DNA from: Bacteroidota bacterium
GTDB lineage: Bacteria; Bacteroidota; Bacteroidia; Flavobacteriales_E; Vicingaceae
Reading direction: 5' to 3'
DNA length: 41,428 nucleotides
Assembly: GCA_016183805.1 (NCBI GenBank)
Contig: JACPDX010000036.1
Location: 3,549 to 44,976, forward strand
This document shows, one piece after another, positions 1-41,428 of this stretch. Position numbers and translations under genes: made by a program. The stretch's first letter is position 1. The number at the start of each line of letters is the position of its first letter. The notes beneath the pieces are model-generated. The model worked only from the letters and a program-made list of their open reading frames with translations. It was not told the DNA's origin and searched no databases.

Positions 1-761
1 GATTTATCTACTGTGTTGATGTGTTTTTTTACACTTATGTTAATTGGATCATCGTTTAAATCGCCCATGTAGATAATTTTAGCCGTTGCATCGTTAGCCA
101 ACAACGAATCAATAATTGCCCTACCCAAATCTGCCGCAGCAATACGTTTTGGAGCAGATTTTTTTTCGCCACCTGAGCGTGATGGCCAATGAGCAACAAT
201 AACATGAATTAAATCTCCATTTAAGTAACCGTTTACCAACAATTGATCACGAGTAAAAAAACCAGAGTCGGTTGGCATTTTTAAAACAAACGATTGACTC
301 GATTCTACTTTAAAATATTTGGGATTATACAACAAACCAACATCAATACCTCGTCTGTCTGGCGAATCGTAATGAACAATTTGGTAATTTCTAGCAGCTA
401 TTTGCTTGTCTTTCACTAAATCTTCTAACACCTGTTTATTTTCAACCTCAGCAACACCTAATAAAGCTAAACCTTCAGGAACAACATCAATTGCCATGTC
501 GGCGATAACTTTCGATAAGTTATTTATTTTATGAAAATATTTTTCAGAGTCCCACTTTTTATCGCCTTTTGGTGTATAATCATCTTGCAATATTTTATTC
601 GTATCAGCATCAAAAATAGTATCATGTAAATTTTCTAAATTATAAAACCCAATTGCAGAAACAACATATTGTTTAGTTTTATCCGTACTATTTTGTGCAT
701 TTAATCTAAAGCCAAATACTGTTATAACGGTAAGAATTATTGTTTTTAGAAATCCTTTCAT
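1..761 (-). CDS. Secreted endonuclease/exonuclease/phosphatase family protein (3' end beyond window)
   Basis: The 253 visible codons start at ATG 761 and run off the left edge, so the C-terminus is missing. Residues 1-22 form a signal peptide ending LNAQ. Family motifs are FYNLENL (about 39-45), the metal-ligand region GVAEVEN (102-108), DRRGIDVGLLY (135-145), HWPSRSGG (191-198) and the metal/catalytic GDLNDDP (233-239). The final conserved SDH motif would lie outside the window. The family hydrolyses phosphodiester or phosphomonoester bonds (DNase I-like fold). The signal peptide places it in the periplasm or outside the cell. It is divergent from a TonB receptor followed by OB-fold lipoproteins, which suggests nucleic-acid or nucleotide scavenging. 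The exact substrate (DNA, RNA or another phosphoester) is not determinable here. Confidence 0.9.
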   Translation of the reverse strand, partial: MKGFLKTIILTVITVFGFRLNAQNSTDKTKQYVVSAIGFYNLENLHDTIFDADTNKILQDDYTPKGDKKWDSEKYFHKINNLSKVIADMAIDVVPEGLALLGVAEVENKQVLEDLVKDKQIAARNYQIVHYDSPDRRGIDVGLLYNPKYFKVESSQSFVLKMPTDSGFFTRDQLLVNGYLNGDLIHVIVAHWPSRSGGEKKSAPKRIAAADLGRAIIDSLLANDATAKIIYMGDLNDDPINISVKKHINTVDK

Positions 762-776
762 TTTAAATCTTTTTTG

Positions 777-784
777 CAAAACTA
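777..784 (-). promoter_or_regulatory. -7 promoter element for the nuclease gene
   Basis: On the minus strand TAGTTTTG matches the Bacteroidota -7 consensus TAnnTTTG. It lies 15 bases upstream of the ATG at 761, implying a leader of only about 10 nt. No clear TTG -33 element is seen at the usual spacing. Confidence 0.45.
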
Positions 785-799
785 CATATTTAAAAAGTT

Positions 800-838
800 C
801 ATTGTTCATTTTGAGTGATAATGTTAATGTGAACAATG
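800..838. promoter_or_regulatory. Inverted repeat in divergent promoter region (possible operator)
   Basis: CATTGTTCA (800-808) and TGAACAATG (830-838) are perfect 9-bp inverted arms with a 21-bp spacer. The element sits between the divergent promoters of the nuclease and the TonB receptor, so a dimeric regulator could control both. No regulator is encoded next to it. Confidence 0.35.
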
Positions 839-894
839 TTTTAAAAAATTATTAACAAATTGATGTTTATGACTATTTTATACTTTTTTTGAAC

Positions 895-902
895 TACTTT
901 TG
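895..902 (+). promoter_or_regulatory. -7 promoter element for the TonB receptor operon
   Basis: TACTTTTG matches TAnnTTTG. It implies a 5' leader of about 85 nt before the ATG at 994. No convincing -33 TTG is seen at 17-23 bp. Confidence 0.4.
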
Positions 903-993
903 AAAAACTAAAATTTACGCAGTAAAGTGATCACCCTAAGAAGCTCAAATTAGACTTCTAACCGCTTTAAATCTTTTTTAAAATTAACATTAA

Positions 994-3522
994 ATGAGAA
1001 TATTAAAGTTGCTTATCGTTGTTTCCGCCCTTACATGGTCGAATTCAGCACACTCACAAATTGATTCATTAGTTACAGATACTTCTGAAAATAACACAAG
1101 TATTGTTCCACAATCAACCACAACCATTGAAGCCTTGAATGATCAAGTTGAGAATCAAGATGTTTCCGGATTATTACAATCTTCAAAAGATGTATTTACT
1201 TCAATTGCCGGATTTAATTTTGGTGTAGCACGATATAGAGTTAGAGGGTATGATGGTAATAACTATACTGCCATGATGAATGGTGTAACCTTGAATAGCC
1301 CTGAAAATGGGAGAGCTGTTTGGGCTTACTGGGGAGGGTTGAATGATATTACCAGATATCAGGAATCTAAAAATGGAATTGCTGCCTCTCAACTTGGTTT
1401 CGGTGGAATTGGTGGGTACTCAAATATTTCAGCAAGAGCATCAGCTCAACGTAAAGGAAACAGGGTTTCTTATGCTTATGCAAACCAATCTTATGACCAT
1501 AGATTGATGTACACGACTTCAACAGGAATGATGGCTAACAATTTGGCTGTTACTGTTTCAGGTTCATTAAGATATGCTAATGAAGGATATGTTGAAGGTA
1601 CATTTTATAGAGCCGGAAGCTACTTATTATCTATCGAGAAAAAATTTAACGAGAAACACAGTTTAGGTTTTGTTGCTTACGGTGCTCCAACAGTATCAGG
1701 TGGAAGAAGTATTTCAACACAAGAAACTTATGACTTAACAGGTAACAATCAATACAATTCATATTGGGGATATCAAGCCGGTGAAAAAAGAAACAGTAGA
1801 GTACGAAATACTCACAAACCTATGATGATGTTAAATCATTATTTTACACTGAACGAAAAAACAAAAATCAATTCTTCTATATTTTACACCTTTGGTAAAG
1901 GTGGTCAAACACGTTTAAATTGGTATGATGCAGCTGACCCTAGACCTGATTACTACAAAAAATTACCAAGTTATTACAGTAACCCCGGAGATGAAGCTCT
2001 TTATGCCCTTTATACCGAATTGTGGCAAAATGATGTAAATACCCAACAGCTTGATTTTGATCAAATGTATTTTGCCAACACTAAAAACCTATATACCGTT
2101 AATAATGCTGATGGAATAGCCGGGAACACAGTAACCGGAAACAGAGCTAAATATATTATTGAAGATTACAGATCGGATTTAAAACAATATGGTTTTAATT
2201 CAACTTTTAACCATCAATATTCTGAAAACATTTTAATTTCAGGTGGAATAAACGGAAGCTTTTACAAAAGCATGAACTTTAAAGTGATGGATGATTTGTT
2301 AGGGGCTGACTATTGGGTAGATGTGGATCAATTTGCAGAGAGAGATTTTGCTGATGCATCAGCTGCTCAATCAAATTTGGATATTTCTAATCACATCATT
2401 AAAGTTGGTGATAAATTTGGTTATGATTATGATATTAACATCAACAATATTGGCGGATTTGGACAAGCTGAAGGAAAATCAAGCAAAATTGATTGGTACG
2501 GAGCATTAACCCTTTCTAACACCAATTTTTGGAGAACAGGCAATGTAGCTAATGGTTTATTTCCAAACGATTCAAAAGGAAACTCAGAAAAAAAATCGTT
2601 TTTAAATTATGGTGTTAAAGCAGGTTTAGATTATAAAATTACAGGAAGACATGTAATAAGCGTAAATGCTGCTTATCTTACAAGAGCTCCTCAATCTAAC
2701 GATGCTTTTGTGTCGCCAAGAACCAGAAACCAAATCATTGACAACTTGAAAAGCGAAATCATTACCTCTGGAGATCTTAATTATTTAGTAAGATATCCAA
2801 ATGTGAAAATTAGATTAACTGGTTTCTATACCACTATAGCTAATAAAACATGGTCTAGAAACTTTTATCATGATGAGTTAAACACTTTTGTTAATTACAT
2901 GATGACTGGCGTAGATCAATTATTTATAGGAACAGAATTAGGTGCTGAAATTAAAATGACTTCAACTATTGATGCTACTGGAGCTTTTACGATGGGTGAT
3001 TATACTTATAACTCAAGACCATCTGTAACCATTTCTCAAGACAACTCTACAACACTTTTAGCCGAAAACAAAGTAGTTTATTTCGAGAACTATAAAATTG
3101 GTGGCATGCCACAAACTGCAGCTTCTGTTGGACTAAAATATAATGCTCCTAAATTTTGGTTTGTTGGTGCTAACTTTAATTATTTTATGGATACTTATCT
3201 TGAAGCAAACCCTGACAGAAGAACAGCCGAAGCAACGGCTGCTTTTGTAAGTACTGACCCACAAATTGCAGATTTGTTAGATCAAACAAAATTGGACGAT
3301 GGCTATACAGTTAACTTATTTGGAGGTAAATCTTGGCGGCTAAAAAACAAATATTACATCAGAATAAATGTGAATATAAACAATATTCTTGATACAAAAG
3401 ATTACGCAACTGGAGGTTTTGAACAATTGCGTTACGACAAACAAAACATTGACAGGTTCCCTCCTAAAGTAGGATACATGTATGGCAGAACTTATTTTGC
3501 TATGATAAGTTTTTCATTTTAA
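994..3522 (+). CDS. TonB-dependent outer-membrane receptor
   Basis: This 842-aa protein has a signal peptide (about 1-22, cleavage near AHSQ) and a plug domain (about 45-165) with the typical RVRGYDGNNYTAMMNGV and WAYWGGLNDITR blocks. A C-terminal beta-barrel ends in aromatic FSF, as expected for outer-membrane insertion. It lacks the N-terminal carboxypeptidase-like domain of SusC-type receptors, so it is a plain TonB receptor that imports a ligand using proton-motive force. Eighteen bases separate it from the first DUF5689 lipoprotein, so the two are probably co-transcribed and the lipoproteins may act as surface ligand binders. The ligand is inferred to be a nucleic-acid breakdown product or phosphate ester because of the divergent nuclease; this is not proven by the sequence. 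Confidence 0.92.
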   Translation: MRILKLLIVVSALTWSNSAHSQIDSLVTDTSENNTSIVPQSTTTIEALNDQVENQDVSGLLQSSKDVFTSIAGFNFGVARYRVRGYDGNNYTAMMNGVTLNSPENGRAVWAYWGGLNDITRYQESKNGIAASQLGFGGIGGYSNISARASAQRKGNRVSYAYANQSYDHRLMYTTSTGMMANNLAVTVSGSLRYANEGYVEGTFYRAGSYLLSIEKKFNEKHSLGFVAYGAPTVSGGRSISTQETYDLTGNNQYNSYWGYQAGEKRNSRVRNTHKPMMMLNHYFTLNEKTKINSSIFYTFGKGGQTRLNWYDAADPRPDYYKKLPSYYSNPGDEALYALYTELWQNDVNTQQLDFDQMYFANTKNLYTVNNADGIAGNTVTGNRAKYIIEDYRSDLKQYGFNSTFNHQYSENILISGGINGSFYKSMNFKVMDDLLGADYWVDVDQFAERDFADASAAQSNLDISNHIIKVGDKFGYDYDININNIGGFGQAEGKSSKIDWYGALTLSNTNFWRTGNVANGLFPNDSKGNSEKKSFLNYGVKAGLDYKITGRHVISVNAAYLTRAPQSNDAFVSPRTRNQIIDNLKSEIITSGDLNYLVRYPNVKIRLTGFYTTIANKTWSRNFYHDELNTFVNYMMTGVDQLFIGTELGAEIKMTSTIDATGAFTMGDYTYNSRPSVTISQDNSTTLLAENKVVYFENYKIGGMPQTAASVGLKYNAPKFWFVGANFNYFMDTYLEANPDRRTAEATAAFVSTDPQIADLLDQTKLDDGYTVNLFGGKSWRLKNKYYIRINVNINNILDTKDYATGGFEQLRYDKQNIDRFPPKVGYMYGRTYFAMISFSF

Positions 3523-3540
3523 CAACTAATTTAACGAACA

Positions 3541-4686
3541 ATGAATATGAACTTTAGAAATTCCATCCTAACCTTACTTATTGGCTCATTAGCTTTAATT
3601 GGATGTAAAAAAGATTTTGATTCTCCTCCTGTGGCTGTTTTACCTGCTGGTAATATCATAACTATTGATTCTTTAAGAAAAATATATACTTCTTTTGATT
3701 CAACTATAGTTAATGATTTATCGGTTTACGGAACAGTAACTGCTGACGAATTAAGTGGTAATTTGTATAAAACTATTTATATACAAGATGAAACAGCAGG
3801 TATTTTACTAAAACTTACAGCGTCAAATAGCCATTCATTTTTTGAAGGTGACAGAGTGCGGGTTTCTTTAAAAGGAACACTAATTTCCAATTATAAAAAC
3901 ATGATTCAACTGGGTGATGTAAATCCTGAAATTCATATCATTAAACAAAGCAAAGGCAATTCAATTGCACCAAAAGTTGTTACCATATCAGACTTAACTG
4001 TTTTTACTGGAACATACACTCCATATCAAGGTCAATTAATTCAACTTAATAATGTAGAATTTTCCTGTAGCGATATTTGTAACACTTATGGCGATGCAGT
4101 TTCACAAACCAATGTAAATATTACTTTAACCGACACATTAGGAAAAACAATTATTGTACGAACAAGTGGTTATGCTAGTTTTGCAGGAACACCCATACAA
4201 CAAGGAAGAGGTTCTTTTGTTGCTATTGTTTCACAATTCTTAACTACCATACAATTAACTATTCGAAAACTCGATGATTTAACTTTAAGTGGAGGTATTG
4301 GAACTCTTGGAGGAGGGACTTATGCTCAAATATCAAATTATGCTGGAGGAAATAGTGCTTCTGAAGCTTGGTTGATTTCTCCAACTATGGATTTATCTGC
4401 TACCAATGCTCCTTATTTAACTTTTAACAATGCTTGGAAATACACAGGATCTGCACTTAAACTATTTGTTACCACTAACTATACAGGTAATGCAAGCACA
4501 ACAACTTGGACAGATATTACAAGTTCAGCTACGTGGTCGGCTGGTAATTTTGCATGGACTCCATCTGGTAATGTAAGTTTAATGGCATACAAACAAGCAG
4601 GTGTTCGGTTTGCCTTTAAATATGTAGGTACTGCTGTAGATGGTAGCACTTGGGAATTAGATAACATATTGGTTAAAGACATTTAA
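3541..4686 (+). CDS. DUF5689 lipoprotein, first tandem copy (shortened)
   Basis: This 381-aa protein has a lipoprotein signal with lipobox LIGC near residue 22. A DUF5689-type OB-fold region (about 40-250) includes LSVYGTVTADELSGNLYKT and VRTSGYASFAG. A C-terminal beta-sandwich of choice-of-anchor-J type ends with GSTWELDNILVKDI. It aligns along its length with the next gene (for example SEAWLISP and AWKYTGSAL), so the two are tandem paralogues. Relative to that copy it lacks about 31 residues between the OB region and TLGGG, including the block DFNDASITSGGW that begins the C-terminal domain. It is probably a surface-exposed partner of the upstream receptor. Binding of nucleic acid by the OB fold is an inference. 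Confidence 0.82.
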   Translation: MNMNFRNSILTLLIGSLALIGCKKDFDSPPVAVLPAGNIITIDSLRKIYTSFDSTIVNDLSVYGTVTADELSGNLYKTIYIQDETAGILLKLTASNSHSFFEGDRVRVSLKGTLISNYKNMIQLGDVNPEIHIIKQSKGNSIAPKVVTISDLTVFTGTYTPYQGQLIQLNNVEFSCSDICNTYGDAVSQTNVNITLTDTLGKTIIVRTSGYASFAGTPIQQGRGSFVAIVSQFLTTIQLTIRKLDDLTLSGGIGTLGGGTYAQISNYAGGNSASEAWLISPTMDLSATNAPYLTFNNAWKYTGSALKLFVTTNYTGNASTTTWTDITSSATWSAGNFAWTPSGNVSLMAYKQAGVRFAFKYVGTAVDGSTWELDNILVKDI

Positions 4687-4692
4687 AAAGAA

Positions 4693-5922
4693 ATGATGAA
4701 AAATTTGAAAAATATAGTTGGAATTCTTGCAATAACATTCATTGCTTTTATTTCTTGCACCAAAGAATACGATACTCCAACAGTAAAAACCATTCCTATA
4801 GGTACAGTAAAAACTATAGCAGAAGTACGAGCATTATATGTGCCGGGAGAAGAAGTAAAAGTAACCCAAGATATTTCTGTGTATGGAGTAGTAACTGCTG
4901 ATGAATCTACAGGTAATTTATACAAAGAATCCTACATGCAAGATGAAACTGGTGCGTTGTATTTAAGATTTACCTCTACCTCTAGTTTATACATAGGCGA
5001 TTCTATACGTGTAAATTTAAAAGGAGCCAAAATATACAAATACAATCAAATGTTACAAATTGATTCTTTACATGCTGATAATAATATTTACAAAATAAAA
5101 ACTCAGCAATATAGAACACCTGACGTTGTTACTTTTAGTGAATTAAATTCCGACAAAGAATCCTATCAAGGAAAGTTGGTTCAAATTAATAATGTTTATT
5201 TTAAACAAGGTGGCAAAGGATTCACTTTTGCTGATGGAACAAATAAAGTTGATGTAAGTTGGGGTTTACAAAATTTAAACGGTGATACTTTAGATGTAAG
5301 AACGAGCGGTTATGCAAATTTTGCAAATGACACACTCCCTAGTGGTTTTGGTAGTTTTATTGGAACTGTAGCACAATATAATTCCGGACTACAACTAATT
5401 ATACGAAATCCAACTGAATTAAGTCTGAATGGAAAAATTCCAGTTTTAACCGTTAAAGATTTTAATGATGCGAGTATAACTTCGGGAGGTTGGACATCCA
5501 AAATGATTGTTGGAACATATAATTGGTCTGTCAGCACATTAGGTGGTGGTTCTTATGCTATGATGTCTAATTATAATGCAGGAAATACAGATTCAGAAGC
5601 TTGGTTAATTTCTCCAGCTAACGATTTTAGCTTAACTGCTCAACCAACATTAGAGTTTAGAAACGCATGGAAATATACTGGAGCAGCACTACAATTAATG
5701 ATTTCAACCAATTATGATGGAACAAGTGCTCCTTCAACTGCAACTTGGATAGATATTTCTACATCTGCAACTTGGTCAACAGGTAATTTTGTTTGGACAG
5801 GTTCTGGTATTATTGATTTAACCGCCTACAAACAACCTTCTGTTTACATTGCTTTTAAATATACCGGATCTAATTTAGATGGCAGTACTTGGGAAATTGA
5901 TGATATAAAAATTTTAAAATAA
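4693..5922 (+). CDS. DUF5689 / choice-of-anchor J lipoprotein, second tandem copy
   Basis: This 409-aa lipoprotein has lipobox FISC near residue 22. DUF5689 OB-fold features span about 40-250 (DISVYGVVTADESTGNLYKE, RTSGYANFAND). A full C-terminal domain runs from VKDFNDASITSGGW to the end (SEAWLISP, GSTWEIDDIKILK). It starts 6 bases after the stop of its paralogue and is probably in the same operon. Unlike the first copy it keeps the whole C-terminal domain, so it may be the main functional copy. The predicted location is the outer-membrane surface. The function of DUF5689 is not established; the locus suggests ligand capture for the TonB receptor. Confidence 0.85.
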   Translation: MMKNLKNIVGILAITFIAFISCTKEYDTPTVKTIPIGTVKTIAEVRALYVPGEEVKVTQDISVYGVVTADESTGNLYKESYMQDETGALYLRFTSTSSLYIGDSIRVNLKGAKIYKYNQMLQIDSLHADNNIYKIKTQQYRTPDVVTFSELNSDKESYQGKLVQINNVYFKQGGKGFTFADGTNKVDVSWGLQNLNGDTLDVRTSGYANFANDTLPSGFGSFIGTVAQYNSGLQLIIRNPTELSLNGKIPVLTVKDFNDASITSGGWTSKMIVGTYNWSVSTLGGGSYAMMSNYNAGNTDSEAWLISPANDFSLTAQPTLEFRNAWKYTGAALQLMISTNYDGTSAPSTATWIDISTSATWSTGNFVWTGSGIIDLTAYKQPSVYIAFKYTGSNLDGSTWEIDDIKILK

Positions 5923-5964
5923 AAAAATCCTTAATTTTATAAAATAAAACTAAATTTTAACATT

Positions 5965-7326
5965 ATGAAAAAAATCTACAACCTATTTATCGGACTACTA
6001 ATAACAGGCTCAATAGCCAATGCACAAGTAGTTTTTCAAAGTAATTTAAGCTCATGGTCAGGTGGTTTACCTACCGACATAGGCTCTTCAACTAATGTAA
6101 CTCTTAGCAATATTACGGAAGTAGCTGCTCCTATGTATGGGACCAGTGCCGCTGCAATAAAGAACACTACTACGAGTCATAAAAGATTTTCAACTCAAAC
6201 CGTTAATGTAGATTCAAGTGGAACATACGAAATTAAAGTATGGGTAAAAGCTTCTGCCGGACAATTAAGAACTGGTCATTACTATATTACTAATACTTCT
6301 ACAACCGGTTATGGCACATACAATCCTTATGTTGATTTATCTACAGCCTCAGCAGGTAATTTAGTTATGATAACTCAAACTGTTACTGTTGTTTCTACCG
6401 CCGATAGTGCTCAATTTATTTTGTCATTTCATAGTACAGATGGTGTTACTGATTTAATTGTTGATTCTATTCATATCAGTTCATCAACTCCTCCTGTTGG
6501 AATACCTGTTACCATTAACCAAATACAATTTACCACAACACCTCCTTACGATTCTCCTTACGATGGTCAGTTGGTTGAAACTAGTGGTATTGTTACTGCC
6601 GTAAAATTTAATGGTTACTTTTTACAAGATGGTATTGGTGCATATAACGGTATTTTTGTATTAGATTACATCAATGCTCCTTCTATTGGTGATAATGTTA
6701 CTGTTACAGGAAATGTAGATGAATATTTCAATTTGACAGAAATTGCAAACCCTTCAGTTTATACAGTAAATTCTACAGGAAACACCTTACCAGCACCATA
6801 TAATGTTGCAGCAGCTACATTTAATGTAGAAGGTAATGAAGGAGTTTTAGTTAAAGTAGTAAACGAACAATGTACTTCGGATACCACAACTAACACTTTA
6901 CAAGAATGGAGAATGTCTTATCTAATAGATACCGTAATTGTGAAAGGTAGTATTTATAAATTCAATCCAACAATTGGTTTAAATTATGATGTAACCGGAG
7001 TTGTAGATTATAACTTTGGTTACTTTAAATTACTGCCAAGAGATGCTAATGATATTCAATTAGCAACTTCAATAGAAGAAATTAACAACTATAAAGTTTC
7101 TGTTTATCCAAATCCGGTTCAAAACCAACTTAATTTTGAACTAAATTCATCGAATTTCTCTGTAAAAATTATTGATGTAACAGGAAAAACAATTAGTTAT
7201 ACTTCTACTTTATCAAACAAACTAAAAGTAAATACTACATCATTAAACAATGGTATTTATTTCTATAGTGTTTTGAACAATAATGGTGAAATGATTACCA
7301 GCAACAAATTTGTTGTAGCAAAATAG
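5965..7326 (+). CDS. T9SS-sorted secreted protein with carbohydrate-binding-like and OB-fold domains
   Basis: This 453-aa protein has a signal peptide (1-20, IANAQ). An N-terminal beta-sandwich resembling CBM4/9 modules spans about 21-175 (FSTQTVNVDSSGTYEIKVWV, LIVDSIHIS). An OB-fold region follows at about 180-305 (GQLVETSGIVTAV, GYFLQDG, GDNVTVTGNVDEY), like the OB modules that accompany secreted nucleases. A type A T9SS sorting domain covers the last 75-80 residues (VSVYPNPV, LNNGIYFYSV, NKFVVAK). It is therefore secreted by T9SS and anchored or released at the cell surface. It follows the DUF5689 pair by 42 bases and is closed by a strong terminator. No catalytic motif was seen, so it is more likely a binding or accessory protein than an enzyme. 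Confidence 0.82.
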   Translation: MKKIYNLFIGLLITGSIANAQVVFQSNLSSWSGGLPTDIGSSTNVTLSNITEVAAPMYGTSAAAIKNTTTSHKRFSTQTVNVDSSGTYEIKVWVKASAGQLRTGHYYITNTSTTGYGTYNPYVDLSTASAGNLVMITQTVTVVSTADSAQFILSFHSTDGVTDLIVDSIHISSSTPPVGIPVTINQIQFTTTPPYDSPYDGQLVETSGIVTAVKFNGYFLQDGIGAYNGIFVLDYINAPSIGDNVTVTGNVDEYFNLTEIANPSVYTVNSTGNTLPAPYNVAAATFNVEGNEGVLVKVVNEQCTSDTTTNTLQEWRMSYLIDTVIVKGSIYKFNPTIGLNYDVTGVVDYNFGYFKLLPRDANDIQLATSIEEINNYKVSVYPNPVQNQLNFELNSSNFSVKIIDVTGKTISYTSTLSNKLKVNTTSLNNGIYFYSVLNNNGEMITSNKFVVAK

Positions 7327-7351
7327 TTTTAAGTTTTCATAAGTGTTTTGC

Positions 7352-7388
7352 AAAAGGAGCTACCTCAAAAGGTAGCTCCTTTTTTTTT
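7352..7388 (+). terminator. Rho-independent terminator
   Basis: A 14-bp perfect stem (7352-7365 with 7370-7383, core AGGAGCTACC/GGTAGCTCCT) has a 4-base loop and runs into nine T residues (7380-7388). It closes the receptor/DUF5689/T9SS operon. Confidence 0.93.
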
Positions 7389-7394
7389 GTCGTT

Positions 7395-7434
7395 TTTAGA
7401 AGCAAAGCTTTTTTAAAAAAGCTTTGCTTCTAAA
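7395..7434. repeat. 40-bp perfect palindrome upstream of acs
   Basis: Two 20-bp arms meet with no spacer (7395-7414 and 7415-7434). The centre reads AAGCTTTTTTAAAAAAGCTT. It lies just after the terminator and 37 bases before the acs ATG. It could be a second bidirectional terminator, an attenuating hairpin in the acs leader, or a dispersed palindrome. Confidence 0.75.
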
Positions 7435-7471
7435 TGAGATGAAATTGTTACTTTTAATAAAAAAATCAACC

Positions 7472-9364
7472 ATGTCGTTACAAATAAAAACTTTCGAAGA
7501 ATACCAACATCAATACAACGAAAGCATTAACAATCCTGAACAATTTTGGGACAATATTGCTAGAACATTTCTTTGGAAAAAACCTTGGGCTAAAACATTA
7601 AAATGGAATTTTAATGAGCCAAAAATAGAATGGTTTATCAATGGTAAATTAAATATTACAGAAAATTGTTTAGATAGACATTTAGCAACACTCGGAAATA
7701 AAACTGCAATTATTTGGGAATCAAACAACCCTAACGAAAAATCTATAAAACTAACTTACCAAGAATTACACGAAAAAGTGTGTCAGTTTGCCAATGTGTT
7801 AAAAAACAACGGAGCAAAAAAAGGCGACCGTATTTGTATTTACATGCCCATGGTTCCTGAATTGGCAATTGCTACGTTAGCTTGTGCTAGAATTGGAGCA
7901 ATACATTCGGTAGTTTTTGCAGGGTTTTCAGCAAAAGCATTAACCGATAGAATAAATGATGCCACTTGTAACATTGTATTGACTTCTGATGAATCGTATC
8001 GAGGCGATAAAATAATTCCTATAAAATCTATTGTGGATGAAGCTTTAGAGAATTGTTCTTCAGTAAACAAAACCATCGTATTAAAACGAACAGGAAATGA
8101 AGTAGCCATGAAACCTCAACGTGATGTTTGGTGGCATAATGAAATGGCAAACACTTCTTCCGATTGTGAAGCAGAAGAAATGGATGCTGAAGACATGTTA
8201 TTCATACTTTATACTTCTGGTTCAACCGGTCAGCCCAAAGGCATTGTACATACCACAGGTGGGTACATGGTTTATACGGCTTACAGTTTTCAAAATGTTT
8301 TTCAGTACAGTGAAAATGATGTGTATTGGTGTACTGCTGACATAGGTTGGGTTACTGGTCATTCCTACATTGTTTATGGTCCATTGTTATCTGGTGCAAC
8401 CACATTAATGTTTGAAGGTATTCCAACCTACCCGGATGCCGGACGATTTTGGGAAATTGTGGATAAACACCAAGTTAATATTTTTTATACCGCCCCAACG
8501 GCTATTAGAGCATTAGAGGCTTATAATATTGATTTTGTAAATAGATACCAACTTTCTTCATTAAAAGTGTTAGGAAGTGTGGGAGAACCTATTAACGTTG
8601 AAGCGTGGGAATGGTATCATCATCACATTGGTAAAGGTAAAATTCCTATTGTAGATACTTGGTGGCAAACCGAAACCGGTGGAATTATGATTTCTCCTTT
8701 GGCTGGAATTACGCCCTTAAAACCTGCTTTTGCAACCTTGCCTTTACCTGGAATTCAACCTTGTATTGTTGATACTGATGGCAACGAACTTTTTGGAAAC
8801 GATGTTGAAGGAAACCTGTGTATTAAATTTCCATGGCCATCAATGCTTCGTACGCTTTACAACGACCACGAACGATGTCAACAAACTTATTTTTCAACCT
8901 ATAAAGGAAAATACTTTACTGGTGATGGTTGCAGAAGAGATGAAGATGGTTATTACCGAATTACAGGAAGAGTTGATGATGTAATTAATGTTTCTGGACA
9001 CAGAATGGGAACTGCGGAAGTTGAAAATGCATTAGATGAGCATCCTTGTGTAATTGAATCGGCGGTGGTTGGTTATCCTCACGCCATTAAGGGACAAGGA
9101 ATTTACGCTTATGTAATTTGTACGAAAGAAGTAAATGAATCCGAAATTAGAAAAGAGCTTTTAGAGCAAGTAACCAAAGAAATTGGACCTATTGCTAAAC
9201 CAGATAAAATTCAAATCGTTAAAGGATTACCCAAAACACGCTCTGGAAAAATTATGCGACGAATTTTACGAAAAATTGCTGAAGGTGATACTGCCAATTT
9301 AGGTGATACTTCTACCCTGCTCGACCCCTCAGTGGTGGAAGATATAAAAAATGGGGCTTTGTAA
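7472..9364 (+). CDS. acs: Acetyl-CoA synthetase (acetate--CoA ligase, AMP-forming)
   Basis: The enzyme activates acetate through acetyl-AMP to acetyl-CoA in the cytoplasm. With the ATG at 7472 the protein is 630 aa and begins [18 protein letters not shown], matching the family N-terminus. The open frame extends upstream only through a TTG inside the 40-bp palindrome, which I reject as the start. Diagnostic motifs are the P-loop-like [29 protein letters not shown], the acetate-pocket and adenylate motif [10 protein letters not shown], the hinge region [20 protein letters not shown] and the C-terminal catalytic-lysine motif [13 protein letters not shown]. In this family that lysine is the residue inactivated by acetylation, so similar post-translational control is likely. 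It appears to be a single-gene unit. Confidence 0.96.
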
Positions 9365-9372
9365 TGTTAACC

Positions 9373-9413
9373 TAATAAACCTAACAGGTTTTAAAAACCT
9401 GTTAGGTTTATTA
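9373..9413. terminator. Long inverted repeat after acs (terminator-like)
   Basis: The 20-bp arms 9373-9392 and 9394-9413 are perfectly complementary around one central A; the core is CCTAACAGG/CCTGTTAGG. It starts 9 bases after the acs stop and has no long T-run beyond the stem, so termination is plausible but not certain. Confidence 0.6.
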
Positions 9414-9511
9414 AAGAAAATGAAAACCGTTAAAAATTCATAATTTGGTTAAGAATTTTAATTGTACTGTTAAACTGAAAAGGCTTTTAATATCTTTACA
9501 GTAAGTTTTAT

Positions 9512-10249
9512 ATGATGTCAGATTCAATAGTTATTATACCAACCTACAACGAAAAAGAGAACGTGGAAGCCATGATTCGAAAAGTTTTTTCGTTGCCACA
9601 GGCATTTGATGTATTGATTATTGATGATGGTTCGCCTGATGGAACTGCACAAATTGTAAAAAAACTTCAAACCGAATTTCCTAACCAATTGTTTATTGAA
9701 GAACGTAAAGGAAAACTGGGATTAGGAACAGCTTACATTCATGGTTTTAAGTGGTCGTTGGCAAACAACTACGAATATACTTTTGAAATGGATTGCGATT
9801 TTTCGCACAACCCCGAAGATTTAATGAAATTGTACAACGCTTGTGCAAAAGATGGATATGATTTAGCCATCGGTTCACGTTACATTAAAGGCGTGAATGT
9901 GGTTAACTGGCCCATGGGTCGAATATTAATGTCGTATTATGCGTCGGCTTATGTCCGTTTTATAACTCGAACAAAAATTAGAGACACTACTTCTGGTTTT
10001 AAATGTTACACTCGAAAAGTGTTAGAAACCATTGATTTGAATAAAATCAAGTTTAAAGGTTACGCTTTTCAAATTGAAATGAAATTTGCTGCTATTAAAC
10101 TTGGTTTTAAAGTAGTGGAAATACCTATTATTTTTACCGACCGACAACAAGGTGCTTCAAAAATGAGTGGCGGAATTTTTAAAGAAGCTATTTTTGGAGT
10201 TATTCAAATGAAGATTCTTAGTTGGTTCAAAAGCTATAAAAAAGTATAA
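9512..10249 (+). CDS. Polyprenol monophosphomannose synthase-like GT2 glycosyltransferase
   Basis: This 245-aa protein has a GT-A fold with VIIPTYNEKENVEAM at the N-terminus, nucleotide-binding DDGSPDGT, a DxD-type metal motif in EMDCDFSHNPEDL, and SRYIKGVNV followed by DTTSGFKCY. These match dolichol/polyprenol-phosphate mannosyltransferases, which load a sugar (usually mannose from GDP-mannose) onto a lipid phosphate at the inner membrane. There are no C-terminal membrane helices, as in soluble Ppm1/DPM1-type enzymes. Two ATG codons lie in tandem (9512 and 9515) and either could start. It converges with the TPR gene, with only 8 bases between the stops. The sugar donor cannot be decided from sequence alone. 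Confidence 0.88.
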   Translation: MMSDSIVIIPTYNEKENVEAMIRKVFSLPQAFDVLIIDDGSPDGTAQIVKKLQTEFPNQLFIEERKGKLGLGTAYIHGFKWSLANNYEYTFEMDCDFSHNPEDLMKLYNACAKDGYDLAIGSRYIKGVNVVNWPMGRILMSYYASAYVRFITRTKIRDTTSGFKCYTRKVLETIDLNKIKFKGYAFQIEMKFAAIKLGFKVVEIPIIFTDRQQGASKMSGGIFKEAIFGVIQMKILSWFKSYKKV

Positions 10250-10257
10250 CTTCCTAT

Positions 10258-11034
10258 TCATTTTTCCAATTTTTCTAACAACTTTCTAGCTTGAGACAAA
10301 TCATACATGTCTTCAATTAGATTGGATTTACGAGCTGGAGTTTCTATTACCATTTTGAGTATAATTTTAGCTTCTTCTTCGCGTTTTACTTCACTTAAAA
10401 ACTCGGCATAGTAATACAAATTAGAAATAGATTTTGGATTAACTGCCAATGCTTTTTTTAAATACTCCTCCGCTTTTATTTTCGATGGCCAAGTAAGCAC
10501 AAAAGGAATGTGTGGTACTTTGTAATTGATAACTCCTAAAATTTTATACCCGGCACCATCATTAAATTTGGGGTTTAATACAATCAATTTCTCCGTATAA
10601 AATTTCACCTTATCCGCTAACCCATTTTTTGCCGAATTTATCACACCCAAAGATTCGCCATATTTACTGAAATTAGCAATGTGCCACATTAAAATAGCTT
10701 CGTTTTTTGGATAAACTTTAATAGCTTGCTCACCTATCAAGGCTCCTTTGTAATAGTTTTTTTGTTGCTCAGCTTTAGCTCTTACTACAAAAGCAGCTTT
10801 ATAATAATAGCACTGTAATAAATATTGAATTGCTTTTTCGTCGTTTTCTGTTTTAAGTTCGTTATGGAAAAATATAATAGCTGTATTAATATTTGTAGAA
10901 TCAACTTTCAATTCGTGGTGTTTTTCTGCCCTGTTTTCATAAAAAGTTATGCCACGTTCTATATTAGTTTGAGCCTTGCAAAATGCAAAGCTCAATAAGA
11001 ATTCAACGATTAATATTAGCCTAAAAAAATTCAT
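10258..11034 (-). CDS. TPR-containing periplasmic protein, last gene of the efflux operon
   Basis: This 258-aa protein has a signal peptide (about 1-21, CKAQ) and then helical repeats resembling TPRs (GALIGEQAIKVYPKNEAILM, AEEYLKKALAVNPKSISNLY, EEEAKIILKMVI). Its ATG overlaps the stop of the RND pump gene by 4 bases (ATGA), so translation is probably coupled. It is likely a periplasmic adaptor or scaffold; overall it resembles TPR proteins found beside membrane transporters. No catalytic motif is visible and no specific name is justified. Confidence 0.78.
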   Translation of the reverse strand: MNFFRLILIVEFLLSFAFCKAQTNIERGITFYENRAEKHHELKVDSTNINTAIIFFHNELKTENDEKAIQYLLQCYYYKAAFVVRAKAEQQKNYYKGALIGEQAIKVYPKNEAILMWHIANFSKYGESLGVINSAKNGLADKVKFYTEKLIVLNPKFNDGAGYKILGVINYKVPHIPFVLTWPSKIKAEEYLKKALAVNPKSISNLYYYAEFLSEVKREEEAKIILKMVIETPARKSNLIEDMYDLSQARKLLEKLEK

Positions 11035-14000
11035 GTTTTTACCATTCGTCGTCCTCGTGCTTTAATTTTCTCAGTGATTAAAAACATTGCCGGAACAACT
11101 ACCAAAGTTAAAAAAGTGGCAAATGTTAATCCAAAAATAATTGTCCACGACATTGGCCCCCAAAAAACTACGTTATCACCACCAAAATAAATTTGAGGGT
11201 CTAAATCGGTAAACAAAGTAAAGAAATTAATATTCATTCCAACGGCTAAAGGCATTAATCCCAAAATTGTTGTAATGGCAGTTAGTAAAACTGGTCTCAA
11301 TCTGGTTTTTCCGGCTTCAATCAATGCTTTTCTAATATCGTCAATCGATAATTTTTCGTTTTCTGCCATGCCTAATTCTTCTTTTCTGCGTTCCATTAAT
11401 AACTTGGAATAATCAATCAATACAATAGCGTTGTTTACTACAATTCCTGCCAACGAAATAATTCCAATCATGGTCATCATAACAATAAAATCCATTCGGA
11501 AAATTACCAAACCAAGCAACACCCCAATTAAACTAAACACTACCGCCGTAACAATAATTACCGGAGCAGAAACTGAATTAAATTGTGCCACAATAATTAA
11601 GAAAATCAAGAAAACAGCAATCAATAATGCAGTACTTAAAAACTTCATTTCTTTTGCCTGATCTTCTTGTTGTCCTGTAAATTTCCAAGTGTGTTTATCA
11701 TTTACCTGATAACCTATTAATGATTTTTTAATGTTTTCCACTACTTCATTCGCATTGTAATTTTCCAACACGTTAGATTGTAACGTTACCACACGTTTTT
11801 GGTTTTTTCGATTAATAGAACTATAGGTTGTTGATTTTTGGGCAGATGCTACCGACGAAATAGGTACCTGAACAATTTTACCGTTTGAAGGGTCTCTAAA
11901 AGTGATAAGTTGATTCAAGATTTTTTCGACATTGTAACGTGAAATATCATTCATTCTTAAAATGATTTTGTAGTCATCTTCACCTTCTTTGTATTTCGAA
12001 ATTTCTTTACCAAACAACGAAGTTCTAATGGCAGAACCAATCTGAGCTGTTGAAACATTAAAACGACGTGCTTTTTGTCGGTCGATATTAATCAACAACT
12101 CTGGTTTTCCTGTTTGTATGTCTAATTTTAATTCCTCAATACCCGGAATATTTTGGCTGTTGACAAACTGTTTCATGTGTTCCGCATCATCAATCAACAA
12201 CTCGTAATCTTCGCCTGAAATTTCAATATTAATGGGTTTACCGGTTGGAGGTCCTGCGGGGTCTTTATCCACCGTAATTTGTGCACCCGGTACTTCTCGG
12301 GTTAAATCTCTAATGTCGTTCATGATTTGATTGGTACTCATCCCTTTCCGTTCATTAAAAGGAACAAAAGAAACTGTTATCCTTGCTTTTTCAGGGGTAT
12401 CTCCCATCGAAACTCCTTGTGCAGGATCGGATGTACCTTGTCCAACCTGACCAATAACAGATTCAACAATAAACCCACGTTTCATTTTTTCACCTCGTAC
12501 TTCAATTTCTTCATCGAAATACTTCATTACTTTATTTTCGATTTCAATGGCAACCCGATTAGTCGATTCAATATCTGTTCCAATGGGCTGTTCGATAAAA
12601 ATATTGAGGTATTTCGGCATGTTTTCAGGAAAAAAACCAACTTTAGGGGTAGCTATTCCCAACAACACAAAACTAAAAATCAACAATAAAAAAGTTCCTA
12701 TTAATAATTTTCTAGGATTCTTTTTCGCTAAAGCTTTACTTAAAAATCGTTTATATGCATCTTCAACTTTTGGCAATATGTTGTTTTGAAAATATTTTGT
12801 AGCAGGGCTAAAGAAGTAGGTACTTACTAAAATGGTTAAACCAGCAGCAATAATTAAGTTTCCAAAACCCATGGAAGCAAAAATGCTAAACATTAGCCCA
12901 ACAATTAATAATGTAATTGATGTAATTAAAATTTTCTTTTTGTTAGCCGGTTTTTCTTCTAATTTCATGAAAATTGAAGTAAAAACAGGGTTAATTACTA
13001 ATGCTACAAACAATGATGAACCTAAAACAATAATTAAGGTAATGGGTAAATATTTCATAAACTCACCCATTAATCCGGGCCAGATAGCCAATGGTATAAA
13101 TGCCGCTAAAGTTGTTGCTGTTGAGGCTATTATTGGCCAAGCAACCTCTCCAGCTCCATAAATTGAGGCTTTGGATAATGGATAACCTTCATCTAAAAAT
13201 CGATAAATATTTTCGACAATAACAATTCCATTATCAACCAACATTCCAAGTGCCAAAACCAATGAGAACAGTACCATCATATTGAGTGTCACTCCCATTG
13301 CACTTAATATCATAAACGCTAAAAACATCGACAATGGAATAGCAATACCCACAAATAAAGCATTTCTTAATCCTAAAAAAAACAATAAAACACCCACCAC
13401 CAACAACATACCGAATATGATGCTGTTTTCGAGTTCATCTACTTGTGTTCTGGTTTGTTCCGATTGGTCGCTGGTTATGGAAACTGTTAAACTATGCGGA
13501 AATTGATTTTCTTTTAAATCGGCAATAATTACATTGATGGCATCAGAAACTTCCAGTAAATTTTCTCCACTTCGTTTAAACACATCGCACATTACAACAG
13601 GTTTTCCAAACTCACGAGCATAGGAATCTCTATCTTTTCCTTCGAATGATATTTCAGCAATATCACGTAAGTAAACAATGTTTAACTTTTCTTGTTTAAC
13701 AATTAAATTTTCGATGTCCTTCCAATTCTTAAAATCACCAACAGTTCTTACACTTCTTTTAATATCGTCAACCAATAAATCGCCACCGGAAATGGTCATG
13801 TTCTCATAAGCTACTGCATTTTCGATATCAGTAAAACTAATGTTCATACTTTCCATTTTTTGAACATCTACCTTAATTTTCACTTCTTTTTCCTGAGTTC
13901 CTCTAATATCTACTTTAGTAACTTGTGGTAAAGCTTCAATCTTATCTTCAATAATTTTAGCATAATCCTCGAGCAATTCTGCAGAAAAATCGCCGGATAA

Positions 14001-14465
14001 ATTCACATTCATTACGGGCGTTAGTTCCGAAAAATTCATTTCGAAAACATTTGGTTCCATAGGTAAATCTTTAGGAAAATCGGCATTACTCTTCGCCTTA
14101 TCTACTGCGTCTTTTACTTTTTGCAAAGCTTTATCTGGCGAAACACTAAAATCAAAAACCACACGAATGGATGAGTACCCCTGAATAGAATTTGATGTTA
14201 ATTTATCTATCCCTGTAATGGTTTTAATTTCTTTTTCAATAGGTCGGGTAATTAATTTTTCGATATCAACAGGCGAGTTTCCCGGATAAGGAGTTCCAAC
14301 ATAAATCTCGGGGGTTACTACCTCCGGAAATGCTTCTCGAGGCATTGATACATAAGCAATTACTCCAGCTATTAAAATAATTGCTGTAATTACAAATACG
14401 GTAGTTTTGTTTTTTACTGAAAGCGTTGATAAGCCAAATTCTTTCAATCCTTTTTTATCTTTCAT
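11031..14465 (-). CDS. RND efflux pump permease subunit (AcrB/HAE-type)
   Basis: This 1144-aa inner-membrane proton/drug antiporter has TM1 at about 20-42. The porter domain includes TPEIYVGTPYPGNSPVDIEK and the TM4 motif is GMLVDNGIVIVEN (D411-N412). The second half repeats the architecture and ends in the TM10-TM12 region (GIVVNNAIVLIDYSK, FLTLVVVPAMFL). AcrB has two adjacent Asp in TM4 and a Lys in TM10; here TM4 has Asp-Asn and TM10 has Asn, so the proton relay differs. The protein is about 100 aa longer than AcrB, partly because of two extra hydrophobic segments at about 510-550 before the second half. It is followed by the TPR gene and preceded by the adaptor gene; together they form a tripartite pump operon under TetR control. 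Confidence 0.93.
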   Translation of the reverse strand: MKDKKGLKEFGLSTLSVKNKTTVFVITAIILIAGVIAYVSMPREAFPEVVTPEIYVGTPYPGNSPVDIEKLITRPIEKEIKTITGIDKLTSNSIQGYSSIRVVFDFSVSPDKALQKVKDAVDKAKSNADFPKDLPMEPNVFEMNFSELTPVMNVNLSGDFSAELLEDYAKIIEDKIEALPQVTKVDIRGTQEKEVKIKVDVQKMESMNISFTDIENAVAYENMTISGGDLLVDDIKRSVRTVGDFKNWKDIENLIVKQEKLNIVYLRDIAEISFEGKDRDSYAREFGKPVVMCDVFKRSGENLLEVSDAINVIIADLKENQFPHSLTVSITSDQSEQTRTQVDELENSIIFGMLLVVGVLLFFLGLRNALFVGIAIPLSMFLAFMILSAMGVTLNMMVLFSLVLALGMLVDNGIVIVENIYRFLDEGYPLSKASIYGAGEVAWPIIASTATTLAAFIPLAIWPGLMGEFMKYLPITLIIVLGSSLFVALVINPVFTSIFMKLEEKPANKKKILITSITLLIVGLMFSIFASMGFGNLIIAAGLTILVSTYFFSPATKYFQNNILPKVEDAYKRFLSKALAKKNPRKLLIGTFLLLIFSFVLLGIATPKVGFFPENMPKYLNIFIEQPIGTDIESTNRVAIEIENKVMKYFDEEIEVRGEKMKRGFIVESVIGQVGQGTSDPAQGVSMGDTPEKARITVSFVPFNERKGMSTNQIMNDIRDLTREVPGAQITVDKDPAGPPTGKPINIEISGEDYELLIDDAEHMKQFVNSQNIPGIEELKLDIQTGKPELLINIDRQKARRFNVSTAQIGSAIRTSLFGKEISKYKEGEDDYKIILRMNDISRYNVEKILNQLITFRDPSNGKIVQVPISSVASAQKSTTYSSINRKNQKRVVTLQSNVLENYNANEVVENIKKSLIGYQVNDKHTWKFTGQQEDQAKEMKFLSTALLIAVFLIFLIIVAQFNSVSAPVIIVTAVVFSLIGVLLGLVIFRMDFIVMMTMIGIISLAGIVVNNAIVLIDYSKLLMERRKEELGMAENEKLSIDDIRKALIEAGKTRLRPVLLTAITTILGLMPLAVGMNINFFTLFTDLDPQIYFGGDNVVFWGPMSWTIIFGLTFATFLTLVVVPAMFLITEKIKARGRRMVKT

Positions 14466-14553
14466 GGTTTGTGATTAGAGATTATTCGATTAGAGATTAT
14501 TAATTTTTATAGTTGGAAGTCCGAAGACCGAAGCAACTTCCAACTTCGGTCTT
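14466..14553. repeat. Operon spacer with direct and inverted repeats
   Basis: The spacer holds a twice-repeated GATTAGAGATTAT (14473-14502). It also has two overlapping inverted repeats: AGTTGGAAGT (14511-14520) with ACTTCCAACT (14536-14545), and GAAGACCGAAG (14523-14533) with CTTCGGTCTTC (14544-14554). The stems are mutually exclusive. The word ACTTCGGTCTTC recurs in the next spacer at 15752-15763. Confidence 0.65.
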
Positions 14554-15696
14554 CTATCTTCCTACTTCTTTTATTTCTACAACATCTCCATCCTGCACAC
14601 TTCTCGAACCTTTATCAATATACATTTCATTACCTAACAAACCTTCCAGAATCACTGTTTGATTTTGATAGGACAACCCTGATTTAATGATTACTTTTTT
14701 TACCATTTTTTGGTTCTGTTTATCAGCAATAACATACACATAATTGTTTCCGTTTCTATCTTGTTGGATAATACTCGATGGCACTACCACTGCCGAATCT
14801 TGAGAAAAATCCCTTATACTGATATCTGCCAAAAGATTGGGTTTTAAATCGGCTTTAACATTCGATAAATCAATGTAAATTTTAAACGATCGGTTGTTTG
14901 GATTAATAAAATCAGCTACTCTGCTTAATTTACATTCAAACGTTTGATGAATAGTTGGAAAATTCACATTAACCAATGTTCCTTCCTTTAAAATACTGAT
15001 ATAATTTTCAGATACATCGGCTTTTATATAGGTTTCGTTATAGTTAATTACACGAGCAACCGGCATCATAGGGTTTGCCGACTCGCCTACTTTAGGTAAA
15101 ATTTCATCTACAATTCCTGTAATTGGCGATTTCACCACATACATGTTGGCTTGTTGTTTTACTGTTTTTAATTTTTGCTCTAACGCTTCTTTGTTAGTTT
15201 TGGCTTGTAAATATTGAACTTCAGAACCAATTTTTTCGTTCCACAAACGCTCCTGTTTTTCAAAAATTTGCTTCGCCAAATCATATTGGGTTTCTATTTC
15301 TGTAAGAGTTGATTGAATCACATCAGCATCCATTTTTAATAGTACATCACCTTTGTTAACTCTTGAACCTTCTTTAACTAGTATTGCAGTAATAACTCCG
15401 GGTACTTCAGGATAAAGCAGTGCATTTCCGCCAGTTTCTACTGCACCTTGTACTTCTACAAAATGATTAAACGTTTTAACTTCTACTGTATTTAAAGTTA
15501 CCAATGGTAATCTTAAATTGGTATCGGCAGCTTTTATTTGTTGGTCGATAGCTGCTATCTGAATAGCAATATCATCGTATAACGTTTTAAGCGAATCTTT
15601 TTTTTCCTTTAATTCACTTAAACCATCTGTTTCATTATTGTTTCCGCATGAAAATGCAACAATTGAAAAGCTAAGCATAAAAATTATTTTTTTCAT
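14554..15696 (-). CDS. RND efflux periplasmic adaptor subunit (membrane fusion protein)
   Basis: This 380-aa lipoprotein links the RND pump to an outer-membrane channel. The ATG at 15696 is chosen because it starts directly at a lipoprotein signal (MKKIIFMLSF, lipobox FSC at about 18); an ATG 24 bases upstream would add eight polar residues in front of it. A coiled coil lies near residues 28-55. It is followed by the lipoyl/barrel-sandwich halves (GVITAILVKEGSRVNKGDVL and YVVKSPITGIVDEILPKVGE), separated by a helical hairpin (about 120-175), then the beta-barrel and membrane-proximal domains (VVPSSIIQQDRNGNNYVYVI). It sits between the disrupted tolC and the pump gene, and repeat-bearing spacers lie on both sides. 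Confidence 0.92.
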   Translation of the reverse strand: MKKIIFMLSFSIVAFSCGNNNETDGLSELKEKKDSLKTLYDDIAIQIAAIDQQIKAADTNLRLPLVTLNTVEVKTFNHFVEVQGAVETGGNALLYPEVPGVITAILVKEGSRVNKGDVLLKMDADVIQSTLTEIETQYDLAKQIFEKQERLWNEKIGSEVQYLQAKTNKEALEQKLKTVKQQANMYVVKSPITGIVDEILPKVGESANPMMPVARVINYNETYIKADVSENYISILKEGTLVNVNFPTIHQTFECKLSRVADFINPNNRSFKIYIDLSNVKADLKPNLLADISIRDFSQDSAVVVPSSIIQQDRNGNNYVYVIADKQNQKMVKKVIIKSGLSYQNQTVILEGLLGNEMYIDKGSRSVQDGDVVEIKEVGR

Positions 15697-15720
15697 ATGT
15701 ATTGTTTTGTTATTTGTCAT

Positions 15721-15776
15721 CAGTTATTAGTTATTAATCATTGGTCTTCCGACTTCGGTCTTCGGTCTTCCGACCT
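15721..15776. repeat. Operon spacer with direct repeats
   Basis: This stretch contains GGTCTTCCGAC twice (15743-15753 and 15764-15774) and ACTTCGGTCTTC (15752-15763), a word shared with the spacer at 14543-14554. It also has a TTATTAGTTATTAAT stretch resembling, on the other strand, the AACTAATAACTG-type spacers at 30.2 and 32.4 kb. Confidence 0.55.
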
Positions 15777-17038
15777 TTATTTTATTATTCCTAATGCTTT
15801 ATTTAATTGAGAAGTGGAGTTAAACAAATCCAAAAGTGATTTAATATACTTCGCTTCGGTTTCTAAATATTGTGATTGCGTTTGAGTTAGTTCCATGCTC
15901 GAAATCATTCCTTCGGTATATTTTTTCATGGAGTTGTTATTAATTTTTTCGGCTATTTTCAATCCATCTTTTTGATTGATGTAAATGCTGTACGACGAGG
16001 TATAATCTGACTTTGCTCGTTGTACTTGGAGAATTAAGTTTTGCTCCACCTGTTTCGAGGTGCTTTAATTCCCCACAATGTGGAAGGATACCATGTTCCA
16101 CCATTAAACACTTCAAACTTGTTGCTCATATTTTGTTGCTGATGATTGAAAAATGCAGCAATTTGAGGGGCAAATGAAAATTTTTCTTTTCTCAAATTCA
16201 ATTTCATCAAATCCTCATTTACTTTAATAATTTGATTTTCGATGTGATTTTCGGCTTTAAATTCTTTCGATAACGCATCCTCCGGATTTACGCTTAACAA
16301 CAATATTTCGATATTATCGGTTAACGAAATGGCAGCAGATAACTCCATTCCCATTTGAAATTTTAACAGGTTTAATGCAATTTCTTTTTGTCGTTTTGCC
16401 TCGGTCAAGGAATTATTAATGTTGTTTAACGTTAATTGTAATTGGTCAACATTTTGTTCTTCCATAAAACCTTCCTGATATATTTTTTTGGTTTCGGCTA
16501 ACAATTTTTCGGTGTTGGCAACAATATCTTGTAAAAGCTTTGCATTTTCATCAGCAATTAAGCACAAATAATAGGCTTGAGCAACATCTTCACGTACCAT
16601 CAACTCTGTTTTTTCTAAACTTTTTTCTGCAAAACTTTTATACGTTCTCGAAGCTTGTAATCCAACGATGTAAGAGCCATCGAACAACAATTGTGTAGCC
16701 GTAATTTTTGCTGTGGTATTGTAATCGGTACCAAATTTTAATTCGGCAAATTCATCCTTTGGAGCCATTGGATTAAATGCCGTTGCAGGGATTAAACTTA
16801 CGGGCAATTCTAAAAAATTCTGAAATTGAGCCTCAGCTTCTACTCTGGGCAAACCAATTCCCGTAGTTTCCCATACTTTCTTTTTTGCAATTAACACATC
16901 TTTTTCGGCATTTAACCTTTGGTAATTATTGGTAAGTGCGTAGTTCTGAGCCTGTTTTAATGTAAATGTTTGTTCGGTTTGTGCAAACAAATTGTTTACT
17001 AAGATAACCGCACTAAAAACTAAAATGATTAGCCTCAT
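15777..17038 (-). pseudogene. TolC-family outer-membrane efflux channel, disrupted by internal deletion and frameshift
   Basis: The 5' part (17038 to 16034) encodes a signal peptide (LFAQ) and the TolC helical and barrel regions through YPSTLWGIK, then shifts into RNRWSKT and stops. The 3' part, in another frame (readable from about 16053 to 15777), resumes with EQNLILQVQRAKSDYTSS and runs to the normal family C-terminus. The family segment expected between them, a P-[LI]-F-[SG]-G-type strand and the next helix of roughly 30 residues, is absent. The join at about 16048-16072 is therefore not a one-base error alone. It lies between tetR and the adaptor gene, where an intact tolC is expected. 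Either the channel is dead and another TolC substitutes, or this is an assembly defect. Confidence 0.85.
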
Positions 17039-17040
17039 TA

Positions 17041-17658
17041 TTAAAAATTTAAATTTTCGTTGATAATTTTTTGAGAGAAATATTTCACTCCTTTTTCACT
17101 CGCTATACCCCTAATATGATACCTGGCAATTTCGCGGTGTAGTGTTTCGAAAGTGAATTGTTTTGCAGGGAAAAAATCGGGGTCAAACATTTTATCTATC
17201 ATACTGACATAAATTTTGGCAACAATTTCGGGGGTTACATTATCTCGATACAGCCCCTGAGCAATTCCGTCGTGAATATTTTTTACCATCATGTCATAAA
17301 TAAAACATTGTTTATGGTTTTCCATTACTTTCCAAGCTTCGGGGTAGTATTTTTGTAAATCGAACATTACAGCCGGCTGTATATGCTGCAATTTTTCACT
17401 TATTCTTTTGTTTACAAAAAAGAGTTCGTCGATGGCATTTCCTTTTTCTTCAGAAATTTCGCACAACATACATTGTTCTGCACCAACGGTAAGTTCAACA
17501 CATTGTTTAACCAAATCTTTTTTATCGGAAACATGTTGGTAAAGCGTTTTTTTAGAAATTCCAAGGTGGCTCGAAATATCGTCCATGGTCAGGCTTTTTA
17601 TACCGTACCGCATAAAAATTTCTGTTATGGCTAGTAATAATTGTTCTTTGGTTTCCAT
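17041..17658 (-). CDS. TetR/AcrR-family repressor of the efflux operon
   Basis: This 205-aa regulator has an N-terminal helix-turn-helix: YGIKSLTMDDISSHLGIS followed by KKTLYQHVSDKKDLV, the canonical TetR recognition-helix region (about residues 19-50). The C-terminal ligand domain contains two cysteines in a CMLC pair near residue 60. It is the first gene of the efflux operon and ends 2 bases before tolC, so it most likely represses its own operon and is released by a pump substrate. The likely operator is the palindrome at 17686-17719. The -7 element at 17663-17670 leaves only 4 bases before the ATG, suggesting a nearly leaderless transcript. Confidence 0.93.
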   Translation of the reverse strand: METKEQLLLAITEIFMRYGIKSLTMDDISSHLGISKKTLYQHVSDKKDLVKQCVELTVGAEQCMLCEISEEKGNAIDELFFVNKRISEKLQHIQPAVMFDLQKYYPEAWKVMENHKQCFIYDMMVKNIHDGIAQGLYRDNVTPEIVAKIYVSMIDKMFDPDFFPAKQFTFETLHREIARYHIRGIASEKGVKYFSQKIINENLNF

Positions 17659-17662
17659 GCGA

Positions 17663-17670
17663 CAAATTTA
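17663..17670 (-). promoter_or_regulatory. -7 promoter element of the TetR/efflux operon
   Basis: On the minus strand TAAATTTG matches TAnnTTTG. The next four bases lead straight to the tetR ATG (17658), so the mRNA should be leaderless or nearly so. The -33 region would fall within the operator palindrome. Confidence 0.55.
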
Positions 17671-17685
17671 GGAAACAAAATATAC

Positions 17686-17719
17686 ACTGGAAACATTTTT
17701 TATAAAAAATGTTTCCAGT
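17686..17719. promoter_or_regulatory. 34-bp perfect palindrome, likely TetR operator
   Basis: The left arm ACTGGAAACATTTTTTA is followed directly by its exact reverse complement, ending at 17719. The half-site GGAAACA occurs in the palindrome and again at 17671-17677, nearer the tetR start. Position over the predicted -33 region of tetR and upstream of the divergent LRR-AAA promoter fits an autorepressor operator. Confidence 0.75.
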
Positions 17720-17747
17720 TAGTAAAAAAATCAGTTAATAAATTGAT

Positions 17748-17779
17748 TTTGAATTCGATAAATTTTTTATGTACATTTG
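17748..17779 (+). promoter_or_regulatory. Promoter of the LRR-AAA/HNH cassette
   Basis: TTTG (17748-17751), a 20-bp spacer, and TACATTTG (17772-17779) match the Bacteroidota housekeeping promoter pattern closely. The start of transcription is expected near 17785, giving a leader of about 65 nt that contains a hairpin. It is the best promoter match in the window. Confidence 0.7.
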
Positions 17780-17794
17780 GATAAACGTATAGGG

Positions 17795-17822
17795 CGGATA
17801 TGATGCAGATGTATTATATCCG
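17795..17822 (+). promoter_or_regulatory. 12-bp RNA hairpin in the leader of the LRR-AAA gene
   Basis: CGGATATGATGC (17795-17806) pairs with GTATTATATCCG (17811-17822) around the tetraloop AGAT. Two of the 12 pairs are G-U when read as plus-strand RNA, so the hairpin is better as RNA than as DNA. The sequence CGTTAGGC follows at 17825-17832, 19 bases before the ATG. Confidence 0.6.
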
Positions 17823-17851
17823 TTCGTTAGGCAAAATACAAACGAAGAAAT

Positions 17852-20176
17852 ATGTCAAGAATAGTATTAGGAAATAAAAATCTAAACCAATGGCCATCAA
17901 TTCCGACCAACGCAACAGATTTAAGAATTGAAAACAATCAGTTAATTGAGATTCCTGATGCAGTTCAGTCTCTTAATTCACTTACTAGAATTATCGCAAC
18001 AAACAATAAAATTTCTAAAATTTCAAAGAAGCTAAGCTCTCTTCCAAATTTTACTGATTTACGTCTTGCCAATAATGAGCTAAAAGCAATCCCTGAGACA
18101 ATTTTCAGCATTAAAAAGCTAACTATTTTATTGGTTAATAATAATAACATTGAAATAATCCCTCCGGAAATAGGATTCTTAAAGTCACTTACTCAATTTC
18201 ACCTTCAAGCTAATCAACTTAATACTGTTTCTGACCAAATTGGTGGTTTAAGCAACTTGACACACTTAAATCTTGATAACAATCCAATTGAATATTTACC
18301 ATCTTCAATTCGTGAACTAAAGAAACTTGTTCACTTTAGTATCAATGGCACTAACCTTCCAATTCCACCTGGATACCAACCTAATCAAAACATTCCTGCA
18401 ACTATAGAATATATCCTTGCAAATCAAAGAGAACCTCCAATTACTTTAAACATCAAAAATGCATTCGTTTTCTGCAACTTTAGCAAAGTAAGTTTAATTG
18501 ACAAATTCAATTCTGTTTTATCTGAATTTTCAGATAAAAACAATGTTGAATTCTCTTTCATTGATGACGTAAAAAATTTATCTAAAGAAACTACAACTGT
18601 ACTTCTCATTGTTGGTTTTGATGTCCATAATGATCCAAATCTTATATTCAAGATTATTAAAAAATGTGCATCATTAAATATCCCATATAAAATTTTATAT
18701 CAAAAGGATATTGAAGATGGTATTTCAGATATAAATCTTGAGAAAGGAGCTGAAACAAAAAAACTAAGAGATCAATTTGAAGAAAATTTTTATCAGGAAC
18801 TCATTCAATTTCATTCACAAAGTGAATTATCGGATTTAATTCTAAACGTTCTTAAGGAACATAAACCTGAAGTCAAATTAAATTACCTCGGTTTAATAAA
18901 TATTGGCCATTTTGAAGATGTCGAAATAAATTTTGATAAGAATTTAACATGCTTTGTCGGCGAAAATGGATTTGGAAAAAGCTCCATTTTAAGGGCTTTG
19001 GCATTAGCTATAGTCGGTCCTGACAATTCAAAAATAGTTAAAAAATCAATAGATAATCTATTAAGAATAAAATCTATTAACAAAGATGGACAAGTAATAT
19101 ATTCTGAGAAAGGTAGCATCACTTTACGTTATTCTGTTGATTCTGTGCAATATGAAAATGTAATTACCCTTTCAAGTAAAGATGAAGGTCGGTTAATTTC
19201 AACAACAGCGACAGGCGATTATACGCTTAATTCAGGCGAATTCAATTTAAAATCTTTGATAGTAGGATTCCCTCAATTGAGAGGAAGAACTAATGTTAAA
19301 GAGGACATTAAAAAGACGCCTTATTCGCAGCCACATATTGATGATATTATTCCTTTACTGAACAATGAAGAAGATCTAAGGCTAGATTCTTTTGTAGGAT
19401 GGATTGCTAACTTATATGGAGAGGCTATTAAAGATGGAGAATTTGAAAATTCAAAAGAAGCCTCTATTATTGAATACGTTTTTAATGTAATAACAGAACT
19501 TACGGGTAAGAATATTTCTTTTGTAACTGTTCAAAACTTCACCCCTCCAATTGTCATTATTTCGACCGCGGATTCACCAAATGGGGTTCCGTTAAATTTA
19601 ATTAGTCAGGGTTTTAAGATTGTAATCGGATGGATTGGATATTTTATTCAGAGGAGAATAGAGGCGTTTCCCTTAAGTTCTATTAGTTCTATTTCAACCG
19701 AAAAATCCATATTGATTATTGACGAAATAGACAGCTCTATTCATCCTATTTGGCAATCAAGATTATTAGATGTTTTAAGAAGACAATTTCCTTCAACTCA
19801 AATTATCTGCACTACACATTCACCAATAATGCTAGCAGGATTAGATAAAGAACAAATTCTTGAAATACGAAAATTGGATGATAGAATAGTTGTACAGCCA
19901 AACAGTTTTGACACTTGGGCTTCATCTTATAAAGAAATACTCCAAATGATATTTAATACTTCGGATTATATTCCAAAAGTTTCGAAAGAAGAAATTGAAT
20001 TAGAATTAGAAAACGAGGACAACCCTGAAAAAATCACACAATTAAAAGAAACATTAAATAGGTTACTAACAAATGAAATGCTGGCTGATAATTTGAAAAA
20101 GTACGAGCTAACTTTGTCTAAAAAAGAAAAAGAATTGGATGCATTAATCTCCGAATATAAAGTAAAAAATAAATAA
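17852..20176 (+). CDS. LRR-AAA ATPase, Septu PtuA-like defence candidate
   Basis: This 774-aa protein starts with about seven leucine-rich repeats of 23 residues (about 20-175; for example LTHLNLDNNPIEYLPSSI). An alpha/beta domain of unknown family follows (about 197-335, starting NAFVFCNFSKVSLIDKFNSV). Next comes an ABC-type AAA ATPase (about 342-690) with Walker A GENGFGKS (370-377), a signature-like LISQGFK (583-589), Walker B LIIDE (D624-E625) and the H-loop histidine TTHSP (H656). The C-terminus is a charged, coiled-coil-like segment (about 710-774). The HNH gene starts 1 base after its stop. An ATPase plus HNH pair is the architecture of Septu (PtuA/PtuB) and of retron effectors of that type. 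The LRR array is unusual and may be the sensor. It has its own promoter and is divergent from tetR. The anti-phage role is inferred. Confidence 0.85.
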   Translation: MSRIVLGNKNLNQWPSIPTNATDLRIENNQLIEIPDAVQSLNSLTRIIATNNKISKISKKLSSLPNFTDLRLANNELKAIPETIFSIKKLTILLVNNNNIEIIPPEIGFLKSLTQFHLQANQLNTVSDQIGGLSNLTHLNLDNNPIEYLPSSIRELKKLVHFSINGTNLPIPPGYQPNQNIPATIEYILANQREPPITLNIKNAFVFCNFSKVSLIDKFNSVLSEFSDKNNVEFSFIDDVKNLSKETTTVLLIVGFDVHNDPNLIFKIIKKCASLNIPYKILYQKDIEDGISDINLEKGAETKKLRDQFEENFYQELIQFHSQSELSDLILNVLKEHKPEVKLNYLGLINIGHFEDVEINFDKNLTCFVGENGFGKSSILRALALAIVGPDNSKIVKKSIDNLLRIKSINKDGQVIYSEKGSITLRYSVDSVQYENVITLSSKDEGRLISTTATGDYTLNSGEFNLKSLIVGFPQLRGRTNVKEDIKKTPYSQPHIDDIIPLLNNEEDLRLDSFVGWIANLYGEAIKDGEFENSKEASIIEYVFNVITELTGKNISFVTVQNFTPPIVIISTADSPNGVPLNLISQGFKIVIGWIGYFIQRRIEAFPLSSISSISTEKSILIIDEIDSSIHPIWQSRLLDVLRRQFPSTQIICTTHSPIMLAGLDKEQILEIRKLDDRIVVQPNSFDTWASSYKEILQMIFNTSDYIPKVSKEEIELELENEDNPEKITQLKETLNRLLTNEMLADNLKKYELTLSKKEKELDALISEYKVKNK

Positions 20177-20177
20177 A

Positions 20178-20981
20178 ATGCATTTTGTAGACCGCTCTGA
20201 AATAAAAAATCCTCCAATCGAAAAGCTTAAGGAATTAAATGATAGCCATAAGCCTAATTGGATTAGTTACAATAAAGCTCGATCCGAAAAAAAGACCCCA
20301 CTGCCAATAAAACCAAGCTCAGGTTGGTTACATGACCAAATAAGAACTCCATTAAAAACTTTGTTCTTAAAAAATTGTGGCTATTGTGGTACTCATACAG
20401 ATCTAGGAAATGATGCTGAAGTCGATCATCATTTCCCAACTTCACTTGACATTAAGGCAGAATATATATATAATTGGGAAAATTATATTTGGTCATGCCC
20501 TTCCTGCAATGGAATGAAAAAACATCATTATCCTTTATTAAATCCCTGCCTAATTTTAGATATGAAACATATTTATTTTCATTCTGCTGATGGGAGATAT
20601 TTGTATTATAAAAACACTCCAAATGAAATAATTACTAAATATGAGAATACACAAAGATATTCCAATTTAAACCTCAAAACTAATCCTGATTTCAGAAAGT
20701 ATATATTCAGAGACACTACAGAAAACCATCTTAAAGGACTTAAAATGTACTGGGAATTATATGAAGTAGAGGCTAAAGTTCATGGTGAAGCTTCAACAGA
20801 AGCTAAAAATAAATTGGATGCTTTTAATCTTAAGAAGGAAAATTTCATGGATCTCATAAGAAGTGGATACCATTTAATGTTGATAAAATATGCATTTGAC
20901 GTTTTTTGTGATAATCAAGAATTTAATTTCCCATTTACTATAAAAGAACTAATTGAAGAATCTAAATATTTAAATACATAA
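20178..20981 (+). CDS. HNH endonuclease, PtuB-like partner
   Basis: This 267-aa protein has an HNH core. C67-G-Y-C70 and C107-P-S-C110 form a likely zinc site, and E81-V-D-H-H85 supplies the ββα-metal catalytic histidine. N99-W100 and N111 with K114 complete the pattern usual for PtuB (CxxC, (E/D)H, WxN, CxxCNxxK). The N-terminus contains PNWISYNKARSEKKTPLP, similar to the start of many PtuB/RetB proteins, and the C-terminus is helical. It starts 1 base after the ATPase stop, so translation is probably coupled and the products may form a complex. The nuclease would be the effector that cuts nucleic acid when the ATPase senses infection; that role is inferred. Confidence 0.88.
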   Translation: MHFVDRSEIKNPPIEKLKELNDSHKPNWISYNKARSEKKTPLPIKPSSGWLHDQIRTPLKTLFLKNCGYCGTHTDLGNDAEVDHHFPTSLDIKAEYIYNWENYIWSCPSCNGMKKHHYPLLNPCLILDMKHIYFHSADGRYLYYKNTPNEIITKYENTQRYSNLNLKTNPDFRKYIFRDTTENHLKGLKMYWELYEVEAKVHGEASTEAKNKLDAFNLKKENFMDLIRSGYHLMLIKYAFDVFCDNQEFNFPFTIKELIEESKYLNT

Positions 20982-20984
20982 ATA

Positions 20985-21034
20985 CCTCACTGTCCTTAGT
21001 CTGAAGCGAGGCAAGAGTGGTGGGGACTAAGGAC
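20985..21034 (+). repeat. 50-nt hairpin repeat, copy 1
   Basis: After a CCTCACT lead (20985-20991), GTCCTTAGTC (20992-21001) pairs with GACTAAGGAC (21025-21034) around a 23-nt loop starting TGAAGC. It matches copy 2, read on the opposite strand, at 37 of 50 positions. Two stem pairs differ between copies but keep complementarity. Confidence 0.8.
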
Positions 21035-21060
21035 TTCTACTATAAAAAAGCTTATTTTTG

Positions 21061-21076
21061 TCCGTCAGCTGACGGA
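21061..21076. repeat. 16-bp perfect palindrome between the hairpin copies
   Basis: TCCGTCAGCTGACGGA is a perfect palindrome with PvuII-like centre CAGCTG, near the centre of the inverted pair of hairpin repeats. Confidence 0.8.
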
Positions 21077-21091
21077 TTGAAATGTTATGAG

Positions 21092-21141
21092 GTCTGTAGT
21101 CGCCAACACACCAACTTGGCTTCAGACTACAGACAGAGAGG
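21092..21141 (-). repeat. 50-nt hairpin repeat, copy 2 (inverted)
   Basis: On the minus strand it reads CCTCTCT, then GTCTGTAGTC, a 23-nt loop starting TGAAGC, then GACTACAGAC. Stem and loop lengths are identical to copy 1. The inverted pair lies between the convergent HNH and TIM-barrel genes, a typical place for REP-like elements. It may also help terminate transcription. Confidence 0.8.
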
Positions 21142-21185
21142 GCAATAATGTTTTTTTTTATACTACAAAAACCAATTAAAAGCTA

Positions 21186-22997
21186 TTAATTGTTTGGCAC
21201 TAAAACCGGAATTTCAATTAAATTAACTTTCATTAAATACGTTTCAAGCTCCGATTTCCAATTGGTTTTATCGGCTAATTTTGGGAGTAAGGTTTTGTAA
21301 TATTCTATTCCTTCCAATAAATTATTTTTAAACGAATTAAAATATTTTAGTTTTCGTTCGTTTATCGCTTCTTCTTCACAGGTATTTATTTCTTTGTTCA
21401 AATAATCAATGTACATTCCTAATTCTTTGATGTACATGTTGGGACGATACGTATCGTTTAACAGGTTAATTTTACCATAAATATGTCCAACCATTTCTTG
21501 TAAAGTAGATTTTTTAGAAAAGTAAGCCATGTTAGGCCCCGGGCAAACCGAAATACCTTTACCATCAGAAGGTTTAAGTAAATTGTTTTCGGTGTAAGCA
21601 GTCATTACTAAACCTGCACACAAGCACGATTTAACCACAATCTTATCGTATTGTTTTTGATATGCGGCTTTATCTATAATATTTTTAGCATCTAATTCGG
21701 CAATTTTTAGTTTTTGATATTGACGAGATGCCAAACAAATCGGTTTATCAGTAAATTCTTTGTTGTATAATTTTAAATATTGACTAGGGCAAGGACTTCC
21801 CGGTTTTCCGGCTTTTATTTTTTCGTCTCTTTCCATGTCCTTGGTATTGCCTTTCACACAATTAAAAGGTACTCCAATTGGCGAAATATCACTTAAATAC
21901 AAATCATCCTCAGTAGCTTTTGATAATAAATTAAAGGTATCGTTATCAATGTTTACAGCTTCCGGAACCAATAAAAATGGCGTTCCCCAACCCACGCTAT
22001 CCACTTCATAATAATCCGTTAAAAATTGATGTTCGGTTATATTTCCTACTCCACCTTGAGCTGTAACTAACATTTTTAAAGGCTTTTCTAACTTCGGTCG
22101 CCCCAATGTTGATAAAGCATCGTTTAAAATTTGATGAACTTCCTCAATTAACGTCTCTTTGTGTTGTTTAAATTCTTCTAAAATTGGCCCCATTAAAAAC
22201 CCATCGGTAGCAAAAGCATGCCCACCACAGTTTAAACCAGATTCCACTCTATATTCTGAAACCCAAATACCTTTTTTAGCCAAAAATTTACCTTGAACCA
22301 ATGCCGAACGGTAATCGCTCACTTTTAAAATCACTTTTTTGTCTAGTTCACCTTTTTCGTTCGGGAAAAACACATCAAAATTTCCTAAATAGCTGTACAA
22401 TCGTGGGTTTAAACCTGCCGAAAGTACCAATCCTGATTTTAAGGTGCTATTTGCAAAACCTCTAACCGCCGCATGGGCATCATTAAATTCAATAGGTAAT
22501 TGTTCACCTTTCTCGTTATAATTATCCCTGTCCAACTTGGTCATGATATTAATATCAATTGAACCAGCAATTATATTAGCTCTTAACCAATTTTGAATAG
22601 AAGCTTTTACTTCTGTTTCTTTTTCTTCCAACATTCTTAAGTATTCTTTCTTAAGTGTGGAGAAATCAGGGAGCATTTCGAAATATTTTGTTATTTCAGT
22701 ACCCGTTTCAAATGAAGAGTTTTTTAATTCTTGAAATTTATCGTTAACCATTTGGTTCACTAAATTCAAATATTCGGTAATTCGTTTGGCTCTTTTATCA
22801 AATTCGTTTTTATGAATGGGAGTAAATGGAAGATTAAGTTTGGTCGAATAAAACTCTCTAAGTCGCTCAAGCAACATATCGTCTCCTGCAGATAAAACTG
22901 AGGAAATACCATATTGAGCGACTTTTACGGGAGTATCAACCGTAAAACCAATACCCATTACGGGTATATGAAAATTATGAGAAAATGTCATATTCAA
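21186..22997 (-). CDS. Nitronate monooxygenase-like (FMN TIM-barrel) conserved protein
   Basis: This 603-aa protein begins with IPVMGIGFTVDTPVKVAQYG, which fits the first strand of the nitronate monooxygenase/FabK-like barrel. Later blocks include GLNCGGHAFATDG and the phosphate-binding style VTAQGGVGNITEHQFL followed by VGWGTPFLLVPEAV, like the GG..G...MGT.F pattern of that family. It is much longer than ordinary nitronate monooxygenases (about 320-380 aa): a helical insertion follows the first strand (about 50-150), and the C-terminal third has seven or so cysteines (NCVKG, SPCPS, PICLAS, SCLCAG, SVCPGP) that could hold a metal or Fe-S cluster. It appears monocistronic, with a -7 element at 23024-23031. 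The substrate is unknown. Confidence 0.6.
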   Translation of the reverse strand: MNMTFSHNFHIPVMGIGFTVDTPVKVAQYGISSVLSAGDDMLLERLREFYSTKLNLPFTPIHKNEFDKRAKRITEYLNLVNQMVNDKFQELKNSSFETGTEITKYFEMLPDFSTLKKEYLRMLEEKETEVKASIQNWLRANIIAGSIDINIMTKLDRDNYNEKGEQLPIEFNDAHAAVRGFANSTLKSGLVLSAGLNPRLYSYLGNFDVFFPNEKGELDKKVILKVSDYRSALVQGKFLAKKGIWVSEYRVESGLNCGGHAFATDGFLMGPILEEFKQHKETLIEEVHQILNDALSTLGRPKLEKPLKMLVTAQGGVGNITEHQFLTDYYEVDSVGWGTPFLLVPEAVNIDNDTFNLLSKATEDDLYLSDISPIGVPFNCVKGNTKDMERDEKIKAGKPGSPCPSQYLKLYNKEFTDKPICLASRQYQKLKIAELDAKNIIDKAAYQKQYDKIVVKSCLCAGLVMTAYTENNLLKPSDGKGISVCPGPNMAYFSKKSTLQEMVGHIYGKINLLNDTYRPNMYIKELGMYIDYLNKEINTCEEEAINERKLKYFNSFKNNLLEGIEYYKTLLPKLADKTNWKSELETYLMKVNLIEIPVLVPNN

Positions 22998-23023
22998 AAC
23001 GTATCAAAAGTTTTAATAACTTA

Positions 23024-23031
23024 CAAAGGTA
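23024..23031 (-). promoter_or_regulatory. -7 promoter element of the TIM-barrel gene
   Basis: On the minus strand TACCTTTG matches TAnnTTTG and ends 26 bases before the ATG at 22997. No clear -33 TTG is seen. Confidence 0.4.
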
Positions 23032-23167
23032 GCTAATTTTTACCATTAAACCCTTTAATCATTTTAAATGAGCCTATTAATGTATTAATAATGCAGTATT
23101 ATTTGCACATTAATTTGATTTAAAGGAAATTAAAAAAAAGAATTTTTAATAGGTCTTTTGAAATTAT

Positions 23168-23175
23168 TACTTTTG
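23168..23175 (+). promoter_or_regulatory. -7 promoter element of the peptide-binding protein gene
   Basis: TACTTTTG matches TAnnTTTG, 20 bases before the ATG at 23196. A -33 element at canonical spacing is not evident. Confidence 0.45.
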
Positions 23176-23195
23176 TTTTTTTATAAAGCAAATTC

Positions 23196-24926
23196 ATGAA
23201 TAACATTTTCAAATTTATTTCGGCTGTAATTATAACCTCAACCATGTTCTCATGTGGAGGAGATAAAACAAATAATGAAACAAAAAACAGCGATAATCAG
23301 CCACAAAATGGAGGTAATATTAATATTGCAATAAATCGACAAGTTTTGAATTTTGACCCCATTAAAGTTACTGATGGATATTCAAGTCAAGTATTGGGTC
23401 AATTGTATGAAGGTCTTGTGAGGTTTAATGAAAATGATTTGAGTATTGAACCATTATTAGCCGAAAGTTGGGAAGTGGATGAAAATGGCTTGACCTATAC
23501 TTTTAAACTAAAAAAAGGTGTTTATTTTCATGATAACAACTGCTTTAATGACGGGAAAGGGCGAGAGTTAAAAGCTGATGATGTATTGTATTCTTTTAAC
23601 AGAGTGTGTAATAGCAAAATAAATTATGCTTATAGTCTTATAAAAGATAAACTTATGGGAGCTCAAGCATCATTTCAAACCCCTGAATTTAAAAATGTAA
23701 GTGGTGTAAAAGTTATCGACGATTATACGGTTAGTTTTACATTAACAAAACCATCGTCAAATTTTTTACAAACACTGGCAACGGTTAGTTTAGCTATAGT
23801 TCCAAAAGAAGCTTTTGACAAAGAAACCTTTGAAATTGTTGGAACAGGTCCGTTTATTTTTGATAAAACTGCCAAAAAAGTAACCAAAATTACTTTAAAC
23901 AGAAATCCTAATTACCATTTGGTTGATGCTGATGGAAATAAATTACCTTACCTTGATGCAGTTACCTTCCATTATGTAGAAAATAGTCAGGACAGATTAG
24001 ACCTGTTCGAAAAAAACAAATTAGACATCATTATTGATTTACCTTCTGCATCTATAAAAAATGTAGTTGAAAATCAAATTTCCGACTTCGAATCAAAACC
24101 GCCAAAATATATTTTAGGCAGATATCCTGAACTTGTTACCACTTACCTAGAATTTAACACTAAAACAGAGCCTTTTAAAAATGTTAAAGTGCGACAAGCC
24201 ATTGCAATGGCAATTGATAAAGTTAAATTGGTTGATGTGATTTTAAATGGAGAAGCTTATGGTCCGGCATTAAATGGAATTGTTCCTCCGGCAATAAAAG
24301 GTTATGATTATGAATCGGTTATCGGCATAGAATATAGTATAGAAAAAGCAAAAAAACTTCTTGCTGAAGCAGGTTATAAAAATGGTGATGGACTCCCCAT
24401 CATTAAATTCTATATCAGTGGCAACGACAATCAAAACTTACGTATAGCTTTAGAAATACAAAAACAATTACTAACCGATTTAAATGTAAATACAGAAATA
24501 GTTACCGTGTCTTTTGCCGAAAAATTAGAAATGGATAAAACAGGATATGGCAGCATGGGTATTTCTGCTTGGTTAGCAGATTATCCGTCACCCGACAATT
24601 TTCTTAATATTGGTTACGGGGGCTATGTTCCTGCGTCGTTATCAGAACCTTCTTTCCCTAATTCTTCGAGGTTTAGCAATAGAGATTTTGATGCCTATTT
24701 TGAACAAGCAACTACTTCTACTGATGAGTTAAAAAGAAACGAATTGTGTTTAAAAGCAGAACAGATTCTTATCAATGAAGCCCCAATTATTCCTCTTTGG
24801 TACAACGAAAATTATCGATTATTCCAATCTAATTTGATTGATTACCGGCCAAATGTTATGCATATACATAACCTGACAAAGGTTAGAATTGGAAAACAAG
24901 AACAAGAAGTTGTTTCCGTAAAATAA
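23196..24926 (+). CDS. ABC transporter substrate-binding lipoprotein (OppA/DppA-type, SBP_bac_5)
   Basis: This 576-aa lipoprotein has lipobox MFSC at about residue 20, then a low-complexity Asn-rich linker. A full SBP_bac_5 domain spans about 45-560, with typical blocks YEGLVRFNENDLSIEPLLAE, SWEVDENGLTYTFKLKKGVY, VGTGPFIF and VRQAIAMAIDK. The family captures peptides, nickel or other small solutes for an ABC importer. No permease or ATPase genes are nearby, so its transporter is encoded elsewhere or it serves as a stand-alone binder. A terminator follows it, separating it from the MMPL exporter. The ligand cannot be named from the sequence. Confidence 0.9.
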   Translation: MNNIFKFISAVIITSTMFSCGGDKTNNETKNSDNQPQNGGNINIAINRQVLNFDPIKVTDGYSSQVLGQLYEGLVRFNENDLSIEPLLAESWEVDENGLTYTFKLKKGVYFHDNNCFNDGKGRELKADDVLYSFNRVCNSKINYAYSLIKDKLMGAQASFQTPEFKNVSGVKVIDDYTVSFTLTKPSSNFLQTLATVSLAIVPKEAFDKETFEIVGTGPFIFDKTAKKVTKITLNRNPNYHLVDADGNKLPYLDAVTFHYVENSQDRLDLFEKNKLDIIIDLPSASIKNVVENQISDFESKPPKYILGRYPELVTTYLEFNTKTEPFKNVKVRQAIAMAIDKVKLVDVILNGEAYGPALNGIVPPAIKGYDYESVIGIEYSIEKAKKLLAEAGYKNGDGLPIIKFYISGNDNQNLRIALEIQKQLLTDLNVNTEIVTVSFAEKLEMDKTGYGSMGISAWLADYPSPDNFLNIGYGGYVPASLSEPSFPNSSRFSNRDFDAYFEQATTSTDELKRNELCLKAEQILINEAPIIPLWYNENYRLFQSNLIDYRPNVMHIHNLTKVRIGKQEQEVVSVK

Positions 24927-24945
24927 TTTTATTTGGTTTTTTTTT

Positions 24946-24982
24946 AGGAATTATCTTGTCTGTTTCCAGATGATTCCTTTTT
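24946..24982 (+). terminator. Rho-independent terminator after the substrate-binding protein gene
   Basis: AGGAATTATCT (24946-24956) pairs with AGATGATTCCT (24968-24978), 11 pairs including one U-G, around an 11-nt loop, followed by TTTTT. Confidence 0.7.
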
Positions 24983-25033
24983 AATTTTCAGATATTTGCA
25001 CTCTTTTTTTTTACATTATTTGTAGCAATAAAT

Positions 25034-27487
25034 ATGTGGTTTAACTTATCAAAAATTATTCTAAAAAACAGGTTAGTAATACTAATCGGAATTGGAGTAA
25101 TTACCATAATGATGTCATTTTTGGCTCTGAGTACCCGTATGAGCTATAAAATGGCACAAATGTTACCCAAAACTGACTCCACTTATATTGATTACCAAAA
25201 TTTCATTTCTACTTTTGGTGTTGATGGTAGTGTAATTGTTATTGGTATTAAAAACGAAAAACTTTTTGAATTATCGAATTTTAATGCCTGGTACGATTTA
25301 ACTCACGATTTAAAAAACATAAAAGTTCCATTTAAAAAAAATGGAAAGAAAACGGTTGTTAATTGTATTACAGAAGCACTTTCAATAGCAAATGCTTACA
25401 CACTTACACGAAATGATACAAAAAAACAATTCGATCTTGAACAATTAGTTACCAAACGACCTACTACACAGCAAGAAGTAGATTCACTAAAAACTGTGCT
25501 TTATAGTTACCCTTTTTATGATGGTTTTTTATATGCTGACTCGTCACATGCCACTTTAATTGCCGTAACTTTAAACAGAGAGGTTTTAGATTCAAAATAT
25601 AGAACCGGGATATTTAAAGCTTTAGACAAACTGTTGGTAGAGTTTGAAACCTCCACAAAAATTAAAGTTCATAAATCCGGATTGCCTTACATTAGAGCTA
25701 ATTCATCGACAAAAGTTGCTGATGAAATAAAAATATTTTTATTACTTTCCATCTTAATAACAGCACTTATACTTTATCTATTTTTCCGATCCTTCAAAGC
25801 AACATTATATTCTTTATTAGTGGTATGTATTGGTGTTATTTGGTCTTTAGGAATTTTAGTTCTTTTTGGTTATGAAATAACTATTCTTACCGGTTTAATT
25901 CCCCCATTAATTATTGTTATTGGCATCCCAAACTGTATTTTTCTTTTAAATAACTACCATACAGAGTTTAAAAATCATGGCAATAAAATAAAATCACTTA
26001 GTAGGGTTATTCAAAAAACAGGTAATGCGATATTCTTAACCAACACTACCACTGCGGTTGGATTTGCAACGTTTATTTTTACCAAGAGTGCTATTTTAGT
26101 AGAATTTGGCATCGTTGCGGCAATTGATGTTTTGGTCGTTTTTTTCCTCTCTATTTTGTTGATTCCAATCATTTTTAGCTTCTTAAATGAACCAAAAATT
26201 AAACATACCAAACACCTTGAAAACAAACTAATGGAAAAAGTTGTTGAAATATTGGTTAAATTGGTTAGCTTTCATCGAAAAAAAATATACATTTCGACCA
26301 TTGTTATTGTTGGTTTTGGATTTTACGGCATTTCCCTTATTACTACTACAGGGAATATTGTTGACGACTTACCAACACACGACCCTATAGTTACCGATCT
26401 TAAGTTTTTTGAAATGAATTTTAAAGGAGTAATGCCTTTTGAAGTAGTTATCGATACAAAAAAGAAAAATGGTGTGTTTGCCGATAATGCTAAAACCCTT
26501 TACAAAATCAAAAAGCTTCAAAAAACAATAGCTGAATACCCTCAGTTTTCTAAGCCATTATCAATAGTAGAAGCTATCCAGTTCTCATATCAAGCTTATA
26601 AAAAAGGAAAACCTAAATTTTATATTTTACCACCCGCTACTGAGCTGAACAAGCTTAAGGAATATATCACAAAGGACTCAACTCGTAAAGATTTCTCTTC
26701 ATTTATTGATAAAAACAATCAAATAACAAGAGTAAGTTTTCAAATGGCTGATATTGGCACTAAAGAAATGGACACTCTTTTAACTGAAATTTATCCTAAA
26801 ATTGATTCTATTTTTGACCCAAAAGAGTATAAAGTAACTGTAACCGGAACAAGTGTTGCTTTCTTGAAGGGAACCAATTATTTAGTAGAAAATTTAATAA
26901 CCAGTTTGGCGTTAGCAATTCTACTGATTGCTACCATAATGTCAACATTATTCTCGTCTTTACGAATGGTTTTAATTTCATTAATTCCAAACATAATTCC
27001 GCTAATAACTACAGCTGCTTTAATGGGTTATATTGGTATCCCTATAAAACCATCCACCATTTTAATTTTTAGTATTGCTTTTGGAATATGTGTTGACGAT
27101 ACTATCCATTTTTTAGCAAAATACCGTGAGGAGCTCAAAAAACAAAAAGTAGGTATAAAAAAACCTGTTTTACTGGCACTTCGTGAAACAGGAAAAAGTA
27201 TGATTTACACCTCAACGGTTTTAGTTTTTGGATTTGGAGTATTCACTGCATCGAGCTTTGGTGGAACTATTGCCTTAGGATTTTTAGTTTCGTTTACCTT
27301 ATTAATGGCTATTCTAACAGATTTATTACTTTTACCGTCATTACTTTTATCGTTGGATAAAGCATTAACAACCAAAGCATTTAAAAAAGAACCTTTGTTT
27401 GATGTTTTTGATGAAGAAGAAGATATTGAATTTGACGATTTAGAAGTAAAACCAATTGTACATCAAACAAAAGACCTAAACGATTAA
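25034..27487 (+). CDS. MMPL-type RND superfamily exporter
   Basis: This 817-aa membrane protein has the two-fold RND layout: TM1 (about 12-32), a periplasmic domain (33-235), TM2-TM6 (about 236-385), TM7 (about 418-438), a second periplasmic domain and TM8-TM12 (about 625-780). The TM10 region has the proton-relay motif FGICVDDTIHFLAKYREE. The matching site in TM4 reads IVIGIPNCIFLLNNYH and lacks the Asp pair, so only the second half looks competent for proton coupling. The acidic C-terminal tail (DVFDEEEDIEFDD) is cytoplasmic. Its size and the lack of AcrB-type docking domains fit MMPL/hopanoid-exporter-like proteins that export lipids or other hydrophobic molecules. The stop is 3 bases before rmlA, so they are co-transcribed. 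Confidence 0.88.
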   Translation: MWFNLSKIILKNRLVILIGIGVITIMMSFLALSTRMSYKMAQMLPKTDSTYIDYQNFISTFGVDGSVIVIGIKNEKLFELSNFNAWYDLTHDLKNIKVPFKKNGKKTVVNCITEALSIANAYTLTRNDTKKQFDLEQLVTKRPTTQQEVDSLKTVLYSYPFYDGFLYADSSHATLIAVTLNREVLDSKYRTGIFKALDKLLVEFETSTKIKVHKSGLPYIRANSSTKVADEIKIFLLLSILITALILYLFFRSFKATLYSLLVVCIGVIWSLGILVLFGYEITILTGLIPPLIIVIGIPNCIFLLNNYHTEFKNHGNKIKSLSRVIQKTGNAIFLTNTTTAVGFATFIFTKSAILVEFGIVAAIDVLVVFFLSILLIPIIFSFLNEPKIKHTKHLENKLMEKVVEILVKLVSFHRKKIYISTIVIVGFGFYGISLITTTGNIVDDLPTHDPIVTDLKFFEMNFKGVMPFEVVIDTKKKNGVFADNAKTLYKIKKLQKTIAEYPQFSKPLSIVEAIQFSYQAYKKGKPKFYILPPATELNKLKEYITKDSTRKDFSSFIDKNNQITRVSFQMADIGTKEMDTLLTEIYPKIDSIFDPKEYKVTVTGTSVAFLKGTNYLVENLITSLALAILLIATIMSTLFSSLRMVLISLIPNIIPLITTAALMGYIGIPIKPSTILIFSIAFGICVDDTIHFLAKYREELKKQKVGIKKPVLLALRETGKSMIYTSTVLVFGFGVFTASSFGGTIALGFLVSFTLLMAILTDLLLLPSLLLSLDKALTTKAFKKEPLFDVFDEEEDIEFDDLEVKPIVHQTKDLND

Positions 27488-27490
27488 AAA

Positions 27491-28357
27491 ATGAAAGGAA
27501 TTGTTTTAGCCGGAGGATCGGGAACGAGACTCCATCCTTTAACCCTAGCAGTAAGTAAGCAATTGATGCCTATTTATGATAAGCCTATGATTTATTATCC
27601 ACTTTCTGTATTAATTAGTGCAGGAATTAACGAGATTTTAATCATTACAACACCTCATGATAACAACAGTTTTAAGACTTTGTTAGGAGACGGAACACAA
27701 TTTGGATGCAGGTTTACGTACGCTATTCAGGAAATACCAAATGGTTTAGCTCAAGCATTTGTTATCGGCGAAAAATTTATTGGTAATGATAAAGTTGCTC
27801 TTATTTTAGGCGATAATATTTTTTATGGAACAGGATTAGAAGAATTATTGGCTCAAAAAACAAATACCGACGGAGGTGTTGTTTTTGCTTACCACGTTTC
27901 TGACCCCGAACGTTATGGTGTGGTGGAATTTGATAAAAATCTCAAAGCCATTTCAATTGAGGAAAAACCAACTCATCCAAAATCAAATTATGCCGTTCCT
28001 GGTTTGTATTTTTACAACAACGATGTAGTTAAAATTGCCAAAGAACTAAAACCCAGTAAAAGAGGTGAATATGAAATTACCGACGTAAATAAAATCTATT
28101 TAGAACAGGGGAAATTAGAAGTTGGTATTTTAGACAGAGGAACAGCTTGGTTAGATACTGGAACCCATGCTTCGTTAATGCAAGCAGGGCAATATGTTCA
28201 GGTCATTGAAGAACGGCAAGGATTAAAAATTGGTTGTATCGAAGAAGTTGCTTACCGAAAAGGATTTATATCAAAAGAACAATTGCAAAAATTAGCCGAA
28301 CCATTAATTAAAAGCGGTTATGGCATCTATTTAATGGATATTGTTAATGAAAAGTAA
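27491..28357 (+). CDS. rmlA: Glucose-1-phosphate thymidylyltransferase
   Basis: This 288-aa enzyme makes dTDP-glucose from dTTP and glucose-1-phosphate, the first step of dTDP-rhamnose and other dTDP-sugar pathways. Motifs are the N-terminal nucleotide-binding [34 protein letters not shown], the metal-site [25 protein letters not shown] and the C-terminal [10 protein letters not shown]. The length is normal for RmlA/RfbA. It lies 3 bases after the exporter and 35 bases before the broken epimerase. The remaining dTDP-rhamnose genes (rmlB, C, D) are not in the window, so the epimerase was probably for a different or linked sugar pathway. Confidence 0.96.
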
Positions 28358-28392
28358 TTCCATCTGGAAAAATTAAAAATAAAAAATAACAG

Positions 28393-29261
28393 ATGAAAAC
28401 TAAAACAAAAATACTTGTTACTGGTGGTGCTGGTTTTGTTGGCAGCTCTCTTGTTGATGGGCTGATAACTTAAAATTTATTCAATGCGATGTAAATAATG
28501 TTTCTGAAATTACTAGTGTTTTTCATACGTTTTCGTTTGATTATGTTTTTCATTATGCTGCTTTGGTTGGTGTAAAAAGAACCTTAGATAATCCTATAAA
28601 AGTATTGAACGATATTACCGGAATTAAAAATATTCTTGAATTATCAAAAAATACAGGAGTAAAAAGAGTGTTGTATTCCTCTTCTTCAGAAGTTTATGGA
28701 GAACCTGTAGAATATCCTCAACACGAAGAAACCACTCCGTTAAATTCAAGATTGCCTTATGCCATTGTAAAAAATGTGGGTGAAGCCTTTTTAAAATCGT
28801 ACAAACAAGAATTTGGTTTAGATTACACCATTTTTAGATTTTTTAATACATTCGGATCTAAGCAAAGTAAAGATTTTGTTATCTCTAAATTTATTAATGC
28901 CGCTTTAAACAATAAAGAAATTACCATTTACGGAGAAGGAAACCAAACCAGAACATTTTGTTTTGTAAAAAACAACGTTGAAGCCTGTATTACTGCTGCT
29001 TTTTCTGATAACTATGCCAATAAAACATTGAACATCGGAAACAACATCGAAACGTCCATTTTAGAATTGGCAAATACCATTATTAAGCTTACCAATTCCA
29101 AATCAAAACTTAAATTTTTACCGCCATTAGCCGAAGGCGATATGACACGAAGACACCCCGACATTACCAACATGAAAAAATTGCTGAACAATAAACCACT
29201 TATTAGTTTAGAGGACGGAATTAAAATAATATTAAAAGACCCTTCATTTATTTTATCGTAA
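28393..29261 (+). pseudogene. NAD-dependent epimerase/dehydratase, disrupted by internal deletion and frameshift
   Basis: The 5' part (ATG 28393) encodes the NAD-binding Rossmann start LVTGGAGFVGSSLVDGLIT, then stops at 28471. The second frame, readable from 28464, continues DNLKFIQCDVNN and then HYAALVGVKRTLDNP, SSSSEVYGEP, the active-site Y-x3-K (YAIVK) and a normal extended-SDR C-terminus to 29261. About 25-30 residues expected between SLVD and DNLKF (helix A, strand 2 and the acidic NAD-ribose ligand) are missing at 28460-28464. The product would be a UDP- or dTDP-sugar epimerase, decarboxylase or dehydratase; HYAALVGVKRT fits that group. The first ATG-like start of the 3' part is only an internal TTG, so the gene is likely dead unless the sequence is misassembled. 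Confidence 0.85.
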
Positions 29262-30236
29262 ATGCAAAAAATACAGCAATACATTACTTTAATTAATCAA
29301 GAGTTAGCTGATATTAAGTACCAAAAAGAACCTAAAGAGCTTTATTTACCGATAAAATATTCGTTAGAACTTGGGGGAAAAAGACTAAGACCTGCTTTAC
29401 TTTTATTAGCTAACGATTTGTTTGGCGGAAAACCAGAGCATGCACTAAATGCAGCTCTAGCTATCGAAATTTTTCACAATTTTACGCTGGTTCACGATGA
29501 TATAATGGACAACGCCCCTTTACGAAGAAACCACCCAACCGTTTATAAAAAATGGAACTCCAACGTTGCCATACTTTCTGGTGATGTCATGTGTATTCAT
29601 GCCATACGTTATTTGGCGAAATCTAATCCAAGTTATTTAGTCGAAATTCTTGACATTTTTAATACCACCGCTATTGAAGTTTGCGAAGGGCAGCAATTGG
29701 ATATGAATTTTGAAAAGCTAGATACAGTTACTATTGATGAGTACCTTAACATGATTGAATTGAAGACTGCCGTTTTATTGGCTGCAAGTCTAAAAATTGG
29801 GGCAGTACTTGCTCATGCAAAACCCGAAGATGCCAATCATGTTTACGAATTTGGTAAAAACTTAGGTATTGCTTTTCAGTTGATGGACGATATTTTAGAT
29901 TTATATGGTGATCCTAAAAAATTTGGAAAACAAATAGGTGGAGATGTTTTGGCGAATAAAAAAACTTACCTGTTGTTAAAAGCAAAAGAATTAGCCAATG
30001 GAGAGTTAAAAAAAGAGCTTGATTTTTGTCTAAACTCTTCAGTTTTAGATAAAGAAAGCAAAGTAAAACGAATAACCAAAATATTTGATTCGCTTAAAAT
30101 TAAACAAAAAGCTGAAGCCGAAATGAACCTTTTTTACAACACCGCTTTAGCTCATTTGGATTCGATTAGTGTTGCTCAAGAAAAAAAGCAGGTGTTTGAA
30201 GATTTTGCAAAGGCTTTGATGAATCGTGAAAGTTAA
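29262..30236 (+). CDS. Polyprenyl diphosphate synthase (trans-isoprenyl diphosphate synthase)
   Basis: This 324-aa cytoplasmic enzyme condenses IPP with allylic diphosphates. Motifs are GGKRLRP (38-44), the first aspartate-rich motif LVHDDIMD (D79-D80-x2-D83) followed by LRRNHPTVYKKW, GQQLDMNFE, and the second aspartate-rich motif FQLMDDILDLYGDP. A Phe lies five residues before the first Asp, a position where aromatic residues shorten the product chain in some family members. A farnesyl- to geranylgeranyl-length product is therefore possible, but octaprenyl/heptaprenyl types are equally common in this phylum. The start codon follows directly on the epimerase stop with no spacer. Confidence 0.93.
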   Translation: MQKIQQYITLINQELADIKYQKEPKELYLPIKYSLELGGKRLRPALLLLANDLFGGKPEHALNAALAIEIFHNFTLVHDDIMDNAPLRRNHPTVYKKWNSNVAILSGDVMCIHAIRYLAKSNPSYLVEILDIFNTTAIEVCEGQQLDMNFEKLDTVTIDEYLNMIELKTAVLLAASLKIGAVLAHAKPEDANHVYEFGKNLGIAFQLMDDILDLYGDPKKFGKQIGGDVLANKKTYLLLKAKELANGELKKELDFCLNSSVLDKESKVKRITKIFDSLKIKQKAEAEMNLFYNTALAHLDSISVAQEKKQVFEDFAKALMNRES

Positions 30237-30296
30237 TGGGTGTTGAGTAATGGGAACTTATAACTAATAACTGTAAACTGATAACTATAAACTAAA
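30237..30296. repeat. Intergenic spacer rich in AACTAATAACTG-like imperfect repeats
   Basis: This stretch holds imperfect tandem words such as AACTAATAACTGTAAACTG and GATAACTATAAACT. Similar words occur at 32411-32430 and, on the opposite strand, at 15721-15737. No gene or clear promoter is seen in it. Confidence 0.5.
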
Positions 30297-30656
30297 ATGA
30301 AACCCATCCCAACATTTAGCGAATTAGCCCCTTACTACAACCGGCAAGATTTAATTGAAAAAGTAGTTGCCCAATTGATTAAGGATTTTAACTGGTTTAA
30401 CCTTACCGTAACTTTTACAGGAAAAGAAATTACCCCTTACCAAGAATTGTTTAACCAAATTTTACCTTTGGTTGATGAAATGCTAAACGACGATTACAAT
30501 AAACTTCAAGCCCTACTCTATCGCATTGATATTGACTCTGATTTTTTAAATCGAAAACTAAAAGAAAACCCACACGTTGATACCGACGAAGCTATTACCG
30601 ACCTCATTATTAAACGGGAATTACAAAAAGTAATTATTCGGGAAATGTATAAGTAA
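30297..30656 (+). CDS. Conserved hypothetical protein, 119 aa
   Basis: A soluble, acidic, mostly helical small protein with no signal peptide or membrane segment. It begins MKPIPTFSELAPYYNRQDLIE, then has ITPYQELFNQILPLVDEML and ends RELQKVIIREMYK. I do not recognise a named family. The good start codon, Bacteroidota-like codon use and close fit between the prenyl synthase and the convergent bshA support a real gene. It may be co-transcribed with the prenyl synthase 60 bases upstream. Function unknown. Confidence 0.7.
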   Translation: MKPIPTFSELAPYYNRQDLIEKVVAQLIKDFNWFNLTVTFTGKEITPYQELFNQILPLVDEMLNDDYNKLQALLYRIDIDSDFLNRKLKENPHVDTDEAITDLIIKRELQKVIIREMYK

Positions 30657-30673
30657 TACAACAAAATTTTAAT

Positions 30674-31798
30674 TTACTTCATCAAACTCTCGTACAACGC
30701 TTCGTACATCGGCAAAATTTTATGAATATCGAATTTTTGTGCTTGTTGATAGGCACCTTTTTTAAATTTTGCTAAGGTATCTTCATTACTTAAAATAGAA
30801 AGTACATTTTTAGCCATATCATCTACATCTCCCACATTGCTTAAATAACCTGAAACACCGTGTATGTTTACTTCCGGCAAACCACCGGTATTGGTACTGA
30901 TAACAGGTACTTTTGCTGCCATAGCTTCTAATGCGGCCAAACCAAAACTTTCAGATTCTGATGGTAGGATAAATAAATCGGAAGCTGCTAAAATACGTTC
31001 GGTATCTCTAACTTTTCCTAAAAACTTAATGGAATCGCAAGCTTGAAGTTCTCTACACAATTCTTCCATTTTATGGCGTTCGGGCCCGTCGCCCACCAAA
31101 ATTAATGTGGCAGGAATTTGTTTGCGAACACTATCAAAAACCTTGATAACATCTTGTACTCGTTTCACTTCTCTAAAGTTGGAGATATGAATCATTACTT
31201 TTTCATTGTTTGGAGAAAATGATTTTCGTAAATCATCCACATTTCCAAGCATAGAATAATGTTCTAAACAAACAAAATTGGGAATTACCTGAATGTCGCG
31301 AGTTATTTTAAAATGTTTGTAAGTATCTTGTTTTAAACTTTCAGAAACGGAAGTTACTGCATTAGATTCGTTGATTGCAAAAGTAATGACAGGTTCAAAC
31401 GAGGCATCTTTACCCACCAAGGTAATATCGGTTCCGTGTAAAGTGGTTATAAAAGGGATGCGAATGCCTTCTTTTTCTAAAATGTGCTGAGCCATATATG
31501 CCGCAGATGCATGTGGAATAGCATAATGTACATGAAGTAAATCTAACTTTTCGAATTTTACCACATCAACCAATTTGCTGGTCAACACCAATTCATAAGG
31601 CTGGTAATCAAACAATGGGTAATCAGAAACCTTCACTTCATGGTAAAAAAGGTTATTGCAATACAAATCTAATTTTACGGGCTGTTGGTACGAAATAAAA
31701 TGAATTTTATGCCCCTTGTAAGCCAATGCTTTACCCAATTCTGTTGCAACAACACCGCTACCTCCAAACGTTGGGTAACAAACTATTCCTATGTTCAT
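30674..31798 (-). CDS. bshA: N-acetyl-alpha-D-glucosaminyl L-malate synthase (bacillithiol biosynthesis)
   Basis: This 374-aa GT4 enzyme transfers GlcNAc from UDP-GlcNAc to L-malate, the first step in bacillithiol synthesis. Features are the N-terminal CYPTFGGSGVVATELGKALA, DLLHVHYAIPHASAAYMAQ, TLHGTDITLVG, the donor-site SNFREVKRVQDVIKVF, and the C-terminal E-x7-E motif SESESFGLAALEAMA. These strongly match BshA, and the length is normal. It lies 7 bases downstream of a HEAT-like gene on the same strand, so the two probably share a promoter (-7 element at 32317-32324). Bacillithiol is the main low-molecular-weight thiol in many Bacteroidota. The Rrf2 regulator and SLC13 permease nearby may link to sulfur supply. 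Confidence 0.95.
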   Translation of the reverse strand: MNIGIVCYPTFGGSGVVATELGKALAYKGHKIHFISYQQPVKLDLYCNNLFYHEVKVSDYPLFDYQPYELVLTSKLVDVVKFEKLDLLHVHYAIPHASAAYMAQHILEKEGIRIPFITTLHGTDITLVGKDASFEPVITFAINESNAVTSVSESLKQDTYKHFKITRDIQVIPNFVCLEHYSMLGNVDDLRKSFSPNNEKVMIHISNFREVKRVQDVIKVFDSVRKQIPATLILVGDGPERHKMEELCRELQACDSIKFLGKVRDTERILAASDLFILPSESESFGLAALEAMAAKVPVISTNTGGLPEVNIHGVSGYLSNVGDVDDMAKNVLSILSNEDTLAKFKKGAYQQAQKFDIHKILPMYEALYESLMK

Positions 31799-31805
31799 AA
31801 TCTAT

Positions 31806-32312
31806 TTAATTTTTTAAAATTTTATTTGCCCTACATTTAAACCCTGCACTGGCATGTTCCATTTGATTTTCTAATGATAATTTTAACTCGTTTTTAATTT
31901 CGGGATATTTTTTCGAAAGATTAGAAATAACAGTCATAGCAAATACTTTAACAGCAATAGAACTATTGTTATTGTTTAAAAACTCAAAACCTTTTGTTAA
32001 AACAAAACCTTCTTGTTTTTCGGGAATATCGACAAATTGCAGTGTCCTGAAAATATTACGAATCAATGCTTGACTATGCTCTTTATCTTCCAATTTTTGA
32101 ATAACAACAGGTAAATATTTATATAACAATTCAGGCTTTTTTTCACCAATGTATGATATTATCCATCCTGCATAATTACATACACGAACATTATTGTATT
32201 GAAATACTTTAAACAACTCATCCAGTTTATTAGGGTTGGAAATCAATTCGCGAACAACTTTTTGTGTGGTTGCTTTTGTGTAAGGCTGATTTAAAACCTG
32301 ATTCAAATCCAT
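31806..32312 (-). CDS. HEAT-like repeat protein, 168 aa
   Basis: This is an all-helical soluble protein with HEAT/ARM-like repeats, for example YNNVRVCNYAGWIISYIGEK, LIRNIFRTLQFVDIPE and SIAVKVFAMTVISNLSKKYP. It has no signal peptide and no catalytic motif. It is the first gene of a two-gene unit with bshA (7-base spacing), but nothing in the sequence gives it a role in thiol synthesis. The predicted -7 element lies only 4 bases upstream of the ATG, implying a leaderless mRNA, as seen for the TetR gene. It may serve as a protein-interaction scaffold. Confidence 0.75.
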   Translation of the reverse strand: MDLNQVLNQPYTKATTQKVVRELISNPNKLDELFKVFQYNNVRVCNYAGWIISYIGEKKPELLYKYLPVVIQKLEDKEHSQALIRNIFRTLQFVDIPEKQEGFVLTKGFEFLNNNNSSIAVKVFAMTVISNLSKKYPEIKNELKLSLENQMEHASAGFKCRANKILKN

Positions 32313-32316
32313 GTGC

Positions 32317-32324
32317 CAAAATTA
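32317..32324 (-). promoter_or_regulatory. -7 promoter element of the HEAT-like/bshA unit
   Basis: On the minus strand TAATTTTG matches TAnnTTTG, with 4 bases to the ATG at 32312; the spacing is identical to that of the TetR gene. Confidence 0.45.
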
Positions 32325-32344
32325 AGCCTAAAGTTTAAATTTAA

Positions 32345-32432
32345 AGGAGAAAGATGAAATGTGGAAGATGAAAAATTAAAAAAGGGAAAATTGAGAATTG
32401 GAGACTGGGAAACTGATAACTGTGAACTGATT
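32345..32432. repeat. Intergenic spacer with AACTGATAACTGTGAACTG-type words
   Basis: A purine-rich spacer ending in AACTGATAACTGTGAACTG (32411-32429), resembling the spacer at 30237-30296. No gene is seen. Confidence 0.45.
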
Positions 32433-32441
32433 TTTTTATCG

Positions 32442-32449
32442 TAAATTTG
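32442..32449 (+). promoter_or_regulatory. -7 promoter element of the small membrane protein gene
   Basis: TAAATTTG matches TAnnTTTG, 17 bases before the ATG at 32467. It likely also drives the Rrf2 gene downstream. Confidence 0.45.
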
Positions 32450-32466
32450 TTTCAAACAAATGTGTT

Positions 32467-32757
32467 ATGCAGCCACCAAAAATCCCATCGTTTTTTAAAA
32501 GCAAAAAACCCAATCGGTTTTATTACGAACCACGTTATTACAACGAACGTAAAGAAAAAATGGAGGAACGTTACAACAGGGTTTCAAGAGAATTGAACCC
32601 GGAAAACAGCCAAAGAACCGACACCGATGTTTTTCGTTCATCATTAAGAGAACAATGGGGAGCCTCGAACCAAAGAGGAAATTCGTCGGCAGTAAACAAA
32701 CGAGTGCTTTTTTACATTGTTTTATTGGTTGGTTTAGCCTATTATTTTTTAAGGTAG
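32467..32757 (+). CDS. Small single-pass membrane protein, 96 aa
   Basis: A basic, charged N-terminal two-thirds (FFKSKKPNRFYYEPRYYNER, then EERYNRVSRELNPENS) is followed by one C-terminal membrane segment (VLFYIVLLVGLAYYFLR). It is predicted to be a tail-anchored protein with its N-terminus in the cytoplasm. I recognise the pattern as a common Bacteroidota hypothetical but cannot assign a function. It is followed 1 base later by the Rrf2 gene, with which it is probably co-transcribed. Confidence 0.7.
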   Translation: MQPPKIPSFFKSKKPNRFYYEPRYYNERKEKMEERYNRVSRELNPENSQRTDTDVFRSSLREQWGASNQRGNSSAVNKRVLFYIVLLVGLAYYFLR

Positions 32758-32758
32758 C

Positions 32759-33184
32759 ATGATATCAAAAAAAACAAAATATGCTATCAACGCATTGGTA
32801 TATTTAGCCAAAAAACCTTTGCAACAACCCATCTTAATTAGTGAAATTTCCGAACAAGAAAAAATTCCACAAAAATTTTTAGAAGCCATTTTATTAGACT
32901 TAAAAAAAGCAGGAATCTTAGCCAGTAAAAAAGGTAAAGGCGGAGGCTATTTTCTATTAAAATCGCCAAATGATGTAAATATGGCAGATGTAATGCGTTT
33001 GTTCGACGGACCAATTGCTTTGCTTCCTTGTGTAACCCACAAATATTATCAAAAATGCGAAGAATGTAAAGATGAAGAATCTTGTGGTATTCGTTCGGTG
33101 TTTTTAGAAGTTCGAAATCAAACGGTTGATTTACTAAAAAAAGCAACTTTAACCGAAATAATGAAAAGAGAAAAATCAGTTTAA
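32759..33184 (+). CDS. Rrf2-family transcriptional regulator with a cysteine cluster
   Basis: This 141-aa regulator has an N-terminal winged helix-turn-helix (KTKYAINALVYLAKKP, ISEISEQEKIPQKFLEAILL, then GGGYFLLKSP) as in IscR, NsrR and CymR. Four cysteines (C91, C100, C103, C109) lie in the region that binds an Fe-S cluster in IscR-type members; CymR-type members lack such a set. It therefore probably senses redox or iron-sulfur status. A 21-bp inverted repeat (33204-33224) just downstream, in the SLC13 promoter, is a good candidate for its operator. The target could be sulfate or another anion uptake; the link is inferred. Confidence 0.9.
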   Translation: MISKKTKYAINALVYLAKKPLQQPILISEISEQEKIPQKFLEAILLDLKKAGILASKKGKGGGYFLLKSPNDVNMADVMRLFDGPIALLPCVTHKYYQKCEECKDEESCGIRSVFLEVRNQTVDLLKKATLTEIMKREKSV

Positions 33185-33203
33185 TAATTTTTTTATTTTT
33201 ATT

Positions 33204-33224
33204 AGTCTATTAATTCAATAGACT
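33204..33224. promoter_or_regulatory. 21-bp inverted repeat, likely Rrf2 operator for the SLC13 gene
   Basis: AGTCTATT (33204-33211) and AATAGACT (33217-33224) are perfect arms with a 5-bp spacer. The site covers the expected -33 region of the SLC13 promoter (-7 at 33228-33235), so binding would block transcription. It lies directly downstream of the Rrf2 gene. Confidence 0.65.
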
Positions 33225-33227
33225 TTG

Positions 33228-33235
33228 TATATTTG
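33228..33235 (+). promoter_or_regulatory. -7 promoter element of the SLC13 permease gene
   Basis: TATATTTG matches TAnnTTTG, with 19 bases to the ATG at 33255 and the Rrf2-type inverted repeat just upstream. Confidence 0.6.
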
Positions 33236-33254
33236 TGCTAAATTAGTTTAGTTT

Positions 33255-35045
33255 ATGTCAACAGATGCTATCATAACCCTCATTGTTATTCTCGGAGCAG
33301 TTATTTTATTTGCTACCGAAATTATATCTATTGATTTGGTTGCCTTATTGATAATGGTTACTTTAATTTTATTTGGGGTAGTTACTCCACAAGAGGGTAT
33401 TGAAGGATTTAGCAACAAAGCAACGATAACTGTGGCATTTATGTTTGTACTCAGTGCAGCTTTGTTAAAAACAGGAGCTTTACAGTTTTTTACCCATCGA
33501 TTATCAAATCTTTTTCGAAACAATTTTAATTTAGGAATAGCATTAATGATGGCGTTGGTGGCTCTTATCTCAGCTTTTATCAATAACACCCCGGTTGTTG
33601 CAATATTTATTCCGGTGGTCATGCAAATTGCTCATACTTCCGGACAAAACCCTACCAAAATGTTAATTCCTTTATCGTTTGCTACTATATTTGGAGGGAC
33701 TTGCACGTTGATTGGAACTTCAACCAATATTCTGGTAAGTGGAATTGCCGAAAAAGAAGGATTGCAACCTTTCTCCATGTTTGACATGGCTCCGATGGGT
33801 TTGATATTTTTAGTGGTTGGTATTTTATACATGGTTTTTATTGGTATTAAATTACTTCCTGATAGAAAACAAGAAGATTTGAATACCAAATTTGGCATGA
33901 GAAATTACTTGTCGGAAATTGAACTCCTTGAAAATTCGGATGCCGTTGGTAAAACCATTATGGAATCAGCTTTGGTAAAGGATTTGGAAATGGATATTAT
34001 TGAGGTAAGAAGAGGAAAAGACACCTATAATTTACCTGCCGGTGATTTTGTTTTACTCGCCAACGATGTGTTGAAAGTACGGTGTAATGTTGATAAAATT
34101 AAACAACTAAAAGACAGAGCCAAAATAATGGTTGCTTCTTCCCTAAAAATAGGTGGAGAAGATATTAAAGGGCAACACACCACCTTGGTTGAAATGGTGA
34201 TTACCTCTAATTCTGAATTAGAAGATCAAACCTTGCGTGATGTCGATTTTAGGCGACGATTTAGAGCCGTTCCCTTAGCCATCCAGCATAGAGACGAAGT
34301 GGTTCACGAAAATTTGTATAACGTGAAATTAAAAGCCGGAGATGTTATTTTGGCAGAAGTAAAAAACCACTACATCAAGGAAATTAAGAAATTAGAAACT
34401 GAGCAGAACAATCCTTTTATTCTAATATCTGAAGACACCTTGTTAGACTTTGATAAAAGAAAGTTTTACATTGTTATTGCTGTAATGTTGTCGATTATTG
34501 GTTTGGCAACATTTGATCTGCTAGATATTATGGTCGGAACTATTGCTGGGGTAGTTTTATTGGTGCTGTTAAAATGTTTAACCATGAAAGAAACCTACGA
34601 GGCCATCAATTGGAAAATTGTTTTTTTATTGGTAGGAGCATTAAGTTTAGGTGTTGCCATGAAAAATACACAACTTGATATTCTTATCGCTAGCAGCATT
34701 GTAGATAAATTAGGGCAATGGGGACCGATAGCTATTATTTCAGGATTGTATTTGGTTACTTCTTTGCTTACCGAAATTATGTCGAACAATGCAACAGCTG
34801 CTTTGTTAGCACCAATTGCAATTGCCACTTCACATAACTTAGGCTTGAGTCCTATGCCTTTTTTAATGACAATTACTTTTGCAGCTTCGGCAAGTTTTAT
34901 GACACCTGTGGGATATCAAACCAATGCCATGGTTTATAGTGCAGGTAATTATAAATTTTTGGATTTTATTAAGGTAGGTACTGCTTTAAATATTTTGTTT
35001 TGGATTTTAGCAACGATATTTATTCCGATGTTATTCCCATTTTAA
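33255..35045 (+). CDS. SLC13/DASS-family permease with two TrkA-C domains (possible sulfate transporter)
   Basis: This 596-aa inner-membrane anion transporter has an N-terminal TM bundle with [17 protein letters not shown]. The central cytoplasmic region (about 215-385) holds two TrkA-C/RCK-C domains: the first contains [20 protein letters not shown] and the second [18 protein letters not shown]-like sequence ([20 protein letters not shown]). The C-terminal TM bundle has the second family signature [22 protein letters not shown]13 proteins with TrkA-C inserts commonly transport sulfate or related anions, often with Na+. Control by the adjacent Rrf2 regulator and the nearby bshA supports a sulfur role by inference. 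Its stop codon overlaps the stop of the convergent Wzi/RemB-like gene within the palindrome TTTAAA. Confidence 0.9.
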
Positions 35046-36640
35046 ATATCGAAATACTGGTTAATCAGAGCCGTTTTAATACCAAAACTAAACCAGTTGG
35101 TGGATTCATTTACAAAATCGTTTTTATACCTTCTATTATTTACTCCAAGTTGAATAATGGTTTGCATTTTTGGATTCAACACGAACGAAACTTTAAATGA
35201 ATTGTTCATGATAGTGGTATTGATTCCTCCACCTGTTATGTACCCATAATCTTTCTCCCGATTATTATAAGGTTGATAAATGTTTTGCCCTAAACTAAAC
35301 TGATTACTATCCAAACCAACTTTTGCGTAAGTACTTTGTGCTTCAAAAATCCATCTTTTTTTGTGGTAAGAAATTCCACCAATAACTTCTTTAAAATTTG
35401 CACCTAACGGATGAGCTAATGGTGAATTGTAATGTCCGTAATTTTGAAGTGTATTTAACGAACTAGGGTTTTCGAAATAACTGTAAGTAAAAGGTCGAAC
35501 GGTATTGTATTCTAGTTGAATTTTTAAACCATTAATACCAAAAACATTATAAGATTTTAAACCTATTTGATAACCATACTTATTTGCCCACCAACCATTG
35601 TTTGCTTTAATTTCTGCAAGTAGAAACTCGTCTAACAGAACTTGCCCGTACAGAATATTTTTCTTCTTTATTTTTATTTTTAAACTTCCGCCCATTAAAG
35701 CATTGTCTGCCGATCCTTGATAGTATTCTACCGGGCGTAAGAAAATGATTGGGTTTAGATAACTTAATTCATAACCCCTATAATAATTTCCTTCTTGAGC
35801 TTGAAAGACAATACTTTCAAAAAAACCAATGTTTAGCCATTTTGTAGCATTGTAACTCAAGTAATGGATAGTAGAAAATTTTTGATGAAAATCACTATAA
35901 TCTCCATTTCCAAAACGGATGTCTTGAAAATTGGTGTACAACGCCATGTATTTTATTTTCCAAAAAGTGGCAGTTGCTTTAAAGTATGGATAGCTGTTGG
36001 CATAATCCGACAAAAACAAAGAACGGTAACCATCGCCTATAAAGTTTTTTCCTACACCTGCTTGAAAAGTAAATACATCATCGGCTGTAAAGGTTAAATT
36101 TCCTTGATAATATAAGGCTTGTTGATTGTCGGTGTAGCCATAACCTTGACCAGCATTTTGTGCTTTTAACAAATAATCAATGTGTAACGGATATTGTGAA
36201 TTGTCGGCTAAAAAATCAAACTCTCCACTCCATTTTTTCTTAAAACTCGATTTTATACTTAATCCAAATGCGATTTCTGATAGCGTTACAGTTCTATTTG
36301 ATAATTTTTCTGCCCCAATACCCGCATTTATAATGGGATTGATGTAAAGGCTAAATTTTTCTTTTTTTGATGAAATTAAATTTTTATTCAAAATTAAATT
36401 CATCAATGTAGAATTGGTGTTGATGTTGTTCTGATCAAGAACAGTATCTATAAAAAACACTCGATTTACTTCATTTAAAGCATAAGGTTTTATTCCAGCA
36501 TGGAAATTACTTGAGGTATCCAAACTAAAAATATAGAGTTGTTCGAAAGTTCGATGGTTGGTTACATTGAAATTTTGAGCATTACTTACCATATAAAAAG
36601 CAAGTAAACAAAGGATTGATATGGATTTTAGTGCTTTAAT
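35042..36640 (-). CDS. RemB/Wzi-like outer-membrane beta-barrel protein, copy 2 (signal peptide upstream of first ATG)
   Basis: From the first ATG (36592) the protein is 516 aa and begins MVSNAQNF, leaving only the end of a signal peptide. The same frame extends upstream through [15 protein letters not shown], a complete hydrophobic signal peptide, with ATT at 36640 as the only plausible initiator in the overlap with the upstream gene. Barrel motifs include [36 protein letters not shown] and a C-terminal aromatic strand. Both the sequence and the length match the paralogue at 37.7-39.3 kb and the family containing gliding protein RemB and capsule protein Wzi. It may bind or secrete a surface polysaccharide. 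An ATT start or a mutated ATG are both possible. Confidence 0.78.
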
Positions 36641-37689
36641 CTTTTTTTCTTTTTTAAAGTGATAAAAAATGGAATTTGAATTAATAGAACAACTCCTGCC
36701 ATAATAACCACAAAAGCATAACTTGGGTTGAAATGTCTGGCGTAAACTGATGCAGCAACCACCAATAAACTAAAGATATAAATGATGATAACCGTTTGCC
36801 AATGTGATAATCCCAAATCAATTAAACGATGGTGTAAGTGGTTTCTGTCGGCTGTAAATGGCGATACTCCGCTTAATATCCGTAAAGTAAAAACCCGAAT
36901 GGTATCAATTAATGGATATACCAAAACCGACATTGCAAAAATTGGTTTAGAGATGCCTTTAATGATATAAGGTAAGGTTTTTTGAGCATCAAATTCAATC
37001 AACTCGATGGCTAAAGCAGCAAAGATAAAACCAATGGTTAAGGAACCCGAATCACCCATAAAAATTTTAGCCGGACTAAAATTAAAACGCAAAAAGCCAA
37101 ACAACCCTCCAGCTAAAGCAAACGATAATACTGCATAAACAAAATCTCCAGCAAAATAAAACCAAGCACCAAATAATGAAGCAGAAATTAGTCCAACGCC
37201 AGCAGCTAACCCATCTACTCCATCAATTAAATTAAAGGCATTTATAATTACAATGTAAGTAAAAACAGAAAGTAGAATTCCAGCCCAATCAGGAATTTCT
37301 CGAATACCAAACAAACCATGAAGGCTGGTCAACCGGACATCTGCCATCAACACCATAATAAAAGCTACGACCAAATGAGCGGCTAATTTTTTTGTTGGAG
37401 CAGTTCCAATAATATCATCTTTCATGCCTACAAAAAACATGATAAGTAAACAAGGTACAATGTATTTAATTATTCCCATTTCGTTGGTTGGAAACCACAA
37501 TAAAAAAGAAAAAAGTGTACCTGCAAAAATCATCATACCGCCCATTAACGGAACTACTCTTTTGTGAATTTTTCGGTCTTCGCTAGGCTCGTCAAACAAA
37601 CGTTTTTTTATAGCAACCGTAATAAATGAGGGTGTTGATAATAGCACGATGATAAATGAGGTAATAAATGGTAAGACTAACGTGTCCAT
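36628..37689 (-). CDS. MraY/WecA-family undecaprenyl-phosphate sugar-1-phosphate transferase
   Basis: This 353-aa polytopic protein (about 10-11 TM helices) transfers a sugar-1-phosphate, typically GlcNAc, from UDP-sugar to undecaprenyl phosphate at the inner membrane, starting O-antigen, capsule or teichoic-type polymers. Motifs are DRKIHKRVVPLMGG, the Asp motif MKDDIIGTAPTKKLAAH, NAFNLIDGVDGLAAGVG, FMGDSGSLTIGF and the His motif ADRNHLHHRL of WecA/TagO-type enzymes. MraY itself is normally in the peptidoglycan cluster, so the WecA branch is more likely. It lies between two RemB/Wzi-like paralogues: 11 bases after one and overlapping the other. The context points to surface polysaccharide assembly. 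Confidence 0.93.
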   Translation of the reverse strand: MDTLVLPFITSFIIVLLSTPSFITVAIKKRLFDEPSEDRKIHKRVVPLMGGMMIFAGTLFSFLLWFPTNEMGIIKYIVPCLLIMFFVGMKDDIIGTAPTKKLAAHLVVAFIMVLMADVRLTSLHGLFGIREIPDWAGILLSVFTYIVIINAFNLIDGVDGLAAGVGLISASLFGAWFYFAGDFVYAVLSFALAGGLFGFLRFNFSPAKIFMGDSGSLTIGFIFAALAIELIEFDAQKTLPYIIKGISKPIFAMSVLVYPLIDTIRVFTLRILSGVSPFTADRNHLHHRLIDLGLSHWQTVIIIYIFSLLVVAASVYARHFNPSYAFVVIMAGVVLLIQIPFFITLKKKKRLKH

Positions 37690-37700
37690 GTTTTTTTAGA

Positions 37701-39311
37701 TTAAAAATCAGTATATAAATTTCTTAAATTGGTTTGAATTGATAAATAAACATAGTCAGTTTTATCAATGAAATTATTAGTTTCATAAGTTCTATGGTTT
37801 ACTCCAACCAAAAACGATAAATTATTTTTCGGGTTAATTAAAAATCCTAAGTGGGCTTGTAAAATGGTAAGTTGGGTACTGTTGTCTTCTATAATAATTT
37901 GCCAAGATGTATTTTTAAAAAACAATTCAAGGTCTTTTTCTGAAAGAAAAATACTGTTACCAATAGTAGTATAATTAGCTACATTTACTTTTACTTGGGC
38001 AAATAAGCGTTTGTATTTATAATTAATAATTCCTATTATTTCATTAAAATTTGCACCCAACGGATGAGCTAATGGTTGGTTGTAATGTGAATAATTTTGT
38101 AAATAACCAAACGAAGAATAGGTAAAAGGTTCAACATGATTGTACTCAGCTTGTAAGGTTAAAATTTTTAGTCCGTAAAAAGTAAACCCAGCTTGATAAC
38201 CGTATTTTGAAGCTCCATCGTACATCAATTGGTTATACAGTACTGTTTTAAAAGGAAGTTTTATTTTAGTGTTAACTCCAACAATAGAATGGTTCAAATT
38301 ATTAAAACCAGTAGTTAAAGTATTAACAAATGGTACAGGATTAAGTTGTAATAAATTAAAAGGTAACGTTCCTGTAGAATCTTCTGTTTGCCACACGGTT
38401 GATTCAAACACACCAATGTTTAACCATTTAGTTGTTAACCAGTTTAAATAGTGTAGCGACATACTTTTTCGTTTAAAAAGTGGCTCTGGAACAGAACCAT
38501 CTTCTCTTCGTTCCAAATTGGTTAAATCCGCATGTAATTTAGTGTATTGCAATTTATCTTTGGCAAACAAAACGGTCGCTTTTAAGTAAGGATAATTGGT
38601 CGATAAATCGGATAGCAATAACGAACGGTAGCCATCGCCAATAAAATGTTTGTCGTTACCCAACTGAAAGTTAAAATGTTTTGATGGTGAATAAGAAATA
38701 TACCCTGAAGAATACGCATAATCAAATCCTGTTTTTTTAAATTGTTTCACTCGTCCCTGACCCGGCATAACTCCGGTAGAGCCTACAAATTCATCAAGAT
38801 AATTGGGTAAAAACGATTGGCTCTCATAAAATGCAGTTTGAAAAGAGAATTTTTTTCCGATATTTCCTTTGATTAAAGCCCCCCTTGTATTGGTAAAAAT
38901 TTGTTGTTTTATAAAGGTTTCATCTTGGTTGTCTTCTCCAAATTCCAAATTTATTGTAGGATCGACGGTAAGATAAAAATTACCGGTATCAACCACCAAA
39001 AAATTTTGATAAAACAATGATTGATTTAACCAACCAAAGAATTTTTTTGGCTTTTTTTCTTCTTTTGAAACATACGTTAAATAGTATTCTTTTTCTGATT
39101 CTGACAACCAACTTAACCCATCTGTAGCTCTAATTTGCGATTGAATAATGGGTTGAAAAGAGGTATGTGTAGAAGCATTAAATTCGTTAAATGCTTTGTT
39201 GTTGATTAAATTAAATTCACGAGTTAATGGTAGATTTTGTTGTTGAGAAAAACCACAAAAAGAAGCCAACAAAAAGCCAATGGATGTAATATATTTATGA
39301 AGAGTATTCAA
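37701..39311 (-). CDS. RemB/Wzi-like outer-membrane beta-barrel protein, copy 1
   Basis: This 536-aa protein has a clear signal peptide (1-23, GFSQQ). It has the family blocks [31 protein letters not shown]-like (YNHVEPFTYSSFGYLQNYSH), [16 protein letters not shown], and a final RNLYTDF. The nearest families are Flavobacterium gliding protein RemB and the capsule-assembly protein Wzi, both outer-membrane beta-barrels. The paralogue at 35.0-36.6 kb shares these blocks in the same order. It lies between the DUF255 gene (24 bases) and the WecA-like gene (11 bases). It probably acts in surface polysaccharide binding or adhesin-based motility, but which one is not decided by sequence. Confidence 0.82.
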   Translation of the reverse strand: MNTLHKYITSIGFLLASFCGFSQQQNLPLTREFNLINNKAFNEFNASTHTSFQPIIQSQIRATDGLSWLSESEKEYYLTYVSKEEKKPKKFFGWLNQSLFYQNFLVVDTGNFYLTVDPTINLEFGEDNQDETFIKQQIFTNTRGALIKGNIGKKFSFQTAFYESQSFLPNYLDEFVGSTGVMPGQGRVKQFKKTGFDYAYSSGYISYSPSKHFNFQLGNDKHFIGDGYRSLLLSDLSTNYPYLKATVLFAKDKLQYTKLHADLTNLERREDGSVPEPLFKRKSMSLHYLNWLTTKWLNIGVFESTVWQTEDSTGTLPFNLLQLNPVPFVNTLTTGFNNLNHSIVGVNTKIKLPFKTVLYNQLMYDGASKYGYQAGFTFYGLKILTLQAEYNHVEPFTYSSFGYLQNYSHYNQPLAHPLGANFNEIIGIINYKYKRLFAQVKVNVANYTTIGNSIFLSEKDLELFFKNTSWQIIIEDNSTQLTILQAHLGFLINPKNNLSFLVGVNHRTYETNNFIDKTDYVYLSIQTNLRNLYTDF

Positions 39312-39335
39312 TTATCTAATTAGCAAATTATCACA

Positions 39336-41363
39336 TTATTTTATTTGTTTTAAAGCTTCACCAACAGTTTCAACCGGTTTTTGGCATGTTTTGTTATAAC
39401 ATACGTATATCATTGTTTTTCTGTTGGTTTGTTTTTCGTGCAGTAAAGGTAAATTACTTTTTTTAATACTACCAATAATTATTTTATTTGGTAGATATGT
39501 TTGATAAAATTCATTTCTTTTTTCATGTGCATCGCCCCCTGTTATGACAATTTCGTAAAGTGGTTTTATTTGATTGAGTAACAAACTTGCCCAATTCGAA
39601 TATCCTGAAACATATTTTGGTATTTGTGCTTCAATGTTTTTAAGCATTTGGGTTGCTTTTTTTGTATAATCATCTTTTTCAAAATACAAGCCTAAAAGAA
39701 ACAATCCTTTTGCTATACTTGAGTTAGATGCAGGAATAACATTATCTGACAATTCCATTTTTCGAGCAATTAATCCTTTAGCTTCATCAGATGTAAAAAA
39801 GAAAAAACCAGTTTTTTCATCATAAAAATGAACAATGGTATAATCCATTAATTGTTTGGCAAACTCCAACCATTTTTCGTCGAAAGTAGCTTCGTATAAG
39901 GCAATAAAAGCTTCGATGGTAAAACAATAGTCTTCTAAATAACCATCTAAATTACTTGTGCCGTTTTTATAATTGTGGTTTAAACCACCATCTTTTCGTA
40001 GTTGAATTTCGGTTATAAAAGTGGCGTTTTTTATGGCAGAAGTTAAAAATTCTTTTTCGCCAAAAGTGTTGTAAGCATCAACGTATCCTTTTAACATCAA
40101 GGCATTCCATGAGGTTAGTGTTTTATCATCCAATCCTGGACGAATTTTTTTGCTTCTTGCTTCAAGCAATATTTTATTGATGTTTTCGATTTTTTGTTCG
40201 AGTTCTTTTGGTGTTAAATGGAAGTTTTTAGCAATAATTTCATCGTCGTCTTTTCTTAATAAAATGTAATTTTCTTCCCATTCGCCATGTTTATTGATGT
40301 TGTAATAGTCTTCGATTAAAGGATAATCAGCAGCCAAAAGAGTTTGCAATTCGTTTTTTGTCCAAACATAAAACTTACCTTCTTCACCTTCGCTATCGGC
40401 ATCTAAAGCCGAATAGAAAGCACCATTTTCGGTAGTCATTTCTCGTTCAATAAATTCCAGTGTTTGATACACAACATGTTTATACAACTTATTTTTAGTA
40501 AGTTGATATGCTTTTGAATACAACAACACCAGTTGAGCATTGTCGTACAGCATTTTTTCAAAATGTGGAACTTTCCAATAACTATCAGTCGAATATCGAG
40601 CAAATCCACCTCCAATTTGATCGTAAATTCCGCCAAAAGCCATTTTGGTTAAGGTTAAATCAACAAACTGTAAAATGGTTTTGTCATTGGTGTGATAATA
40701 ATAATCCAACAAAAACTCATAATTGTTGGGCAATGGAAATTTTGGTGCTCGATTGGCTCCTCCTTCAGTATAATCAAATTGTGTTTTAAATCGTTGAACA
40801 GCGACTTCTAAAACATCCATAGTAAATGGGTTATGGTGTGTTATTTTTGGCAACAATTCACTTTCTTTTATTCCTTTGGTTAATTCATCGGCATATTCGA
40901 TTACTTTTTGAGGATTGGCTTCATATTCTCCGGCAATAGCTTGTAAAATATGTTTCCATTGATTGGTTTGAAAATAAGTTCCACCATAAAAAGGTTTTCC
41001 ATTGGGTAAAGCAAAACAGTTGAGCGGCCAACCACCCTGCCCGTTCATAAGCTGAACAGCATTCATGTATATTTGGTCAATATCTGGTCGTTCTTCCCTA
41101 TCAACTTTTATACAAATAAAATGTTGGTTCATTATTTTGGCCACTTCCTCATTTTCAAACGATTCGTGTTCCATTACGTGGCACCAGTGACAAGCAGAAT
41201 AACCAATGCTAATCAATAATAATTTATCTTCTTTTTTAGCTTTTTCAAGTGTTTCACTGTTCCAAGCATACCAATTTACAGGGTTGTGAGCATGTTGAAG
41301 CAGATACGGACTCGTTTCGTTAATTAAAGCGTTAGTATATTGATGTGAAGTATCGTTTTGCAT
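39336..41363 (-). CDS. DUF255 thioredoxin-fold / YyaL (SSP411) family protein
   Basis: This 675-aa cytoplasmic protein begins with the conserved [20 protein letters not shown] thioredoxin-like CHWC (C58-x2-C61) sits in [20 protein letters not shown], followed by [10 protein letters not shown] and GQGGWPLN, all diagnostic of DUF255. The rest (about 190-620) is an (alpha/alpha)6-barrel like N-acylglucosamine 2-epimerases ([44 protein letters not shown]). The family is widespread but has no firmly known function. It is the first visible gene of a four-gene minus-strand operon with the RemB/Wzi-like genes. The 65 bases upstream show no clear promoter before the window ends. Confidence 0.94.
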
Positions 41364-41428
41364 AAATTGTTTTTTGAAGTAGAGAAAGTATTATAAATTC
41401 GATGTAAATTTTAATTGAGTCAAGTATT

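Follow-up and report, generated by a model that had tools for sequence, protein, structure and literature searches.

This analysis revealed that the inverted pair of hairpins at 20985-21141 of the window (the whole stretch of 41,428 nucleotides that was analysed) is best read as a REPIN, namely a REP doublet of a Bacteroidetes-type RAYT, with copy A as its left end, copy B as its right end and a short spacer between them. Judged from the sequence, we put the probability of this reading at roughly 0.88. Several features that define REPs and REPINs were found: stem-loops dispersed between genes, inverted doublets with a short spacer, and a RAYT flanked by the same repeats. The original prediction had likened the pair to a REP/BIME composite of the kind mobilised by RAYT transposases, and this comparison is supported by the dispersed copies and by RAYT genes lying between such hairpins in three genomes. 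Among the findings that weigh against this reading, a RAYT was found between these hairpins in just three of the 11 genomes that bear them.

Anatomy and setting of the doublet

The core hairpins, A at 20985-21034 on the forward strand and B at 21141-21092 on the reverse strand, are identical at 37 of 50 positions. In each of them all ten stem pairs form, and each encloses a loop of 23 nt starting with TGAAGC; these predicted properties were all reproduced from the sequence. An inverted-repeat search returned arms of 53 nt at 20985-21037 and 21089-21141, which are 74% complementary. The stems of A and B differ by two compensatory changes, C-G to T-A and T-A to G-C, exactly as had been claimed. 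The 191-nt stretch around the pair has a fold z of -7.97, a value that is expected because the pair is inverted. Between the two hairpins, an A+T-rich stretch is followed by a palindrome and then by a short tail (Table 1).

Table 1. Features of the hairpin pair in the window, and RAYT units lying between matching hairpins in related genomes
Feature	Position	Strand	Details
Left-end REP (copy A)	20982..21039	+	C-rich lead; stem 20992-21001/21025-21034, 10 bp; loop 21002-21024
Leader-like spacer AAAAAAGCTTATTTTTG	21044..21060	+	TAnnTTTG box 21053-21060; similar stretch in doublets of other genomes
16-bp palindrome TCCGTCAGCTGACGGA	21061..21076	none	Separate dispersed repeat inside the spacer
Possible RAYT gene 3'-end remnant ATTGAAATGTTATGAG, stop codon included	21076..21091	+	First base is the last base of the palindrome
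Right-end REP (copy B)	21087..21144	-	Stem 21092-21101/21125-21134
RAYT unit, Vicingaceae bacterium KA17	G015:C190		Intact, 179 aa; REP_Tyr_transpos 92.5 bits (cut-off 80)
RAYT unit, Flavobacteriales MAG_49	G009:C2		Frame broken, 156-aa ORF; REP_Tyr_transpos 60.6 bits (below the cut-off of 80)
RAYT unit, Flavobacteriales H5_BAC5	G002:C11		One internal TAA; REP_Tyr_transpos 96.9 bits

With regard to its setting, the REPIN lies between convergent genes, an HNH gene that ends at 20981 and an opposite-strand reading frame of 603 codons that ends at 21186. The HNH gene is the second of a Septu-like pair at 17852-20981, directly after which the REPIN begins. The PtuA-type ATPase of this pair, which carries extra N-terminal leucine-rich repeats, has a best PADLOC match of 138.6 bits, and the PtuB-type HNH protein has a PADLOC match of 46.6 bits. 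The doublet had been described as placed at the edge of a defence-like cassette; its position directly after the HNH gene is as described, but this is merely one among many intergenic sites occupied by such hairpins. When the window locus was compared in genomes G002 and G003, both were found to retain an orthologous neighbour gene, beyond which the genes differ; no clean empty site or target junction was found at this locus in the two genomes.

Dispersed copies, their ends and the central palindrome

A blastn search with the 157-bp stretch found 12 places in the window's own genome (G000) at E<=0.001, two of which are the window itself and four of which match only the palindrome-bearing middle. 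A covariance model, which the original prediction had suggested, was built as R1 from eight own-genome copies, A and B included. In the own genome it detects 20 copies at a threshold of E<=0.01 and 21 when this is relaxed to E<=1; these counts are lower bounds, as 150 of 336 first-look candidates were scored. Searched across 46 genomes of the family, the model matched 99 times at E<=0.001, in 11 genomes, again as a lower bound since 120 first-look candidates per genome were scored under stricter filters, and at this threshold and depth the other 35 genomes gave no match. At least 20 of these copies are in G000, 5 in G002, 4 in G003, 3 in G009, 4 in G011, 6 in G012, 16 in G013, 8 in G014, 21 in G015, 7 in G016 and 5 in G021. 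In a scan of the window with filters off, A scored 74.9 bits and B 68.4 bits, both being among the eight building sequences of R1; the opposite strand of the two hairpins scored 13.2 and 11.1 bits, and the next independent match 10.4 bits.

The stem covaries among these copies. In the eight own-genome copies, whose loops range from 22 to 24 nt, four of the ten stem pairs are changed on both sides (1.5 in shuffles, a value of four being reached in 5 of 500), 96.3% of the cells are paired (86.8% in shuffles; 0/500), and the covariation score is 0.279, compared with 0.100 +/- 0.034 in shuffles (0/500). Further pair types are no more numerous than usual (5, compared with 3.9; 91/500). A set of 46 copies, whose alignment was fitted to the R1 model and whose shuffles ignore relatedness, gave 58 double-changed cells compared with 22.4 (0/500 shuffles) and a covariation score of 0.348 compared with 0.164 (0/500), together with six pairs showing a double change (4.4; 42/500) and 15 further pair types (12.5; 26/500).

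The two hairpins of the doublet are not equivalent. Set against five type I doublets, copy B is closer to their 3' hairpins (mean identity 0.86) than to their 5' hairpins (0.66), while copy A is closer to the 5' hairpins (0.75) than to the 3' hairpins (0.66); these doublets, from another genus (g6), were picked and oriented by their spacers, one of them (L116) being turned round. Given that B is nearest to the 3' hairpins and A to the 5' hairpins of doublets from another genus, the differences between A and B, the compensatory pairs included, look mostly like an old left-end/right-end distinction that was inherited. The original prediction had taken the compensatory changes as a sign of selection on the fold. 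Covariation of the stem does hold, but the particular difference between A and B does not appear to be fresh compensation.

Of 17 pairs of neighbouring R1 matches no more than 300 nt apart, 14 have their leads outward, none have them inward and three are on the same strand. One of the 14, at G003:C54, consists of matches that overlap because its left hairpin is cut. Nearly all matches (97 of 99) are located outside any ORF of 100 codons or more, compared with random places in the same loci, 74% of which fall inside one. The neighbouring genes are tandem for 50, convergent for 16 and divergent for five of the 71 matches that could be classed, the remaining 28 of the 99, the two overlapping ones among them, being left unclassed. 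In the own genome, 14 of 20 copies have no partner inside 800 nt. Such unpaired copies, where they lie between tandem genes, run in the direction of the genes in 22 of 28 cases, and in seven of seven in the own genome; this comparison was unplanned. The bias may reflect either a preference at insertion or retention at the level of RNA.

The 16-bp palindrome TCCGTCAGCTGACGGA is present between the hairpins as predicted. It forms a repeat of its own, located within the window spacer or in place of part of it, and is not a component of the repeated unit to which it had been assigned. The own genome contains 12 exact copies of it, and 31 when up to one mismatch is allowed, while its reversed control does not occur at all. 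Among the 46 genomes, exact copies were found in six (45 in G021, 12 in G000, 5 in G013, 4 in G019 and one each in G002 and G015) and none in the other 40. In the own genome they are found at the window locus and on contigs C14, C16, C22, C50, C74, C76, C89 and C96, and the flanks differ among the ten places that were read. Of the 12 exact copies, that of the window is the only one to share a contig with R1 matches. At C14:59455-59501, a copy of the palindrome follows AAAAAAGCTTCAATTTTTTTG, and together they resemble the window spacer (83%, E 9e-7), without hairpins; this is either chance or a decayed relative.

RAYT genes and shortened units

The NCBIfam profile REP_Tyr_transpos (NF047646) matches in 30 of the 46 genomes and exceeds its cut-off of 80 in 21. 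Of these 21, nine belong to the 11 genomes that bear the hairpins and 12 to the 35 that do not; the two hairpin-bearing genomes missing from the set are the own genome and G014. The RAYTs found between inverted R1 hairpins are those of KA17, MAG_49 and H5_BAC5 (Table 1). Identity to the KA17 RAYT is 72% for the MAG_49 protein and 83% for the H5_BAC5 protein, and it ranges over 43-63% for 15 other RAYTs that were compared. The KA17 protein scores 28.9 with the IS200-type profile NF033573, under the cut-off of 55 that marks an IS200-type TnpA. At 179 aa, with the motifs NHVH and YIHNNP and a C-terminal SS, it shows the pattern of TnpA-REP subclass 2.6, or Bertels group 5, to which mostly Bacteroidetes RAYTs have been assigned (Quentin et al. 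2018, PMC6006769). In the broken gene of H5_BAC5, NHVH and SS are present and the Y motif is absent in its YIH[QN]NP form. All three R1-flanked RAYTs have an arginine after the conserved tryptophan (FWRQ), in contrast to the glutamine given for subclass 2.6 in a table of that paper; Pedobacter and Sphingobacteriaceae relatives have FWQQ.

An R1 scan of 35 of the 40 loci found in the RAYT search (L067-L106) gave strong matches solely in the G002 locus. Weak R1-like hairpins, most of them of about 38 nt, were observed at seven other RAYT loci (L082, L087, L089, L091, L092, L094 and L095), some adjoining the RAYT and some more than 400 nt away. The REPs used by related RAYTs may therefore be akin but not the same, and the weak hairpins suggest that REPs diverged together with their RAYTs. 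Among named RAYT relatives in other groups, R1 matches are weak or absent. For the transposase itself, sequences with solved structures gave weak matches only, to TnpArep 4er8 (E 0.0048) and to four transposases (E 0.09-0.6).

The three RAYT units share one layout: a left hairpin, then a leader with a TAnnTTTG box near the ATG, and finally a stop codon that abuts the tail of the right hairpin. TAnnTTTG corresponds to the -7 box of sigma-A promoters described in Flavobacterium psychrophilum (PMC9723704). Shortened units were also found. At G002:C5, the start of a RAYT gene is fused to its end over 113 nt (tblastn E 9e-9), with an intact left hairpin and a right hairpin too degenerate for R1. 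At G003:C6, nothing but the final part of a RAYT gene is left between the hairpins, and at G003:C54 just its last ~10 nt. The latter two were read by eye, and neither gene piece is among the matches of the REP_Tyr_transpos search; the G003:C6 spacer also exceeded all shuffles (0/300) in the following test.

In this test, the leaders and ends of the three RAYT units served as references for 13 doublet spacers, each set against 300 dinucleotide shuffles; G003:C54 was left out because its matches overlap. Six spacers, those of the window, L111, L113, L115, L118 and L119, beat every shuffle (0/300). Seven did not (L110, L112, L114, L116, L117, L125 and L126), and for two of these, L110 and L114, almost every shuffle equalled or exceeded the spacer's score (297/300 and 300/300). 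The seven include all five type I doublets (L110, L112, L114, L116 and L117), the nearest relatives of the window doublet, whose spacers are thus no better than shuffles when set against the three known RAYT leaders and ends. TAnnTTTG occurs on either strand in 11 of the 13 spacers, compared with a mean of 1.5 and a maximum of 6 of 13 in shuffles, with the reservation that the motif was spotted before it was tested and that related spacers do not count as independent cases.

Over its final 16 nt, the window spacer agrees at 14 positions with the end of the KA17 and H5_BAC5 RAYT genes, the register relative to the right hairpin being the same, and at 13, 12 and 12 positions with three other RAYT gene ends. 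Matches of at least 14/16 to these ends occur at three other places among the 82,826 16-mers of the window and at one other place among 209,460 16-mers of the own-genome loci, which overlap one another. This segment, ATTGAAATGTTATGAG, is therefore regarded as a possible remnant of the 3' end of a RAYT gene. In its leader part, the window spacer is of another kind, the type I spacer AAAAAAGCTTATkTTTG, which is common to doublets in G011, G012, G013, G015 and G016; no RAYT with this leader was found among the loci examined.

The REPIN is read as a miniature element that is not autonomous and has the ends of a Bacteroidetes-type RAYT of the HuH/Y1 class. From general RAYT biology and the anatomy of the element, such a RAYT would recognise the hairpins in single-stranded DNA, for instance in the lagging-strand template, nick at the hairpin foot, and move or copy the enclosed piece into other intergenic sites. 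The window doublet or its ancestor would have arisen by internal deletion of a RAYT unit, with the leader and the gene end being kept. MITEs and the end pairs of IS200/IS605 elements are likewise derivatives that retain the two ends of a larger element; the parent here would differ in being a RAYT unit with inverted hairpins and not an insertion sequence. As a general account of how the REPINs of this family were born, with the two REPs as the left and right ends of an old unit and some doublets keeping the TAnnTTTG promoter box and the gene end, deletion is a tentative proposal to which we give somewhat less than even odds. The history of the window copy itself is not simple, because the palindrome sits at the presumed deletion junction.

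Searches with the profile and with the KA17 protein turned up no intact RAYT in the own genome, an assembly of 109 contigs that is 95.9% complete. Given this state of the assembly, an intact gene could be absent from the assembly only. A RAYT relic was found at C23:222-359; it comprises 46 N-terminal residues that are 50% identical to the KA17 RAYT, with one stop (E 4.7e-11). Behind it, at C23:178-228 and on the strand that would be expected, lies a degenerate right-end hairpin. No other R1 match at this locus scores higher (11.1 bits, E 0.022 in 1,859 bases), and six of its ten pairs are not standard. The search for a RAYT gene, which the original prediction had proposed, thus yielded a relic only in the own genome, and in three other genomes RAYT genes were found between such hairpins. 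The own genome seems to have lost its RAYT except for this relic, so the window copy is probably stranded and would, placed as it is between convergent genes, serve at most as a passive 3' hairpin. Because its assembly contains at least 20 REPs but no intact RAYT, this genome is useful for asking whether stranded REPs serve a host function.

Alternative explanations and relation to known systems

The most serious competitor of the REPIN reading holds that the hairpins are a structured RNA of 3' untranslated regions, acting like an mRNA stabiliser or terminator and kept for its RNA fold, with the link to a transposase being historical. The almost exclusively intergenic location, the excess of tandem over convergent and divergent contexts and the tendency of unpaired copies to run with the genes are all compatible with it. 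Stem covariation is too, but the same covariation is expected if the hairpins are recognised as DNA. Against it speak the lead-outward pairing of distinct left and right ends and the RAYT genes and gene pieces beside the hairpins; moreover, the distribution is patchy (11 of 46 genomes), and Rfam at gathering scores gave no match anywhere in the window. We consider it unlikely as the primary explanation, and an RNA function may exist as a secondary role of the hairpins.

A still smaller probability is assigned to the idea that the hairpins are ends or miniature derivatives of an ordinary IS200/IS605 element or another insertion sequence, such as that of the Y1 transposase on contig C9. A Y1_Tnp search of the own genome matched no other protein, and subterminal hairpins are also used by IS200/IS605 elements (PMC6006769). 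It is of the IS200 type (65.7 bits, cut-off 55) and scores 30.9 with REP_Tyr (cut-off 80), no R1 match was found on C9 or seen in its flanks, and the genes that do lie between these hairpins are RAYTs; C9 was therefore rejected as the partner. As for chance inverted repeats at a convergent terminator, the site is indeed convergent and the spacer A+T rich, but this explanation is refuted by the further copies in the own genome and its relatives, and by the distance that separates the scores of A and B from the next independent match in the window; its probability is negligible.

With the REPIN reading retained, the element can be compared with described systems. REPINs were defined by Bertels and Rainey in 2011 as REP doublets that form hairpins and were described as widely distributed; how they evolved was given there as an unknown, with derivation from the flanks of an IS200-like element as one possibility (PMC3116915). 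The present doublet shares with them the two inverted REPs, the short spacer, the intergenic dispersal, the tie to a RAYT and the doublet as the likely mobile unit, as set out in that source. It differs from them in its loop of 22 to 24 nt, its two unlike ends, the resemblance of some spacers to the leader and end of a RAYT gene, and the absence of a GTAG foot (PMC3116915). Neither GTAG, the foot of classical REPs, nor GTGG is present at the foot of any of the eight aligned copies, the foot being a mostly C-rich lead that ends in CT in seven of eight. This does not exclude REP membership, because the flanking secondary structures of subclass 2.6, which have copies elsewhere in the genome, are themselves described as atypical (PMC6006769). 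The unusual flanking hairpins with genomic copies are thus a further likeness to that subclass, besides the protein itself. For subclass 2.6, the available portions of that paper do not mention doublets, left and right ends, derivatives formed by deletion or the retention of a promoter box. The BIMEs of Escherichia coli are likewise composite units of inverted REP pairs. They differ in REP sequence, foot and RAYT subclass (in part PMC6006769). GTAG and CGTC repeats, and relatives flanked by TIRs, have also been described (PMC3733652).

Among the open-licence papers listed, judged by title and the start of the abstract, none named doublets with RAYT gene remnants, which does not imply their absence from print, and a combined literature search for Flavobacteria found no paper within the same kind of source. 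The kind of element, a REPIN with its RAYT, is already known; a deletion series leading from transposase to REPIN would be new. In related genomes, similar end hairpins bound an intact RAYT gene and broken and internally deleted ones, as well as doublets whose spacers resemble just the leader and the last codons, and these graded forms make a deletion origin testable. If it holds, the coexistence of intact to minimal forms would be a direct record of the origin of REPINs, and the promoter carried along may drive transcription of adjacent genes or of a small RNA. A different arrangement was observed at G016:C25:59259-60675 (L123:260-1676), where three R1 hairpins in the same orientation follow one another at a spacing of ~670-690 nt, with a reading frame between each neighbouring pair.
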